DNA of 64,000 nt, from NCBI RefSeq assembly GCF_005116675.2, contig NZ_CP050699.1:186001-250000 (forward strand), read 5' to 3'. The DNA comes from Desulfosediminicola ganghwensis (GTDB lineage: Bacteria; Desulfobacterota; Desulfobulbia; Desulfobulbales; Desulfocapsaceae). The notes under the pieces are model-generated. The model saw only the letters and a program-made list of their open reading frames with translations, did not search any database and was not told the origin of the DNA. Position numbers and translations under genes: made by a program. The number at the start of each line of letters is the position of its first letter. The first letter of the stretch is position 1. Shown here piece after piece: positions 1-64,000 of the stretch.

Positions 1-1058
1 TACACCTGCCAACCAGCGGAGTGCGTGGCCTTCCCACTTCTGTCGATCACAAAGCACTCGGTATCAGGCTGTGAGTTGATGAACTTCACGCCATCCACCG
101 GCTCCATAACAAAGACAGAGGTACTGAGGGCATCGGCGTCCATAACGGTGGAAGCCATTACGGTAACGCTAGTGGACAATTGTGGCGAATGGCCGGTCTT
201 GGAATCGACGATGTGGTGGAAAACCTTCTCCCTGTCGTAGAACACCTCATAATTACCGGAAGTGGCAATGGCTCCGTCTTTCATGGTGATTACATCAGGA
301 TATTGCTTCGACTTTTTCGGGTCCTGAATTGCCACAGTCCAGGCCCGGCCCTTGGCAGCAGTACCGCTGGTGCGGATATCACCACCTGCATTGATCAGGT
401 GATTGGTGATGCCATGCTTGGCGAGAACCTCTGAAGCCCGGTCAACAATGAATCCTTTGGCAATACCATCGAGGGTAATACCCATATCGCTGTGGGAAAA
501 GAGGATATCGCCGCCCTGTACCTTGATCTTGTCGGTACCTATGGTCGCCAGCAGCTCATTCACCTCACGCTCTACCGGCTCCTTGCCGGCAGCGAACGAC
601 TCGTTATACAGGTCGATCAGCGGCTTGACGGTGATATCAAAAGCACCGGCAGTCTCACGGTTGTAATACATTGAGCGCGCCACCAGTTCCTGCATCTCTT
701 TCGGTGGAGCAACGATTCTGCCAACCCCGTTCAGTTCGCTGACCGGGGAGCTGGACTCGAAACGGGTCAGCATGGAGTTGAGACGGTCTATCTCTTCAAA
801 AGCACGACCGATTGCATTCTCCGCCTCATCGCGGGATGGGTGGATGGCAGTCATTGCCACATAGGTCCCCATGGACAACCTGGTAGCGGTTACCTTGTAC
901 TCTTTTTTGTTGAAAAGAAATGCCTCAGCCTTTTCCGCCGGCAACAAGGCCACAGAGGCCGCGCCAAGCCCAAGCAAACCGGACAGCTTCAAGAACGATC
1001 TTCTCTTCTGATCAACAACATTTTCGGCAGTTTTCATATCAGTATCCAATCCTTTCAT
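1..1058 (-). CDS. apbE: FAD:protein FMN transferase (ApbE), 3' end at window edge
   Basis: Transfers FMN from FAD to threonine residues of flavoproteins, here most likely RnfG and RnfD of the operon it closes. Translation from the ATG at 1058 gives a twin-arginine signal (KRRSFLK near residue 20), so the enzyme is probably exported to the periplasm, where the Rnf flavin sites face. Family motifs are present: DGIAKGFIVD, NAGGDIR and HHIVDSKTGH, which form the FAD/Mg site. About 352 residues are visible, close to the usual family length, so the stop is probably at or just beyond base 1; the last two bases (TA on this strand) could begin it. It starts one base after the rnfB stop, so the two are co-translated. 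A second possible start is the ATG at 1037. Confidence 0.93.
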   Translation of the reverse strand, partial: MKGLDTDMKTAENVVDQKRRSFLKLSGLLGLGAASVALLPAEKAEAFLFNKKEYKVTATRLSMGTYVAMTAIHPSRDEAENAIGRAFEEIDRLNSMLTRFESSSPVSELNGVGRIVAPPKEMQELVARSMYYNRETAGAFDITVKPLIDLYNESFAAGKEPVEREVNELLATIGTDKIKVQGGDILFSHSDMGITLDGIAKGFIVDRASEVLAKHGITNHLINAGGDIRTSGTAAKGRAWTVAIQDPKKSKQYPDVITMKDGAIATSGNYEVFYDREKVFHHIVDSKTGHSPQLSTSVTVMASTVMDADALSTSVFVMEPVDGVKFINSQPDTECFVIDRSGKATHSAGWQV

Positions 1059-1059
1059 A

Positions 1060-1935
1060 TTATCCGGCCATTTTCAGGCCATCTGCGACGTCTCTGGTTA
1101 TAACCTGACGACCGTCATACATTCTGAAAATATCACGAGGGCACTTGGCAACACAAGCCTCTTCACAACTGGGCCCATAGTCGATACATGCTTTATGGTC
1201 GATCTTGATCTTATTGTCTTCATAGCTGACGGCATCCGCCGGGCACGCTTTGACACAGAGCTTACACCCGATGCAGCCCACTTCGCAAACGGATTTTACC
1301 AATTTGCCAAGATCTTTGGTTGAACAAGGTACCCAGACACGGGCCTTCAGGGTTTGCAGCTCGATGATACTTTTCGGGCATATCTTGACGCAAGCCCCAC
1401 AGCTTACGCACTTATCCGGGTTGATAACCGGAAAGTTCTCTACCATTTCAATGGCATCGAACGGGCAAACCGCTTTGCACTCACCAAGACCGATACAGGC
1501 ATACTGGCACTTGGAAGGCCCGCCGAAGCCGAGGTTGGCAGCCGTGCAGGAGGCAAAGCCGATATACTCATGTTTGTGGCTGACGCGACCTTCGACGCGG
1601 GAGCAACGCACCACCGCCATCTGGTCTTCCACGGCAGCCATTTTTTTACCGGTGAGTTCGGCAACCCTGTTGGCAACAGCCTCTTTACCAGGGAAACAAA
1701 GATTGGGAGGTACGTCGGGGTCGTTAACCACTGCGATGGCATATCCCTCGCAACCCGGATAACCGCAACCACCGCATTGAGCCATGGGCAGGGACTCCGT
1801 CACCTCTTCGATGAGCGGGTTGACCTCAACCGCAAATTTATGGGCCGCAATGGCCAGGCCTATCCCGAAAAACAGACCGATACAGCCAAGCAGAACCACT
1901 CCACCTAACGCTATTTTTATTAATGCCGGATCCAT
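1060..1935 (-). CDS. rnfB: Rnf complex iron-sulfur subunit RnfB
   Basis: Cytoplasmic multi-cluster electron-wire subunit of the ion-pumping ferredoxin:NAD+ oxidoreductase. It has an N-terminal membrane anchor (residues 8-30), then the Rnf-type four-cysteine domain (CGGCGYPGC and a downstream Cys), then ferredoxin-type motifs: CIGLGECKAVCP, CVSCGACVKICP, CIGCKLCVKACP and an irregular one around CEEACVAKCP. At 291 residues with this many clusters it resembles the long RnfB of anaerobes rather than the shorter gammaproteobacterial form. It lies between rnfA and apbE in a compact operon; the 45-base gap from rnfA is small. Confidence 0.95.
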   Translation of the reverse strand: MDPALIKIALGGVVLLGCIGLFFGIGLAIAAHKFAVEVNPLIEEVTESLPMAQCGGCGYPGCEGYAIAVVNDPDVPPNLCFPGKEAVANRVAELTGKKMAAVEDQMAVVRCSRVEGRVSHKHEYIGFASCTAANLGFGGPSKCQYACIGLGECKAVCPFDAIEMVENFPVINPDKCVSCGACVKICPKSIIELQTLKARVWVPCSTKDLGKLVKSVCEVGCIGCKLCVKACPADAVSYEDNKIKIDHKACIDYGPSCEEACVAKCPRDIFRMYDGRQVITRDVADGLKMAG

Positions 1936-1980
1936 ATCACTACTCTCATATTCATCCGTTAATAGTTAACATCCTCTGTC

Positions 1981-2919
1981 CTAGAACAGCTGCAGACCTG
2001 AGAATCCCAGAAAAGCCATGGCAAACTGACCGGCAACGATAAAGGCCATGGGCAGCCCCTTGAAAGTTGGCGGAATGTTTGCGAGCTCCAACCGTTCACT
2101 GACAGAACTCATGAGATACAGAGCCAGCAGGAAGCCGCCACCGGCACCCAGCGACAGCATCAGGGTCTCAAAGTAGTTGTAATTGTTGTCAGCCAGGATG
2201 AGTGGCACCGCAATTACAATACAGTTGGCAATAACCAGGACCAGATAGACACCGAATGAGTTAAACAGTACCGGGTTCACCTTTCTGAGAATGGTATCCA
2301 CGGCCTGTACCGTCAGTGAAGTGAGGCCGATGAAGATAACGATCTGCAGAAAGCCGAGATTATACGGCACCAGCACAAACTGATAAAGGAACCATGCCAT
2401 GGAAGCCGAGATCACCATAACGATGGTGAACACCACACCCATGCCTTTAGCGGTAGCCTTACGTTTTGCCGTTCCGAAAAACACACAGAGACCAAGGTAC
2501 TTGGTAAAAACAAAGTTCTGGATCAACAACGCCGAAATCATGATCGAGAACAGATAGCCAAGATAAGACTTGGATACCGTGAAGTCGATTATGGCGTCAC
2601 CCTTCAGGTTTCGTGCCTCGACCACGTGGGTTTCGGTGGTGTTCAGTGGATCTGCAAATTTCAGGGATACTGACTTGCCGTTTGCTGCCACATCCGCCGC
2701 AACAAGCTGCAACCTGATATCGGGGTCCGGCTCTTCGTATACCACATAGTTATTTATGTCACCAGCACCGGCATCTGCTGCACCGGCAAAGGTGACGATG
2801 ATTTCGTTGTCATCACCAAACTTCTTGCCGCTCACAAAATCTGCAGCCTGCAACCAGGCAGGCAGAAGGAGCGCCACCAGGGTAAAGCAGAGTATTTTAC
2901 TCAGGTGTTTCTTTATCAT
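1981..2919 (-). CDS. rnfA: Rnf complex membrane subunit RnfA with N-terminal secreted Ig-like extension
   Basis: Residues about 118-312 are a normal six-helix RnfA (a usual RnfA is about 190 residues), one of the paired membrane subunits that with RnfE carries electrons across the membrane. In front of it lies an extra ~117 residues: a signal peptide (charged start, hydrophobic stretch, cleavage probably after WLQA near residue 25), then a beta-rich segment whose pattern (INNYVVYEE, NGKSVSLKFADPL, THVVEARNLKGD) looks like a bacterial Ig-like/SbsA-type domain. No frameshift separates the parts and no start with a good ribosome site is visible at the domain junction, so the fusion seems real. 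It overlaps rnfE by four bases (ATGA), implying translational coupling. Confidence 0.9.
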   Translation of the reverse strand: MIKKHLSKILCFTLVALLLPAWLQAADFVSGKKFGDDNEIIVTFAGAADAGAGDINNYVVYEEPDPDIRLQLVAADVAANGKSVSLKFADPLNTTETHVVEARNLKGDAIIDFTVSKSYLGYLFSIMISALLIQNFVFTKYLGLCVFFGTAKRKATAKGMGVVFTIVMVISASMAWFLYQFVLVPYNLGFLQIVIFIGLTSLTVQAVDTILRKVNPVLFNSFGVYLVLVIANCIVIAVPLILADNNYNYFETLMLSLGAGGGFLLALYLMSSVSERLELANIPPTFKGLPMAFIVAGQFAMAFLGFSGLQLF

Positions 2920-3536
2920 GAGGTTACTCCTTTCTTACGCTTGTAGACCACTTCCACCCAATTGAAGAAAGCCATCATGAGCCCGACCACAAAGAAACCG
3001 GCACTTGGCAGGATGAAAAACAAGAGCGGTTTGAAGCCGAGAACGTCATAGCCGAGAATCATGCCGGAACCAAACAGTTCACGGAAAGCACCGATGACGA
3101 CCATACCAACCATAAAACCAAGCCCCATACCGACCGCATCCCAGAACGAGTCGCTCACCTTTTCTTTACAGGCAAACATCTCAAGACGCATGGTGATGAT
3201 GGCAAAGGCCACGATCAGTTTTACAAAAATTCCCATCTTGGCGTAGGCGTCTGGCATATACGCCGCCAGCACCAGGTCAATTACGGTAACCCAGGTGGCG
3301 ATGGTCAGTGTGTAGGTAGGAATACGAATACGGGGATGAATTACATCCTTAAAAAGCGATATCGTCACACTGGAGAACACCTGTACGAAAAATACGGCAA
3401 TACCCAGCATGATACCGTTCATGACGTTGGTGGAGATACCCACAGCAGGACACATGGACAAGGCCAGCTTGAATATCGGGTTCTCACTCAGGATACCGCG
3501 ACCGAGCAATTGTGAAATAGACTTATCGTTTGCCAC
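2916..3536 (-). CDS. rnfE: Rnf complex membrane subunit RnfE
   Basis: Integral membrane subunit homologous to RnfA and NqrD; together the pair holds the membrane-embedded iron-sulfur centre. 206 residues, six predicted helices, with family signatures ENPIFKLALSMCPAVG near residue 18 (containing the conserved Cys) and MRLEMFACKEKV near residue 117. The C-terminus ends in a basic tail. It lies between rnfG and rnfA, overlapping rnfA by four bases, in the standard C-D-G-E-A-B order. Confidence 0.95.
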   Translation of the reverse strand: MANDKSISQLLGRGILSENPIFKLALSMCPAVGISTNVMNGIMLGIAVFFVQVFSSVTISLFKDVIHPRIRIPTYTLTIATWVTVIDLVLAAYMPDAYAKMGIFVKLIVAFAIITMRLEMFACKEKVSDSFWDAVGMGLGFMVGMVVIGAFRELFGSGMILGYDVLGFKPLLFFILPSAGFFVVGLMMAFFNWVEVVYKRKKGVTS

Positions 3537-3556
3537 GTTACTACCTCTGCTAAAGT

Positions 3557-4453
3557 TTAGAAGGAAACAGCAATCTGCTGTTCTTTCAGTACGGAGTCGA
3601 GGGTATCGATGCGGTATGCAAACTTCTTGGTTATACCTTTCAGACCATCGGTTACCGCTTTGGTAGAGATGGTCGCACCCGTGAGCGCATAAATATCCTG
3701 TTCCCTGTACTTCTCCATCATTGCCATCTGCGCAGACTCGTCTACCTTGCCTTCCAGGGCTTTCTGATACTCGCCCGGCAGTGGCTCTTTAACAACTTCC
3801 AACCCCTTCAATATCTCAAAGGTCTTACCATCGAACTGGTTCTTGAAGTAATCCTGTTCGATCTCTGCACCAAGACCGGGATCTTCCTCATGCTCCAGGA
3901 CCTCGAAACCCAGCATGCTGTACTTTGGATCAAGGGCCATCATCACGTGGATAAAGGTCTTGAAGCCCGGGAATTTGCCACCAAGCAGATAGGCAGCCCG
4001 CTGACCGTCGTCGGTCACCACAATCGCCTGCTCGGCAAAGACAATCTCCTTGCCGCCGCCAATTGCCGCCAATATTGCTGTCTCCCGGTCTTTTGCAGAG
4101 ATCGCTTTCTCTTCCGCAAGCTCTACCGGTTGCTGAAAGGCCAGTTTGCCATCAAGATCCAGCACCACGAAAACAAAGGGTGCGGCAGCGTCATGAGACG
4201 CCGGCAACAGGTAACCGATGTATTGCTGACCAGCCTCTTTCACCACATAACGATACAGTTCATGCATGACGAGCGATTCAGGCGGTGGAGTCTCGTGACT
4301 ATAACCGAGTAAGGAGAATCGAACCGTTTCTTCACGAACGTGCTCATTATGGGTCTTGGCCTTGTTGGTAATGATAAAAGTCGAACCCATCACCACCGCT
4401 GCCAACAGACAGGAGACCGTCAGTCGGAATGTAATGTTCATTATCTGGTTCAT
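3557..4453 (-). CDS. rnfG: Rnf complex FMN-binding subunit RnfG
   Basis: Periplasm-facing subunit with a covalently bound FMN. A single N-terminal membrane helix (residues 7-28) is followed by an FMN-binding domain. The flavinylation motif TGATIST sits near residue 260 and matches the ApbE target consensus (S/T-G-A-T-S/T), the second Thr being the expected attachment site. At 298 residues it is longer than the typical 200-210; the extra part lies between the anchor and the FMN domain (roughly residues 40-150). Its start overlaps the rnfD stop by four bases. Confidence 0.93.
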   Translation of the reverse strand: MNQIMNITFRLTVSCLLAAVVMGSTFIITNKAKTHNEHVREETVRFSLLGYSHETPPPESLVMHELYRYVVKEAGQQYIGYLLPASHDAAAPFVFVVLDLDGKLAFQQPVELAEEKAISAKDRETAILAAIGGGKEIVFAEQAIVVTDDGQRAAYLLGGKFPGFKTFIHVMMALDPKYSMLGFEVLEHEEDPGLGAEIEQDYFKNQFDGKTFEILKGLEVVKEPLPGEYQKALEGKVDESAQMAMMEKYREQDIYALTGATISTKAVTDGLKGITKKFAYRIDTLDSVLKEQQIAVSF

Positions 4454-5496
4454 TTGTCACCTCCCGCAGGGCCGGCAAAACGCTTGGGTTTGCAGAAGTT
4501 GTCGATAACACTGGCAAGCGGGTTCATCAGCAGGATGGCGTAACAGATACCTTCCGGATACCCGCCTTTCAGCCTGATCAACACAGTCAAGGCGCCGATA
4601 CCGACGCCGTAGACAAGCTGGCCGGTCTTGGTGGTTGGTGAGGTGACGTAGTCGGTGGCCATATAGATTGAGCCGAGAATCGCGCCACCGGAGAGTATAG
4701 CCAGCAGTGGATCGCCACCGAAATAGCTCTCACCGCCAAAGATCCAGGTAAGGGTCGCGATTGTTCCCAGCACAGCCACCGGGGTATGCCAGGTGATGTA
4801 GTTTTTATAGATCAGGTAGGCCCCGCCCAACACCAGCAGAAAACCTGAAGTCTCGCCAATACAGCCAGGGCGCCAGCCCAAAAAGAACGAGGTGTACAGG
4901 GATGCGCCGGAACCAAACATCTCGGTAAAGGCGACCATACCCTGCTCTTTCATGACGGCAAGCGGGGTGGCGGTGGAGACCGCATCCACACCTGCACCGA
5001 AATAACTGAATATCGCCAATCCCTCGACCGGTGGCAGCCAGGCGGAGGTCATCGCCACCGGGAAGGTCGCCAGCAGAAAGGCACGCCCCATGAGCGCCGG
5101 GTTGAAAATGTTAAAACCGATCCCACCGAAAAGATGCTTGGCAATATAGATCGCCATTACCGCGCCGAGCACCGGCAGCAGGTAGGACACACCAGGCGGG
5201 ATAAGGAAGGCGAGCAGCACACCGGTGAGCACCGCGCTTCCGTCTGTTATGGTTACTGGACGTCCCAGGGATTTCTGACTTACATATTCCACCGCTACAC
5301 AGCTGACAACAGATACGGCGGTGATGATCAGGACCTGGAATCCGAAAATAAAGACCGACAGGAACAGGGGCGGCATAAGGCAGGCCACCACGGTCCACAT
5401 AATTTTGGCAACCGTCTCATTACTTTTCACGTGGGGGGATACCGAAACTATCCACTCCCTGTGCGCTGGTAATGACTGGTTTTCTGGCACTTGCAT
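4450..5496 (-). CDS. rnfD: Rnf complex membrane flavoprotein subunit RnfD
   Basis: NqrB/RnfD family membrane subunit with covalent FMN. After a short cytoplasmic N-terminus (about 35 residues) it has some ten hydrophobic segments. The ApbE target DAVSTATPL (middle of the protein) fits the Dxx(S/T)xAT consensus. The ATG at 5496 is preferred (348 residues) because AAGGAGA lies about 12 bases upstream and the homologous region begins just after it; an in-frame TTG at 5550 would add 18 residues. A 138-base gap separates it from rnfC, the largest in the operon. Confidence 0.93.
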   Translation of the reverse strand: MQVPENQSLPAHREWIVSVSPHVKSNETVAKIMWTVVACLMPPLFLSVFIFGFQVLIITAVSVVSCVAVEYVSQKSLGRPVTITDGSAVLTGVLLAFLIPPGVSYLLPVLGAVMAIYIAKHLFGGIGFNIFNPALMGRAFLLATFPVAMTSAWLPPVEGLAIFSYFGAGVDAVSTATPLAVMKEQGMVAFTEMFGSGASLYTSFFLGWRPGCIGETSGFLLVLGGAYLIYKNYITWHTPVAVLGTIATLTWIFGGESYFGGDPLLAILSGGAILGSIYMATDYVTSPTTKTGQLVYGVGIGALTVLIRLKGGYPEGICYAILLMNPLASVIDNFCKPKRFAGPAGGDK

Positions 5497-5634
5497 GTCT
5501 TTAAAGATTCTCCTTGAACTGGTTATTATCTCTCGATGCAGACCACTCAATAACTTTTTTTGACTGCACTTTTATTATTTTTTGGTGTCAGTAAAGCTCG
5601 CTACGACACGTTCGGCCGGTTGCTTTTGCACCGG

Positions 5635-6954
5635 CTATCTTTTGGCCTTCATTTTCGCCAGTCGAACAAACTGCACGAGTGGTCTCTTGGCCGGGCAGAC
5701 ATAGGCACAGCTGCCACATTCAAAACAGTCGAACACTCCGAACCTGGCGGTATCCTCAGCGCGGTTGGCTTCTACATGGATCCCAACTTCTTTCGGCTCC
5801 AATCCCATGGGGCAGGCATCAATACACCAGCCGCAACGAATACACGCAGAATGGGGATTGGTATCCACTTCATCTTCTGTGAGAAACAGGACTGAAGAGG
5901 TAGTCTTGGTGATTGGGATACTGAGGTCTGACACCGCAAAACCCATCATTGGACCGCCCATGATAATCTTGGTCAGCTCAGGTTTTACGCCGCCGAGGTA
6001 GTCAACGATATCGCTCACCTTGGTGCCCACCTTGACCAAAAGGTTGGCCGGCTTATTGATACCCTTGCCGGCAATGGTGACCACCTTCTCATAGAGCGGT
6101 TTGCTGCAGGCTACCGCGTCGTAAATCGCCGCTGCGGTAGACACATTGTGTACCACCACACCCACAGCCGAAGGCAGTGACTGGGAAGGGACTTTTCTAC
6201 CGGTTAAGGCCTGGATCAATTGTTTTTCCGAACCTTGCGGATATTTCACCTCAAGCCCCTGCACCTGAATCGTACAATCGGCGCTGGAGACAGCCTCCGC
6301 AGCCCTGGTCATGGTCTCGATTGCATCGGGTTTATTCGACTCGATACCGATCTGACACTTGGTAACACCAAGGATCTTCATGATTATGCGGGCACCTTCC
6401 ACCACCTCCGAAGCGTGCTCCAGCATCTGGCGATGATCCGCGGTGATATACGGCTCACACTCGGCACCGTTTAACAGCAACTGGTCAATCTGGGCATCCC
6501 GGGGCGGACTTAACTTGACATGGGTCGGGAAACCCGCGCCGCCAATACCGATAATGCCTGCCTCATGCACCTTCTTTTTAAGCTCATCTGCAGCCAGCTG
6601 CTGCCAGTCACCTGCCTGATAGTCGGCACGCGCTGCCTCGTGATCAACTTTGATAGTCACGGAAGGCGCTGAGACACGCATGGGATGCGCCGAAGTGCCA
6701 ATGGCCTTGATCGTTCCCGCCACCGGTGAGTGGAGTGGTACTCCCAAGCCCTTTTTCACCTCACCAATAAGGCCTCCCTCGACCACTTCCTCACGCCGCG
6801 TAACCGTCGGCTCGCACGGGGCACCAATGTGCTGACCGAGAATAATCTCCAGCTCATCGGGGACCGGCATTCGCTCAATAGGAAGAGCGGCAGTCTGCCC
6901 TTTTGCTTCCGGCGGATGGACTCCGCCTTGTAAAAACGTCAGTAATGATTTCAT
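5635..6954 (-). CDS. rnfC: Rnf complex NADH-binding subunit RnfC
   Basis: Peripheral cytoplasmic subunit that docks NAD(H) and FMN and passes electrons through two [4Fe-4S] clusters. The nucleotide/flavin loop GIGGAGFPTHVK is near residue 137 and the two cluster motifs CIRCGWCIDACP and CFECGSCAYVCP are near the C-terminus. At 439 residues it is the short form without the long Ala/Lys-rich C-terminal tail of gammaproteobacterial RnfC. The ATG at 6954 is chosen over an in-frame GTG at 6963 because AAGTGG lies five bases before it. First gene of the canonical rnf set. Confidence 0.95.
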   Translation of the reverse strand: MKSLLTFLQGGVHPPEAKGQTAALPIERMPVPDELEIILGQHIGAPCEPTVTRREEVVEGGLIGEVKKGLGVPLHSPVAGTIKAIGTSAHPMRVSAPSVTIKVDHEAARADYQAGDWQQLAADELKKKVHEAGIIGIGGAGFPTHVKLSPPRDAQIDQLLLNGAECEPYITADHRQMLEHASEVVEGARIIMKILGVTKCQIGIESNKPDAIETMTRAAEAVSSADCTIQVQGLEVKYPQGSEKQLIQALTGRKVPSQSLPSAVGVVVHNVSTAAAIYDAVACSKPLYEKVVTIAGKGINKPANLLVKVGTKVSDIVDYLGGVKPELTKIIMGGPMMGFAVSDLSIPITKTTSSVLFLTEDEVDTNPHSACIRCGWCIDACPMGLEPKEVGIHVEANRAEDTARFGVFDCFECGSCAYVCPAKRPLVQFVRLAKMKAKR

Positions 6955-7037
6955 ATTATCCACTTACTGAAAGCTAAAATCTGCAGTGCGGGCTTTCGTG
7001 TTCCGCACCAGGTTCATCACCCGTATCTGAAGTTCGA

Positions 7038-8027
7038 TCAGACTACGCCACCAAACTGTTTCATAAACTGCACACGTTCAAAGGGTGCCGGGTTCTCCGC
7101 CTTGCCATAACTCAATCTGCCACGGAATTCTGCAATGGAGTTGAAATTTTTCTCCTCCATCCACTGTTCCAGACCAGCCAGAATCTCGCCGATTTGTCCA
7201 GTCCCGTTCTTGTACAGGGTCGATACTACCTGAACTGCCGCAGCACCAGCCAACAACTGTTTAATCACACCTTCTGCGTCGTGAACTCCAGTAGATGCTG
7301 CGAAATCCTTCTCTATATTTGCTGAAAGTAAGCCAATCCACCTGAGCGACTCACAAATATCGGCTGGTGTACTGAAGACGTCTGCCTTGCTTACTTTCAA
7401 AGATTGAATATCGATGTCCGGGCGATAGTATCGGTTGAACAGAACGAATCCAGCCACCCTGTTCTCCGTCGACCAGGCCAGACGACTGACAAGGTTGGCA
7501 AGCCCGGCAGAATAATTGCTCATCTTCAGGGCAATGGGAATATCGACAGTCTCACTCACCTTCTTTAAAATAGAGAAGTAGAGCTTCTCGTTCTGCTCAC
7601 CACTTTTTTTCGGATCACTCGGCAGTTGGGCGATATTCAACTCAAGACCATCCGCGCCTGCCTTTTCCACACGCTTGGCAAAGTCTGTCCACTCGCTGTC
7701 GGAAACACAGTTAATACTTGCGATAACGGGGATGTCTACCGCTTCCTTGGCATCCGCGACAAGAGCCAGATACTCATCGACGCTGCCCGCCCTGGTATAT
7801 TCACGGATATATTCAAACGCATCAGGATAATCTGTGTGATAATCGCCCAAATTAGCTGCCAGTTCAGCCTCAATCTGTTCTTCAAACAAGGACTTCAGAA
7901 CAACGCCCCCGGCACCTGCTTCAGCCAGTTCCTTTACCTTATCGACCGACCCGGTGAGTCCGCAACTCCCGGCCAGAACCGGATTCTTCAGGTCCAATCC
8001 AAGGTATTTTGTGGAAAGATCTTTCAT
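7038..8027 (-). CDS. Dihydroorotate dehydrogenase-like FMN protein
   Basis: A 329-residue TIM-barrel flavoprotein of the dihydroorotate dehydrogenase class, with N-terminal LSTKYLGLDLKNPVLAGS, a central ELNIAQLPSD segment and the late glycine-rich GAAAVQVVSTLYKNG phosphate-binding region. The subgroup is often annotated DHOD-like and need not act in pyrimidine synthesis. It begins 74 bases upstream of rnfC on the same strand with a good ribosome site (GAGAAGAAA), so it is probably the first gene of the rnf transcript. That position suggests an NAD(P)H- or ferredoxin-linked reductase, but the substrate cannot be read from sequence. Confidence 0.8.
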   Translation of the reverse strand: MKDLSTKYLGLDLKNPVLAGSCGLTGSVDKVKELAEAGAGGVVLKSLFEEQIEAELAANLGDYHTDYPDAFEYIREYTRAGSVDEYLALVADAKEAVDIPVIASINCVSDSEWTDFAKRVEKAGADGLELNIAQLPSDPKKSGEQNEKLYFSILKKVSETVDIPIALKMSNYSAGLANLVSRLAWSTENRVAGFVLFNRYYRPDIDIQSLKVSKADVFSTPADICESLRWIGLLSANIEKDFAASTGVHDAEGVIKQLLAGAAAVQVVSTLYKNGTGQIGEILAGLEQWMEEKNFNSIAEFRGRLSYGKAENPAPFERVQFMKQFGGVV

Positions 8028-8871
8028 TTTCTTCTCTCATCTCAGAAGTTCAATGTATGATTACGGTCGAGGAGTAAACGGAAAACCCCGCCCTTCTCCA
8101 CCGCATTACCTGCCCAGCCTGTCTTTTAATCTCGACCAGCCTGGAAACTACATGCTTTCTGTATCTTTACCGATAAAAACATCAATCTATCACTGGCCCG
8201 GAAACCCTTGCTCAAGCCCGACTTCATTCATGCCTGAAACAAAACAAGGGATTATCCTCAAAAAAGGACAATCCCTTGTCAAACCTAACAACACCTATTG
8301 TATGATCCGGATCCCAGCTCTGCCACGCCCGTGCTAACGCTCCCCGGGCATTGCCGGTCGTCCCCACTCCCTGGCAATTGCCAGCAAGCCGAACTACCTG
8401 TTTTTTTTGAGTTGATCAAGACTATCATTTTCTTTTTTCACTCACAATAAAGCTGTATAGTCCACTTAATATGTATTATTCTTGTCGTCTCATCTTTTTC
8501 AAGACCAGCTTTTTCACCCATTTCTCACTCGTATATCGCTGACTAACGGTTTTTTCTGCCAAGGTCAAGGCATGAAGATGACCGGTTGACCTGCCGAAAC
8601 TGCACAAATCAAGACAACTACATGGCAATCATCTGGTAACACAGAAAAAAAATTAAATCGCAATTGCCGCAAAAATATTTGCTAATTCTTAAAATATTGC
8701 TTACGGGTTGCATAGTCCGCACACATTCAAGCCGAAAAGCAGTCTATCGCTTGCTGATGACTATACCCGCAATTCATATTTTTACCAATAATAACAAGGG
8801 ATTTTTCACGAAATGCCGGGCCACTACTCGGTAGAGGCCCGATTGTGCCGCCTGTGCATCAAGTGCTTATT
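8028..8871. other. Long non-coding spacer with palindromes and a GC-rich block
   Basis: About 840 bases between divergent genes with no supportable coding region. It holds a 14-bp stem with one mismatch at 8244-8279, a GC-rich block at about 8304-8390 with a 10-bp palindrome (GATCCGGATC), a GCCCG/CGGGC stem and a perfect 14-bp palindrome CTGGCAATTGCCAG at 8371-8384, then T8 at 8401-8408. AT-rich sequence follows up to the EamA gene, just before which is a hairpin at 8818-8840 (GGGCC.CTAC/GTAG.GGCCC, loop TCG). Promoters for the rnf operon and for the EamA gene must lie here, but I cannot place them with confidence. Confidence 0.6.
8244..8279. repeat. Inverted repeat, possible leader hairpin of the DHOD-rnf transcript
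   Basis: ACAAGGGATT.TCC pairs with GGA.AATCCCTTGT across an eight-base loop (one A/C mismatch). On the minus strand the second arm is followed by a T-rich run (TTGTTTTGTTTC), so it could act as an attenuator ahead of the DHOD-rnf transcript. Function is inferred from structure only. Confidence 0.45.
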
Positions 8872-9768
8872 ATGTCGAATTTTAAAAGAATAATGGACGC
8901 CAACCCCATCTTAATGGTGTTGGGCGGTGCCTTTCTCATCAGCTTTTCCGCTGTCTGGGTTCAGCTTGCCAATGTGCCTGCTGCCACTTCTGCATTTTAC
9001 CGCGTTTTTTTTGGTTTTTTATTTCTGGTGCCAATTGCCTTTTTCGCCGGAGAACTGAAACGAATACCACCCCGTCTGCTGTCGCTGGCCGTCCCCTGCG
9101 CCATCGCTTTTGCCCTCGACCTCTACTTCTGGCATGCCAGCATCGGGTATATTGGCCCGGGACTTGCCACGGTCATCGGTAATTTTCAGGTCTTTTTTAT
9201 GGCGGCCTGCGGTTTCCTGTTTTTCGGTGAGTTGCTTCGAATCAGGTATATGGTTGCGCTGCCCCTGGCATTTTTCGGCCTTTTCCTGGTAATCGGTTTC
9301 GACTGGTCTAACCTGCCCCAGAGTTACAAAACAGGGGTAATCTATGGTTTTCTTACAGCGTTCTGCTATACCATCTATTTGCTGATACTCAGAAAGATTC
9401 AAGCCGACAAGGAGGTACAAAGCCGCTACAGCCCGCTGATGCTGGTATCGTTTTTCACTTCCTGCTGCCTCGCCCTCTGGCTCCTTGGTTCAGGTACCAG
9501 CTTTGCCATCCCCACCGTAGCCGACGGCATATACCTGCTCACTCTCGGACTGTTCAGTCAGACCATTGGCTGGGTTATGATCGCTAACAGCCTGCCGAAA
9601 ATACGGCCTTCATATACCGGTCTTATCCTACTGCTGCAGCCTGCGCTCTCCTTTGTCTGGGATGTACTGTTTTTTTCACGACCTACCGCTCCAATTCACT
9701 GGATAGGTATTATCATTACTCTGACAGCCATTTATATGGGATTAACCGGCCGCAAGACCGGGCAGTAA
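8872..9768 (+). CDS. EamA/DMT-family transporter
   Basis: About 298 residues with ten predicted membrane helices arranged as two EamA repeats (residues roughly 10-140 and 160-295), the drug/metabolite transporter fold. Substrate unknown; relatives export amino acids, nucleosides or metabolites. The conserved PAATSAFYRVFFG and FFGELLRIRYMVALPLAFFG segments are typical of the first repeat. The start is uncertain: ATG at 8872 is chosen, with ATG 8893 and GTG 8845 as alternatives, and none has a strong ribosome site. It appears to stand alone, downstream of a structured leader. Confidence 0.85.
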   Translation: MSNFKRIMDANPILMVLGGAFLISFSAVWVQLANVPAATSAFYRVFFGFLFLVPIAFFAGELKRIPPRLLSLAVPCAIAFALDLYFWHASIGYIGPGLATVIGNFQVFFMAACGFLFFGELLRIRYMVALPLAFFGLFLVIGFDWSNLPQSYKTGVIYGFLTAFCYTIYLLILRKIQADKEVQSRYSPLMLVSFFTSCCLALWLLGSGTSFAIPTVADGIYLLTLGLFSQTIGWVMIANSLPKIRPSYTGLILLLQPALSFVWDVLFFSRPTAPIHWIGIIITLTAIYMGLTGRKTGQ

Positions 9769-9868
9769 CAGGATCATTGCAAATATCGGTGAAAAATGTA
9801 ATCTTCTCTTATACGCCGTGAAATGTAACGCTGTCTTATAACAGCCTAATCACTACCAAGAAGCTGAT

Positions 9869-10225
9869 ATGAATATGAAGATTCTGAAGTATACGGATGC
9901 ACCATCCCATGAGATTGACAACGAAGTTGCCAAGGGGGTAACCGGCCGGGTACTTATCGGTAAGGACGACGAGGCCCACAACTTCTGCATGCGGATATTT
10001 ACCTTGAAACCAGGTGGTTTTACTCCGCGTCATAGCCACGAGTGGGAGCATGAAATTTTTGTTCACTCCGGAACCGGCAGGGTTTTCAAGGATGGAGAGT
10101 GGCAGACTGTCACCGGCGGTACTGCTGTATTCATTCCGGGCAACGAGGAACACCAGTTTATGAACGGCGGAGCTGAGAATTTCACTTTTATCTGCCTGAT
10201 TCCCTCAGGAGTTGACGAGATCTGA
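9869..10225 (+). CDS. Cupin-domain protein
   Basis: A 118-residue single-domain cupin. The metal-binding motif 1 is complete (GGFTPRHSHEWEHEIFVHSG, with two His, the Glu and the following His) and motif 2 reads PGNEEHQFMN. Small cupins of this kind bind a divalent metal and serve as isomerases, dioxygenases or sensors; the substrate is unknown. The ribosome site AAGAAG lies upstream of ATG 9869. It is preceded by a 100-base gap from the EamA gene and followed by hrpB. Confidence 0.82.
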   Translation: MNMKILKYTDAPSHEIDNEVAKGVTGRVLIGKDDEAHNFCMRIFTLKPGGFTPRHSHEWEHEIFVHSGTGRVFKDGEWQTVTGGTAVFIPGNEEHQFMNGGAENFTFICLIPSGVDEI

Positions 10226-10345
10226 TTGAGATGAGCTGTATTGCTATGGTGGTATTGCATACTGCAGGTATATCGTAATACAGCTTTGAGACCTCAACCT
10301 CTCAGGGCAACTGCCGAAAAACCGGTTGATGCTGCACGAATCACC

Positions 10346-12961
10346 ATGGCTAAAACGCCCTTACCAGATAGCTCAATAATCGAGCGGTACTCCGAGCTAC
10401 CCGTATCCGCAGTCATCTCCAAACTCTCAGCTGCCCTGCAGGAGGCGCACTGTGTGCTCAGTGCGCCCACCGGTTCAGGCAAGACCACACTTGTGCCGAT
10501 CGCACTTCTCACCCTTGCGCTCATTCCCGATCATAAAAAAATCATAATGCTCGAACCCCGGCGCATAGCCGCCCGTGCCGCTGCTGTGCGGATGTGTACT
10601 ATGGTAGGGGCCCCGGTTGGTACCATTATCGGCTACCGCACCAGATTTGACTCAAACATTTCCGCCGAAACCAGAATCGAGGTTGTCACAGAAGGAATCC
10701 TGATCCGGAAAATCCAGGACGACCCTGAACTGGCCGACACCCAACTGGTCATTTTCGATGAGTTCCATGAACGGAACCTTCAGAGCGATCTTGGCCTGGC
10801 CCTTTGCCTTGATCTCTGTGAGCTACGGGAAGATCTGCGGCTGCTGGTGATGTCCGCCACACTTGAGGCACCACCAATCTGCACCTTGCTTGGCGGTGGT
10901 GTACATATCGAGGCATCCGGCAGGAGCTATCCTGTAGATATACACCACCCTCCCGTAACTCATCGGGCAACCAATCAATTCACTCATCAAAATCCCCGAC
11001 CTGGCTCAAAATCAGCAATAGTCGATCTGGCACTCACCGGTATCGCGAGAGCCATTCAGGAACAAGCCGGGGACATCCTTGTTTTTCTGCCCGGTGCAGG
11101 CGAAATACACCTTTGCCGTGAACTCCTTGCCGAAAAGTACAGTTCACTGCTCGCAGATACTGAATTGCTGCCACTCTACGGAAACCTATCCCACCAGGAG
11201 CAAGACCGGATTTTTCAGCCCAAAGCTGCCAGACGACGTGTCATACTCTCAACCCCCATAGCCGAAACCAGTCTTACCATCGACGGTATTCGCTGTGTAG
11301 TCGATACCGGCTACTATCGTCGGCCCGTTCACGACCAGAGCAGCGGCCTGTCACGCCTCACCACCGCCCGAATATCAAAAGCATCTGCGGATCAACGTGC
11401 CGGCCGCGCAGGCAGAACCGCACCGGGTATCTGCTACCGACTCTGGGATAAGCACATCGACCACGGGTTGCTTACCAGCACCCCGCCCGAGATAATCAAC
11501 AGCGAACTCAGCGCCCTGGTGCTGCAACTCGCACTTTGGGGTGTCCGCGATTATTCAGATCTGAAGTGGATTGACCCACCTCGCCGCTCATCCTGGGATA
11601 AGGCGTTAGTGTTGCTCAGACAACTCAATTGCCTGACCGATACCGGAGATATCACCGCCCTGGGCCGAAAGGTCACCCCGCTGCCAGTGCATCCCCGGCT
11701 AGGGGTATTGCTTATTAAGGGAAATAGAGAGGGGGCCTGCTGGACAAGCTGTCTACTTGCGGCGCTGCTCTCAGACAAGGACATTTTCCGAAGCCGGACT
11801 GTCACTGCAGATATTCTGCCACGCCTGGAAGCTCTCTGGTCATTGGCCGATGCAGGTTCGGGCAGAAAGGTTCATCCCGCAACAGATGTGCGATTCTGCA
11901 AGGCTGTCATCAAACAGGCACGCCAATTATTGAAAATAGTAGGCGGTACTATTGAGTCAAAACCTCAGTTGAACGATGCTGGGTCGTTACTCGCCTATGC
12001 CTATCCCGACAGAGTCGCCTCCCTGAGATCCGGCTCACGCTCATCATACCTTCTTGCCAATGGCAGAGGCGCAATGCTGGCGGCTGATGACAGTCTCGCT
12101 GGAACACCTCTTCTCGTTGCAGCCCAGGTCGGTGATACCGACCATAGTCCACACAGCGGACAGAGCAGGATCTACATGGCCGCGCCGATCACCCGATCGG
12201 GCCTTGAATATTTCCATGCTCATCTGCTCCAGGAGAATGAGGACGTCAGCTGGGATCAGCAAAATAGACGAGTAAAGAGCGCTATCGAACTCAGGCTTGG
12301 CCAGCTTGTACTTGCGAGCAAAAAATACACCAGCCACGACAGCGACAAAACAGCACAGGCTTTTATGGACGGGGTTGGCCAAAATGGCCTGGCAACTCTT
12401 CCCTGGACACGGGAATCCCGCGATCTTCAGGCACGACTCTGTTCACTTCATCACTGGTTGCCCGATACGTGGCCTGATCTTTCTGACGAGCATCTCGCCA
12501 ACGATCTTGACTGGCTTGTACCCTACTGCTCAGGGATGCGAAATCTCGGCCAGCTGAAATCGCTGGATATGAAAGCAATCCTGCTCTCCATGTTCGACTG
12601 GAACCAGGCTCAGCAGATCGATGGCTTGGCCCCGAGCCATATCCAGGTTCCAAGCGGCTCGAAAATCCGGCTCAACTATACCCCCGGCGAAGCACCAGTT
12701 CTTGCCGTACGATTGCAGGAACTGTTCGGACTTTATGAAACACCCCAGGTGTGCCGCAACAGCGTATCGGTTCTCATCCACCTGCTCTCACCCGCCCAGC
12801 GCCCGATCCAGGTCACACAGGATTTGAAGTCTTTCTGGCTCAACACCTACCCCGAAGTGAGAAAGGAGATGGCAGGCAGGTATCCCAAGCATTACTGGCC
12901 GCAGGATCCGTTTGAGGCCCAGGCGACCAGAAAAACGAAGAAACAGATGGATAGGAAATGA
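10346..12961 (+). CDS. hrpB: ATP-dependent helicase HrpB
   Basis: DEAH-box helicase of the HrpB family; its cellular role in bacteria is poorly defined (RNA metabolism is suggested). Motifs in order: Walker A APTGSGKTT, DEFH (motif II) in IFDEFHERN, SATL, motif V region STPIAETSLTIDG, and motif VI QRAGRAGR. The C-terminal third matches the HrpB-specific C-terminal region, ending in a basic tail. ATG 10346 (871 residues) is preferred; the longer frame from 10241 adds a sequence not expected in the family. A typical HrpB is 810-850 residues. Confidence 0.92.
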   Translation: MAKTPLPDSSIIERYSELPVSAVISKLSAALQEAHCVLSAPTGSGKTTLVPIALLTLALIPDHKKIIMLEPRRIAARAAAVRMCTMVGAPVGTIIGYRTRFDSNISAETRIEVVTEGILIRKIQDDPELADTQLVIFDEFHERNLQSDLGLALCLDLCELREDLRLLVMSATLEAPPICTLLGGGVHIEASGRSYPVDIHHPPVTHRATNQFTHQNPRPGSKSAIVDLALTGIARAIQEQAGDILVFLPGAGEIHLCRELLAEKYSSLLADTELLPLYGNLSHQEQDRIFQPKAARRRVILSTPIAETSLTIDGIRCVVDTGYYRRPVHDQSSGLSRLTTARISKASADQRAGRAGRTAPGICYRLWDKHIDHGLLTSTPPEIINSELSALVLQLALWGVRDYSDLKWIDPPRRSSWDKALVLLRQLNCLTDTGDITALGRKVTPLPVHPRLGVLLIKGNREGACWTSCLLAALLSDKDIFRSRTVTADILPRLEALWSLADAGSGRKVHPATDVRFCKAVIKQARQLLKIVGGTIESKPQLNDAGSLLAYAYPDRVASLRSGSRSSYLLANGRGAMLAADDSLAGTPLLVAAQVGDTDHSPHSGQSRIYMAAPITRSGLEYFHAHLLQENEDVSWDQQNRRVKSAIELRLGQLVLASKKYTSHDSDKTAQAFMDGVGQNGLATLPWTRESRDLQARLCSLHHWLPDTWPDLSDEHLANDLDWLVPYCSGMRNLGQLKSLDMKAILLSMFDWNQAQQIDGLAPSHIQVPSGSKIRLNYTPGEAPVLAVRLQELFGLYETPQVCRNSVSVLIHLLSPAQRPIQVTQDLKSFWLNTYPEVRKEMAGRYPKHYWPQDPFEAQATRKTKKQMDRK

Positions 12962-13004
12962 TTCAGACCACCACAGGGAAATACGGAATTCCTCGGTGCG
13001 CTTT

Positions 13005-14978
13005 CTAGTTTGATGACCTTACCTGTCCGATTAGCGGGTTAATGACGGGCGCACCGATTCCATAGATAACCACCATCCCTGTGCCGCCGCCCATGGTAGC
13101 GGTCCTCCTGTCAGGATTGTCGTCTACCAATGCGGGTATGACATCCCAATTGTTCGCCATCCAAACGTTACCTGCATCATCGAGCATCGTATCGGTTGAT
13201 TCTTGCAGTACTCCGGAGCGGTAATAGTGGATTATTTCACCTGTTTTCTTACCATCAGGGCAGAGTTTTTCATTGGTACCACACATGTGGATAAAGCCAG
13301 TGCCCAAAAAATTACCGATGAAAACCGTATCATCGCCTGCAATACTAACCCCCCAGGGTGCATAAATTTCACCTTCCAACACTTGCTTTTGGAGGACTGC
13401 ACCATCGGGGGATATCAGCGTCACGTTGCCTGTCTTGGTTATACCCTGCTGTTCATTTTTAAGAACTTTCTCGATATTGATTTTGAACTCTTCTATGATA
13501 CTTGCTTTTTCAGGTACTTTTGCGAGCGGGTATCCCATCGAAAAATTATTTCCAACCCAAACATGACCGGACGAATCAATGGCAACTCCACGCGGCGCCA
13601 TGCCACCTAGCTGGATTTGCTGCGCCTGATCTGGCTGACCAGCGAGGAAACGCGTTACCGTGATAGACCCATTGTTTGTTACCCAAACGACATTTCGATT
13701 GTCGACGGCAACAGCAAAAGGTCTTTTCAAACCTGGCACGTTGACAACCTCACCCTTGGTGTGATCACCCTTTGGAAACCGGATCAGTTGGTTCAGTTGG
13801 TTGTCGCAGACCCACACATCCCCATTAGGTGCCGTTGCCAGGCCCTGAAGCGCCCCATTCTCGCCATCGACATGCGCAGGGCCAAGTACCTTACCATCAA
13901 GGTCAAAAACACCGACCGTGCCATTAAAGCTACTAACCCACACTTTATCGGCCGAAACCGTTGTGCCCCAGCCAATACCATCGAGGCCCTGCCCATTATA
14001 GCCTACAAGAGGAGGCGATAGGGCCTCGCCACCTGGTGCCAGCCTGACAACGCCCCCACCAATCGCCTTTGAGAGCCCGGACTGGGAGCCCGGCATCCAG
14101 TTCTGCCCGCTCCATAGCTGCCCACGATTATCAAACATCAGCCGCCCTGGAGAATAGGTCCCACCTCCAGACAAACGCACCATGAGTGCGAAGTCATCCG
14201 GAACATAACTGAGATAGGGTAAGAAGTTGGTAGAGCGGCGCTCCTCACCATCGGGGTACGGGAATGCCGTAGTGAATAGGGCGAATAATTCTTTGGTGTT
14301 GAGGTAAGGCCTCACGGCAATGTTACGCAATGCCGTGAGCGTACTCTTGCCAGCAGTTATATCTATAAATTTTTCGCAGTTCGAGGGATCATTTCTGGCG
14401 CCGCACAATGACATAAGTGCTGCAAGGGTATTCATTCGAGCGACGGTTTCGGAAAACGTCAGGTTACTTCCATTCAGGACAGTAGCGCCGAAGGTGCCAG
14501 TAGATACGTCAACCAGGTTTTGCACATGCTGCGACCCGATTAAAAGGCCATTGGCAGAACCTGTTATGTTCTGATCCTCGGCAAACAGGCCAGCAAGAGG
14601 CCATACAGAGCCAATAGTTGAAAGTTCATTTATGGTAACGGCACCCTGCTGATCCGCACGAAGCACGGCTAATCCTGCATAATTGGGCACATCAACGCCA
14701 TCAATTTCTCCGCCCTTTGAAATAAGATAGTAAAATCCTGAGACAGGAGCAGGCACAGTATCAAACTGTATTTGCCCCGCCTTCGTCGTGCTGCCCTGCC
14801 CAAGCATTTTAGGCTTCGTTTCAGGCTGTGCTTGCCAAAGCGTTACTTCAGCATTGGATACGGGTATGCCTGCTGAAAGTACCGTTATTGAAAACTTTTG
14901 GTCCGATGACCACGCCGCCGATGTTGTGAGTGATAATGCCAGCAAACAAATGAACCAGTAAATAAATGTATTTTTCAT
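13005..14978 (-). CDS. Secreted NHL/streptogramin-lyase-like beta-propeller protein
   Basis: Starts at ATG 14978 (AGGTG ribosome site) with a clear signal peptide ending near residue 25. Residues about 28-120 form a beta-rich domain like a carboxypeptidase-regulatory/Ig fold (SITVLSAGIPVSNAEVTLWQ). From about residue 290 on there are repeated blades with the Vgb/NHL pattern: GLATAPNGDVWVCDN, FAVAVDNRNVVWVTNN, GVAIDSSGHVWVGNN, MLDDAGNVWMANN. There are no catalytic residues I can assign, so an extracytoplasmic binding or lyase-like role is possible. It converges on hrpB with a 43-base gap, and its promoter region abuts the IS element. Confidence 0.8.
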   Translation of the reverse strand: MKNTFIYWFICLLALSLTTSAAWSSDQKFSITVLSAGIPVSNAEVTLWQAQPETKPKMLGQGSTTKAGQIQFDTVPAPVSGFYYLISKGGEIDGVDVPNYAGLAVLRADQQGAVTINELSTIGSVWPLAGLFAEDQNITGSANGLLIGSQHVQNLVDVSTGTFGATVLNGSNLTFSETVARMNTLAALMSLCGARNDPSNCEKFIDITAGKSTLTALRNIAVRPYLNTKELFALFTTAFPYPDGEERRSTNFLPYLSYVPDDFALMVRLSGGGTYSPGRLMFDNRGQLWSGQNWMPGSQSGLSKAIGGGVVRLAPGGEALSPPLVGYNGQGLDGIGWGTTVSADKVWVSSFNGTVGVFDLDGKVLGPAHVDGENGALQGLATAPNGDVWVCDNQLNQLIRFPKGDHTKGEVVNVPGLKRPFAVAVDNRNVVWVTNNGSITVTRFLAGQPDQAQQIQLGGMAPRGVAIDSSGHVWVGNNFSMGYPLAKVPEKASIIEEFKINIEKVLKNEQQGITKTGNVTLISPDGAVLQKQVLEGEIYAPWGVSIAGDDTVFIGNFLGTGFIHMCGTNEKLCPDGKKTGEIIHYYRSGVLQESTDTMLDDAGNVWMANNWDVIPALVDDNPDRRTATMGGGTGMVVIYGIGAPVINPLIGQVRSSN

Positions 14979-15224
14979 TTTTGCACCTACTACGAATGAT
15001 TGAGATTGCTGTTCGTTGCACCTTAGACTCAAATTTGAAACCAAAACGCTAGTGCTCGACGAAAATGATAAACACGCAAAGCGTGACTGGCTCTCTTTCG
15101 AAAAAAAACTTCAACTATCCGTTAATGCGGGGTCTCCCCCTAGTGGTGATTTTTGTGTCCAGGCCACCCGAAAGAGAGACGGTCCCAACATTTCGGACCA
15201 CCCCTTAAGTTTACCTGCCAACAG

Positions 15225-15250
15225 TTCCTCAATCATGCTAAATTGAGGAA
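15225..15250 (+). promoter_or_regulatory. Hairpin that sequesters the transposase ribosome site
   Basis: TTCCTCAAT (15225-15233) pairs perfectly with ATTGAGGAA (15242-15250) over an eight-base loop. The 3' arm contains the only Shine-Dalgarno for orfA (GAGGA at 15245-15249; ATG at 15253). Transcripts entering from outside would fold and block translation, a known protective device of insertion sequences. Confidence 0.7.
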
Positions 15251-15252
15251 TT

Positions 15253-15567
15253 ATGAAAAGGACAAGACGAAAACATACAGCGGAGTTTAAGGCCAGAGTA
15301 GCCTTCGAAGCCATTCAGGGACTCAAAACTCAGAGTGAGATTGCGAAGGAATTTGAGATCCACCCGGTAATGGTTGGCAAATGGAAGACTGAACTGCTTG
15401 AACGCATGCCTGAGCTTTTCGCCAGCAAATCCGATAAGGGAGTTAATGCCAGCGATAAAGACAAGGATGAACTTGAGCGGAAAGTTGGCCAATTGACAAT
15501 GGAGGTGGATTTCCTTGAAAAAAAGTGCAAGCAGTTGGGGATACCGCTGAAAGGGCGAAGCAAATAG
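15253..15567 (+). CDS. IS3-family transposase OrfA
   Basis: A 104-residue DNA-binding protein: N-terminal helix-turn-helix of the IS3 type (RKHTAEFKARVAFEAIQG, then IAKEFEIHPVMVGKWK) followed by a heptad-rich C-terminal helix (about residues 70-95) that mediates multimerisation. The slippery heptamer A AAA AAG lies at 15519-15525, in frame with codons AAA AAG, and a -1 shift there enters the orfB frame to give the OrfAB transposase. Translation start ATG 15253 is held in a ribosome-site-blocking hairpin. Confidence 0.93.
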   Translation: MKRTRRKHTAEFKARVAFEAIQGLKTQSEIAKEFEIHPVMVGKWKTELLERMPELFASKSDKGVNASDKDKDELERKVGQLTMEVDFLEKKCKQLGIPLKGRSK

Positions 15568-16385
15568 ATTGGATTTCCCAACTGAGCATCCGTCGTCAAT
15601 GTGAACTACTCAAAATCCACCGTTCAATACTCTATTACCAGCGAAAAGACGAGTCTGCCATAAACCAGAGACTCATAGGGTTAATTGACAAATATCACCT
15701 GGAAGACCCCTCAGCAGGCACTCGGCGGATGAGTAAATATCTGCGCAGAGCAACAGGGATGAGAATAGGCCGAAAGCGGGTTCGTCGCCTTATGCGTCGT
15801 ATGGGCATAGAGGCAATTTACCCACGTAAACGTACTACCATTCCAGGGAGTTCGACCCAAATATATCCATACCTGTTACGGAAATTGCCAATCACCAGAC
15901 CGAACCAGGTGTGGGCCGCGGATATCACCTATGTCCCGATGAGGAAAGGGTTTGTTTATCTTTTTGCCATAATAGACTGGTATTCAAGGAAAATAATCGA
16001 TTGGGAAATCTCCACAACCTTGGACACTGAATTTTGCTTGCGCTGTCTCAACCGTGCCATACTCAAGCATGGTCCACCGGAGATATTCAACACGGATCAG
16101 GGGTGTCAGTTTACTTCCGGAAAATGGACCTCAGCACTCAAGGAGCACGGAATAGCCATCAGCATGGATGGCAAAGGAAGATGGATAGATAATGTAATGA
16201 TCGAGCGTTTTTGGAGGACTATCAAATATGAAGATATTTATTTGAAATCGTATGAAAATCCAAGAGAGTTAGCTAAAGGCATTACTAGCTACATTCAAAG
16301 ATATAACGGCGTGAGGCCACACGAAAGCTTATCAGATGCAACACCTGATGAGATTTACTACAAGCAACAAAGAAAAGCGGCTTGA
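15525..16385 (+). CDS. IS3-family transposase OrfB (integrase catalytic part)
   Basis: A 286-codon frame in -1 register to orfA, normally made as OrfAB by frameshifting at A AAA AAG. It has an HTH_21-like N-terminal region (RRMSKYLRRATGMRIGRKRV) and an rve catalytic core with the DDE triad: D in WAADITYVPM, D in FNTDQGCQFTSG, and E in MIERFWRTIKYE, plus the family-typical C-terminal NGVRPHESL. All catalytic residues are present and there is no internal stop, so the element may still be active. Confidence 0.93.
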   Translation: MQAVGDTAERAKQIDWISQLSIRRQCELLKIHRSILYYQRKDESAINQRLIGLIDKYHLEDPSAGTRRMSKYLRRATGMRIGRKRVRRLMRRMGIEAIYPRKRTTIPGSSTQIYPYLLRKLPITRPNQVWAADITYVPMRKGFVYLFAIIDWYSRKIIDWEISTTLDTEFCLRCLNRAILKHGPPEIFNTDQGCQFTSGKWTSALKEHGIAISMDGKGRWIDNVMIERFWRTIKYEDIYLKSYENPRELAKGITSYIQRYNGVRPHESLSDATPDEIYYKQQRKAA

Positions 16386-16392
16386 AAAAATT

Positions 16393-16428
16393 TCCAACGC
16401 CCTCTCCCCGCGGGGAGAGGGCGTTGGA
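16393..16428. repeat. 36-bp perfect palindrome inside the IS element
   Basis: Two 18-base arms meet without a loop; the left arm is TCCAACGCCCTCTCCCCG and the right its exact complement. It sits eight bases after the orfB stop, ahead of the right inverted repeat. It could be a terminator-like or REP-like palindromic element carried by the IS. Confidence 0.85.
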
Positions 16429-16495
16429 GCAACCGGAACTGTAGGAAGTAAACTTAAAAGCAGCAAATGGTGGTCCTAAAAACGGGACCACTTCA

Positions 16496-17053
16496 CTACG
16501 CTTTACCAAGTATACTCAGGAAACTGGCATATCCTTCACGATCAAAGTTATTGGATCTTTCGTTCATGAAACCATGCAGGTATTTCGTTTTGTGGCATTG
16601 AACGTTCGCCTTGAACGACAATCTTTCACATACTTGCTGAACATCGTAGGTGGGCTCTGTTGCTGCAAAATACCATGTGATTGGAATCTTCGGGTTTATT
16701 TCTAAATACATTCTAAGCTGGGAACTATAGAAGCAAATTGCTTTTGTATCTTTGTACAGTTCCAACTTCTCGGATAATGCCCATATTGCAGATGCGCCTA
16801 CACTGAATCCTAGTAATGTAATTTCTTCTGACTGGTTTCCCTGTAACTTTGCATGCAATGTCTCAGCATATGTATCCAGGCCAATTTGACTTTTGAAATA
16901 TGCGTAGGCTTCTGTTTCATCCCTGAAGCTCAGATCTTCACCTCCATAAGGGTCGATCACCTCAACATGGGAGTATTTATTTGAAATATTAGATAATAAT
17001 TCAAGTAACGCCTTGGTGTTACCAAAAATGTCAGATACAACCTTGAGTTTCAT
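16496..17053 (-). CDS. Small alpha/beta hydrolase (dienelactone-hydrolase-like)
   Basis: A 185-residue protein with a serine nucleophile elbow LGFSVGASA (GxSxG) near residue 94 and a C-terminal YLHGFMNER segment that supplies the likely catalytic His. ATG 17053 has a GAGAGA ribosome site; an upstream ATG at 17068 is less likely. The substrate is unknown. It sits 21 bases downstream of the QueG-like gene, same strand, so they are probably co-transcribed. Its stop codon lies only six bases from the IS right end; the protein looks complete, but loss of a few C-terminal residues cannot be excluded. Confidence 0.7.
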   Translation of the reverse strand: MKLKVVSDIFGNTKALLELLSNISNKYSHVEVIDPYGGEDLSFRDETEAYAYFKSQIGLDTYAETLHAKLQGNQSEEITLLGFSVGASAIWALSEKLELYKDTKAICFYSSQLRMYLEINPKIPITWYFAATEPTYDVQQVCERLSFKANVQCHKTKYLHGFMNERSNNFDREGYASFLSILGKA

Positions 17054-17074
17054 ATCTCTCTCATGCAAGGTGCG

Positions 17075-18262
17075 TTAATCGTCGTTATGCTTTTCGGTGT
17101 CCGCTGACTCTAAATCACTGCGCAGATAGCTGATCACCTCTCTGTCCAGCAGAAACTGACCTGGCCAACTCTGCTCAGCCACTCGTTCTTTAGTCAGTTC
17201 CTCCCTGGGCACTATCACATCTACTCCGAAAGGGGTTGGTTTTCTGATAGCATTCTCATCAGCCACGACATGGGACCCATCCAAGGCCAAAGCCGCTGTA
17301 CCGGAATCGATAATCAGTTTGCGGTTGGCCAAGCGTTCCTTGCGGGAGGGCGCACAGACACTTCGACAAAATCCACATACCGTGTAGTAAAACCAGTCAG
17401 GATCAAAGACCGCCTGCCGATAGTCGTTGAAGCTGTTATCAGCACTCTGCATCTGTGGGTCCGCCTTCTGCAGGCGTATGCACAATGAATCAAGTTCGTC
17501 TTTTTCCTGAGGCAGGGCACGGCTGAGACGATACGGGCTCCAGTTAGACCAGCTGCCGGAAGCGGCCAACCCCTCATAACCTGTGCATCCGATCCAGCAA
17601 CATGTGTTTGGACGTTTGCCGGAAATAGTTTCCGTAATGCCGGCGACTGTAACCTTGGTCGAGTTTTGGGGGTGAATCATTGCAACGGGACAAACCAAAC
17701 TACACATTTTGCATCTGTCACAGGGATGTTTTTCATCCGGGATTGGCTTGTCTGCGATCAGGGGAGCAGATGTAATAACACTCCCCAACTCAACCAGTGC
17801 GCCATATTCTCTGGTGAGCAGGTTACCACTCCAGCCCAGACGGCCGACCCCGGCGGCAAGAGCTGCGTAGCGGTGTGAAAAATCTGGGTGAAACTCTGTC
17901 AGCTCTGTTATGTCGGCGGCATCTTTCTCAGGTCTGTAATTGTTGTTCAGGTCAACGTTAACAGCCTCATATCCTTCCGATCTGAGAAATTCGACAAGCT
18001 CATCCCCTATGGTATAAAGCGATTGCACTATGGATTTTCGATTTTCACAATGAGGCTGCCAACTTTTTTTGCTGATAAAGTCCCGTACGATCTCCTTGTC
18101 CAGCGAGAGTGCAAAGGAAACAACTGAATTTGCAGAATGTAAGAGGTAACGTGGATCAGCCGATGGAGGCCCGTCTGCAAGAGCCTTTCTGGTGGTTATG
18201 CCGACCAGATGAGCACCGAGACTCAAGGCAATGGACTTCAATCGTGTTTCAATGGGTTCCAT
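17075..18262 (-). CDS. QueG-like double [4Fe-4S] protein, function unassigned
   Basis: A 395-residue soluble protein related in its middle to epoxyqueuosine reductase/reductive dehalogenase-type iron-sulfur proteins. The first cluster motif is CDRCKMCSLVCP near residue 180; the second set of cysteines is CGFCRSVCAPSRK near residue 305, with further Cys in NTCCWIGCTGYEG between them. N-terminal LGAHLVGITTRKAL and GRLGWSGNLLTREYG match the corrinoid-binding fold of that family. It is not a standard QueG: the C-terminal repeat is absent and spacing differs. Probably co-transcribed with the hydrolase. A cobamide-dependent reductase role is an inference. Confidence 0.65.
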   Translation of the reverse strand: MEPIETRLKSIALSLGAHLVGITTRKALADGPPSADPRYLLHSANSVVSFALSLDKEIVRDFISKKSWQPHCENRKSIVQSLYTIGDELVEFLRSEGYEAVNVDLNNNYRPEKDAADITELTEFHPDFSHRYAALAAGVGRLGWSGNLLTREYGALVELGSVITSAPLIADKPIPDEKHPCDRCKMCSLVCPVAMIHPQNSTKVTVAGITETISGKRPNTCCWIGCTGYEGLAASGSWSNWSPYRLSRALPQEKDELDSLCIRLQKADPQMQSADNSFNDYRQAVFDPDWFYYTVCGFCRSVCAPSRKERLANRKLIIDSGTAALALDGSHVVADENAIRKPTPFGVDVIVPREELTKERVAEQSWPGQFLLDREVISYLRSDLESADTEKHNDD

Positions 18263-18741
18263 AACGATCTCTCATTCAATTTGATCTGATATTCAGTTCA
18301 TGAACTCTTGAATCTGAAAAAATTCTGCCATTGCTGCGTCCGGAGAAGTGGTGGACTCAATATTCCGTTACTTCGATTTTTCTTCTTTACAATACCCCAA
18401 AAGGGAAGAGCTATGGCTGGTATGTCGAAAAATTTAATTTTACTCTGACCGTTTTAGATCCTCCAGTCTTGAATATTTCTTTTCAGCATTCCTTTGACCT
18501 GCATCACATACGAGCACTGAAAGTGGTTAGACATTCATTCTGGTAGGACATTCTACAAACAAAAAGCAGCCTTGCAGAATCGCAACCAGAAGATACCACA
18601 CAGTAGCAGCAGGTCTATTTTCCTTTCCAGAATATTGCCAATTCGGCTTGATGAACTAGAAACAATCACTATACTCTAACTTGTAGTTTGATCTGTTCTG
18701 CTATCACAGAACAATAAAGACACACCAAAGGAGGAAATGTC
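18263..18741. other. Intergenic region before the 61-residue small protein
   Basis: About 480 bases without a gene I can support; a 71-codon frame at 18331-18546 lacks a ribosome site and any recognisable features. A 7-bp inverted repeat TGTTCTG-CTATCA-CAGAACA (18694-18713) sits 15 bases before the strong ribosome site of the small gene and could be an operator or a leader hairpin. Confidence 0.4.
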
Positions 18742-18927
18742 ATGAGCATGAGAGGCGATATTATCTCAAAAGAGTATCAGAAAATGGTCTGGATCAGGGA
18801 CAAAGACGGTAAAGAATACGCATGTTATGCCGAAGACCTCAAAAGTCTTAAGAAAAAAGAGGATATGACTGAAGAAGAGAAAGAGAAATGTCTCGATATC
18901 AGTCAGGTTGTTGGGGCCAACTGGTAA
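18742..18927 (+). CDS. Small charged hypothetical protein, 61 residues
   Basis: Not recognised. The case for a real gene is strong: an ideal ribosome site (AAAGGAGG, eight bases before the ATG), a clean stop, and an intrinsic terminator 70 bases downstream, giving a single-gene unit. The protein is acidic/basic and soluble, with KMVWIRDKDGKEYACYAEDL (likely a small beta hairpin) followed by a helix rich in Lys and Glu, and it has two cysteines. The beta-then-charged-helix layout could suit a small regulatory or nucleic-acid-associated protein, which is speculation. Confidence 0.8.
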   Translation: MSMRGDIISKEYQKMVWIRDKDGKEYACYAEDLKSLKKKEDMTEEEKEKCLDISQVVGANW

Positions 18928-18995
18928 GCCTCAACCTTCCCAGAATGTGGTCGAATCAAGTAGCGACCATTTTAAATTGCCTTTTTGAATATATG

Positions 18996-19028
18996 AAATC
19001 CCTGCAACTATGTTGCAGGGATTTTTTT
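18996..19028 (+). terminator. Intrinsic terminator of the small-protein gene
   Basis: AAATCCCTGCAAC-TAT-GTTGCAGGGATTT, a 13-bp perfect stem with a three-base loop, running into T7 (19022-19028). Confidence 0.92.
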
Positions 19029-19213
19029 GTTTTAACCACGAAAGAGCCTGCTGGGCCTCTCTGGCAAAATCGAGGTTAAACCTCTCAACTCTACACGCTC
19101 TCCTGATGCCTCCCTCTTCCCAACCTCCAAACAATCAAGTACAATCGACCCCATGCAGTTAAGCACTTAATATCCGGTCACCGTTTTTATCCAACCCACC
19201 GATGGAGAGAAGT

Positions 19214-20188
19214 ATGGCCAGACCTCTGCGAGTGCAATACCCCGGTGCCATTTACCGGATCAGTCACCAGGGCACCGGCAGGCAACAGGTCTTCCGAGGC
19301 AAAGGGGATAGAATCAGTTTTCTCGATTCTCTTGAAAAGTCTGCCGCCACCCATGGGGTTAAACTTTTTGGTTTCGTGCTGATGGACAGAACGTTTCAAC
19401 TGCTTGTGCAAACACCGAGAGGCAACCTCAGCAATTTTATGCGCCAGCTCAACATCCTCTATACCAGCTACTTCAACAAGACCCACAGGCGAAGTGGCAA
19501 TCTTTTTCGTGGACGCTTTAAATCGCTCCTGATCCAGGACAGCTACCTCGATCTTGCCGGCTGCGCCATGCATTTGAGCCCCGCACAAACCCGGCTGAAA
19601 CGAAGAATGGAGAATAATGACCGCTGGGATGATCTCCGCCGGTTTGGCTGGTCCAGCCTGCCTGGGCATCTTGGTCGATACCCACGCTATCCATATGTAG
19701 ACCATAGCCGGCTGCTGGCCAACTTCGGCGGAGATACCCCTCAGGGACGAGAACGTTATGGCCGTCATCTTATGGGCAATCTTGATCAGGCCTGCGATCT
19801 CACACCACACACCAGGGGTCAGGCCATACTTGGGGATAAGGATTTTTTAAATAATGTAACTGAGCGCGCCATGACTTTTCAATCTTCGAACCAACACAAA
19901 CCTTTACCCATAGATCCGGAACACGTACTCCTGGTACTCGAACAGTTCTGGCAAAGCCCCCGTAGCGCTTTTCTCACCACTCCTTCTTCAAGGCGAATGG
20001 TTGCCATTGACTTTCTTTACCGGCATTGCCGTATGACCAATCCTGCAATTGGCGACCTGTTCGAGCTTCACTACAGCACCGTCAGCTCATTGCGTAATCG
20101 CCTTATCTCGCTTCGCCAGTCAGACAAACTGCTTGATGGTGAAGTGCTCACCATCGAACGGAGTCTTAGCCGCTCTCTCTGCAATTGA
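19214..20188 (+). CDS. REP-associated tyrosine transposase homologue lacking catalytic residues
   Basis: A 324-residue member of the Y1 transposase (TnpA_REP/RAYT) family: it begins MARPLRVQYPGAIYRI as family members do, and keeps the surrounding scaffold NLSNFMRQLN and RRSGNLFRGRFKSLL. The active site is gone: the HUH motif (normally MPNHxHLL) reads MDRTFQLL, losing both metal-binding His, and the nucleophile Tyr (normally LARYxxLNP) is Cys in LAGCAMHLSP. The C-terminal part has the DnaA-like helix-turn-helix found in long members (NPAIGDLFELHYSTVSSLRN). The frame is intact with a good ribosome site (GGAGA), and the next gene starts six bases on. A domesticated DNA-binding role is the simplest reading. 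Confidence 0.8.
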   Translation: MARPLRVQYPGAIYRISHQGTGRQQVFRGKGDRISFLDSLEKSAATHGVKLFGFVLMDRTFQLLVQTPRGNLSNFMRQLNILYTSYFNKTHRRSGNLFRGRFKSLLIQDSYLDLAGCAMHLSPAQTRLKRRMENNDRWDDLRRFGWSSLPGHLGRYPRYPYVDHSRLLANFGGDTPQGRERYGRHLMGNLDQACDLTPHTRGQAILGDKDFLNNVTERAMTFQSSNQHKPLPIDPEHVLLVLEQFWQSPRSAFLTTPSSRRMVAIDFLYRHCRMTNPAIGDLFELHYSTVSSLRNRLISLRQSDKLLDGEVLTIERSLSRSLCN

Positions 20189-20194
20189 TCTTCC

Positions 20195-20956
20195 ATGGAC
20201 GTACTTACCACCGAAACCTATCTACTGATTTTCTTCGCTTTTCTGCTTGGCGGTATTGTTAAAGGCATTATCGGCACCGGACTGCCCACCATTGCCCTGG
20301 CCATAATTACCGCAACCATCGGCCTGAAAGAAGCCATGGCCATAATTTTATTGCCATCAATTCTGACCAACATCGGCCAGGGGTTGTTGGGTGGTCATCT
20401 CGTTTATGTGGTCAAGCGCAGCTGGAGTTTCCTGGCAATGACCTTCTGCACTGTATGGATTGGTGCATCTCTTATCACCAGAGTGAACATCAGCTGGCTC
20501 TCCGCCCTTCTCGGCACAATTCTACTTATCTATGCTGTTGTAGGTCTAACTGCCCGTATTCTACCAAAGCCTGGTTCAGCCGAGAGCTGGATGAATCCTC
20601 TTTTCGGCTCTGTCAATGGCTTGCTGACAGGCCTCACCGGCTCCTCCGTGATCCCCGGTGTACTTTACTTACAAAGCCTTGGACTTAAACGGGATCAGCT
20701 CATTCAGACCATGGGGCTGCTGTTTCTCATTTCCACCTCCACCCTGGCAATGGCACTGCAGAAGAACCAACTGCTCAACCAGGAATTACTCATCCTCTCC
20801 GGGCTTGCCTTCATTCCCGCATTTCTTGGAATGCTGGGTGGTATACATATCCGCAAGCGAATTTCCGAAGCGCTCTTTCGCCGACTCTTCTTTATTTTTA
20901 TGCTCATTCTTGGGTGCTACATCTTTGGCCGAGCGATCCATCAAGGTATATACTGA
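20195..20956 (+). CDS. TauE/SafE-family membrane exporter
   Basis: A 253-residue membrane protein with eight predicted helices and the family's paired repeats (GGIVKGIIGTGLPTIALAII near the start; FGSVNGLLTGLTGSSVIPG in the middle). Relatives export sulfite, sulfoacetate or other organosulfonates; in a presumed sulfate reducer, sulfite or a related anion is plausible but unproven. It starts six bases after the preceding transposase-like gene with no own strong ribosome site, so it is likely translated by coupling and shares its promoter. A hairpin follows its stop at 20959-20999. Confidence 0.85.
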   Translation: MDVLTTETYLLIFFAFLLGGIVKGIIGTGLPTIALAIITATIGLKEAMAIILLPSILTNIGQGLLGGHLVYVVKRSWSFLAMTFCTVWIGASLITRVNISWLSALLGTILLIYAVVGLTARILPKPGSAESWMNPLFGSVNGLLTGLTGSSVIPGVLYLQSLGLKRDQLIQTMGLLFLISTSTLAMALQKNQLLNQELLILSGLAFIPAFLGMLGGIHIRKRISEALFRRLFFIFMLILGCYIFGRAIHQGIY

Positions 20957-20958
20957 CA

Positions 20959-20999
20959 GTGGAAGTGGTGCAAATGTTCAGCTAAAGAGCACCTTCCAC
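20959..20999 (+). other. Hairpin after the TauE/SafE gene
   Basis: GTGGAA.GGTGC pairs with GCACCTTCCAC (two-base bulge) over a 17-base loop. There is no T run, so it is not a standard intrinsic terminator; it may stabilise the 3' end. Confidence 0.4.
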
Positions 21000-21033
21000 C
21001 CATATGCTTTCTGTCTATTGCCAAAGGTGAGCC

Positions 21034-21513
21034 ATGCATAATCCCAATTACGCAGAGTACAGCCTCGCTCAACTGGGAGATTGTCTCAACCATATCAACA
21101 GGGATAAATACCCGGACCGGTATCAGCTGCTGCTCCATGAGATCTCACTTCGAACGGAACGCGGCGAGGCTGTCTGTGATCCCCTGATCAATGAACTCAC
21201 AGGGGCGGATATACCATTTTCTCTGGCACTCAGACTCTGGTTATGTTTCTGCTGGCGATACACCATTTGCAGCACAGGGGTCGCGGCACTGTTTATGGCT
21301 TCATACACTGCCATGAACAGACTGTACATTCTCTCGCCCCTGATCGTTGGTCTGATGGTGGCGGCAACCATTGCCCTCCTGATTCTCAGCGGCGCTGTGA
21401 TCATGAAGCAGGCCCTGGCCAGGCCCTACCGTCCGTTTCGTATACGTGTTACACCTGCTGCCGTCTCGACAACCGACTCATTACTCACTCAACCAGCAAG
21501 GAGCACAACATGA
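21034..21513 (+). CDS. Small membrane protein of unknown function
   Basis: Not recognised. 159 residues: a soluble N-terminal region (about 1-65) with a hydrophilic helical pattern (LAQLGDCLNHINRDKYPDRY), then two hydrophobic helices (about residues 68-90 and 100-125) and a short basic C-terminal tail, so probably an inner-membrane protein with both ends in the cytoplasm. A good ribosome site (AAAGGTGAG) precedes ATG 21034. Its stop overlaps the start of the reductase gene by four bases (ATGA), so the two are translationally coupled. Confidence 0.72.
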   Translation: MHNPNYAEYSLAQLGDCLNHINRDKYPDRYQLLLHEISLRTERGEAVCDPLINELTGADIPFSLALRLWLCFCWRYTICSTGVAALFMASYTAMNRLYILSPLIVGLMVAATIALLILSGAVIMKQALARPYRPFRIRVTPAAVSTTDSLLTQPARSTT

Positions 21514-22139
21514 ACATTCTGATTATAGGGTGCAGTCGAGGTATTGGCCTTGAACTTGTCAAGCAGACCCTTGCTGCAGGCCATCTGGTTACTGCGCTGG
21601 TACGAAATCCTGACAAGTTCCACCTGTTACATGAAAATCTCTGCACAGTTCTGGGAGACATCCGTGATCCCATTCAGGTAAATGAAGCGGTCAAAGGTCA
21701 GGATGCGGTCTGCCTGACCATCGGGGTTCCAATCACCTTCAAACCCGTCACACTGTTTTCCGATGGAACAAGAATAGTTTTAGAGGCCATGAAAAACCAC
21801 GGTGTCCCCCGGCTTATCTGTGTCACCGGAATAGGCGCAGGTGACAGTAAGGGGCATGGCGGTTTTTTATATGACGTCATCTTCAAACCACTGCTATTGA
21901 GAACTATTTATGAGGACAAGGACAAACAGGAAGAACAGGTAAAAAAGAGCAATCTTGAATGGGTCATTGTCCGTCCGGCCGGATTAACCAATGGGCCAAA
22001 AACCGGTAGTTATATGACGTTCACCCATCTTGAGGGGATCACCTCAAAACGTATTTCCCGTCGTGATGTGGCGCACTTTATCGTGGCTGAACTGGCTGAA
22101 AAACGATTCTCCAGACAGGCGGTGCTGCTCACGTACTGA
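21510..22139 (+). CDS. NAD(P)-binding reductase (NmrA/atypical SDR type)
   Basis: A 209-residue Rossmann-fold protein; the dinucleotide loop GCSRGIGLELV (GxxGxxG pattern) is at the N-terminus. The middle has VKGQDAVCLTIGVP and a RLICVTGIGAGDS strand, and the C-terminal WVIVRPAGLTNGP is typical of the NAD(P)-binding/NmrA-like group, which often lacks the classical Tyr-Lys pair. Substrate unknown. ATG 21510 has an ideal ribosome site (AAGGAG, seven bases) and overlaps the preceding stop. A terminator follows at 22168. Confidence 0.82.
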   Translation: MNILIIGCSRGIGLELVKQTLAAGHLVTALVRNPDKFHLLHENLCTVLGDIRDPIQVNEAVKGQDAVCLTIGVPITFKPVTLFSDGTRIVLEAMKNHGVPRLICVTGIGAGDSKGHGGFLYDVIFKPLLLRTIYEDKDKQEEQVKKSNLEWVIVRPAGLTNGPKTGSYMTFTHLEGITSKRISRRDVAHFIVAELAEKRFSRQAVLLTY

Positions 22140-22167
22140 CATGATAAAAAATTTCCTGTAAAACTTC

Positions 22168-22202
22168 AAAAGCCCGGTCAGAGATTAATCCGGCCGGGCT
22201 TT
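22168..22202. terminator. Terminator between converging genes
   Basis: AAAGCCCGG pairs with CCGGGCTTT around a 16-base loop. It can serve the reductase gene (plus) and the chalcone-isomerase-like gene (minus); the T tracts are short. Confidence 0.7.
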
Positions 22203-22233
22203 ACGAATTTCTACAAATGATTGCTCAATTCTT

Positions 22234-22794
22234 TCAAGAACCGAGCAACTTTTTCTTCAGGTCCTTGGTAACAGGCTTATCTCCAAGCCAGATTGCGAAC
22301 ATTGCGTCCGCAAAGTCCTTGCCTTCAACCACCCCTTTTTCGACTCCTGCCACCGTCACAGCAACGCCTTGTCCCGGGATATAGTTCAGCACAATCTGAT
22401 CACCTTTTTTGACTGTGACGAACATCGAGTTGAATTTTTCGATCCGATCAGCCATTGCTGCTCTCACATCTTCGCTCAGATTCCCTTCGAACCCTTCATT
22501 CCAGGCACCGACAAGTTTTTCAGCGCTCACCTCATCGTAGAGGAAGTGCATCACCATCATCTTCTGCCCCTCATCGGCTATGACTGCCGCCGCATCTTTT
22601 GCCGGATTTTCGAGGTAAAGCTCTGCGATATAGATCTTGAAAAACATCTTTGACCGTATACCGGCACCGTTCAGGTTCAGGGTTACCCCATCTTTTCCCG
22701 CCAGGCTCTCGGCCACAGATACCCCTGCAATGTCCTTTGCAAAACCGGATGCTGCCAACAGCAGCGTCATGCCAATAGCCAGAATTAAACGCAT
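22234..22794 (-). CDS. Exported chalcone-isomerase-like protein
   Basis: 186 residues with a signal peptide ending at SGFAKD (cleavage near residue 19), so periplasmic or lipid-associated. The rest matches the chalcone isomerase-like family of bacteria: GVTLNLNGAGIRSKMFFKIYIA (start of the core sheet), FLYDEVSAEKLVGAWNEGF, and the late FADAMFAIWLGDKP. Bacterial members lack proven flavonoid chemistry and may bind fatty acids. Good ribosome site GAGGGAGGAG. Single gene between a terminator and the divergent hslO region. Confidence 0.85.
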   Translation of the reverse strand: MRLILAIGMTLLLAASGFAKDIAGVSVAESLAGKDGVTLNLNGAGIRSKMFFKIYIAELYLENPAKDAAAVIADEGQKMMVMHFLYDEVSAEKLVGAWNEGFEGNLSEDVRAAMADRIEKFNSMFVTVKKGDQIVLNYIPGQGVAVTVAGVEKGVVEGKDFADAMFAIWLGDKPVTKDLKKKLLGS

Positions 22795-23110
22795 ACAATC
22801 TCCTCCCTCTCAAAGGTTTCGATTTTCTCCTTACCGGAATTTCTCATGAACATTTTGTCGAAACTAAGAAATCTGTAACCCGCAGGCACTGAAATACCTT
22901 ATCAAGCCGTTTTTCTAACAAAATACTCTTGAGAATCCCCCTACCCTCTCTTCCATCTTACGTTAACTGCAACCAGTTATATATACTCCAAATTATCTAT
23001 CAGGAAAAGAATTTCTGTGGTTTGCCACATGATAGGTGCATGATTATAGGGTATACTGATTGACGTTCAACATAACCCCCATATCTATAACTACGTATAG
23101 TAATAAATTT
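22795..23110. other. Divergent promoter region before hslO
   Basis: About 315 AT-rich bases between the chalcone-isomerase-like gene and hslO. Both promoters must lie here; a TATACT hexamer occurs near 23052, but no paired -35 element stands out. I see no gene or repeat in it. Confidence 0.4.
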
Positions 23111-23995
23111 ATGAAAGATATTCTTCACCGCGTCATCGCCGATGACGGTAAGTTCTTCGGCCTTGCCTGCGACACCACCAGACTTGTTAATGAGGCCTGC
23201 AGAAAACACGATGTCGGCCCTACCGCTGCAGCTGCTCTCGGCAGGGCACTTACCGGTTCGGCACTGTTGGCAGCACTCATGAAAGATGGCCAGTATGTTC
23301 AGTTAAAATTTGAAGGGAGCGGTCCCCTGGGTAAGATCATAACCGAAGCCGGCTATGATGGCTGGGCCCGGGGCTATGTTGCCAATCCCCAGGCAGATGT
23401 TCCTTTAAAGAATGGCGCCGTGGATGTGGCTTCCGGTCTCGGCCGGGCTGGTTTTCTGACCGTCACCAAGGATATCGGCGGCAAGCGGAAATATCAGGGG
23501 ATGACACAACTCTACACCAGTGAAATTGGTGAGGACATTGCTTTCTACCTGCTGGAATCAGAACAAACCCCATCGGTTGTTGGGCTCTCCATCCATCTTC
23601 AGCCTGACGGAACTGTCAGCGCTGCGGGCGGTTATCTTATTCAGGCCCTGCCCCCTGTGGATGAAGAGATCATAGGTTATCTTGAAAAACGGGTGAACAG
23701 CCTTGACTCTGTTGGTCAAATGTTGCTCTCTGGTAATACCCCGGCAGAGATACTAAGCCAGCTTTTTGCGGAAATACCTCACCATTCCACCGCTAGTACC
23801 GACCTGATCTATCAATGCAGTTGCAGTGTGGAAAAAATGGAGAGGGCCGTGTTTTCTCTTGGCAAACAGGAGTTACAACATCTGCTGGAGAACGAGGGTG
23901 GAGCGGATGTGCAATGTGAATTCTGCCGTGACAACTATCATTTCGACCGGTCGGACCTCGAAAGAATGATCTCTTCAGGCAGCTCCAAACAGTAA
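23111..23995 (+). CDS. hslO: Redox-regulated chaperone Hsp33
   Basis: Holdase activated by oxidation and unfolding of its C-terminal zinc-binding domain. The conserved opening KDILHRVIADDG, the mid-protein SGLGRAGFLTVTKDIGGKRK and the zinc motif CSCS...CEFC (about residues 238-270, CxC then CxxC) are all present. ATG 23111 gives the family length (294 residues); an in-frame ATG at 23060 would add an unlikely extension. No strong ribosome site precedes it. A long terminator follows. Confidence 0.95.
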   Translation: MKDILHRVIADDGKFFGLACDTTRLVNEACRKHDVGPTAAAALGRALTGSALLAALMKDGQYVQLKFEGSGPLGKIITEAGYDGWARGYVANPQADVPLKNGAVDVASGLGRAGFLTVTKDIGGKRKYQGMTQLYTSEIGEDIAFYLLESEQTPSVVGLSIHLQPDGTVSAAGGYLIQALPPVDEEIIGYLEKRVNSLDSVGQMLLSGNTPAEILSQLFAEIPHHSTASTDLIYQCSCSVEKMERAVFSLGKQELQHLLENEGGADVQCEFCRDNYHFDRSDLERMISSGSSKQ

Positions 23996-24039
23996 CTTCA
24001 GCGTAAAATTGCTACATGCAACTATTTTCATGACGAAAG

Positions 24040-24090
24040 AATCCGCTGGCAAAGACATAAATCATGCCTCTGCCAGCGGATTTTTCTTTT
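24040..24090 (+). terminator. Intrinsic terminator after hslO
   Basis: AATCCGCTGGCA (24040-24051) pairs perfectly with TGCCAGCGGATT (24071-24082), followed by a T-rich run (TTTCTTTTTTT). It may also end transcription of the convergent small gene. Confidence 0.9.
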
Positions 24091-24104
24091 TTTATCTGTT
24101 TTTG

Positions 24105-24374
24105 TCAGGACTTACCGTAAAGCTTGAGGTTGCGCTTTAATTGTCCGACCTGCACTCCCAGGGGAATACATCTGTCTTTCTCCAGGCAAGCCTTTGCCTC
24201 AAAATCCTCAACAAACGTTTTCAGATGCTTGTTGCCTCGCTTAAGATCAACCACCCAGGCGCCGCGTTTCCAGTCATACTCTACCGTATAATCCGAACCA
24301 CACGTACCCGCTTCAGGCATGATGCTTTCTATTTTCCTGCAAATGGCCTCTCTGCCCATAAGCTTCTGAGCCAT
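24105..24374 (-). CDS. Small basic hypothetical protein, 89 residues
   Basis: Not recognised. A strong ribosome site (GGAGGTG, about seven bases from the ATG) and a terminator just beyond its stop support a real gene. The sequence is soluble with four scattered Cys (positions about 12, 25, 63, 69), a segment VEYDWKRGAWVVDLKRGNKH that looks like a beta hairpin, and a basic C-terminal tail. The spread cysteines do not make a standard metal motif. Confidence 0.72.
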   Translation of the reverse strand: MAQKLMGREAICRKIESIMPEAGTCGSDYTVEYDWKRGAWVVDLKRGNKHLKTFVEDFEAKACLEKDRCIPLGVQVGQLKRNLKLYGKS

Positions 24375-24592
24375 GATTTCACCTCCGATAGATATCTATC
24401 ACTCTGATATTGACTGCATCAGCACGAACGTTTGCTTCTGCATACCTACAATGTAGGCACGCTCCACCGTCATTCAAGACATACCAAACCACTGAAAGGC
24501 CGCCTTTATATAAAAAAATCGAGGGAGGTCACTCTATGATACCCCTCCCCCTTTATACTCCTTGTCAGAACACTACTAAGGGAGAAGAAAAA

Positions 24593-24847
24593 ATGGGGAA
24601 CAAATCACAGTCTACCGTCAGCACAGCACCTGCATTCTCAATATGTTCAATAACTGCTGCCTTCCAGTTACGAGCTGAAATATCGACCTTGTTCAAAAGG
24701 TTGTTCGTTGGGGAGAGCAAAACATTCGTTCGCAGGGGGTGGGAGATGTTGCAATACGGCCTTACCACACTCTTGATTACTGCCATATTTCTGGCATGCG
24801 GCTGGCTGTTTCTGATCCAGCTCGCAGAACACGGCTGGGGTGGCTGA
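24593..24847 (+). CDS. Small single-helix membrane protein, 84 residues
   Basis: Not recognised. ATG 24593 is preceded by AAGGGAGAA. The N-terminal half is polar with Ser/Thr and two Cys; residues about 58-76 form one strongly hydrophobic helix (LLITAIFLACGWLFLIQL) ending in the short tail AEHGWGG. Likely an inner-membrane small protein. No neighbour suggests a function: it lies between a hypothetical gene on the other strand and the aspS terminator. Confidence 0.55.
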   Translation: MGNKSQSTVSTAPAFSICSITAAFQLRAEISTLFKRLFVGESKTFVRRGWEMLQYGLTTLLITAIFLACGWLFLIQLAEHGWGG

Positions 24848-24893
24848 GAGAATGGGCCCCATCAGCGGAGCCATTCGACAATGTTCAGCCAAT

Positions 24894-24926
24894 AAAAAAC
24901 CCCGGAACAGCGTTGGCTGCCCGGGG
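24894..24926 (-). terminator. Intrinsic terminator of aspS
   Basis: On the minus strand CCCCGG.CAGC-loop-GCTG.CCGGGG is followed by TTTTTT (24899-24894). Confidence 0.9.
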
Positions 24927-24940
24927 CTATAAACAGGTAC

Positions 24941-26725
24941 TTACTCTTTCCAATCAGGACGGAGATACAACTCAGTGAGCTGTTTTCTGTCCACCGAAGA
25001 AGGTGCCTCGGTGAGCGGACAGGTCGCCTTCTGTGTTTTCGGGAAAGCGATTACGTCACGGATGGAGCTACAACCGCAAATCAGCATAAGCAGACGGTCG
25101 AGACCAAAAGCAAGACCACCATGGGGCGGAGCACCAAGCTCAAGAGCCTTAAGCAGGAAGCCGAACTTATCGTTTGCCTCTTCTTCACCAATACCAAGCG
25201 CATCAAGCACTTTGGCCTGGACATCCCGCTGGTGGATACGGATGGACCCACCGCCGATCTCGGTACCGTTCAGCACCAGATCGTAGGCCCGGCTGTATAC
25301 CGCGCCGGGATCACTCTCGAGCTTATCCAGATCTTCTTCTTTCGGGGCTGTGAAGGGGTGATGCAGCGCCTGGAAACGTTTGTCCTTCTCATCATATTCA
25401 ACCAGCGGAAAGTCGGTGACCCAGATGAAGTTAAACTCATCTTTTTTCAGCAGGTCGAGGCGACGGGCCAGTTCAAGGCGAAGCTCGCCGAGATACTGGA
25501 AGACAACCTTCTTACTATCTGCACCGAAGAAGAGAACATCGCCTTCTTCTGCACCAAGAGCCTCTGCGATAGCAGTACGCTCTTCCTCGCTGAAGAATTT
25601 GGCAATCGGTGACTGCCACTCGCCATCCGCCTTCATCTTCACCCAGGCCAGACCTTTGGCGCCGTACTGGATAACATAATCAGTCAGATCATCGAGATCC
25701 TTTCTGGAGAAGCTCGCACAGCCCTTGGCGTTGATCGCGCGGACGGTACCGCCACCATCGGCAATTGAACGGAATACCTTGAAGCTGCACTCCTTGGCTA
25801 TATCGGTCAGATCGATCAACTCCAGGCCGAAGCGGGTATCCGGACGGTCGGTACCGAAGCGGGACATTGACTCGTCGTAGCTCATACGGGCGTATGGCGG
25901 CTTGAAATCAATACCGAGAGTATCCTTGAACAGCTTGGCGATCATGCCTTCGGTCATGGCAATGACCTGCTCCTCGTCGACAAAGGAAAGCTCCATATCG
26001 ATCTGGGTAAACTCAGGCTGGCGATCGGCACGGAGATCTTCATCACGGAAACATTTGACGATCTGGTAATAACGATCCATACCGGCAATCATCAGCAGCT
26101 GCTTAAAGAGCTGCGGAGACTGGGGAAGGGCATAAAATTTACCGGCGTTTACCCGGCTCGGCACCAGGTAGTCCCTCGCACCTTCCGGAGTTGAACGGGT
26201 CAACATCGGAGTTTCAATATCCAGGAAGCCATTATCGTTGAGATAATTGCGGATGGACTGCACTGCCTTGTGGCGCATGATCAGGTTTGAAGCCATCTCC
26301 GGCCGCCGCAGATCGAGATAGCGATATTGCAGGCGCAGGTTGTCGGAGACCTCGGTTTCCTCATCCAGCGGGAATGGCGGGGTCTGGCTGGAGTTGAGTA
26401 TACGCAGATCATCGATCAACACCTCAATCTCGCCGGTTGCCAGCTTGGGATTAGCCATATCACCCGGACGGGCTTCAACTCGGCCCTTTACGGCAAGAAC
26501 CCACTCACTTCTCAGCTGGTGCGCCTTAGCGTGGGTCTCCGGATTCACCTCCGGATTAAATACCACCTGGGTAATACCTTCACGGTCGCGAAGGTCGATA
26601 AAAATTACACCACCGTGGTCACGTCTGCGCAGGACCCAGCCCATCAGTGTGACTTCTTCTCCGATATTGTCCTTGCCGAGTGCATTGCAGGAATGCGACC
26701 GGACTAAGCTTCCCATTGATTCCAT
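24941..26725 (-). CDS. aspS: Aspartate--tRNA(Asp/Asn) ligase
   Basis: Class II aminoacyl-tRNA synthetase, 594 residues, the bacterial-type length with the GAD insertion domain. The N-terminal OB-fold carries LMGWVLRRRDHGGVIFIDLRDREG-type sequence; motif 2 includes FRDEDLRADRQPEFTQID and motif 3 reads GLAFGLDRLLMLICG near the C-terminus. Whether it is discriminating or also charges tRNA(Asn) cannot be decided here. It lies 149 bases downstream of hisS on the same strand, the common aspS-hisS pairing, and ends at an intrinsic terminator. Confidence 0.96.
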   Translation of the reverse strand: MESMGSLVRSHSCNALGKDNIGEEVTLMGWVLRRRDHGGVIFIDLRDREGITQVVFNPEVNPETHAKAHQLRSEWVLAVKGRVEARPGDMANPKLATGEIEVLIDDLRILNSSQTPPFPLDEETEVSDNLRLQYRYLDLRRPEMASNLIMRHKAVQSIRNYLNDNGFLDIETPMLTRSTPEGARDYLVPSRVNAGKFYALPQSPQLFKQLLMIAGMDRYYQIVKCFRDEDLRADRQPEFTQIDMELSFVDEEQVIAMTEGMIAKLFKDTLGIDFKPPYARMSYDESMSRFGTDRPDTRFGLELIDLTDIAKECSFKVFRSIADGGGTVRAINAKGCASFSRKDLDDLTDYVIQYGAKGLAWVKMKADGEWQSPIAKFFSEEERTAIAEALGAEEGDVLFFGADSKKVVFQYLGELRLELARRLDLLKKDEFNFIWVTDFPLVEYDEKDKRFQALHHPFTAPKEEDLDKLESDPGAVYSRAYDLVLNGTEIGGGSIRIHQRDVQAKVLDALGIGEEEANDKFGFLLKALELGAPPHGGLAFGLDRLLMLICGCSSIRDVIAFPKTQKATCPLTEAPSSVDRKQLTELYLRPDWKE

Positions 26726-26874
26726 GATTCGTCAGTCAGGTTAAATTGTTCTCTGCCGTGAACAGGCAGAGAGGTAGATTATCTGGTGGCCGGACAGGTT
26801 GTCCGGCCATACAGTTCACAGTGTTATTATATTTTAAAAAATATCGTATAAAATCTTGCCAGGGCCCTGGTCGG

Positions 26875-28128
26875 TTATGCGCCGGCCAGCTGCTGCTGAA
26901 TGGCTGCAGCATCAAGAGCGATATTGATCTGCTCCTGATTTCCCATGTTTCTAAGTACACCTGTGCCTTTTGCCAGTTCATCATCACCGACAATAAGCAC
27001 GTAATTCGAACCGGCCTTGTCCGCCTGTTTCATCTGACTCTTCAGGCTTCGCCCCTCGTGATCCAGACCGACACGCAGTCCCGTCACGCGCAACTCATTG
27101 ACCAGACCGTAGCAGAGACGAACTGCCTCCTCTCCGAGGCCGGCAATAAACAGATCGAGTTCATTTGGTCGTCCCTGATCCTGTTCTTTCTGCTGCAGCA
27201 GGAGAACCAGTCGCTCCAGGCCGAGGCCGAAACCGATACCGCCTATTTTTTTCGGCCCGCCCAGCTGTTCAACCAGGCCATCATAACGGCCACCGGCACA
27301 CACTGCAGACTGGGCACCCAGATCGCCAGTGATAAACTCGAAAGTAGTTCTGCAATAGTAATCAAGTCCGCGAACCATGAACTTGTTTACCTGATAGTCG
27401 ACACCAAGTTGTTCAAGGCTGCTGCGAACGGCACCGAAGTGCTCGTCGCAGCCGGCACAAAGATTCTCTACGATGGAAGGAGCATCTGCCACTTGCTCAC
27501 GACATCCCGGCTTTTTGCAATCCAGCACTCTCAAGGGATTTGTTGAGCTGCGTCTCTTGCAGTCATCACAGAGGTGATCAATTCTTTCACTGAGAAACGC
27601 CAGTAATTTTTCCTTATACGCAGGACGGCACTCGCGGCAACCCAGGGAATTCATCTCCAGGCTGACCGAGATTCCCAATTCGCTGAAAATCATGGCGGAC
27701 ATTGCCATCACTTCCGCATCGACCCGGGGATGGTCGGCACCGATTACCTCTGCACTCACCTGGTGAAATTGCCTGAGGCGACCTTTCTGCGGACGCTCAT
27801 GACGGAACATCGGTCCTATGGTGAAAATTCGCTGAATCGGCCGCTGCACATAAAGTCCGTGCTCGATATAGGCACGAATAATCTGAGCTGTCGCTTCAGG
27901 GCGCATGGTAACCCCTTTATCGACAAAGCTGTACATCTCTTTTTCTACGATATCCGTTGCTTCACCTATAGAGCGTGCAAAAAGCTCAGTTTTCTCGAGT
28001 ATTGGCAAACGTATCTCTGAAAACTGAAACCGTGATACTATATCGCGAACCGTCGCTTCGACGCGCATCCAGAGCGCGACATCTGCGGGAAGTATATCTT
28101 TAAAGCCATTCAGGGCCTTGAGCTTCAT
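26875..28128 (-). CDS. hisS: Histidine--tRNA ligase
   Basis: Class II synthetase for His, 417 residues from ATG 28128, which has the ribosome site GGAGGG and begins KLKALNGFKDILPAD as the family does; an in-frame extension to 28218 is not expected. Family-specific histidine-binding motifs are visible: VRGLDYYCRTTFEF and CAGGRYDGLVEQLGG, and the motif 3 GFGLGLERLVLLL. The C-terminal anticodon-binding domain follows. Upstream of aspS on the same strand. Confidence 0.96.
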   Translation of the reverse strand: MKLKALNGFKDILPADVALWMRVEATVRDIVSRFQFSEIRLPILEKTELFARSIGEATDIVEKEMYSFVDKGVTMRPEATAQIIRAYIEHGLYVQRPIQRIFTIGPMFRHERPQKGRLRQFHQVSAEVIGADHPRVDAEVMAMSAMIFSELGISVSLEMNSLGCRECRPAYKEKLLAFLSERIDHLCDDCKRRSSTNPLRVLDCKKPGCREQVADAPSIVENLCAGCDEHFGAVRSSLEQLGVDYQVNKFMVRGLDYYCRTTFEFITGDLGAQSAVCAGGRYDGLVEQLGGPKKIGGIGFGLGLERLVLLLQQKEQDQGRPNELDLFIAGLGEEAVRLCYGLVNELRVTGLRVGLDHEGRSLKSQMKQADKAGSNYVLIVGDDELAKGTGVLRNMGNQEQINIALDAAAIQQQLAGA

Positions 28129-28394
28129 CAAAGTCCCTCCAATTCTGGGAAAGAGTGGAATTGTTCTGCTGATAATCAAAAAAGCATAAAATAAAACGCA
28201 AATTTCCGACTTTGTCAAGGAAAGCCCAAAAACGTTGCAAAACCCTCACCATAAGTCGCGCGCTTACATACAAACATCCCCAAGGTATTCATATGCCTGT
28301 AGTGTCGCAATATCTGCCCGCTTGACAAAAACAGGCAAGAGGGGCATTATCCGTCCTGCTACTACACTAATATTTAACAGGAGTATTGACGTAC

Positions 28395-29384
28395 ATGAAG
28401 TTACCATCACTAACTATAGGCAAATTCACTGTACCGTTCCCTCTTTTGCAGGGTGGTATGTCAATCCGGGTTTCAACCTCATCTTTGGCAGCGCCGGTCG
28501 CTAACTGCGGCGGCATCGGAATTATTGGCGGCTCCGCCATCCCGGCCGAGGAATTGCAGGAAGACATCCGAAAAGCAAAGGCCATGACAGACGGCGTTGT
28601 AGGCGTAAATATCATGTACGCCATGAAGAATTTCTACAACAACGTCATGGGCTCCATCGAATCCGGAATCGACATGATCGTAACCGGTGCAGGTTTTTCC
28701 AGGGATATCTTCAAGATCGGCAAAGAGCACAATGTTCCGATCGTTATGATTGTATCCTCACCATCACTGGCAAAGCTGGCTGAAAAGCTTGGTGCGTCTG
28801 CCATTATCGCCGAAGCTGCAGAGGCCGGCGGTCACCTTGGCACCGACAAACCTCTGAGAGAGATTTTCCCATCCATCCGTGATGCAGTGAAAAACATTCC
28901 GCTCATCGCTGCCGGCGGCATCAGCAACGGCTATGAAATGGCCGAAATGATGGACAAATACGGCGCCGACGGCGTTCAAATCGCTTCCCGCTTCGTGCTC
29001 AGTGAGGAGTGCGACGTAAGTGACAAATTCAAACAGGCCTACCTGGACGCAGGCAAGGAGGACATTGTCCTTACTTCTTCGCCCGTAGGTCTTCCTGGCA
29101 GAGCCATCAACACGCCTTTTGTCTCCGGTAAAAACAGCGGTGAGGATCACAGCACCAAAAGATGCGTTCACAAGTGTCTCAAGAAGTGTGATCACCACTA
29201 CTGTATTAGCGAGCGCCTTATCGCATCGCGCGATGGAAACATTGATGAAGGCCTGGTGTTTGCTGGTTCAAATACTTATAAGATGAAAAATATTCTGCCC
29301 GTTTCTGAGATTTTCAACCAATTCAAAGAACAGGCAGAAGCGGTATACAAGGAAGGAATCGGATTCGCTCCAGCGGCATCCTGA
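28395..29384 (+). CDS. FMN-dependent oxidoreductase of the nitronate monooxygenase/FabK class
   Basis: TIM-barrel FMN enzyme, 329 residues from ATG 28395. PFPLLQGGMSIRVSTSSLAA and CGGIGIIGG at the start and AAGGISNGYEMAEMMDKYGA in the middle are family signatures (FMN phosphate site). GPxGRAIN-type and a cysteine cluster CVHKCLKKCDHHYC near residue 255 mark the FabK-like, oxygen-independent branch common in anaerobes, so enoyl-ACP reductase or a similar reduction is possible and nitronate oxidation unlikely. It is divergent from hisS, 167 bases away, and followed 40 bases on by the nucleotidyltransferase. Confidence 0.85.
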   Translation: MKLPSLTIGKFTVPFPLLQGGMSIRVSTSSLAAPVANCGGIGIIGGSAIPAEELQEDIRKAKAMTDGVVGVNIMYAMKNFYNNVMGSIESGIDMIVTGAGFSRDIFKIGKEHNVPIVMIVSSPSLAKLAEKLGASAIIAEAAEAGGHLGTDKPLREIFPSIRDAVKNIPLIAAGGISNGYEMAEMMDKYGADGVQIASRFVLSEECDVSDKFKQAYLDAGKEDIVLTSSPVGLPGRAINTPFVSGKNSGEDHSTKRCVHKCLKKCDHHYCISERLIASRDGNIDEGLVFAGSNTYKMKNILPVSEIFNQFKEQAEAVYKEGIGFAPAAS

Positions 29385-29424
29385 CCTGATTGTTGCCACG
29401 GTACATACTAAGGAAGTTTCAGCT

Positions 29425-30762
29425 ATGCCTGGCACGACCACAAATTCCATCCGTATAATTACATCTAAAGAGCATCCGATCACCCCCGAGCAAATCTCGG
29501 CGGATGCTCTTTTCGTGCTGAAAAAGCTCAACAAGGCCGGATTTTCAGCCTACCTGGTCGGTGGTGGAGTGCGCGATCTCTACCTTGGCAAAAAGCCCAA
29601 GGATTTCGACATCAGCACCAACGCCCGCCCCGGCCAGATCAGGAAGCTTTTCCCCAATTCAAAAACCATCGGAAGAAGATTCCGACTGGTACAGGTTATC
29701 TGCCGAAGTGGTTCCATAATCGAGGTTTCGACCCTGCGCTCCTTAAGCGAGCACGACCTTGACGGACCTGAAGCGGTACTGGCTCCCAATAACACCTTCG
29801 GCAGTCTCGATGAAGATGCCCAGCGGCGTGATCTGACGATCAACTCCCTTTTTTACGAGATCGAGAATCAGACTATTATCGATTATGTCAGAGGCGTTGA
29901 TGATCTCGATGCCTGCATCATACGCATTGTCGGTGACCCCCAGAAGCGCATCAACCGGGATCCGGTCCGGGCCATGCGAGCCATTCGACATGCGGCCCGC
30001 AACAATTTCAGCATTGAGGAAACCTCTCTCAAGGCGATTTGCGACAACCATAAAAAACTCCTGCTCTGCCCTCCGTCCCGACTAAGGGATGAGACCCTTA
30101 AGGACATCTACAGCGGCGCTGCGGAACCATGGTTCAAGCTCTGCATAGAGACAGATATATTTTGCGACCTCTTCCCTATTTACCGCAAAACTATAGACGC
30201 AAAGGTACATGGCAGTACCGGTTGCCAGGAGCAGCTGCACAAGGTTTTCGCCACCATTGACAGGGTAAACAATATAGCCGTATCGAACAATGTCTCCAGG
30301 CAACCTGACTTTTTTATGATGGCGCTGATCCTGATCCCGTGGGCAGAAATCAAATACGGCATCTTTTCAAAACAATTCAAAGGTCCGGAACTCTTTCACA
30401 CCAGCAAGAGAATACGTGCCGATATAGATAACCTGCTCGGAGTCCAACTGAACCTCCGGCGCTCCCTCCGGCAGGAGATGACCACTCTGCTGACCAACCT
30501 CAACTCTCTCATCCATCACCGCCAGAACAACTCCTGGCCCAAGTGGCTTCGCAAGAAAAGTTACTTCAAACGCTGCCTGCTTTTCTACCGCTGTTACATG
30601 GAAATCACTGCCGACAAAGAAGTGAGCGAAGAACATCTCGAGATAGTGCACAGCTTGCACAAGACGCCAACCGAGCACAATGCCAAGCACGTCTCCAGCC
30701 AGCGCAACCGACCCGCTTTTGCGCCCAGGTCAAAAAAAGGCATTTTTGGCTTTAAAAAGTAA
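29425..30762 (+). CDS. pcnB: Poly(A) polymerase / tRNA nucleotidyltransferase family protein (PcnB-like)
   Basis: Class II nucleotidyltransferase: the catalytic loop LVGGGVRDLYLGKKPKDFDI holds the two Asp of the DxD-type metal site, with the RRDLTINSLFY and RDPVRAMRAIRHAAR neck motifs. An extra C-terminal region of about 200 residues ending in a Lys/Arg-rich tail (RSKKGIFGFKK) resembles PcnB rather than CCA-adding enzymes, which makes a polyadenylation role (RNA turnover) likeliest. 445 residues. It starts 40 bases after the oxidoreductase gene and may share its transcript. Confidence 0.88.
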   Translation: MPGTTTNSIRIITSKEHPITPEQISADALFVLKKLNKAGFSAYLVGGGVRDLYLGKKPKDFDISTNARPGQIRKLFPNSKTIGRRFRLVQVICRSGSIIEVSTLRSLSEHDLDGPEAVLAPNNTFGSLDEDAQRRDLTINSLFYEIENQTIIDYVRGVDDLDACIIRIVGDPQKRINRDPVRAMRAIRHAARNNFSIEETSLKAICDNHKKLLLCPPSRLRDETLKDIYSGAAEPWFKLCIETDIFCDLFPIYRKTIDAKVHGSTGCQEQLHKVFATIDRVNNIAVSNNVSRQPDFFMMALILIPWAEIKYGIFSKQFKGPELFHTSKRIRADIDNLLGVQLNLRRSLRQEMTTLLTNLNSLIHHRQNNSWPKWLRKKSYFKRCLLFYRCYMEITADKEVSEEHLEIVHSLHKTPTEHNAKHVSSQRNRPAFAPRSKKGIFGFKK

Positions 30763-31138
30763 CCGTCCTCTTTGAACAACTTGCACAACGGAGATGCCCG
30801 GAGCCCTGCCCTCCTCTTTTTCTCCTATATCGCGCAAGTGCTTATTATTATGGTTATTTATCTTTTTGTTCATTAATTGTAGTGCTTTGCATAACCATTT
30901 TTGATATATTGCCCACTCATTTTATTTGCAATTATCAACAATTATATCTAAGTACAACTATGATTGCTTAATCTGCGTAATCTCCCTTTTTTCGGATCTT
31001 TAGTGAATTCAGGCGCACTTTCCGGGAAGAGGGCTAAATGCGTTTTGAGGTTGTTGTTCTTATTTTTAGCCCGGCATAGCGGTGCCGGCACATTCGCGCG
31101 CTTGCGCACAATTGTTGTCACAGCAATAGGAGGTTGAT
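30763..31138 (+). promoter_or_regulatory. Leader and promoter region of the hydrogenase operon
   Basis: 376 AT-rich bases without a gene, containing the hya promoter. Near the start of hyaA a structured stretch occurs: GGGCTAAA (31031-31038) pairs with TTTAGCCC (31065-31072), and CCGGCA (31071-31076) pairs with TGCCGG (31083-31088). The second stem shares two bases with the first, so the two compete weakly. I could not find a convincing sigma-54 site: the GGCAC...TTGC near 31085 has the wrong spacing. Confidence 0.5.
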
Positions 31139-32215
31139 ATGGCAGACACGGTAAACACAACTCTGGATCCGCAACTTAATCGGCGCGGTTTCCTCAAGGG
31201 TATCACCATGGCAGCCGCAGCTTTGGGGATGTCCGACGCAGTGATTCCCAAAATGGTTGAGGCTGCTGCTTCCGGCGAACGCCCAAGAGTTATTTGGCTG
31301 CACTTCCAGGAATGTACAGGATGCACCGAGAGCCTTCTGCGCTCTTCCCATCCGGATCTGGCCCGTCTCATCTTAGACATTATTTCTCTCGACTATCATG
31401 AAACCGTCATGGCCGCTGCAGGTCATCAGGCTGAGCACAATCTTCATGACACCGTGCAGAACCATCCGTTCATTCTCGTCGTCGAGGGTGCTATTCCTAC
31501 CAAAGAGAACGGAATTCACTGTATGATCGCCGGCAAGACCGCTATGGAGATCCTCGCCGAAGTAGCACCGAAGGCCAGCGCGATCATAGCAATCGGCACC
31601 TGTGCCACCTATGGTGGTGTTCAGGCCGCTGCTCCAAACCCAACCGGCGCCGTCGGTGTACAGGAACTCGTTGACAAGCCAGTGGTTAACATCTCCGGCT
31701 GCCCACCGAACCCTGTCTCTTTCCTCGGCACCATTCTCCACTACCTCACCTTTAATCGTCTGCCTGAGCTGGACAAACTTGGACGTCCCAAGTTCGCATA
31801 CGGTCGAAGAATTCACGACCACTGCGAGCGTCGCGCTCACTTCGACGAAGGCCGCTTCGTTGAGCAATTCGGTGACGAATTCCACAAGCTCGGCTACTGC
31901 CTCTACAAGGTCGGTTGTAAAGGTCCGGAGACTTTTTCCAACTGTCCTGCAGTACGCTTCAACGACGTCGACGTATGGCCGGTAAGTGTTGGACACGGTT
32001 GTATTGGCTGTACTGAGCCAAACTTCTGGGATACCATGACTCCGTTCTACGAGAGACTGCCTCAGGTCAAGATCCCCGGTACCGGTATCGTCGCAGATGC
32101 TGACAGCATCGGCAAGAAAGTCATCGGTGTTACCGCAGCAGCTGTCGGTGTTCATGCAGCCGTTGGTATCGGCAAAGGCCTGATCAAAGGAAAAGGCGGT
32201 AGCGACGAAGCATAA
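31139..32215 (+). CDS. hyaA: [NiFe] hydrogenase small subunit, Tat-exported (group 1)
   Basis: Iron-sulfur subunit of a respiratory uptake hydrogenase that passes electrons from H2 oxidation to the b-type cytochrome. Twin-arginine signal NRRGFLKG at residue 14, so the folded dimer is exported. Cluster ligands include CTGCTESLLRS (proximal), IGTCATYGGVQAA and GCPPNP, and the distal/medial region HGCIGCTEPNFWD near residue 285. The C-terminal hydrophobic segment (VIGVTAAAVGVHAAVGIGKG) anchors it to the membrane. 358 residues; ideal ribosome site AGGAGG. First gene of the operon. Confidence 0.96.
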   Translation: MADTVNTTLDPQLNRRGFLKGITMAAAALGMSDAVIPKMVEAAASGERPRVIWLHFQECTGCTESLLRSSHPDLARLILDIISLDYHETVMAAAGHQAEHNLHDTVQNHPFILVVEGAIPTKENGIHCMIAGKTAMEILAEVAPKASAIIAIGTCATYGGVQAAAPNPTGAVGVQELVDKPVVNISGCPPNPVSFLGTILHYLTFNRLPELDKLGRPKFAYGRRIHDHCERRAHFDEGRFVEQFGDEFHKLGYCLYKVGCKGPETFSNCPAVRFNDVDVWPVSVGHGCIGCTEPNFWDTMTPFYERLPQVKIPGTGIVADADSIGKKVIGVTAAAVGVHAAVGIGKGLIKGKGGSDEA

Positions 32216-32311
32216 TTCGTCTGCAGCGTAGTTCAGTGAATTTCATACCTGCACGACGATACTGCATGCAGTTCGTCAGCGGTATACCAATATTTTATGG
32301 AGGTTTAGCTC

Positions 32312-34012
32312 ATGGCTCAGAGAATTACCATTGATCCGGTAACCAGGATCGAGGGTCACTTAAGAGTAGACGTAGAAGTAGATGGGGGCGAGGTCACAAA
32401 AGCCTGGTCTTCCGGCCAGATGTACCGTGGTCTTGAAAACATCTTGAAAGGTCGCGATCCGCGTGATGCATGGCTGTTCGTACAGCGTATCTGTGGTGTG
32501 TGTACCACCGTTCACGCCATGGCGTCAGTTCGTTCCGTAGAGAACGCCCTTGGCCTTGAGATCCCGCTGAACGCTCAGCTCGTCAGAAACATGGTTCAGT
32601 CCATCCATTGTCTGCACGATCACATCGTTCACTTTTATGCCCTCTCAGCACTTGACTGGGTAGACGTGGTTTCCGCCCTCGACGCAGACCCTGTCGCCAC
32701 TGCAAAACTGGCCGACAGCCTTTCCGACTGGCACGGTAACAGCCCTAAACGTTTCGCCGCAGTAAAAGACAAAGTAAAAACCCTCGTAGCCAGCGGCCAG
32801 CTCGGACCGTTTGCCAATGCTTACTGGGGCCACGAGGCAATGAAGTTGCCACCCGAGGCAAACCTGATGGCGGTTTCCCATTACCTGGAAGCTCTCGACT
32901 ATCAGCGCAAAGCCACCCAGGCTCTGGCCATCATCGGCGGCAAGAACCCACACGTACAGAACCTCTCCGTAGGTGGTGTTACCACCAACCTGTTCTCTGA
33001 GAACCAGACTGCGGTAACCATGGAGCGTCTCTACTACATCAAGCAGCTGGTAGAAGAGGTACGTGACTTCATCAAGATGGTTTACATGACCGACGTTGTA
33101 GCTGTTGGTGCACTGTACAAAGACTGGCTGCCATACGGCGCCGGTGTTACCAATTACATGGCGGCTCCTGACATGTTCCTCGATGCAGCAGGAACCAAGG
33201 CCGATCTGCCGGGTGGTACCATCTTCGATGGCGACCTCAGCACCATCAAGCCAATCAACACCATCGCTGACCAGTATTTCATCGACAACGTACAGGAATC
33301 AATTGCCAAGGCATGGTACGACGGCGACTGGTCCAAGCATCCGTGGGAATCTTCCACCGATCCGAAGTTCACCGAGTTCGAAGACGATGGCAAGTACACC
33401 TGGCTCAAAGCCCCTCGTTTCCAGGGCAAGCCAATGCAGGTCGGTCCTCTGGCGCAGATGGTTGTTGGTTACGCACAGGGTCACGAGAGAACTGTCAAAG
33501 CAGTTGACGCGTGTCTCAGCCGTATCAGCGCAGTTGCCGGCGTTCAGGTTGGTCCTGAAATCCTGCACGGCACCATCGGCCGTCACGCAGCCCGTGCAGT
33601 ACGCGCCGGCATGATGGCGGATCTGGCTCTCGAGCACTGGGATCACCTCGTAAACAATCTCGCCAGCGGCGATTACGAGATCTTCAACCCACCTGTCTTC
33701 CCGAAAGGCGAGCAACGGGGTGTTGGTGTGCACGAGGCTCCTCGTGGTCTGCTTTCTCACTGGATCGTTATCCAGGACGGCAAGATCAAGAACTACCAGG
33801 CTGTTGTACCTTCAACCTGGAACGCCGGTCCTCGCGATGCAGAAGGTCAGCTCGGACCATACGAGGCATCTCTCATGGGTAACCCTATTGCTGATCCTGA
33901 GAGACCTCTCGAGGTTCTTCGTACCATCCACTCATTTGATCCATGTATCGCCTGTGCGGTTCATATGCTTGATCCGGAAGGCAAAGAAATGGTGAAGGTA
34001 AAGGCTCTGTAA
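32312..34012 (+). CDS. hyaB: [NiFe] hydrogenase large subunit
   Basis: Carries the Ni-Fe active site. The four Ni ligands lie in RICGVCTTVH (N-terminal) and DPCIACAVHM (C-terminal). The C-terminus MLDPEGKEMVKVKAL after His is the expected pro-peptide, removed by the maturation protease (hyaD product) between His and Met. 566 residues, the normal length. GRHAARAVRAGMMADL and the EGHLRVDVEVDGG opening are also family-typical. It follows hyaA by 96 bases and has a ribosome site GGAGG. Confidence 0.97.
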   Translation: MAQRITIDPVTRIEGHLRVDVEVDGGEVTKAWSSGQMYRGLENILKGRDPRDAWLFVQRICGVCTTVHAMASVRSVENALGLEIPLNAQLVRNMVQSIHCLHDHIVHFYALSALDWVDVVSALDADPVATAKLADSLSDWHGNSPKRFAAVKDKVKTLVASGQLGPFANAYWGHEAMKLPPEANLMAVSHYLEALDYQRKATQALAIIGGKNPHVQNLSVGGVTTNLFSENQTAVTMERLYYIKQLVEEVRDFIKMVYMTDVVAVGALYKDWLPYGAGVTNYMAAPDMFLDAAGTKADLPGGTIFDGDLSTIKPINTIADQYFIDNVQESIAKAWYDGDWSKHPWESSTDPKFTEFEDDGKYTWLKAPRFQGKPMQVGPLAQMVVGYAQGHERTVKAVDACLSRISAVAGVQVGPEILHGTIGRHAARAVRAGMMADLALEHWDHLVNNLASGDYEIFNPPVFPKGEQRGVGVHEAPRGLLSHWIVIQDGKIKNYQAVVPSTWNAGPRDAEGQLGPYEASLMGNPIADPERPLEVLRTIHSFDPCIACAVHMLDPEGKEMVKVKAL

Positions 34013-34072
34013 CAACAGGTCCCTGAACACGAAACCTTTCTTTCCCGGTACTTACCGTAGGAGGTATATACA

Positions 34073-34714
34073 ATGGCAACATATGAAAAGAAGCAAGCAT
34101 GGAGCATCCTGCTTCGGATGTTCCACTGGATGTATGCCCTTTCCATTGTGGCTCTGTGTATCACGGGTTTTTACATCAACACCCCGTGGACCAACACAAT
34201 GATCGAAGGCAGCGCAAGCTGGCCAATGGCCTGGATGCGCTTTACCCACTTCGTTGCGGGCTACGTCTTCTCATCTGCGTTGATTATTCGCGCATTTTTG
34301 TACATTTTTGGTAACTCTCAGGAGAGAGTCTGGGATATTCTGCCGATCACACCACGCAACATCAAGAATCTCTTCGGCACTATCCTGCGCTACGCGTACA
34401 TCACCGATAAACATGACGTTCGGTTAGGTCATAATGTAATTGCAGGACTGACCTACCTTTTCACCTTCGTCGTCGCTATCTTAATGGTAGTCAGTGGTTT
34501 CTACATGCTGTTCCCTGAAGCTCCTTTCTGGCAGGGGATGGGACTCGCTATATTTGGTAGCCAGCAGTGGGGCCGTTATATCCATCATATCGCTATGTGG
34601 TGGTTCATGATTTTCGCTCTTATCCATGTCTACCTCTGTATCTGGAATGACGTGAAAGAGCCTGAGGGTATCATTTCCTCTATCTTTACCGGTGACAAGT
34701 TCGTACACAAATAA
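34073..34714 (+). CDS. hyaC: Hydrogenase b-type cytochrome subunit
   Basis: Four-helix membrane protein, 213 residues, that takes electrons from the small subunit to the quinone pool. Heme-ligating His lie in FHWMYALSIVAL, RFTHFVAGYVFSS and the C-terminal IHHIAMWWFMIFALIHVYL segment, fitting a di-heme cytochrome b. Good ribosome site (GTAGGAGG). Its last 23 bases overlap the GTG start of hypF. Confidence 0.94.
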   Translation: MATYEKKQAWSILLRMFHWMYALSIVALCITGFYINTPWTNTMIEGSASWPMAWMRFTHFVAGYVFSSALIIRAFLYIFGNSQERVWDILPITPRNIKNLFGTILRYAYITDKHDVRLGHNVIAGLTYLFTFVVAILMVVSGFYMLFPEAPFWQGMGLAIFGSQQWGRYIHHIAMWWFMIFALIHVYLCIWNDVKEPEGIISSIFTGDKFVHK

Positions 34715-37088
34715 GCAGGAACATAAAGGGCTCGAAATCCTCATCCGCGGCACAGTCCAGGGTGTCGGATTTCGACCCTTTGTCTACAACTTAGCCTCTC
34801 GTCTTGGCATCCACGGTACTGTAAGTAATACCAGTGATGGCGTCCATATACGGGCGTACGCCAACGACGACGGGCTATTTTCTTTTCTTGAAGGGTTGAA
34901 AACAGAGGCTCCGCCTCTTGCCCGCATCACTTCAATTGACGAGAAACCTCTGGTCGAACCTATCGATCCGGCCCATGAGGATTCTTTTACCATCCTCGCC
35001 TCGGTTGCAGGCGACTCTGCCAAGACAGCAATACCACCAGATATAGCTATCTGTGATGACTGTATCCGGGAACTGCTCACCCCCGGTGACCATCGCTTCC
35101 ACTACCCTTTTATCAATTGCACCAACTGTGGGCCACGCTTAACCATCGTGGAATCGATTCCCTATGACCGGCCTAAAACCTCGATGAAGGTTTTTCCCAT
35201 GTGCCCGGTGTGCCTGGAACAGTACCAGGACCCCACCGATCGTCGCTTTCATGCCCAGCCCAACGCCTGTGCCCATTGCGGACCAGAACTTTTCTGGCAT
35301 GCCAAGGACGGTACCAGACGTATCTGCGACTCCCCCCTGGCCGAGGCCGCAACCGCACTTTCCCATGATATGGTGGTGGCTATGCGCGGTCTCGGTGGTT
35401 TTCACCTGGTTGTAAACGGTCACTCCCAACTGGCCGTGGCAAAGCTCAGGGAGAGGAAAAATCGCCCGCATAAGCCGCTGGCAGTCATGATGCCTGATCT
35501 TGAAACGGTCAGGAAATATTGTGTTGTTGATGATAAAGAGCAGGATCTGCTCACTTCCGGCGCACGACCTATTGTACTGCTTAAAAAGAGAGACAGCTTC
35601 TCTCTGCCGTCAGATCTTGCTCCGGAGATGAATGAATTAGGCGTGATGCTGCCCTATACACCCTTTCAATATCTTCTCTTTCAGCAAAAGGAATGTCCTG
35701 ATGTCCTGGTTATGACTTCAGGCAATGCCAGCGGCGCTCCGATCTGTACCGCCAACGACGATGCGCTCAAGCGACTGGCCCCGATCTCAGACAGGTTCCT
35801 GCTGCACAACCGTGACATCGTTACCCGTGTTGACGACTCAGTTGCCCGTGTTACCAATCATCGACCGCAGATTTACCGCCGGGCGAGGGGCTACGTTCCT
35901 ACCCCACTCGACATCCCCTGGAAATTACCGGCAGGTATCGGCTGCGGTGGCGGCCTGAAATCCACATTCGCGCTGAGCGAGGAGAAAACCGTCTATCTCA
36001 GCCAGCACATCGGTGACCTTTTTAATCTCGAATCATTTGATTTCTATAGCGAATCTGTTGAACATCTGAAAAAGGTCTTCCAGATCGAGCCCGAGATTGT
36101 GGTCTGTGATCTGCACCCCGACTATATGAGCAGCCACTATGGCGCTGAACTGAGTAAGAAGAAAGACCTTCCGCTTTATCAGGTTCAGCATCATCATGCC
36201 CACGCAGTTGCCGTTATGGCGGAGCATGGCCTTGAAGGGCAAACACTTGCCGTTGTTCTCGATGGCACAGGCTATGGTCCTGATAATACCATCTGGGGTG
36301 GCGAAATTCTGCTGGCTGACCTCACCGGCTACCAGCGCCTGGCCCACCTTCAGTATCTGCATCAGCCTGGTGGCGACGCTGCGGCCCACGAACCCTGGCG
36401 AATGGGGTTGTCCGCGCTGTTTCAAATGCGAGGGGGAGAACCCTGCGCGCCCAATGAGTTGCCAAAAGGGCTGCACCCGATCCCTAGCGGGCAGGTCAAA
36501 ATCATCAACACCATGCTCGAGAAAGATTTCAACACCCCAACTACCTCAAGTTGTGGTCGCCTGTTTGACGCAATGGCCGCCATCCTCGGCGTTCGACACA
36601 CCATAAGCTATGAAGGACAGGCAGCAATTGAGCTGGAAGCACTGGCCAGGACCGCTGCCACCAACACCTGGTATCACCAGATCCCCGATTTTCAGCGTCT
36701 TGCAGGCAATCCACCATTGTGCAAAAAGGGCGAAAAGTGGGAGATATGTTCATCGGAATTTGTTACACTGGCGCTCCAGGCACAGGCCCAGGGATTGAGC
36801 CGGGCCGGGATCGCCTTACAGTTTCACTTACAGCTTATCAGCTGCATCTGTGAACTGGTTGAGCGGTTGTCCGTTACCACCGCTGTCAGAAACGTTGTCC
36901 TTGCCGGAGGTTGCATGCAGAACAGCTTGCTCCTTGAGGGATTACAACGAAAGCTGACCGCTAAGAAATTTGCAGTTTTTACAGGGGAAAATGTACCGAT
37001 CAATGATGGTGGCATCTCCCTTGGCCAGATAATTACAGGAGGTCTGCAGCATGTGTCTCGCAATACCCATGAAGGTTGTCAAGGTTGA
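34692..37088 (+). CDS. hypF: Carbamoyltransferase HypF
   Basis: Makes the cyanide precursor for the active-site iron by transferring carbamoyl phosphate to the HypE cysteine. Domains in order: acylphosphatase (RGTVQGVGFRPFVYNLA), two zinc fingers (CDDCIREL...CTNCGP and CPVCLEQY...CAHCGP), YrdC-like carbamoyl-adenylate domain, and Kae1-like transferase domain (HHHAHAVAV, VVLDGTGYGPDNTIWGGE). 798 residues. Starts at GTG 34692 inside hyaC with no own strong ribosome site, suggesting translational coupling; no ATG occurs before the conserved region. It overlaps hypC by 38 bases. Confidence 0.95.
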   Translation: MTSSYTNKQEHKGLEILIRGTVQGVGFRPFVYNLASRLGIHGTVSNTSDGVHIRAYANDDGLFSFLEGLKTEAPPLARITSIDEKPLVEPIDPAHEDSFTILASVAGDSAKTAIPPDIAICDDCIRELLTPGDHRFHYPFINCTNCGPRLTIVESIPYDRPKTSMKVFPMCPVCLEQYQDPTDRRFHAQPNACAHCGPELFWHAKDGTRRICDSPLAEAATALSHDMVVAMRGLGGFHLVVNGHSQLAVAKLRERKNRPHKPLAVMMPDLETVRKYCVVDDKEQDLLTSGARPIVLLKKRDSFSLPSDLAPEMNELGVMLPYTPFQYLLFQQKECPDVLVMTSGNASGAPICTANDDALKRLAPISDRFLLHNRDIVTRVDDSVARVTNHRPQIYRRARGYVPTPLDIPWKLPAGIGCGGGLKSTFALSEEKTVYLSQHIGDLFNLESFDFYSESVEHLKKVFQIEPEIVVCDLHPDYMSSHYGAELSKKKDLPLYQVQHHHAHAVAVMAEHGLEGQTLAVVLDGTGYGPDNTIWGGEILLADLTGYQRLAHLQYLHQPGGDAAAHEPWRMGLSALFQMRGGEPCAPNELPKGLHPIPSGQVKIINTMLEKDFNTPTTSSCGRLFDAMAAILGVRHTISYEGQAAIELEALARTAATNTWYHQIPDFQRLAGNPPLCKKGEKWEICSSEFVTLALQAQAQGLSRAGIALQFHLQLISCICELVERLSVTTAVRNVVLAGGCMQNSLLLEGLQRKLTAKKFAVFTGENVPINDGGISLGQIITGGLQHVSRNTHEGCQG

Positions 37089-37332
37089 AGGCAACCCCGA
37101 TGACTTCACAACCAGCCAGCTTGCCACCGTCGACGCCGATGGCATCCAGAAAGAAGTTCGTCTCGATATCGTTGACCACTGGCCCAATGTAGGCGACTAC
37201 GTAATAATACATGCCGGTTTTGCTATTCACTCCCTGGTTGAGGAAGAGGCGAAAAAAAACCTCGCCTTGCTCAAGCAACTGGCAGATACCATGCCGGAAG
37301 AACTTCTCACCTCCCCGGATGATTTGAAATAA
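37051..37332 (+). CDS. hypC: Hydrogenase maturation chaperone HypC
   Basis: Small chaperone that carries the Fe(CN)2CO unit together with HypD. The N-terminal MCLAIPMKVVKVEG holds the essential Cys2 and the family signature; VGDYVIIHAGFAIHSL is also conserved. 93 residues. It starts inside the end of hypF with a good ribosome site (AGGAGG) and its stop shares a base with the hypD start (TAATG). Confidence 0.97.
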   Translation: MCLAIPMKVVKVEGNPDDFTTSQLATVDADGIQKEVRLDIVDHWPNVGDYVIIHAGFAIHSLVEEEAKKNLALLKQLADTMPEELLTSPDDLK

Positions 37333-38417
37333 TGAAACACTATGATGAATATCGTGACGCAGAGCTGATCAAGCCACTCGTTGAGGAACTTCATCGCTCT
37401 GTTACCAAACCGTTGCGGGTAATGGAGGTCTGCGGCTCCCATACCATGGCTATTTTCAGAAACGGACTCCGTTCCATCCTGCCGGATGGTTTGGAACTCG
37501 TCTCTGGTCCCGGCTGTCCCGTCTGCGTTACCTCAGCTCCACATATGGACGCTTTTATCGCCATGGCTGACAGGCCAGGTGTGCGGGTCGCAATTTTTGG
37601 TGACTTGTTCCGAGTACCGGGATCCAACGGCTCCCTTGCCAATGCCAGTTCCAGAGGGGCCAGGGTTGATATCGTTTATTCACCGATGGACGCCCTTGAA
37701 ATTGCCAAAAACAATCCTGATGAGCTGGTCGTTTTTCTTGGTGTTGGTTTCGAGACCACCACTCCGACTATCGCCGCCACCATCATGGCTGCCAAGGTTC
37801 AGAATGTGCAGAATTTCAACGTGTTTTCTACCCAGAAAACCATGCCCGTTCCCCTGAACGCCCTGCTCGGTGATCCTGAGTTGAAAATTGACGGCCTGCT
37901 TTGTCCCGGCCACGTCTCGTCAATCATCGGGGCCAAAGCATACCAGCCGCTTGCTGAGAAATTCGGCCTGGCCTGTGTGGTTGCCGGATTTGAAACCGCT
38001 GACCTCGTCAAGAGCCTTTCCATGCTGGCCCGGCAGGTCGCCACCGGCGATATCAAGGTTGAGAATGTCTACTCTCGTGTCGTTAACTGGGAAGGCAACC
38101 CACGCGCCCAGAAGATGGTGTATGAAATCTTCGAGCCCTGCGATACCGACTGGCGTGGCCTCGGCGTCATACCCGGCTCCGGCCTGAAGATTCGTGATCA
38201 ATACCAGGAGTTTGACGCTCAGGTCCGCCTTGAAATCGAACTGCCGGAAGTCGAAGAAGCCAAAGGCTGTATGTGTGGTCAGATTCTCAAGGGTATCAAC
38301 ACCCCTCAAGATTGCCCGCTCTACGCGAAACGCTGCACCCCGGCCAACCCGATTGGCCCCTGTATGGTTTCCAGTGAAGGCACCTGTGCCGCCTATTTCA
38401 AATACGGCCAGGATTAA
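37332..38417 (+). CDS. hypD: Hydrogenase maturation factor HypD
   Basis: Scaffold iron-sulfur protein on which the iron gains its CO and CN ligands. Family motifs EVCGSHTMAIFRNGL and SGPGCPVCVTS near the start, GFETTTPTIAATI in the middle and the C-terminal [4Fe-4S] ligands GCMCGQIL, CPLYAKRCTPANPIGPCMVS are all in place. 361 residues. Translationally coupled to hypC. Confidence 0.97.
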   Translation: MKHYDEYRDAELIKPLVEELHRSVTKPLRVMEVCGSHTMAIFRNGLRSILPDGLELVSGPGCPVCVTSAPHMDAFIAMADRPGVRVAIFGDLFRVPGSNGSLANASSRGARVDIVYSPMDALEIAKNNPDELVVFLGVGFETTTPTIAATIMAAKVQNVQNFNVFSTQKTMPVPLNALLGDPELKIDGLLCPGHVSSIIGAKAYQPLAEKFGLACVVAGFETADLVKSLSMLARQVATGDIKVENVYSRVVNWEGNPRAQKMVYEIFEPCDTDWRGLGVIPGSGLKIRDQYQEFDAQVRLEIELPEVEEAKGCMCGQILKGINTPQDCPLYAKRCTPANPIGPCMVSSEGTCAAYFKYGQD

Positions 38418-38518
38418 GTTCAACTGCTGGAAAGCAGTCGGTGCTCTTTACCAGACTTCTGGACGGTAATGTTTTTTATAGAGCGTTTTTTATAGCGTAT
38501 TGGATATAAAAGGATCTC
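38418..38518 (+). other. hypD-hypE spacer with hairpins and a short direct repeat
   Basis: About 100 bases containing ACTGCT-GGAA-AGCAGT (38424-38439), a CCAGA/TCTGG hairpin, and the 10-base unit GTTTTTTATA twice (38471-38480 and 38485-38494). This is the only sizeable gap in the hyp cluster and could be an RNA processing point. No gene. Confidence 0.45.
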
Positions 38519-39532
38519 ATGTCAGATAAAACTATTCTTCTCGACCATGGCAGCGGCGGTCTCGCCAGCCAGGAACTGATCGGCACTCTTTTTCTCAAGC
38601 ATCTCGACAACCCGATCCTGCACAGTCTTGAAGACAGTGCAATCATAGAAAAACAATCCGGGCGACTCGCCTTTACCACTGATTCATATGTGGTCGACCC
38701 GCTGTTCTTTCCTGGTGGGGATATCGGCAAACTCGCTGTACACGGCACCATCAACGATCTCGCCATGCGGGGAGCCAAACCTATCTGCCTCAGCCTGGGT
38801 CTGATTCTGGAAGAAGGGCTGCTCCTGGATGATCTGGAAAAAATCATCATCTCCATCGCCGAAGCATGCAACGAAGCGGATGTTCCAGTGGTTTGCGGAG
38901 ACACCAAGGTGGTACCGAAAGGTAAAGGTGACAAAATCTTTATCAATACCTCCGGCATAGGGGTCGTTGCCGATGAGATCAATATCTCATCCAAAAACGC
39001 CAAAGCCGGTGACGCGGTGATCCTTTCAGGCACCCTGGGCGATCATGGCATCACCATCATGACCCGCCGCGCCGGAATCAGTCTCGATGGCGATCTGAAA
39101 AGCGATACCATGGCGCTTCATGGCCTGGTGGCAAAGCTGCTCGCCGAGCTACCTGACGATGTCCGCACCATGCGTGACCCGACCAGGGGAGGTGTAGCCA
39201 CCTCACTCAATGAAATTGCAGATGCAAGCCGGCTCTCCATCGAACTGAAGGAAGAGGATCTTCCCATACGACCGACAGTCCGTGCCGCCTGTGAAATGCT
39301 CGGCCTTGAACCTCTGTACCTTGCCAATGAAGGCAAGATGCTGCTTGTCGTAAGCGGTGACAAGGCTGAGCAGGCCCTGGCCGTGATGCAATCTACCAGA
39401 GAAGGCGCTGAAGCAAAAATTATAGGCAGGATCGTCGAAGGAAAAGCGGGTCGGGTTGTAATCAACACCCCGGTAGGTGGTTCGAGGGTAGTGACCCAAC
39501 TTCATGGCGAACCACTGCCGAGAATCTGCTGA
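38519..39532 (+). CDS. hypE: Carbamoyl dehydratase HypE
   Basis: Dehydrates the thiocarbamate on its C-terminal Cys to a thiocyanate, giving the cyanide ligand. The PRIC C-terminus (last four residues) holds that Cys. PurM-like ATP-binding fold: DHGSGGLASQELIG, TDSYVVDPLFFPGGDIG, and TRGGVATSLNEIA motifs. 337 residues, normal length. Good ribosome site AAAGGA. Confidence 0.97.
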   Translation: MSDKTILLDHGSGGLASQELIGTLFLKHLDNPILHSLEDSAIIEKQSGRLAFTTDSYVVDPLFFPGGDIGKLAVHGTINDLAMRGAKPICLSLGLILEEGLLLDDLEKIIISIAEACNEADVPVVCGDTKVVPKGKGDKIFINTSGIGVVADEINISSKNAKAGDAVILSGTLGDHGITIMTRRAGISLDGDLKSDTMALHGLVAKLLAELPDDVRTMRDPTRGGVATSLNEIADASRLSIELKEEDLPIRPTVRAACEMLGLEPLYLANEGKMLLVVSGDKAEQALAVMQSTREGAEAKIIGRIVEGKAGRVVINTPVGGSRVVTQLHGEPLPRIC

Positions 39533-39564
39533 TATCATAAATTACTTAGCCAAGAAAACTTACT

Positions 39565-40083
39565 ATGACAGAGACAAAGAAAATAGGAATCGCCGGTATC
39601 GGCAACCTGTTGCTCAGGGATGAAGGCTTTGGCGTTCATGTTGTTCATTACCTCCAGAATAATTATGATTTCCCTGAGAATATTGATATTCAGGACGTGG
39701 GCACCGCCGGCATTTATATGGCGCCATTTCTTGAGACCTGCGATCCCGTATTGGTGATCGATGTGGTCGATATTGCAGGGGAACCCGGCTCATTCCACTT
39801 TTACTCACTCCAGGATGTGAAAGCCGGAACGTTCCAGACCCGCATGTCTCCCCACCAGCTTGGCCTGCTCGAGATTGTCGAGGTGTGTAAACTTCGAGGC
39901 GAGGCACCTGAGCAAGTTGAGTTCTACACCATAATCCCCAAAGAACTCACTGAAAGTATTGAACTCTCAGACGTTGCCGAAGCACGGATGGTTGAAGTTT
40001 CCGAGATGATACTGAAGAGGCTCGACGAACTTGGAGTGCAATATACCAAGAAAGACGTGCCATCTGGCACAGGACCAGTCTGA
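39565..40083 (+). CDS. hyaD: Hydrogenase maturation protease (HyaD/HybD family)
   Basis: Nickel-dependent endopeptidase that trims the HyaB C-terminal extension after Ni insertion. The N-terminal GIGNLLLRDEGFGVHVV carries the first conserved Glu/Asp metal ligand; LVIDVVDIAGEPG and SPHQLGLLEIVE supply the second acidic and the His. 172 residues. Lies between hypE and hypA, 32 and 9 bases away. Confidence 0.93.
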   Translation: MTETKKIGIAGIGNLLLRDEGFGVHVVHYLQNNYDFPENIDIQDVGTAGIYMAPFLETCDPVLVIDVVDIAGEPGSFHFYSLQDVKAGTFQTRMSPHQLGLLEIVEVCKLRGEAPEQVEFYTIIPKELTESIELSDVAEARMVEVSEMILKRLDELGVQYTKKDVPSGTGPV

Positions 40084-40092
40084 GGAGCCACC

Positions 40093-40440
40093 ATGCATGA
40101 AATGTCACTGGTCCAGGGGTTGTTCGAGCAGCTCAAAGGACTCGCAGCAGAAAACAATTCAACCAAGGTGCTCAGTGTCACCATGGAGATTGGACCCATC
40201 TGCGGGGTGGTCGTCGACTCGTTTCAGTTTGGTTTTGAAATCCTTTCTTCCCAGGAAGAGATGTTCAAAAACACCGAGTTGATCATAGAGATACCTGAAG
40301 TAACCTACACCTGCACCAGCTGTGGCCATCAGGAAGTGTCGGCCGGTGAAAGACCCGATGCATGTGCCAAGTGTGACGAGTTTTTCCTCACCCCGTCGGG
40401 TGGCGACGACCTTATCCTGAAGAGGGTTGAGATGGAATAG
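40093..40440 (+). CDS. hypA: Hydrogenase nickel insertion protein HypA
   Basis: Delivers nickel to the large subunit together with HypB. The N-terminal MHEMSLVQGL contains His2, the nickel ligand, and the zinc site is CTSCGHQ...CAKC (two CxxC motifs). 115 residues. Ribosome site GAGGAG, nine bases after the protease stop. Confidence 0.97.
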   Translation: MHEMSLVQGLFEQLKGLAAENNSTKVLSVTMEIGPICGVVVDSFQFGFEILSSQEEMFKNTELIIEIPEVTYTCTSCGHQEVSAGERPDACAKCDEFFLTPSGGDDLILKRVEME

Positions 40441-40507
40441 CAGGCTGCAACTGTATTACTGCCTGATTATCAGGGATTTTATATAATTTTACTACGAGGG
40501 AACGACT

Positions 40508-41257
40508 ATGTGCGATAGCTGCGGTTGTCCAAGCCCATCACATACCCATGATCACGATCATTCCCATGACCATGATCATAGCTCCAAGACTGTCGATGTT
40601 CACGCCAGTCTCTTTGCTGCCAACGATGCAATGGCCAAAGCCAACAGGGATCACTTCGATGAACTCGGTGCAGTGGCGCTGAATCTTATCAGCAGCCCCG
40701 GTTCAGGCAAAACCACCCTGCTTGAGCACACCATCGAAGCTCTCAAGGGCGAGATCAAGATCGGTGTTATTGAAGGTGATCCCGAAACGGACCGCGATGC
40801 AGAGCGCATCCGCGCCAAAGGTGTGCCAGTCGTGCAGCTCACCACCGGCGGAGCCTGCCATCTTGACGCGGCCATGACCCACAAAGGCTTCCATCTGCTG
40901 GAAAAAGAGCCTGGTTATGAACCGGTCGATCTGCTTTTTATCGAAAATGTGGGGAACCTGGTTTGCCCGGCAAGTTTCGATCTGGGCGAGCATGAGCGGG
41001 TAGTACTTGTCTCTGTACCGGAGGGACCGGACAAGCCGGCAAAATATCCACGCACCTTCGGCACCGCACACACCTTTCTTATCACCAAGACCGACCTGCT
41101 GCCCTACTTCGACTTCCCGGTTGAAGAGGCGCGCGGCGAGGCCCTGAAGACCAACCCGAACCTGAAGGTGATGGAGCTTTCCAGCACTACAGGCGATGGT
41201 TTTGACGCCTGGCTCGACTATTTAAGAGCCATGGTGAAGGCCAAGAAAGCAGCATAG
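40508..41257 (+). CDS. hypB: Hydrogenase nickel incorporation GTPase HypB
   Basis: SIMIBI-class GTPase that powers nickel transfer. N-terminal CDSCGC is the high-affinity nickel site, followed by a His-rich stretch of alternating His/Asp (residues about 12-25) for nickel storage. The P-loop is SSPGSGKTTL; EGDPETDRDAERI, ENVGNLVCPA and TKTDLLPY are the later GTPase motifs. 249 residues. It ends the hydrogenase cluster before a bidirectional palindrome. Confidence 0.97.
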   Translation: MCDSCGCPSPSHTHDHDHSHDHDHSSKTVDVHASLFAANDAMAKANRDHFDELGAVALNLISSPGSGKTTLLEHTIEALKGEIKIGVIEGDPETDRDAERIRAKGVPVVQLTTGGACHLDAAMTHKGFHLLEKEPGYEPVDLLFIENVGNLVCPASFDLGEHERVVLVSVPEGPDKPAKYPRTFGTAHTFLITKTDLLPYFDFPVEEARGEALKTNPNLKVMELSSTTGDGFDAWLDYLRAMVKAKKAA

Positions 41258-41289
41258 GGCTGAAAGGCTGACCACAAGCATTGAAAACA

Positions 41290-41333
41290 AACACCAAAGC
41301 CTCCGGAAGCATGCTTCCGGAGGCTTTGGTGTT
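41290..41333. terminator. 44-bp perfect palindrome between hypB and the dipeptidase
   Basis: 22-base arms without a loop, centred on GGAAGCATGCTTCC, overlap the dipeptidase stop codon. On the minus strand a T-rich run follows, so it can end the dipeptidase transcript and probably also the hydrogenase transcript from the other side. Confidence 0.8.
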
Positions 41334-42390
41334 ATGCTAACTGCTCCCCGAAAAATCTCAGCGCATTACCGCTGCAGATCTTCTCAACCACCTTTTGCGA
41401 CAGTCCGGACTTTACCATCTCCGCAGCAATTCCAGGCAACACCCCGATCCCTGAAGCATCTGCGATCAACCCGGTAACCCCATCGAAATCACTGCCAAAA
41501 CCAAGGCAGTCTTCGCCGCCCACATTGATGAAATGACGGATATGCTCAATGAGTTGTCCAATTTGAGCGGGCGGCAGGCTCCCCAGGGCCTCTTCGCTCA
41601 ACCTTTCAGCCTTCTCATTGGTCATGGTTCCGTTTTTAAAACCCTCGATTATGCGAATTCTGTTCTGCTTATCATGCACATAGTACTCCGGGCAGATAAA
41701 ACCGGAACCGAGGGCAAGCCCGATCATGCCACCCCGATCGGCAATCTCACGAATCATCTCATCGTTCAGGTTACGTTCATTCGCGCACACCGATCTTGCG
41801 TTCGAGTGGCTGGCAACAAAGGGTTTATCAGTGATTTCTGCAATATTCCAGAACGCCTCATCGGAGGCATGGGAGACATCCACAACCACGCCAAGCTCGT
41901 TGCAGCGCTGAATTAACTGCTCTCCTAATGCGGTGAGCCCGCCACCACTGCCAAAGACAGTACCGCAAAATTCATTATCGTCCCAGGCAATGGTCAGCAG
42001 CCGGACCCCATCCTGATAGAACTCATCTAGCAGATCAACACGCCCCTGCAGCGGCACAGCGCCTTCAATGGCTTTGACAATACCGGTCAGTCGCCTGCCT
42101 TTCGACCTTGCCTCAACCAATGTTTGCAAATCTGCCTTGGATCGTACCAGGGAAAGTTGCTCGCTGTGGGAGGCAACAAGATCGTCTATGGCTGCCAGGT
42201 ACTCCTTACATGATTTGTAATCCTGTTCCGGTTTGCCGGTTGCCATCACAAAACAGGCAAAGACCTGCAAGGCCACATTTGCATCAGCCAACTGCGGTAA
42301 ACCAATGTGTAATCCCTGCCCGCTCGGGAAGTCCCCATCACCATCGGCAACGGCTTTAATCGTATCACAATGCAAATCGACGAACTCCAT
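41332..42390 (-). CDS. Membrane-dipeptidase-family zinc peptidase (M19)
   Basis: Amidohydrolase-fold dipeptidase of the renal dipeptidase family; substrates may be dipeptides or D-amino-acid dipeptides. Metal ligands: DLHCDT near the start, the bridging Glu in KAIEGAVPL, VVDVSHASD, VASHSNARSV and the C-terminal GSDFDGV. 352 residues, soluble, with no signal peptide. Ribosome site GGAGG. Apparently a single gene, unrelated to the converging hyp cluster. Confidence 0.93.
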   Translation of the reverse strand: MEFVDLHCDTIKAVADGDGDFPSGQGLHIGLPQLADANVALQVFACFVMATGKPEQDYKSCKEYLAAIDDLVASHSEQLSLVRSKADLQTLVEARSKGRRLTGIVKAIEGAVPLQGRVDLLDEFYQDGVRLLTIAWDDNEFCGTVFGSGGGLTALGEQLIQRCNELGVVVDVSHASDEAFWNIAEITDKPFVASHSNARSVCANERNLNDEMIREIADRGGMIGLALGSGFICPEYYVHDKQNRIRIIEGFKNGTMTNEKAERLSEEALGSLPPAQIGQLIEHIRHFINVGGEDCLGFGSDFDGVTGLIADASGIGVLPGIAAEMVKSGLSQKVVEKICSGNALRFFGEQLA

Positions 42391-42540
42391 TACACCTCCA
42401 GGTTATTACCAGTATGTACTGAATCAGACAACTGAGGCCGATCCCAGAGAAAACTGAGACCGGCCCTGATCTGTCAGGTGAAAGGGGTGAGGATAAAGGG
42501 GAACCTATATCTTTCTCCTGACACCTCACCCTTCACATTT

Positions 42541-43479
42541 CTAGCTCTTCGCTTGTTGACTGCGAATCTCAGCCAGCATCTCCCGGCCACCGTTTTCGAG
42601 AATGTACTCCCCTGCCTCCTCTCCGAGACTGGTTGCACTTTCCACCGCACCACTTACGGTTTTACGTAAAATACGTGTACCATCAAGGCTGACCAGACCG
42701 ACAGTCAGGGTAATGCCTTGCTCACTGAGTTTGGCGAGGCCAAAAGCCGGAATAGAGCAGCCACCTTCCAGGGCTTTCAGATACGCCCGCTCCGCCAACA
42801 GGCATGCTTCACTTTTGCTGTTATTGAGACAAGCCCGAATTTTTTCCAACTTGTCACCGTCAAGACTGGTAGCAGCCTCTATCGCGATACAACCCTGCCC
42901 CACCGGCGGCACAAATTGTTCTTCATCAAATATTTTCACAATAAGGTCATCGTATTCCATGCGCTTTACCCCGGCATAAGCCAGCATCAGGGCATCACAA
43001 TCCCCATCGCGCATCTTACGGATTCTGGTCTGCAGGTTTCCACGCATCTCAACCGCTTCCACGTGCGGGTAGAAATGCTTCAACAGGGCTACCCGTCTCA
43101 CCGACGAGGTGCCAATACGAACTTTCCTACTGGTATCTTCGAGATCAATGCTCTTATCATCACTCACCAGAACATCGTTTACCTTCTCGCGATCGGTAAA
43201 GGCGATCAGCTCGAATCCTTCCGGCAGGCTCGATTGCATGTCCTTGGCGCTGTGCACTGCGATATCGGTAATGCCGCCTGCCAACTGCTCTTCAAGCTCC
43301 TCTGTGAAAACGCCTTTGCTGCCGATTTTAGCGATAGAGGTATCGAGAACTTTATCGCCAATGGTCTCCATGCTACTTATTTTGGTATGTATGCCGACAG
43401 CCTGCAACATTGCAGCAACCGTTTCAGTCTGCCACATCGCGAGTTTGCTCTTTCTGGTACCGATTGTAATAGTGGTCAT
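42541..43479 (-). CDS. hemC: Porphobilinogen deaminase (hydroxymethylbilane synthase)
   Basis: Polymerises four porphobilinogens for tetrapyrrole synthesis (heme, siroheme, cobamides). The N-terminal TIGTRKSKLAMWQTE, DIAVHSAKDMQSSLPEG, and KVRIGTSSVRRVALL are family signatures; the dipyrromethane cofactor Cys lies in LEGGCSIPAFG near residue 240. 312 residues. Good ribosome site AAGGAA. It stands alone here; cbiK, the next tetrapyrrole gene in the window, lies 6 kb away. Confidence 0.96.
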   Translation of the reverse strand: MTTITIGTRKSKLAMWQTETVAAMLQAVGIHTKISSMETIGDKVLDTSIAKIGSKGVFTEELEEQLAGGITDIAVHSAKDMQSSLPEGFELIAFTDREKVNDVLVSDDKSIDLEDTSRKVRIGTSSVRRVALLKHFYPHVEAVEMRGNLQTRIRKMRDGDCDALMLAYAGVKRMEYDDLIVKIFDEEQFVPPVGQGCIAIEAATSLDGDKLEKIRACLNNSKSEACLLAERAYLKALEGGCSIPAFGLAKLSEQGITLTVGLVSLDGTRILRKTVSGAVESATSLGEEAGEYILENGGREMLAEIRSQQAKS

Positions 43480-43629
43480 TTGTTTTTCCTTACTTCAAGC
43501 AGAGCGGTAATTATAGTATTGTATAAAATCTGGTGTGAAGTGCTTCTCAAGTATCTTGACTGGCCCCTGAATCTACCATATACACTGGAGCAATGGAATC
43601 CATCTTTGGGTCCACCAAGTCAATCTGTC

Positions 43630-44403
43630 ATGCGAATTCTTCTGTATAATATCCGATATGCCACCGGCCATCTGAAAGGATATCACAAGCCGTTTCCGTT
43701 TATTGGTTTCTTCAAGCGTACCGAGGTCAATCTCCAGCGCATAATCAATTTCATCCGCTCTGTTGACCCGGATATCATCGGCCTGATTGAAGTCGACTCC
43801 GGTTCTTATCGCTCCCGTAAAACCTGCCAGGCAGAAGAAATCTCCAACATCCTTGGCTATAACTGTATTGCGGAAACCAAATACAGTGAAAAATCACTGG
43901 CCCAGAAGGTGCCCATTCTCAACAGGCAATCCAATGCTCTGCTAACCCGGGAACGGATCCACGACAACACCTTCCACTATTTCCGAGAGGGCGTAAAGCG
44001 GCTCATCATCAAAACTGAACTGGAGGAGGCAGTAATCTTTCTGGTGCACCTCTCACTCAAATACCGACATCGCCAGCACCAGCTTGAGTATCTGCACACC
44101 CTGGTAAGGCGCACCAAAAAGGAAGTTATTGTGGCAGGTGACTTCAACACATTTTTCGGCAGTCGTGAATTAAAACTCTTTCTTGCCGCTTCAAATCTTG
44201 AGAGCGCCAATATTGAGAATATCCCCTCACATCCAAGTCATTCACCCCATAGACAGATAGACTTCATCCTCCACAGCCCTGGGATATCCATAGATAACTT
44301 TTATATTCCCGATGTCCGGCTGTCTGATCATTCGCCGCTGATTTGTGATTTCTCGTTCAAGTCATCGGTTGCAGCAGAACGGTTTTCGGCAGTGACACCG
44401 TAA
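43630..44403 (+). CDS. Endonuclease/exonuclease/phosphatase-family protein
   Basis: DNase I/EEP-fold hydrolase, about 257 residues. Motifs: RILLYNIRYATGH (N-terminal Asn), DIIGLIEVDSGS (metal Glu), VAGDFNTFFGSRE, RQIDFILHS and SDHSPLICDF (catalytic Asp-His). The substrate may be a nucleic acid, phosphoinositide-type or sphingolipid-like phosphodiester; not determinable. It overlaps the end of the histidine kinase gene on the other strand by 47 bases. The start at 43630 has no good ribosome site. Confidence 0.82.
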   Translation: MRILLYNIRYATGHLKGYHKPFPFIGFFKRTEVNLQRIINFIRSVDPDIIGLIEVDSGSYRSRKTCQAEEISNILGYNCIAETKYSEKSLAQKVPILNRQSNALLTRERIHDNTFHYFREGVKRLIIKTELEEAVIFLVHLSLKYRHRQHQLEYLHTLVRRTKKEVIVAGDFNTFFGSRELKLFLAASNLESANIENIPSHPSHSPHRQIDFILHSPGISIDNFYIPDVRLSDHSPLICDFSFKSSVAAERFSAVTP

Positions 44404-45787
44404 AGCAACTTCCCTTATGCAGTTCACTGGTAACTGAAACTGTTCCGCCATGGGCTTCGACAATCGCCTTCACCAGGTTCAGCCCCAACCCCAATCCCTG
44501 CTGCGACCTGGATCGGTCTCCCCGGTAAAGCCTGTCCCAGATTCGTCCCTGTTCATTTGGTGAAATGCCCATGCCGTCATCCTGAAAGTGGATGTGGATG
44601 AAGTCATCAGCAACCTCTGTTGTTACCTCAACAGACCCGCCGCCTTTGCCATACTTAATTGCGTTGTCTAAAAGATTTGCCCACACCCGCGCAATCCGCG
44701 ATGGGTCAGCCTGGATATACAGGTTGCCTGCCATATGGGCACGGAGGGCAATGCGCCGTTCTTCTGCCACATATTCGTACAGCGCCATCATTTCGGTAAT
44801 CGACTCGGCCAGATCTACCTGGGTACGTTGCAGCTTTAAAGCACCCGCCTCTGCTTCGGCAACGTTCATCATAATGCCAAGCATAGACAACACCCGTTCC
44901 GACTCTTCAAGACAGTCTGCCAGAGAATCACGAAGTCTCTCTGTATCACTTGCCTCCTGCAACCCGAACTCTGCCACCGAGCGCAACCGGGTAAGAGGCG
45001 TCCTGAGATCGTGGGCAACATTATCCAGGTTTGCCTGCATCTCTTCCACCAACTTTCGATTTCGCCCAAGAAGCACATTCACCTCCTCATAAAGAACGTA
45101 CTCTTCCGGAAAATTACCGACAGGCGAAATCCATAGTTTGCTTTTATCCCCCACCTTTTCCAAATTACTTCGTAGTCTGACGAGCGGTATCACCGTATGC
45201 TTTACAACCATCAAGGCAACGAAACCGCAGAGAATCCCGCCCGCTACCACAACAGCAAGAAAGAGATACGCAATGGCAAATACTGTCTGGCGTGAATCCT
45301 GACTGGGTTTACCAGCCTGCAGCATCAACCCTTTGTCAAGTTCAACAGTCACCATAGACCAATAAGTGATTGTGGAATTGTTTTTGGAATCTGTGATCGC
45401 CAGGGGATACCATGGGGTATTAATCACAGGCTGCAAATGCAGGATTTTCTTATATAGGGAGTGGTGCGTATCCCCACCTGCCACCAGCATCTGGTCTTCC
45501 CCGCGACGCAACCGGACAAAACCAAGCCCTTTCAGTTCAACCCTGTCCTGGGCTATTACCTGGCCAAACTGGACCCGGGCCGGATTGTTGCCTTCGACGT
45601 GACTCTCAATCAACTCATCCAGCAATGCCCTGGTTGTCTCAACCTCAGAGGTCCCAAGCTTATGACGCACAACTCCCAGCGAGATCAGAGCCAGGATGCA
45701 TACGATACCAAATGTGACTATAAAGACCGGAAGCGCACTCCTGCACCGTGCAAGGGTCAGGTCATCTTTAGTCAGCCCGAAGGACAT
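44357..45787 (-). CDS. Sensor histidine kinase (two-component)
   Basis: Inner-membrane kinase: helices at about residues 17-39 and 172-196 flank a ~130-residue periplasmic sensor region, then a HAMP-like linker, H-box NVAHDLRTPLTRLRS (phospho-His), N-box NLLDNAIKYGKGG, G1 DDGMGIS and G2 GLGLGLNLVKAI. 476 residues. The signal is unknown; relatives with an OmpR partner of this kind often sense metals. It overlaps the response regulator gene upstream by 20 bases, so the pair is co-transcribed. Confidence 0.93.
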   Translation of the reverse strand: MSFGLTKDDLTLARCRSALPVFIVTFGIVCILALISLGVVRHKLGTSEVETTRALLDELIESHVEGNNPARVQFGQVIAQDRVELKGLGFVRLRRGEDQMLVAGGDTHHSLYKKILHLQPVINTPWYPLAITDSKNNSTITYWSMVTVELDKGLMLQAGKPSQDSRQTVFAIAYLFLAVVVAGGILCGFVALMVVKHTVIPLVRLRSNLEKVGDKSKLWISPVGNFPEEYVLYEEVNVLLGRNRKLVEEMQANLDNVAHDLRTPLTRLRSVAEFGLQEASDTERLRDSLADCLEESERVLSMLGIMMNVAEAEAGALKLQRTQVDLAESITEMMALYEYVAEERRIALRAHMAGNLYIQADPSRIARVWANLLDNAIKYGKGGGSVEVTTEVADDFIHIHFQDDGMGISPNEQGRIWDRLYRGDRSRSQQGLGLGLNLVKAIVEAHGGTVSVTSELHKGSCFTVSLPKTVLLQPMT

Positions 45788-46442
45788 AGCCCATTCCCCG
45801 CACGGTCTGGATCATTTTTTTGTCAAAATCTTTATCGACCTTATTGCGCAGTCGGCAAACCAGGACATCAACCACATTGGTCTGAGGGTCAAAGTTGTAA
45901 TCGTATACCCGCTCAAGGATTGTCGTTTTTGAAATAACGGCGCCACTGTTCCGCATCATCAGTTCAAGCAGGGCATATTCCTTGGCCGGCAGTTCAATTT
46001 TTTCGCCTGCTCTGGTCACTTCGTGCCTGAGCAGGTCCATTTCAAGCTCACCCGCAGTCAGCATGGTCGGCTGGGCATTCTTTTTGTCTCGTCTGATCAA
46101 CACCTGGATGCGAACCAGCAACTCGGAAAATGAAAACGGTTTGATCATATAATCATCGCCACCCCGTTGCAGGCCCTGGATACGGTCATCTACCGATTGC
46201 CTCGCGCTTAAAATAAGAACTGGGGTATTTACACCGTGCTTTCGCAGCCCTTCGATTACCTGCAGCCCATCCATCTCCGGCAGCATGATATCGACCACCG
46301 CGGCGTCATGGATACCCTCCAGCCCCATGCTGAGGCCATCGGTACCGTTATAACAGGCATCAACAGCAAAACCGGCTTCCCGCAAGCCTTTTTCGATGAA
46401 TCCGGAGATCGTTTTATCGTCTTCTATGAGTAGTATGCGCAT
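45768..46442 (-). CDS. OmpR-family response regulator
   Basis: Receiver domain (DD at residues 8-9, phospho-Asp in VVDIMLPEMDG, Lys in MIKPFSFSEL) followed by a winged-helix DNA-binding domain (LPAKEYALLELMMRNSG... RGMGYVLRAD). 224 residues. Resembles the CusR/CopR branch, so a metal or envelope-stress target is plausible but unproven. Ribosome site AAAGGA. First of the two-gene operon with the kinase. Confidence 0.94.
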   Translation of the reverse strand: MRILLIEDDKTISGFIEKGLREAGFAVDACYNGTDGLSMGLEGIHDAAVVDIMLPEMDGLQVIEGLRKHGVNTPVLILSARQSVDDRIQGLQRGGDDYMIKPFSFSELLVRIQVLIRRDKKNAQPTMLTAGELEMDLLRHEVTRAGEKIELPAKEYALLELMMRNSGAVISKTTILERVYDYNFDPQTNVVDVLVCRLRNKVDKDFDKKMIQTVRGMGYVLRAD

Positions 46443-46473
46443 GAACCAATTCCTTTCTGGCAGCCATTGAACA

Positions 46474-47238
46474 TCACAGTGCGATCACTGAACAATTTCT
46501 GCCCGTGATACCATTACTTTCCCTGCAGGCACGCCGATAGGAAAAATAGTCTTCAGAACAACTGGTGCATCGGCCCGGCAGGATGATTGCCGAATCTGCC
46601 AACCCCTGCTCCAAGAGCTGGTCTCTCGATATCTGCCAGAAATCAAACCGGAGCCGGTCGTCCATATGCTGCTGAAAGTGAGCCGGAAGTTCTTTCTGGT
46701 AATGAACGAACTCTGCACAGCAGGGCCCCAGTGAAGGGCTGACCACCGCGCGCATGCCACCAGGATTACAACCAAACTCTTTTTGCATGGCCTGCACTGT
46801 GGTGCCGATAATGTTCATCACACTTCCGCGCCAGCCGCTGTGTACCGCGCCAATCACCTTGTTTTCCGGATCATAGAGCAATAGTGCCTGACAATCCGCA
46901 TGCTGGACCATGAGCCCCACATCCGGTTGATTGGTGATAAATGCATCATATCCATCCACTTCCAGATCTTCGGTGAGTGGCTCAGCAAGAGAATAGACTT
47001 CCTCTCCATGTACCTGCTTTCCTGAAAGCAGGTGACTCACGCCCATCCTCGCTTTCACCAGCCTGCGGTTTTCTGCGACAAGCTCTGGCGCATCTCCCAC
47101 GGCAAGACCGATATTTAAAGAATCAAATGCTCCCTTGCTTACTCCGCCATGCCTGTTGAACAACCCATACCTGCAGCTATTGCCCTGTAATCCTGCAAAT
47201 TGTTCTATATCAGGCAATCCGCACTTATCCTGTTCCAT
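46474..47238 (-). CDS. pgeF: PgeF/YfiH laccase-domain protein (purine nucleoside phosphorylase/hydrolase family)
   Basis: Multi-copper-oxidase-like fold protein of the DUF152/LACC1 family, involved in purine nucleoside handling and in peptidoglycan quality control in E. coli. The signature segments are LSGKQVHGEEVYSL, VQHADCQALLL (His/Cys metal ligands) and GAVHSGWRGSVMNIIG (third His). ATG 47238 with AAAGGAAAA gives the usual 254 residues; a longer frame adds an unlikely tail. Confidence 0.9.
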   Translation of the reverse strand: MEQDKCGLPDIEQFAGLQGNSCRYGLFNRHGGVSKGAFDSLNIGLAVGDAPELVAENRRLVKARMGVSHLLSGKQVHGEEVYSLAEPLTEDLEVDGYDAFITNQPDVGLMVQHADCQALLLYDPENKVIGAVHSGWRGSVMNIIGTTVQAMQKEFGCNPGGMRAVVSPSLGPCCAEFVHYQKELPAHFQQHMDDRLRFDFWQISRDQLLEQGLADSAIILPGRCTSCSEDYFSYRRACRESNGITGRNCSVIAL

Positions 47239-47393
47239 TGTTTTCCTTTTGTTATTGTGCCATTGTGGCATCGTAGGTGACGCACCATATAGCCTCAAAA
47301 GGGTATAACAAAGGAGAAAAGCGAGCAACAAAAAAGGGGAGCATCCATTGCTGGACACTCCCCAAGATTAAACAGATACGCTATGAAAGTGTA

Positions 47394-48881
47394 TTAGAAT
47401 TTTGCCTCGAAGGTCAGGTAGATCTGATCGGCACTTTCGACAGGGTCCATTTTCATTGCCTGAAGCATTGCCTGGTCTCCGGCATCGCCCAAATCGTATG
47501 CATACATATTCCAATCACCAGAGCCGGTATAATCGTACTCGTAATGCTGGTATCCCAATCTAACAAAGGTCTTGGCGTATTTAGAAATCGCCTCTCCGGT
47601 CGGCAGGTCGTAAATCATATATAATTCATAAACTTGCCCACGCGTAGCCAGCTTAGACTGGTAGATCTCATCATGCCCTGGAGACATAGCGACCCAATAC
47701 TGGGAGCCCCAGTTAACTTCAGCTCCGACTTTCAGTCCAATCTCGTCAATGTCATAGCGCAAACCAGCATAAATAGAATAACCGTGCTCATTATCTGTAT
47801 TTGGCGCTCCAGCCATTGGATCATTAAACATGCCATTGGAATTTGGCATGGTCTGGGAGTAGCCACCGGAAAGGAAGTAGTTGAGGTCGCCAACTTTATT
47901 CTGATATACCGCTGAGGTATGCCAGATATCACCAATATTCGCCCTCGGCCCCATCATACTTGCAAACATAGCATTATCTGCATCATCGGAAAACTGCGGA
48001 TAATTGACCACATCAAACGCCATAAAGGACTGAAGATAAAGGAACCGATCATCCTTTTTCATGATATCCCAGCTCAATCCAGCAAAATCCATATCATCAA
48101 TGCTGTCAGTGGAATCTACTTGTAACCCATCCTCAAAGCCACGACCATAGCAGAAGCGAATCTTGCTGGTACCCAGGGCTTCCGGCCCCCAGCTCCAGCC
48201 ATAACCAAGCGCCAGACCATCAAACGGCCAGTTCATAAATGCCATCGGGGTGGCCAGTCGCTCATCCTCACCCAGGCGAACCTCTGAAGGAGGTCCATCC
48301 GTTGTTGGCCTGCGGCCAATGGAGAACCACATCGGCAAGCCACCAATATTATTCCAGTTTACAAAGGCTCGATCCACATAGAGACTACTGTCTCCGGTTG
48401 GCGTGCGGGTTACATTGCCATCGAATATCGGCCAGATAGCTCTAGAGTCGTCCTGAAAAGCTGACTGCATGCCCCAGGTCTTGTACATGGCAAGGCGACC
48501 TTTAAACTCAACGTTCTCAGTAGCTTTCACCCGCATATTCAAGCGGAACCGGTTGGTCCAGAGAGAATCATTGCTGAGACTTTTACCACTAACCGTATCC
48601 GCATTGTAGTAATCAACCCGAGACCTGAAATCCCCGTAAAATTTTATGCGCGAGGCAAGGTCCCAGCCTTCTGTTTTTTCGTCAATCTCGTCTAAAATAT
48701 CTTCCTGTTCCGCGTTTACCGCCTGCTGGTCCGCAACGGCTGATTTCAACTCGATAAGCTGCCTGCTCAGCTCTTCAATCTTGCGCTCAAGATCAGATAC
48801 GTCTGGTGCGCTGTTTGCGGATGCTGCCATCGGCAATGCGAGCATACTCGCAAGGGCTAGTGTGGAAAACCTTTTGATCAT
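47394..48881 (-). CDS. DUF3373-family outer-membrane porin, first copy
   Basis: 495 residues: signal peptide (MIKRFSTLALASMLALPMAA), coiled coil with heptads (about residues 30-70, DLERKIEELSRQLIELKSAV), then a beta-barrel that ends in Phe (AKF), as outer-membrane proteins do. Shared with its paralogue are the FYGDFRSR, WGMQSAF, SIGRRPTTDGPP and CYGRGFEDGL segments. The coiled coil suggests a trimeric, peptidoglycan-reaching porin. The second copy lies 1.2 kb further on with cbiK between. Confidence 0.85.
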   Translation of the reverse strand: MIKRFSTLALASMLALPMAASANSAPDVSDLERKIEELSRQLIELKSAVADQQAVNAEQEDILDEIDEKTEGWDLASRIKFYGDFRSRVDYYNADTVSGKSLSNDSLWTNRFRLNMRVKATENVEFKGRLAMYKTWGMQSAFQDDSRAIWPIFDGNVTRTPTGDSSLYVDRAFVNWNNIGGLPMWFSIGRRPTTDGPPSEVRLGEDERLATPMAFMNWPFDGLALGYGWSWGPEALGTSKIRFCYGRGFEDGLQVDSTDSIDDMDFAGLSWDIMKKDDRFLYLQSFMAFDVVNYPQFSDDADNAMFASMMGPRANIGDIWHTSAVYQNKVGDLNYFLSGGYSQTMPNSNGMFNDPMAGAPNTDNEHGYSIYAGLRYDIDEIGLKVGAEVNWGSQYWVAMSPGHDEIYQSKLATRGQVYELYMIYDLPTGEAISKYAKTFVRLGYQHYEYDYTGSGDWNMYAYDLGDAGDQAMLQAMKMDPVESADQIYLTFEAKF

Positions 48882-49238
48882 AACTCCTCCTCCTGAATAA
48901 AAACCGGCTCAATCTCCCCATGAAAAAGAACCAAGCACTTCTATCTCCCCTGCTGCTTCAACCCTGGAGCTCTCCTACTCCGTGGTCACTGCAACAGTAT
49001 TACGTTATTTTATAATTTAGGATTTTAATTTAATATTTGATTTCTTTAACGCTGTCAACAGGATATATGACTCATCACAATCCTGAGCAGATAGCTCGAG
49101 CCACTATTACGCTGTAACACGTGCAATCATTGCTCACAGCGCCATCAGCCACCACAAATTTAAATTGAGAGTTTTTCTGGAAATAGCATTTTGAAACGTT
49201 TAGACTGAAGGCCTCAATGACCATCACAAGGACATAAA
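48882..49238. other. Divergent spacer between porin and cbiK
   Basis: 357 AT-rich bases holding the ribosome site of the porin gene and the promoters of both genes. I see no cobalamin riboswitch signature and no recognisable operator. Confidence 0.4.
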
Positions 49239-50027
49239 ATGAAGATACCGGTAATTCTCACCGCCTCCAGCGCGGCTAAACAAGCACGCGCAACCTATCT
49301 GGCTCTCGAAAACCATATTCGAGGCGCTCTACCAGTCATTCACACCAACCAGTATGAGTTTCACTGGAGCTACAGCAGTCGGGTTGCTAACAGGGAAAGG
49401 GCAAAAGGCAGCACATCATCATTACCTGAAATCGGCGATGTGGTCAGACAGTTGATTGATATGGGGCATAAGCATGCCATTATGCAATCTCTACAACTCA
49501 TCGTTGGGCATGAGTTTCATCAACTGCACCGAGAGTCGAGTCATACTGAACAACTCGCATGTCACCTCGGGAAACCTCTTCTGACTGCTCCTGATGATTT
49601 TTATGAGTTCATGAAAATTCTTGCAACCATTGCAAGTCCATACCCTGATCACGCTCTTTTACTCGTCGGCCATGGCACACGTCATGCTTCATGGCCCCTA
49701 TATCTTGGCCTGGAGCAGGTCATGCAGCGCCATTTCGGCAAGCGGGCGTATGTTGGAGTTGTGGAACACTATCCGGATAGTACCGACATTGAACAGCGCA
49801 TTACACTCAGTGGCCACAGCAAGGTCCTGGTCATTCCTTTCTTTATGGTCGCTGGTGTTCACTTTCATCGTGACGTCGCCGGAGAGGGTATGTCTTCCTG
49901 GAGGAGCAGGATACTGAGGGCAGGGCTTGAAGTTGAAATCGCCTGCGGGGATGGCCTTGGCGCACTACCTGATATCGGCCGGATCTTCGCCCGCCATATC
50001 ACGGACGCATCAGCCGAGATAGCATAA
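49239..50027 (+). CDS. cbiK: Sirohydrochlorin cobalto/ferrochelatase CbiK
   Basis: Inserts Co2+ (or Fe2+) into sirohydrochlorin, the anaerobic cobamide branch point and also the route to siroheme. 262 residues, class II chelatase fold. Catalytic His in LLLVGHGTRHASWP and VAGVHFHRDVAGEG; the N-terminal RATYLALENHIRGALP matches the family. It has no signal peptide, unlike the periplasmic CbiK of Desulfovibrio, so it is likely cytoplasmic. It lies between two paralogous porin genes on the opposite strand. Ribosome site AAGGACA. Confidence 0.93.
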   Translation: MKIPVILTASSAAKQARATYLALENHIRGALPVIHTNQYEFHWSYSSRVANRERAKGSTSSLPEIGDVVRQLIDMGHKHAIMQSLQLIVGHEFHQLHRESSHTEQLACHLGKPLLTAPDDFYEFMKILATIASPYPDHALLLVGHGTRHASWPLYLGLEQVMQRHFGKRAYVGVVEHYPDSTDIEQRITLSGHSKVLVIPFFMVAGVHFHRDVAGEGMSSWRSRILRAGLEVEIACGDGLGALPDIGRIFARHITDASAEIA

Positions 50028-50035
50028 ATGCCAAA

Positions 50036-50061
50036 GGGAGTAGCCAGTAATGACTACTCCC
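50036..50061. terminator. Hairpin between cbiK and the second porin
   Basis: GGGAGTAG (50036-50043) pairs perfectly with CTACTCCC (50054-50061) over a ten-base loop; T tracts are short, so a bidirectional weak terminator is likely. Confidence 0.6.
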
Positions 50062-50091
50062 CTGATATAATAACTGTAGCTGAAAGGATAT

Positions 50092-51621
50092 TTAGAAATA
50101 CGCCTCAAAAGTCAGATAAATCTGATCAGCACTTTCCACAGGATCTTGCCCAAAGGCCTGCAGCATTGCCAGATCTCCCGCATCATCCAGGTCAAATGGG
50201 TAGAGATTCCAGTCCCCCGAGCCCGAATAATCGTATTCATAGTGCTGGTAGCCCAGCCGCATGAACGTCTTGGCATATTTTGAAAGTGCTTCTCCCGTGG
50301 GCAGATCATAAATCAGATATACTTCGTACACCTGGCCACGGGTCGCCAGTTTGGACTGATAGATCTCGTCATGACCAGGAGACATGGCAAGCCAGTACTG
50401 GGAGCCCCAGTTAAATTCCCCGCCCAGTTTCAAGCCGATGTCATCCCAATCATAGCGCACACCCGCATAGATGGAATAGCCATCCTCGTTATCGGTGCTT
50501 GGTGTCCCGTCGAAAAAGAACATACCCTCGGAATCTGGTATGGTCTGGGAATAGCCACCTGCGATGAAATAATTGAGGTCACTGACTTTATTCTGGTAAA
50601 CAGCCGCAGAATGCCAGATATTTCCCAGATTTTTGCGAGCTCCAAACCCGCCCGGAAAATTTGGATCAGTTTGGTCCATAATGGGATCCTGCTGGGCTCC
50701 GAACTCTATGAATTCAGACTGGAAATTTGGATAATTAATGACGTCAAAACCCATATATGACTGAATATAGGCAAAGCGATCACCCTTTTTCATGATATCC
50801 CAGGCAAGACCTGCAAAATCCATGTCATGAACGCTGTCGGCGGAATCGGCCTGCAGGCCATCCTCAAAGCCACGGCCATAACAGAAACGCACCTTGCTGG
50901 TGCCCATCTGTTCAGCCCCCCAACTCCAGCCATAACCGAGCACCAGACCATCAAAAGGCCAGTCCATGAAGGCCATCGGCGTTCCCTGTCGCTCATCGAG
51001 ACCGAGACGAATCTCTGCCGGCGGCCCATCTGTGGTTGGTCTGCGACCTATGGAAAACCACATGGGCAGTCCCGCAATGTTGTTCCAATTAAGGAAGGCA
51101 CGATCCACATAGAGCGAGCTGTCTTCCGCCGGGGTGCGAGTCACATTCCCATCAAATACCGGCCACATTGCACCTGAATCATCAGTGAATGCAGACTGCA
51201 TGCCCCAGGCCTTGTACATTGCCAGACGTCCTTTGAATTCGACATTTTCCGTGGCCTTTACCCGCATATTCAGACGAAATCGATTTGTCCAGAGAGTATC
51301 GTTCTCAAGATTTCTGCCAAATACCGTATCCGCGTTGTAATAATCAAGACGTGACCTGAAATCACCATAGAATTTGAATCGTGCGGCCAGATCCCAACCC
51401 TCTGTTTTTTCGTCGATTTCGTCCAGGAATTCTTCCTGATCCTCGTTTAATGCCCTCTGCTCGTCCACCGCTGCTCTAAGCTCAGCCAATTGCCTGCTCA
51501 ATTCCTCAATTTTCAGCTCAAGCTCAGACACCCCTGGTCCACCGCTGTCACCATTTGCTGCTGCCGTAATCGGCAATGCCAGCATACTTGCAAGGACAAA
51601 TGTAGAAAACCTTTTGATCAT
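50092..51621 (-). CDS. DUF3373-family outer-membrane porin, second copy
   Basis: About 509 residues from ATG 51621 (AGGAGGGGAAG ribosome site). It is closely similar along its length to the other porin: same signal peptide, same coiled coil (LELKIEELSRQLAELRAAVD), same motifs (FYGDFRSR, GRRPTTDGPP, CYGRGFEDGL), and ends in Phe (AYF). Differences cluster in a few loops, for example the IEFGAQQDPIMDQTDPN insert near residue 310. The pair is a tandem duplication around cbiK. Confidence 0.85.
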   Translation of the reverse strand: MIKRFSTFVLASMLALPITAAANGDSGGPGVSELELKIEELSRQLAELRAAVDEQRALNEDQEEFLDEIDEKTEGWDLAARFKFYGDFRSRLDYYNADTVFGRNLENDTLWTNRFRLNMRVKATENVEFKGRLAMYKAWGMQSAFTDDSGAMWPVFDGNVTRTPAEDSSLYVDRAFLNWNNIAGLPMWFSIGRRPTTDGPPAEIRLGLDERQGTPMAFMDWPFDGLVLGYGWSWGAEQMGTSKVRFCYGRGFEDGLQADSADSVHDMDFAGLAWDIMKKGDRFAYIQSYMGFDVINYPNFQSEFIEFGAQQDPIMDQTDPNFPGGFGARKNLGNIWHSAAVYQNKVSDLNYFIAGGYSQTIPDSEGMFFFDGTPSTDNEDGYSIYAGVRYDWDDIGLKLGGEFNWGSQYWLAMSPGHDEIYQSKLATRGQVYEVYLIYDLPTGEALSKYAKTFMRLGYQHYEYDYSGSGDWNLYPFDLDDAGDLAMLQAFGQDPVESADQIYLTFEAYF

Positions 51622-51824
51622 AGTCTTCCCCTCCTTCACAACAACTGGTTCCGGCCCCTAACATATACGACGCGTTGCCTTTTTCTCCTCTTTACCTCCC
51701 CCTAAAGCGCGAATTCATTTGATTGCCAGGCATTAATTGTAGCAATTATAGCATCGATCTGGATAAATTATAGAGATTAAATGCAAAAACCTCCCGAACT
51801 GTGCTTTTTAAAATCGAATCCCCC

Positions 51825-51859
51825 AAAAAAAATGGGGCCACTCCTTTCGGAGTGGCCCC
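51825..51859 (-). terminator. Intrinsic terminator of amtB-glnK
   Basis: On the minus strand an 11-bp perfect stem GGGGCCACTCC/GGAGTGGCCCC with a four-base loop, then A and T8. Confidence 0.94.
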
Positions 51860-51892
51860 AAACAGCAAGAAGGTTGGGTTTTGCTGGTGGAA

Positions 51893-52243
<351 letters not shown>

Positions 52244-52249
52244 CTAATA

Positions 52250-53593
52250 TCAATCCTTGGTGAACTCCGGATATGCATCAAGACCACACTCGCTGATGTC
52301 ACAACCTTCAAGTTCCTCTTCTTCAGTTACACGGATACCCATGAGAGCTTTCAGTGCCAGCCATACTACGAAACTTGTACCGAATACCCAGGCGAAGATC
52401 ACTACGATACCGGTGAGCTGTGCTACGAGAGACCCTTCCGGATTGGTAAAAGCTACGGCGATCAGACCCCAGATACCGACAACACCATGCACTGAGATTG
52501 CACCAACCGGATCATCAACCTTTGCTTTATCTATGAAGACGATGGCTGCCACGACGATGAGACCACCAATTGCACCTACGATTGTTGCCAACAAAGGACT
52601 TGGGGTGAGAGGTTCAGCGGTAATCGCCACCAGGCCGGCAAGAGCACCGTTTAAGGCCATGGTCAGATCAGCTTTACCGAACCACGCTCTGGAGAAGAGC
52701 AGCGCTGCCACAAGACCACCAGCCGCGGCGGTGTTGGTGTTGACAAAAATCATGGATACGGCGTTCGCTTCTTCAATGTTACTGATCTTCAGCTCGGAAC
52801 CGCCGTTAAAACCGAACCAGCCGAGCCAGAGGATAAAGGTACCGAGAGTAGCCAATGGCAGGTTAGCACCTGGGATAGCGTTGATTCTACCACTTACATA
52901 TTTGCCTTTACGTGCGCCGAGCAGAAGTACACCGGCGAGAGCTGCAGAGGCACCACAGAGATGAACAACACCGGAACCTGCGAAATCGAGGAAACCGAGA
53001 GCGTCGAGGAAACCACCGCCCCACTTCCAATACCCCTGTACCGGGTAAATGAAACCGGTCATAACTACAGCAAAAGCCAGGAATGCCCACAGTTTCATGC
53101 GCTCAGCAACAGCTCCGGAAACGATAGACATAGCGGTCGCAACGAACACCACCTGGAAGAAGAAATCAGACATAGCGGAATAGTAGGTATCTCCACCACT
53201 TGCCAGCACATCAGCTACGGAGTTATCAGCACCGAGGAAAAAACCGAACCCTGGGATAATGCCGCTGCCGTCGCCGTACATGATGTTGTAACCGACGATC
53301 ATATACATAATACAGGCGATAGAGTACAGTGCGACGTTCTTGGTAAGAATCTCAACGGTATTTTTGCTGCGTACCAGACCAGCCTCAAGCATGGCAAAAC
53401 CGGCCGCCATCCACATTACCAGAGCACCCGACATCAGAAAGTAGAAAGTATCCAATGCATATGCAAGGTTGATCAGGGTGTCACCTACGCTGGCAACCTC
53501 TTCAGCACAAGCCGGCCCGGCTATGGCCAGGGAAGCGAGCAAAGCTGCTCCACCCCAGTACGTTCTGTTCTTCATCTTCAATCTCATTTTCAC
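52250..53593 (-). CDS. amtB: Ammonium transporter
   Basis: Channel-like ammonium importer, 447 residues: signal-peptide-like N-terminus (ending near ACAEE) then 11 helices. The pore His pair is in SGVVHLCGASAALAGV and VHGVVGIWGLIAVA; MWMAAGFAMLEAGLVRSKNT is the family opening. A GTG start at 53593 is favoured: AAGGAGG lies seven bases before it. GlnK downstream on the same strand gates it. A sigma-54-type promoter lies about 90 bases upstream. Confidence 0.94.
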   Translation of the reverse strand: MKMRLKMKNRTYWGGAALLASLAIAGPACAEEVASVGDTLINLAYALDTFYFLMSGALVMWMAAGFAMLEAGLVRSKNTVEILTKNVALYSIACIMYMIVGYNIMYGDGSGIIPGFGFFLGADNSVADVLASGGDTYYSAMSDFFFQVVFVATAMSIVSGAVAERMKLWAFLAFAVVMTGFIYPVQGYWKWGGGFLDALGFLDFAGSGVVHLCGASAALAGVLLLGARKGKYVSGRINAIPGANLPLATLGTFILWLGWFGFNGGSELKISNIEEANAVSMIFVNTNTAAAGGLVAALLFSRAWFGKADLTMALNGALAGLVAITAEPLTPSPLLATIVGAIGGLIVVAAIVFIDKAKVDDPVGAISVHGVVGIWGLIAVAFTNPEGSLVAQLTGIVVIFAWVFGTSFVVWLALKALMGIRVTEEEELEGCDISECGLDAYPEFTKD

Positions 53594-53680
53594 GACAATC
53601 CCTCCTTGTGGTTATAGCCTGCCCTTTCCCTCTTCTGAAACAGCAGATAAATTGGACAACAACAAATTTGTCTTTCTTAT

Positions 53681-53696
53681 TACAAACACTGTGCCA
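53681..53696 (-). promoter_or_regulatory. Sigma-54-type promoter candidate for amtB-glnK
   Basis: On the minus strand TGGCAC-AGTGT-TTGTA: perfect -24 element, correct spacing, and one mismatch in the -12 element (GT for GC). Transcription would start about 75 bases before amtB. It fits nitrogen-starvation control. Confidence 0.55.
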
Positions 53697-53894
53697 GACC
53701 TGTTTTTTTCTTCACATCCCGCTAATCCAGGCACATACAGCCAATATTGCCCGAAATGCACGGCACCTCGGCACAAACAAGGATTACATTTAAGTAAGAA
53801 TCAAACATCAATCATGCCACTTTTGTAATACTTTTCTTTTCCGTTTCTACAGGTAACTACCAGCCGACCTGTCGGACAACAGCCCAATCCCACG

Positions 53895-53935
53895 AAAAAA
53901 AAGCACCATTCACGATAGGCGTGAATGGTGCTTTT
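53895..53935 (-). terminator. Intrinsic terminator of nifA
   Basis: On the minus strand a 16-bp perfect stem (AAAAGCACCATTCACG and its complement, five-base loop) runs into T8. Confidence 0.92.
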
Positions 53936-54012
53936 CAAGATACTGACCAGATCAGATGATACAGATTACATAGTTGTAAATAGCTCCAACAAGGGTACGG
54001 CGTATATCACCA

Positions 54013-55674
54013 TCAGCGATACGCGTCCAAACGTGACAGTCCATATTTCTTGATCCGGTATCCTATCTGCCGCTGGGTGAGCCCAAGCTCCCTGGCTGCA
54101 CGAACCTGTACCCAGCCATGTCGCCTCAATGCTGCCTCCACCTCTTCTTTCTCCAGCTGCTGTAATGATTTTCGCCCTCGGATAATAAGGGGGGCTTCCG
54201 CCACCGGTGGTGCTATAGCTGCCTCATCATGAACCAGCATTGCCCCACCCGCAGCACTGCTCCTCCTGACAAGCACATTTGGCGGAAGATCACCCAGGGT
54301 TAACCGGTCTCCTTCAGCCAGGATGATCATACGCTCAACCATATTCTGCATTTCACGGACGTTGCCAGGCCATGGATAATCAATGAGAAAGTCGAGCAAT
54401 TCCGAGGTCAGCATCAGCTTCTTGCCATTACGCTGGTTGCTCATACTGAGGAAATGGTTGAGCAGTAAGGGAATATCCTCCATCCGCTCCCTGACAGGCG
54501 GTAACTGAATCGGCACCACATTCAATCTGTAGTAAAGATCAGCCCTGAAATTCCCTTCCTCTACAGCCTGCTCTAAGCCGACATTGGTGGCGGCAATAAT
54601 TCGAACATCCACGTCATATGTTTTACTGCCACCAATCCGCTCGAACTGCTTTTCCTGCAGGACTCTCAACATCTTCGCCTGCAATGCCAACGGCATCTCG
54701 CCGATTTCATCAAGAAATATCGTGCCTTTATTCGCCAACTCGAAACGCCCGGGCCGAGTCGCGTGAGCACCTGTAAATGCACCTTTCTCATGGCCGAACA
54801 ACTCACTTTCCAACAAAGTTTCCGGCAACGCAGCGCAATTCACTTTAATAAAGGCCTTGTCTTTTCGACCTCCCGATTCGTGCACTGCTTTCGCCACCAG
54901 CTCCTTGCCTGTTCCAGACTCACCGAGCAACAGCACAGTAGCTGAGCTTGGGGCTATTTTTTCTATAATGGAATACACTTCCTGCATGGGCTTGGAGTGC
55001 CCTATTATATAATGACCATCATGACGACTATGCAACTTTGCCTTCAGCGAGCGATTTTCCTCCTGCAGCTTGGCCTCTTTACGCTCTATTTCTTCATGCA
55101 GGGTTATGAACTGGGCCATCAGTGTAGCCAGCACAGTTAGAAACCTGACATCCTCGTCAAAGGAGACATCGCTGCCAAAAAGACGGTCAACACTCAACAC
55201 TCCAACGGTCTTTTCCTGCATCAATACAGGAACCCCCAAAAAAGACAACCGCTCCTTACTAAATGCGGGACGCGAACCCGTTCTGTTGAGAAAGAGCGGC
55301 TCACTATGAATATCCGGAACGACAAAAGGCGCCTTGGTCTGGAAAATTTTCCCATAGACACCTTCATCAGGCCTGTACACGCCCCTCTGCTTTTCCTGTG
55401 TGGTCAAACCACAGCTCACCTTGATCATCAACCTGCCGGTCATCTTGTCGAGCAGCAGCAGGGTCGCCCGTTCCATTTGCATGGTATCGTTCAACACCTT
55501 CAATACACTGGCAAGAGTTGTCTCCAGGTCAACAGCCTTGCCGATAAGTTTTGTTATTCTATGTAATGCGAGCAGTTCTATGCCCTGAGTTGACTCCCCT
55601 CTTTTCGCGAAGCCGGATTTTGCGTAGTCCATCATCGCTCTCCTTAGCTGCATGAGGATTGCATTGATACCCAT
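54013..55674 (-). CDS. nifA: Nif-specific sigma-54 activator NifA
   Basis: Transcription activator of the nif genes. Domains: N-terminal GAF (residues about 30-190), central AAA+ (about 210-440) with Walker A GESGTGKE, sigma-54-contacting GAFTGA, Walker [14 protein letters not shown], and a C-terminal Fis-type helix-turn-helix ([20 protein letters not shown]). No Cys-rich interdomain linker of the oxygen-sensing alphaproteobacterial type is seen. ATG 55674 (AAAGGA ribosome site) is preferred over 55689. It is transcribed away from nifH, sharing the intergenic region with the sigma-54 promoters. Confidence 0.93.
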
Positions 55675-55734
55675 TACAATCCTTTCCATTTTTCATCTGT
55701 TAATCCTCAAAATTCCTGACTTTCAGATTACACA

Positions 55735-55749
55735 GCAAGTATTGCACCA
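55735..55749 (-). promoter_or_regulatory. Sigma-54-type promoter candidate for nifA
   Basis: On the minus strand TGGTGC-AATAC-TTGC: GG and GC exactly ten bases apart and a matching TTGC -12 element; the -24 element has two mismatches (TG for CA). It would start nifA transcripts about 50 bases before the gene. Confidence 0.5.
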
Positions 55750-55952
55750 AATTGGCACATTTTTGCTTTTTTGTCATTTTGTCACATACTTTCGGACACA
55801 TAAGCGGAAACAGTTCTAACTATCATCTGCTAACATCAACCATTACTCTCACTTTCCTGTGACGAACCTGTACATTTTCGTAAAACTATTCTAAATTTTT
55901 TTCGCCAATTTCCTTACATGCCACATCGTCGTATGTACCGATCTGACATTCC

Positions 55953-55968
55953 TGTAGCATTCGGCACA
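55953..55968 (+). promoter_or_regulatory. NifA upstream activator sequence
   Basis: TGT-N10-ACA (TGTAGCATTCGGCACA), an exact match to the NifA consensus, about 130 bases before the expected nifH transcription start, the usual distance. Confidence 0.75.
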
Positions 55969-56069
55969 AAACAGAAATCACCGCCATCCCACCCACCACA
56001 CCACCCAAGGCCACACCAACAGCGCTCAACAGCACGATTTAATTACATTTAAACTTTTGAGCACGTGTC

Positions 56070-56084
56070 TGGCACACCATTTGC
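56070..56084 (+). promoter_or_regulatory. Sigma-54 promoter of the nifH operon
   Basis: TGGCAC-ACCAT-TTGC matches the -24/-12 consensus at every fixed position with correct spacing. The start site would be near 56096, giving an untranslated leader of about 110 bases. Confidence 0.9.
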
Positions 56085-56173
56085 GATAACAGGTTGCAAC
56101 AGATACACACTGCAACAGGCCGACAGCTTTCAATTGTGTCGGAACACGCAAACCCAAAAACCCAGGTACTTAA

Positions 56174-57031
<858 letters not shown>

Positions 57032-57123
57032 CCGAATTTTATTTTATGCAATTAGTGCTGAACGAATCTCCACATTCCCTGATTCATTCAGCGCACAGCA
57101 CAGACTTGAAGGAGAAATATACC

Positions 57124-57471
57124 ATGATGATCATGATTCGGGCCATCGTTCGACCGGAAAAAGCTGACGACGTACTTGCCGCATTAATGGATGCCGGTTT
57201 CCCCGCAGTTACCAAGTATTCCGTTGCCGGGCGCGGTAAGCAGCGAGGCATCAAGATCGGTGAAGTCACCTATGACGAGATCCCCAAAACCATGCTGGTG
57301 AGTGTTGTTAAAGCGCAGGACAAGGACTTCATCATCAGCACCATTATGAGCGCTGCCCGTTCCGGCACCAAGGGTGCTTTTGGAGACGGCAAGATCTTCG
57401 TGACCGATGTTGAAGATGTATACACCATCAGCTCCGGCATAAAAGAGCCTACAGAGGAGGTGACCGCATGA
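57124..57471 (+). CDS. nifI1: PII-like nitrogenase regulator NifI1
   Basis: PII homologue found between nifH and nifD in archaea and anaerobes. It binds NifDK with NifI2 to switch off activity when ammonium is present, relieved by 2-oxoglutarate. 115 residues from ATG 57124 (AAGGAG ribosome site): MIRAIVRPEKADDVLAALMD start, C-terminal FGDGKIFVTDVEDVYTISSG. The T-loop lacks the uridylylation Tyr of GlnB. Overlaps nifI2 by four bases (ATGA). Confidence 0.95.
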   Translation: MMIMIRAIVRPEKADDVLAALMDAGFPAVTKYSVAGRGKQRGIKIGEVTYDEIPKTMLVSVVKAQDKDFIISTIMSAARSGTKGAFGDGKIFVTDVEDVYTISSGIKEPTEEVTA

Positions 57472-57842
57472 AAGAGGTAATCGCGGTTGTTCGTATGAAT
57501 ATGATGAACCGCACCAAGGCAGCTCTCTCTGATGCTGGTATAGCAGCATATTTTGCCCACGAAGCCCAGGGACGCGGCATGGGTTTCATCAACCCGAAAC
57601 TGCTTGAAGGCGTAGAGCAAGGATATGAAGAGGCCGCAGCACTGCTTGGTGAGAAAGGCAAGCTTTACCCGAAACGCATGGTAACAGCGGTAATTGAGGA
57701 TGATCAGGTGGACGAGGTGGTTGAAGCCATCATCAAAGTCAATCAGACCGGTAAACCCGGCGATGGCAAGATCTTCGTCCTGCCGGTTGCAGATGCAGTA
57801 CGTGTTCGAACCGGAGAATCCGGCTTGAAATCTATCACGTAG
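57468..57842 (+). CDS. nifI2: PII-like nitrogenase regulator NifI2
   Basis: Partner of NifI1 in post-translational switch-off of nitrogenase. 124 residues with the longer T-loop region characteristic of NifI2 (FAHEAQGRGMGFINPKLLEG) and the conserved PII C-terminus [20 protein letters not shown]. It begins in the last codon of nifI1, ensuring paired synthesis. A small hairpin precedes the nifD start 88 bases on. Confidence 0.95.
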   Translation: MKEVIAVVRMNMMNRTKAALSDAGIAAYFAHEAQGRGMGFINPKLLEGVEQGYEEAAALLGEKGKLYPKRMVTAVIEDDQVDEVVEAIIKVNQTGKPGDGKIFVLPVADAVRVRTGESGLKSIT

Positions 57843-57929
57843 CGTAAGCCCATCACCAGACTGCAGCAAATTTCAACCAACAACAACAGGGAACGATGGT
57901 TATCCGCCGTTCTCTGCCAGGAGATACAA

Positions 57930-59567
57930 ATGGGTAAAGCACAGAAAGCCGTTCAGTGGGATCCCACTGACATAAAACAAAAACTCCTTGAAAAGTATCC
58001 GCCCAAGGTTGCCAGAAAACGTGCCAAGCAGATACTTATCAACGAAGCACAGGAAAACACCACGCCGGAGATTACCGCCAACGTGCGAACCATTCCGGGT
58101 ATCATCACTATGCGTGGCTGCACCTACGCCGGCTGTAAGGGCGTTATCATGGGCCCCACCAGCGACATCGTCAATCTGGTCCATGGACCGATCGGCTGCA
58201 GCTTCTACGCCTGGCTGACCAGACGAAACCAGAGCGATGCCTCAGGCCATGAGAACGCCAACTTCATCAACTACTGCATGTCCACGGACATGCAGGACTC
58301 AGACATCATCTTTGGTGGTGAAAAGAAGCTTGAACTTGCCATTCAGGAGGCATATGACACTTTTCACCCCAAGGCTATCGCAATTTTCGCAACCTGCCCT
58401 GTGGGTCTGATCGGTGACGATATTCATGCGGTTGCAAGGAAGATGAAAGAAAAGTTTGGAGACTGTAACGTTTTTGCCTTCAGTTGCGAGGGGTACAAAG
58501 GTGTTTCACAGTCCGCCGGCCACCATATCGCCAACAACCAGGTATTTACTCATCTGGTCGGCAAGAGCGAACAGGAAAAGACCGATAAATACAAGATCAA
58601 CCTCCTGGGCGAGTACAACATCGGCGGTGACGGCTTCGAAATCGACAGAATTTTGAAAAAATGCGGCATCACCAATATCGCCACGTTCTCTGGTAACTCC
58701 ACCTACGACCAGTTCGCTTCAGCCAACCAGGCTGACCTGAGTTGCGTCATGTGTCACCGCTCCATCAACTATGTGGCGGACATGCTGGAGACCAAATACG
58801 GCATCCCCTGGATTAAGGTGAATTTTATCGGCGCCGAGGCGACCGCTAAATCTCTCAGGAAAATTGGCGCCTATTTCGCCGACCAGGAGCTGGTTGACAA
58901 AATCGAAGAGGTTATCGCTGAAGAGATGCCAAGCGTAAAAGCCATCTGTGAGGATGTTCTGCCACGCACCACCGGCAAGACCGCCATGCTGTTCGTCGGC
59001 GGATCGCGCGCCCATCATTACCAGGAACTGTTCAGTGAGATGGGCATGAAGACGCTCTCTGCCGGTTACGAGTTCGCCCATCGCGATGACTATGAAGGCC
59101 GGGAAGTCATTCCCAACCTGAAAGTTGATGCAGACAGCCGTAACATTGAAGAGATCGAAGTCTCGGCAGATCCCGAACTCTTTAAACCACGTAAGAGTGA
59201 AGAAGAGTTGAAAGCGCTTGAAAAATCCGGTTTTGAGTTCAAGGAATATGAAGGCCTTATCCCCGATATGGACAAGGACACCTTGATCATTGATGATCTC
59301 AACCAGTATGAGGCCGAAAAACTCGTAGAGCTGTTAAAGCCGGATATTTTCTGTGCAGGCATCAAGGAGAAGTTCTCCATCCAGAAGCTTGGAATTCCGA
59401 TGAAGCAGCTGCACAGCTATGACTCCGGCGGGCCATACGCAGGTTTCAAAGGGGCGATAAATTTCTATCAGGAAATCGACCGCCTGGTTACCAGCAAGGT
59501 CTGGAGCTACATGAAGGCTCCCTGGGAAGAGAATCCCGAGCTGTCAGCTACTTACGTCTGGGAATAA
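57930..59567 (+). CDS. nifD: Nitrogenase MoFe protein alpha subunit NifD
   Basis: Carries FeMo-co. P-cluster Cys in RGCTYAGCKG, HGPIGCSFYAW and ATCPVGLIGDD; the FeMo-co Cys in MCHRSINYVAD and His in LHSYDSGGPYAGFKG. 545 residues, about 50 longer than the proteobacterial form, with the extra segment near the C-terminal third (residues about 375-450), as in other anaerobes. Good ribosome site AGGAG. An elaborate RNA stem-loop separates it from nifK. Confidence 0.97.
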   Translation: MGKAQKAVQWDPTDIKQKLLEKYPPKVARKRAKQILINEAQENTTPEITANVRTIPGIITMRGCTYAGCKGVIMGPTSDIVNLVHGPIGCSFYAWLTRRNQSDASGHENANFINYCMSTDMQDSDIIFGGEKKLELAIQEAYDTFHPKAIAIFATCPVGLIGDDIHAVARKMKEKFGDCNVFAFSCEGYKGVSQSAGHHIANNQVFTHLVGKSEQEKTDKYKINLLGEYNIGGDGFEIDRILKKCGITNIATFSGNSTYDQFASANQADLSCVMCHRSINYVADMLETKYGIPWIKVNFIGAEATAKSLRKIGAYFADQELVDKIEEVIAEEMPSVKAICEDVLPRTTGKTAMLFVGGSRAHHYQELFSEMGMKTLSAGYEFAHRDDYEGREVIPNLKVDADSRNIEEIEVSADPELFKPRKSEEELKALEKSGFEFKEYEGLIPDMDKDTLIIDDLNQYEAEKLVELLKPDIFCAGIKEKFSIQKLGIPMKQLHSYDSGGPYAGFKGAINFYQEIDRLVTSKVWSYMKAPWEENPELSATYVWE

Positions 59568-59569
59568 TA

Positions 59570-59694
59570 GAAAAATTGTCTTTTCGTCCAATCTCTTCGT
59601 TGTGCTGATGAATTTTATCCTCGACATATAAAGCATATGTCTGCGGGAAAATTCCTCAGCACGCCTCGACCTTGAACGAAAATCCTAATTTTTC
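59570..59694 (+). other. Elaborate stem-loop filling the nifD-nifK spacer
   Basis: Starting two bases after the nifD stop, successive pairings occur, from outside in: GAAAAATT with AATTTTTC, TTTTCGT with ACGAAAA, CAA with TTG, then after an internal gap GTGCTGA (59602-59608) with TCAGCAC (59656-59662), GAATTTT with AAAATTC, and GACATAT with ATATGTC around the loop AAAGC. Seven-base arms align in order with equal-sized internal loops. It may stabilise or process the nif message. No T run follows, so it is not an ordinary terminator. Confidence 0.75.
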
Positions 59695-59727
59695 GTGGAA
59701 CTAAGAGAATCACGAATAGGTACTCAC

Positions 59728-61101
59728 ATGTTACTACGACATACACCAAAAGAAGTTACAGAGCGTAAGGCTCTGACAATCAATCCGGCAAAGACCTGCC
59801 AGCCGATTGGTGCCATGTATGCAGCACTCGGCATTAAGGGCTGCTTGCCGCATAGTCACGGTTCCCAGGGCTGTTGTGCCTACCATAGATCTACCCTGAC
59901 CAGGCATTATAAAGAGCCGATCTCAGCCGCGACAAGTTCCTTTACCGAGGGTGCATCAGTTTTTGGCGGCCAGGCGAACCTGCTGCAGGCTATCAATAAT
60001 ATCTTTACCGTTTACGAGCCTGAAGTAATCGCTGTTCACACCACCTGCCTCTCCGAAACCATTGGTGACGACCTGCCGCAGATCTTCGACAAGGCGATCA
60101 AGGAGAAAAAGGTTCCGGAAGGCAAGACGGTTCTGGGTGCTCCCACCCCAAGTTATGTCGGCTCACATGTAACCGGCTTTTCCAACATGGTCAAAGCCAT
60201 GGCGGCTCTTGCCCGGAAAAGCGAAAACAGAAACGGCAAGGTCAATATCATCCCGGGCTGGGTAGAGCCATGCGACATGGAAGAAATCAAGCGTCTCGCG
60301 GCCATGATGGATGTAAAGATCAACATGTTCCCGGACACTTCCGGAGTCCTGAACGGTCCACTCAATGGCGAGTACCACATGTTCCCTGATGGTGGTACCC
60401 CGATTGAGGACATCAAGAGCAGCGGTGATGCAAGCGGTACTCTCGCCCTCGGCGAATGGTGCTCTGCCGATGCGGCACGGACCCTCGACTCCAAATGCAA
60501 GGTTCCCTGTTCCGTACTTGATATGCCGTTCGGCCTGCAGGCAACAGATCGTTTCATCGATGCTTTGAGAAAAATCGCCGGCACCTCTGTGGCCGAAGAG
60601 GTCTCTGCTGAACGTGGTCAGCTGGTCGATATGATTTCTGATATGCACCAGTATTTCTATCACAAGAAAGTAGCGATTTTCGGTGACCCTGATCAGTTGA
60701 TCTCCATGGTTGAGTTCCTGGTCGCCATCGATATGTGCCCTATTCACATCGTCACAGGTACCCCCGGCAAGAAATTCGAGCGCCGTATTAAAGAGATTAC
60801 CAAGGACGTCCCGTATGAAGTGAATGTCAAGGCTGCCGGAGATATGTTCCTGCTCCACCAGTGGATTAAGAACGAGCCTGTCGATCTGCTGATCGGTAAC
60901 ACCTATGGCAAATATATGGCCCGGGACGAAGACATCCCGTTTATCCGCTGGGGCTTTCCTATCCTCGACCGCCAGGGGCATCAGTACTTCCCGACTGTCG
61001 GATACAAGGGCGGTATCAGGATGCTTGAAAAAATTCTTGGAGTACTTCTCGACCGGATGGATCGTGATAATCCGGAGGAGAAGTTCGAACTCGTCTACTA
61101 G
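59728..61101 (+). CDS. nifK: Nitrogenase MoFe protein beta subunit NifK
   Basis: 457 residues from ATG 59728; the upstream in-frame extension to 59695 is unlikely. P-cluster Cys in NPAKTCQPIGAMYAALG, GSQGCCAYHR and VHTTCLSETIGDDL. FDGPTSTG-like loop replaced by the short-N-terminus form, lacking the ~50-residue N-terminal extension of Azotobacter NifK, as is usual for anaerobes. The ribosome site (AGG) is weak and lies beyond the spacer stem-loop. Confidence 0.97.
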   Translation: MLLRHTPKEVTERKALTINPAKTCQPIGAMYAALGIKGCLPHSHGSQGCCAYHRSTLTRHYKEPISAATSSFTEGASVFGGQANLLQAINNIFTVYEPEVIAVHTTCLSETIGDDLPQIFDKAIKEKKVPEGKTVLGAPTPSYVGSHVTGFSNMVKAMAALARKSENRNGKVNIIPGWVEPCDMEEIKRLAAMMDVKINMFPDTSGVLNGPLNGEYHMFPDGGTPIEDIKSSGDASGTLALGEWCSADAARTLDSKCKVPCSVLDMPFGLQATDRFIDALRKIAGTSVAEEVSAERGQLVDMISDMHQYFYHKKVAIFGDPDQLISMVEFLVAIDMCPIHIVTGTPGKKFERRIKEITKDVPYEVNVKAAGDMFLLHQWIKNEPVDLLIGNTYGKYMARDEDIPFIRWGFPILDRQGHQYFPTVGYKGGIRMLEKILGVLLDRMDRDNPEEKFELVY

Positions 61102-61226
61102 GGGACGGGAACACCGTTGATCCAGACTTCGCTGCATACGAACACAGGCCTCTCGCTCAAAATCGCATGCAGCGATTCAACAACAGGCGAATTGATCACC
61201 ATATCCAGCAGAAAAGGAAAAAGAAC

Positions 61227-62384
61227 ATGGGCAGAAACGAACAAGCTGGCGCCGGGAAACTTCCCGATTGCAAACATACGGCACCTAACCCCGGCATAGT
61301 TCAGCTCACCGTCGCACCACGGGTCAATCACCGAATCCGTTTTTCACCGCTCAACGGCAAAAATCAATCACTGATTATGCCACAGGCCGCAGTGGAAAAA
61401 ATCCGGGAGCTGGAACAGGTAGGCTCCAGGATTGATGGAGTACTGATCTACGGTCCGGGTGATCCTCTGGCCGAAATCGAACTTCCCCTTGAGACGGTAC
61501 GATTAATCAGGCAACAGTACCCTGATCTGCCGATTAGTATTCGTACGCTGGGTATCGGAGGCCTGCAACACGCTGACAAGCTTGGCAAGGCAGGAGTAAC
61601 CGAGGTTGAAGTTCTGGTGGATGCCGTCGAGCCAGCGGTTATGGAAAAAATCTACGCCTGGGTCCGACCTGGCTTCAAAACCTTGAAGCTCTCTGAGGCA
61701 ACAGCAACATTGGCCAGAGAACAATCCCATGCCATACAGGCCTTCCAGGACGCTGGCTTAAAAATTCGCATCGTCTCGACCCTCTATCCCATGGTCAATG
61801 ACGATCAATTTGAATTGCTGGCCAAAAAAATGGCAGAGCTTGGTGCTGACGAGATGGTACTCCATCCGTATGCACCCGAAATCGAGGCCGATATAAGCCT
61901 TCCGGAACCCAGCCCGGAGCTCATGGCCACCGTTGTCGGCAAAATCGCCAACATCCTCCCGGCCATAGAGGGCAGACCCGCAGTGATAGAGACAGCAGGT
62001 TGTAATGAAGCAGCCAACAATCTGCCAAAACCCAAAGAGGACCGGCCCAACATAGCAGTGGTCAGCTCAAACGGCATGGAGGTAGATCTGCATCTTGGCC
62101 AGGCACCACAACTGCTTATCTACGGGCCCAGGGAAGATGGCTTGAAATGCTTACTTGAGTGCCGACCGGCACCACAGCCCGGAGAAGGAAAAGAGCGCTG
62201 GGACATCCTCGCCGGCACCATCCCTGACTGTTTTGCCCTGCTTGCGGCAAGCGCAGGAGATCGACCACGGAGGATTCTGGACCGGCACGGCATCAACGTG
62301 CTTATTACCCATGACAATATCGAAGGCAGTGTCGATTTGCTCTATGGCGGCGAACGCAAAAAAGGCTGCGGCAAGAAAGCGTAA
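61227..62384 (+). CDS. NifB-like/NifX fusion lacking the radical-SAM cysteines
   Basis: 385 residues from ATG 61227 (AAAAGG ribosome site). Residues about 30-260 align with the NifB radical-SAM domain: VAPRVNHRIRFSPLNG stands where NifB has VAPxCNxxCNxCNRK, so the three cluster cysteines are Val, Ile and Ser; GPGDPLAEIELPLET, IYAWV and the DAGLKIRIVSTLYP region are otherwise NifB-like. Residues about 285-385 are a NifX/NifB C-terminal cofactor-binding domain (IAVVSSNGMEVDLHLGQAPQ). It therefore cannot do NifB's radical chemistry; a cofactor carrier, scaffold or regulatory role is inferred. It follows nifK by 125 bases, so is probably in the operon. Confidence 0.8.
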   Translation: MGRNEQAGAGKLPDCKHTAPNPGIVQLTVAPRVNHRIRFSPLNGKNQSLIMPQAAVEKIRELEQVGSRIDGVLIYGPGDPLAEIELPLETVRLIRQQYPDLPISIRTLGIGGLQHADKLGKAGVTEVEVLVDAVEPAVMEKIYAWVRPGFKTLKLSEATATLAREQSHAIQAFQDAGLKIRIVSTLYPMVNDDQFELLAKKMAELGADEMVLHPYAPEIEADISLPEPSPELMATVVGKIANILPAIEGRPAVIETAGCNEAANNLPKPKEDRPNIAVVSSNGMEVDLHLGQAPQLLIYGPREDGLKCLLECRPAPQPGEGKERWDILAGTIPDCFALLAASAGDRPRRILDRHGINVLITHDNIEGSVDLLYGGERKKGCGKKA

Positions 62385-62387
62385 AAG

Positions 62388-62442
62388 GTTGGACGTTGGA
62401 CGTTGGACGTTGGACGTTGGACGTTGGACGTTGGACGTTGGA
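62388..62442. repeat. Heptamer tandem repeat (GTTGGAC), seven copies plus partial
   Basis: GTTGGAC repeats perfectly seven times, then GTTGGA. It starts four bases after the NifB-like stop and ends 40 bases before the next gene. Its number may vary by slippage. It has no coding role. Confidence 0.92.
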
Positions 62443-62481
62443 AGAGTAAATAATCATATTACTTTTAAAAAGGATTACATA

Positions 62482-62784
62482 ATGGCAACACCGGAAAAAC
62501 AAATACTTGTTTGTCAGAGTTTCAGATTAAAAGGTGACCCGAAAGGAATCTGCCACAAGCAGACTGATGGCTTTCTGCAATACATTGAGGAGGAAATCCT
62601 CGACCGTGGCCTCGATATGCAGGTCGTTGCGACCGGTTGCCTGAAACAATGCGAGTCTGGGCCTGTGATGGTGGTCCAGCCGGAGAACTGGTGGTTCAAA
62701 GGTGTGGACAGCGAGGAAGCTATCGATACCATACTCGACTCCATCGAAGATGGTGAGCCGGCAGCAGAATATCTGATTTCCTGA
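62482..62784 (+). CDS. Thioredoxin-like [2Fe-2S] ferredoxin of the nif cluster
   Basis: 100 residues with the thioredoxin-fold [2Fe-2S] cysteine pattern: one Cys in LVCQSFR and one in GICHKQT, then GCLKQCESGP with the last pair. Such proteins accompany nif genes in many diazotrophs and may donate electrons or shield nitrogenase, but the function is not settled. The ribosome site AAAGGA lies upstream and the GNAT gene follows four bases after its stop, so they are co-translated. Confidence 0.85.
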   Translation: MATPEKQILVCQSFRLKGDPKGICHKQTDGFLQYIEEEILDRGLDMQVVATGCLKQCESGPVMVVQPENWWFKGVDSEEAIDTILDSIEDGEPAAEYLIS

Positions 62785-62788
62785 GCGC

Positions 62789-63247
62789 ATGACCAGAAGC
62801 CAGGCAACAATACGGCCCGCCAAAACCAAAGATATCGAGACAATGGCAGCTCTTCTGGCTGAACTGTTTGATGTCGAAGAGGACTTTCAGGGTGATGCAA
62901 AACGACAACTCAAAGGTCTCAGGATGCTGCTTGAATCTGATCAGGCTATTGTTCTGGTCGCCGAGGTACAAGGGGAAGTCGTTGGAATGTGCACCGGCCA
63001 GACCCTGATTTCCACAGCCGAAGGCGGGCCGGCCCTGCTGGTGGAAGATGTAGTTATAGACCAAAAGTTCAGGCAAAGAGGTATTGGCAGACAACTGCTT
63101 GAATCCATAGCAGACAAGGCGGGCCGCCACTCCATATCACGCCTGCAGTTACTTGCCGATCGCAACAACAGTGCAGCGCTGGACTTTTATCGCAAGACAG
63201 GCTGGAACTCTACCGATCTCATCTGTCTGAGAAGTCGCGTTCCATAG
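62789..63247 (+). CDS. GNAT-family N-acetyltransferase
   Basis: 152 residues, GNAT fold: VVIDQKFRQRGIGRQLLESI holds the acetyl-CoA-binding R/Q-x-x-G-x-G/A loop, followed by the ISRLQLLADRNNSAALDFYRKTGW segment typical of motif B. The acceptor is unknown. It starts four bases after the [2Fe-2S] gene and lies in the nif operon, so a nitrogenase-linked substrate or protein is possible. Confidence 0.85.
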   Translation: MTRSQATIRPAKTKDIETMAALLAELFDVEEDFQGDAKRQLKGLRMLLESDQAIVLVAEVQGEVVGMCTGQTLISTAEGGPALLVEDVVIDQKFRQRGIGRQLLESIADKAGRHSISRLQLLADRNNSAALDFYRKTGWNSTDLICLRSRVP

Positions 63248-63309
63248 CTTGATTCCTAAAAAACAGTCTCTCAGCTTGCCGTTTTTATTGGTTTTACCAG
63301 GAGGACTCC

Positions 63310-63756
63310 ATGCAAACAACTCTCATCCAGCCCAAAGAGCTCATTGTCTCCATTGACGACTGGCAGGATTACCTCAGGGATGGACAACAGTTTCTGAGCA
63401 CAGCCGTCGGCGCTTTCAGCAAAAAGCGAAAGGCATTTACCTCAGAGGCACTGTATAACATCACAGCCATGGCCATTGAAAAGCTGATAATGGGCTTTCT
63501 CATGAAAAATGGTGACCTGGCAGAAAACCACACCATGACAGATCTTGCCGCCGCACTTGAACGACATACCGGACCACTGCCGGATCTCCATAAAAAACTG
63601 CTCTTTCTCGACAGCTTCCAGGATATCTGCGACCCGGATGAATACCAGTACGTAGTCCCCGACGAACACCAGGTTTCGGTCATCCTGGATATTGGCCTTG
63701 AAGTTCAGCAGCTTATTTTGCCGCTGGTGCAACAAAACCGGACCAAACCGTCATAA
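63310..63756 (+). CDS. HEPN-like protein in the nif cluster
   Basis: 148 residues, all helical. The middle (NITAMAIEKLIMGFLMKNGD then ENHTMTDLAAALERH) resembles the HEPN fold, where a polar residue pair near the last helix binds nucleotides or RNA; assignment is from pattern only, and the canonical RxxxxH is not clear. It follows the GNAT gene by 62 bases with an AGGAGG ribosome site, so it is in the nif operon. Confidence 0.55.
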   Translation: MQTTLIQPKELIVSIDDWQDYLRDGQQFLSTAVGAFSKKRKAFTSEALYNITAMAIEKLIMGFLMKNGDLAENHTMTDLAAALERHTGPLPDLHKKLLFLDSFQDICDPDEYQYVVPDEHQVSVILDIGLEVQQLILPLVQQNRTKPS

Positions 63757-63826
63757 AACAGTTTTGCCGACACCAGAGAACTCTTTTAAAATTATCACGC
63801 ACCTCATTTGCGACCACATAAACACC

Positions 63827-64000
63827 ATGATGAGCATGAATCCCGAAACCCATCCCGAAACCGCAACCGCAGTCCCATATCGTCCACTTGGCTTGATAAA
63901 ACAACTGCTCGAACACATGAATCTTGAAGCCACCCACATGTACGAAGACCTCATCTTCGTTGAGCACAACGCTTTTCTGCTGCAGATGGGCGAAAAAGGG
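63827..64000 (+). CDS. Unrecognised nif-cluster gene, 3' end beyond window
   Basis: 58 codons are visible from ATG 63827 to the window end, with no stop. The frame is open and conserved-looking (PLGLIKQLLEHMNLEATHMY, EDLIFVEHNAFLLQMGEKG), suggesting a small all-helical or alpha/beta protein. There is no good ribosome site and several ATG candidates (63827, 63830, 63836). No function can be assigned. Confidence 0.5.
   Translation, partial: MMSMNPETHPETATAVPYRPLGLIKQLLEHMNLEATHMYEDLIFVEHNAFLLQMGEKG

Follow-up and report, generated by a model that had tools for sequence, protein, structure and literature searches.

A Putatively Non-Catalytic NifB Paralogue with a NifX-Type Domain, Encoded Mostly behind nifK, as a Candidate Nitrogenase Cofactor Carrier

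The Locus and Its Gene Order

The DNA analysed here, referred to below as the window, is a stretch of 64,000 nucleotides from Desulfosediminicola ganghwensis, which belongs to the class and phylum that we take to be Desulfobulbia and Desulfobacterota in GTDB terms. Its plus strand carries nifH (56204–57031), nifI1 and nifI2 for PII-type regulators (57046–57842), nifD (57930–59567), nifK (59695–61101), the gene discussed here (61227–62384) and a 2Fe-2S ferredoxin-type gene (62485–62784), which are followed by a gene for a GNAT acetyltransferase. The nitrogenase genes were assigned from the list of open reading frames, together with the loci of relatives in the case of nifH and with a gene order conserved across relatives' loci in the case of nifD; two D. 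vulgaris plasmids carry homologs of the nifI genes under the label P-II. The small protein encoded at 62485–62784 is related to thioredoxin-like [2Fe-2S] ferredoxins: PF01257 matches it with E = 0.048, below the cut-off, and its homologs in D. vulgaris are annotated as "(2Fe-2S) ferredoxin domain-containing".

The gene of interest starts 126 bases past the end of nifK, the position directly after nifK that the preliminary description of this DNA had given. Its product of 385 residues, here called pseudo-NifB/X, is defined by its open reading frame, a match to PF02579 over the cut-off, a match to TIGR01290 below the cut-off, and the sequences of its family. The frame is open farther 5', and an ATG at 61167 would give 405 residues; an AAGGA-like stretch lies 5' of the start at 61227.

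A sigma-54-type promoter-like site with one mismatch is present 5' of nifH (56070–56085, plus strand), a weak assignment given the five matches observed in the window vs. 3.4 expected. Another such site with one mismatch (53681–53696, minus strand) lies just upstream of amtB/glnK, these sites occurring in near chance number. Overall, the promoter and terminator scans gave results at chance level.

Three further features were observed 3' of the gene. A perfect tandem repeat of the heptamer GTTGGAC (7.9 copies, 62388–62442) begins 3 bases past the pseudo-NifB/X stop and precedes the 2Fe-2S gene; it is the sole 7-mer array with at least four copies in the window, and no GTTGGAC repeat of at least three copies was seen at the loci of other genomes. 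Homologs of the GNAT acetyltransferase (62789–63247) are encoded in many of the class's nif operons. A HEPN-like protein (63310–63756; PF05168 E = 0.064, below the cut-off) has homologs that are often found 3' of nif operons, including L116 and L117, two loci with another nifK type and no pseudo-NifB/X.

Domain Structure and Loss of the Cluster Ligands

The homology of the N-terminal part of the protein to NifB is beyond chance. Pseudo-NifB/X matches the NifB model TIGR01290 with E = 3.2e-31 (108.5 bits, under the cut-off of 343.65) and the NifB structure 7jma with E = 1e-18, and a profile of 11 sequences of the family matches 6y1x with E = 2.2e-35. An AlphaFold2 model, computed with 11 sequences as input, has its confident part at about residues 50–250. 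When it was submitted to Foldseek, the five best PDB matches were all NifB, with a TM score of 0.94 by target length and an rmsd of 1.7 for apo-NifB 7jma. The NifB-like barrel seen in the preliminary description is borne out by these matches and, from alignment to NifB and Foldseek, spans residues 27–245 (61305–61961); descent of the barrel from an unrelated family is rejected by the 6y1x profile match and the Foldseek matches. The C-terminal NifX-type domain was also described correctly. It covers residues 273–376 (62043–62354) according to the alignments, and PF02579 matches it with 29.7 bits vs. a gathering cut-off of 26.3. AlphaFold2 models this domain poorly, both in the full-length protein and alone (mean pLDDT 44.7).

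The residues lost and kept were counted in 58 distinct family sequences, compared with 28 NifBs after the NifB ligand positions had been mapped by alignment. The 58 sequences remain from 82 rows after removal of rows sharing the last 200 residues, with frames below 300 residues excluded; motif checks covered the loci whose sequence was retrieved. According to the accessible part of the source (PMC9692996), the K1 and K2 ligands in MtNifB are C29, H42, E65 and C128, and C273 and C276, respectively. The alignment to 7jma places the CxxxCxxC cysteines of the RS site at V33, I37 and S40, in agreement with the Val, Ile and Ser first read from the sequence. The motif is found in 0/58 family sequences and, in a recount over all loci retrieved, in 0/71 distinct ones, which rejects a displacement of the cysteines to another site. 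Taken separately, the first and second cysteines are kept in 0/58 sequences each and the third in 2/58. A reading error is very unlikely and is rejected, because relatives show the same cysteine loss.

The other ligands of NifB are similarly lost or not conserved. The loop bearing the fourth RS ligand C62 and the K1 ligand E65 is deleted in all 58 sequences, including the one in the window; the position of C128 holds a Cys in 7/58, and the two positions of the K2 pair do so in 1/58 and 3/58. A Cys is found at the C29 position in 29/58 sequences and a His at the H42 position in 14/58, so some members retain the N-terminal half of the K1 site; the protein of D. ganghwensis itself retains none of the K1/K2 ligands. 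Both glycines of GPGD (residues 76–79) are kept in 58/58 sequences. The residues N118, K191 and N193, invariant in NifB (numbering of the organism's own NifB), are kept in 1/58 each.

The NifX-type domain presents its own invariant positions. His289 and Cys335 each occur in 58/58 sequences, and the motif [DN]xHLG, which includes the histidine, occurs in 71/71 distinct ones. A profile match to 1p90, which we take to be the NafY core, has E = 3.5e-5, and one to 9ian has E = 0.019; in the alignments, His289 falls opposite H35 of NifX (9ian) and the histidine of the NafY core. In the part of the source available, H35 is named as the residue that binds NifB-co; NifB, NafY and VnfX have a counterpart of it, and NifY and NafX have none (PMC13128457). 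With the cluster ligands lost or not conserved and the cofactor histidine kept, pseudo-NifB/X appears to be the pseudo-enzyme that had been proposed, and the conserved His289 suggests, as far as a sequence can, that it binds or passes a cofactor.

True NifB in the Same Genome and Ancestry of the Family

A search for a cysteine-containing NifB elsewhere in the genome, recommended in the preliminary description, was successful. The genome (5.65 Mb, one contig) holds one NifB over the TIGR01290 cut-off, at contig positions 264022–265299, about 16 kb downstream of the pseudo-NifB/X gene and preceded by nifE and nifN. Seven proteins of this genome match PF02579: pseudo-NifB/X, NifB, four short proteins away from nif, and one transporter-like fusion. 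Three of the four short proteins adjoin genes that read as ParA/Mrp-like and one lies elsewhere; this neighbourhood rejects them as nif members. PF02579 and NifX-like searches found no nif-linked standalone NifX in the genome. The fusion, a protein of 448 residues (L014:4907–6253; G000:C1:4999906–5001252), reads as a cation-efflux transporter with a C-terminal PF02579 domain; other genomes, too, give PF02579 matches in long frames that are not near nif.

Pseudo-NifB/X sequences form one clade in two maximum-likelihood trees, with support of 100/100 in a tree of 22 family rows and an SH-aLRT of 100 in a tree of 43. The larger tree includes 43/58 family rows and 25/28 NifB rows; in the 22-row tree, the long row L075 and the row L109 of odd composition were also dropped. 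The clade falls within the phylum's NifBs, and these separate from five NifBs belonging to three other phyla (support 100/99). The stem of the family is long (1.1–1.3), and its closest NifB sister differs between the two trees (support 80/57). A single duplication of a two-domain NifB would be the simplest history.

Distribution and Linkage to nifK

An ortholog of pseudo-NifB/X was found in 141/257 genomes of the class at a score threshold of 191 bits; in the same search, NifBs score up to 178. Among the 148 class genomes with a nifK match listed (all at least 529 bits), 134 carry the protein, and in 123 of these the gene lies 3' of nifK on the same strand, with a gap of 21–698 bases (median 145). 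Pseudo-NifB/X mostly adjoins nifK, not nifB, and gene position is all that was found to bear, either way, on the regulation of NifB proposed in the preliminary description. Within the nifK matches listed, seven genomes have it without nifK and 14 show the reverse; among the latter, G142 has a partial copy, G218 has a NifX-only form, and in G172 and G205 the contig stops at nifK or shortly past it. Among 395 sampled genomes of the phylum, the protein also occurs in nine outside the class, which belong to three families (f29, f54 and f91). A scan of contigs with patterns from one protein gave 10 loci. On plasmids, 209 records matched, and the seven that were examined all proved to hold a true NifB or a NifB region. 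Named loci with pseudo-NifB/X include Desulfocapsaceae and Candidatus Electronema, and bear the NCBI phylum name Thermodesulfobacteriota.

Linkage to the 2Fe-2S gene was scored at the 66 of 67 distinct loci with enough sequence. By script, this gene lies within 600 bases 3' of pseudo-NifB/X at 62/66 loci; at the remaining ones it was found at 2.0 kb (L103) and, in three cases, by inspection. In Candidatus Electronema and several relatives from family f12, pseudo-NifB/X and the 2Fe-2S gene are located apart from nifHDK, and in G177, G182, G171 and other f12 members the separated pair lies mostly near glnK or amtB.

There are also lineages that do without the protein. In G075 (one contig), G080, G094 and G185, nifK is followed by the 2Fe-2S gene without pseudo-NifB/X; G097 has an ORF of 86 residues between nifK and the 2Fe-2S gene in its place; and two D. 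vulgaris plasmids lack pseudo-NifB/X between nifK and the ferredoxin gene. Other members of the genera of G094 and G185, and of the families of G075 and G097, carry pseudo-NifB/X, so repeated loss is probable. The existence of nifK with a ferredoxin-type gene and without pseudo-NifB/X indicates that the protein is inessential to this type of nitrogenase. Genes of the D. vulgaris nif cluster, apart from one without data, matter for growth on N2 (PMC10102598), a finding that has no bearing on pseudo-NifB/X.

Selection and Natural Variants

Mean pairwise identity within the family is 0.411 for the barrel and 0.645 for the NifX domain, vs. 0.606 and 0.546, respectively, in NifB. Pair by pair, the NifX domain exceeds the barrel in conservation for a fraction of 1.00 of the comparisons within the family and for 0.09 of those among NifBs. 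The dN/dS ratios by the Nei–Gojobori method over 28 pairs range from 0.10 to 0.43 for the barrel and from 0.01 to 0.17 for the NifX domain. As read from these comparisons, constraint has shifted from the barrel to the NifX domain; both are constrained, the NifX domain more.

Natural variants of the protein were found as well. In G218, a NifX-only protein of 144 residues without a barrel (L141:8688–9122) is encoded between nifK and the 2Fe-2S gene. It is 56% identical to the NifX domain of pseudo-NifB/X and 37% identical to that of NifB, and its nearest rows in the tree are family members, a placement without support. G218 may be a natural experiment with the NifX domain freed of the barrel; as the genome is a draft (85% complete), the short form could also be an assembly effect. 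The start of the barrel is degenerate in G026.

Relation to Standalone NifX-Like Proteins

The preliminary description had proposed that pseudo-NifB/X replaces NifX-type carriers. As a rule, this is not borne out. A NifX-like protein is present in 31/257 class genomes at E ≤ 4e-24 (36 at 1e-12). Pseudo-NifB/X accompanies it in 26 of these 31, which rejects a simple replacement of NifX and means that the two jobs probably differ. The weaker five left out at E ≤ 4e-24 are in G236, G239, G241, G242 and G246, of which G236 and G242 carry pseudo-NifB/X. In a tree of few columns (30 family rows), pseudo-NifB/X and the NifX-like proteins are separate. The NifX-like gene adjoins NifB in G248 and G113 and, by coordinates, likewise in G073, G080, G094 and G252. 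At two loci (L156:9512–9865 and L157:3362–3832), a standalone NifX-like gene lies directly 3' of nifB. Among the matches listed, a NifX-like gene beside NifB was seen in 5/10 examined genomes without pseudo-NifB/X and in 1/18 with it, the genomes being related; such a pattern would fit a partial functional overlap.

Proposed Role

The reading that we lean towards, with rather modest confidence, is that pseudo-NifB/X is a dead NifB paralogue that now carries or inserts the cofactor in the manner of NafY/NifX and acts on NifDK. A two-domain NifB would have been duplicated, and one copy would have lost catalysis and been kept as a cofactor-binding protein. Its C-terminal NifX-type domain would hold NifB-co or FeMo-co through His289, and the dead barrel would serve as a docking or tethering module, like the N-terminal domain of NafY. 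In this way the protein might keep apo-NifDK receptive and deliver or insert the cofactor. The sequences themselves establish the loss of the catalytic sites, the conserved histidine, the shift in constraint, the linkage to nifK and the 2Fe-2S gene, the NifX-only variant and the absence in certain lineages; cofactor binding, the identity of the cofactor, docking by the barrel and the docking partner are what we infer. Apo-NifDK seems the most likely partner because the gene is mostly directly behind nifDK, an argument weakened by the pairs that sit apart from nifDK in Electronema and several f12 relatives. The barrel, being under purifying selection and kept in nearly all members, should have a role, and the one given to it here is a guess. 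A bolder version, possible but doubtful, is that the old NifB docking surface of the barrel hands NifB-co or FeMo-co straight to NifDK in most of the nitrogenase-bearing members of the class and in scattered members of the three other families of the phylum.

Several other roles were considered. Pseudo-NifB/X could, like NifX, ferry NifB-co from the true NifB to NifEN, with the dead barrel mimicking NifB for docking. Such a role would suit a histidine and a fold family that are those of NifX, the origin of the protein from NifB, and a genome in which the searches gave no nif-linked standalone NifX; we nevertheless regard it as unlikely, since the gene lies directly 3' of nifK in 123 of the 134 carriers among the nifK matches listed, and a NifX-like protein coexists in 26 genomes. 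NifX docks on NifE via an extra C-terminal helix, according to the accessible text of PMC13128457, whereas pseudo-NifB/X ends about 10 residues past its NifX domain and, judging from this length, probably has no such helix. A role in holding back the cofactor or NifB/NifDK, whether as a regulator, by storage or as a placeholder, is quite unlikely. The absence of the protein in several lineages and the location of its gene behind the PII-type nifI genes would agree with this, and NifY and NafX have been suggested as placeholders or antagonists; however, in the portion of the source available, the placeholder proteins named lack the histidine that is invariant in pseudo-NifB/X (PMC13128457).

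A partnership with the neighbouring 2Fe-2S protein in the protection or repair of NifDK is improbable. The 2Fe-2S gene is a near-constant 3' neighbour that stays paired with pseudo-NifB/X where both are apart from nifDK, and a thioredoxin-like [2Fe-2S] ferredoxin of C. pasteurianum interacts with the MoFe protein (cited in the available part of PMC8561814). The same part of that paper reports that FeSI of A. vinelandii is without such an interaction (PMC8561814), and the 2Fe-2S gene also follows nifK where pseudo-NifB/X is absent, so the pairing may be inherited order only. The idea that a catalytic Fe-S cluster is still carried by other ligands is very hard to sustain: although the GPGD glycines are kept in all 58 sequences and a Cys occurs in the N-terminal region of 29/58, the barrel has no conserved set of cysteines, and N118, K191 and N193 are almost always lost. 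We see next to no chance that the gene is a decaying pseudogene. Decay could account for the lost catalytic residues, the degenerate barrel of G026 and the missing barrel of G218, but the frame is open over at least 300 residues in 71 distinct sequences, dN/dS is below 0.5 in each of the 28 pairs, and the spread over 134/148 genomes with a nifK match listed, together with dN/dS, rejects isolated decay for the family.

If the carrier or insertase role on NifDK that we prefer is correct, pseudo-NifB/X would represent a natural separation of two functions of NifB, the making and the holding of the cofactor. In genomes where no other nif-linked NifX-type protein besides NifB was found, such as that of D. 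ganghwensis, it would be a candidate for carrying or inserting FeMo-co.

Comparison with Known Systems

In general, pseudo-NifB/X has the look of a radical-SAM paralogue that is catalytically dead yet stably kept, with its gene in the nif operons of most class genomes that have a nifK match listed. The class consists of sulfur-cycling sediment bacteria and includes Candidatus Electronema. The literature searched, in the parts available, yielded no description of it as a class, in line with the earlier statement that no function is described for this form. Arragain et al. (2017) excluded 28% of putative NifBs, most of them without Cx3Cx2C and each with a NifX domain, and read the Cys-less sequences as "instead NifX"; the accessible part of that paper does not describe a class marked by a NifB barrel, by linkage to nifK or by lineage (PMC5715403). 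Members of the pseudo-NifB/X family may be among these sequences. Surveys that count NifB or "NifB/NifX" matches may take pseudo-NifB/X for NifB. Possibly nonfunctional NifB copies of Paenibacillus are unlike pseudo-NifB/X, as the two-domain forms keep the motifs there, according to the part of the source available (PMC8287671).

Pseudo-NifB/X resembles NifB in its domain order, its barrel fold and its single origin among the NifBs of the phylum. It differs in that the RS, K1 and K2 sites are lost or not conserved, the loop is deleted, the TIGR01290 score is below the cut-off, and the gene lies mostly behind nifK, alongside a true NifB. With NifX and VnfX it shares a NifX-type domain that bears the histidine; unlike them, it has a barrel and, by its length, probably no long C-terminal extension, is separate in the tree and coexists with them. 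The nifY gene is located just downstream of nifHDK(T). The cofactor histidine is present in every pseudo-NifB/X sequence examined, whereas NifY is without it in the available account (PMC13128457). NafY, the FeMo-co chaperone of A. vinelandii according to the same partial source, is similar in having two domains, a C-terminal NifX-type core and the aligned histidine. The difference lies at the N-terminus, where pseudo-NifB/X has a dead NifB barrel and NafY has a sterile-alpha-motif domain of another fold that targets apo-NifDK (PMC13128457).
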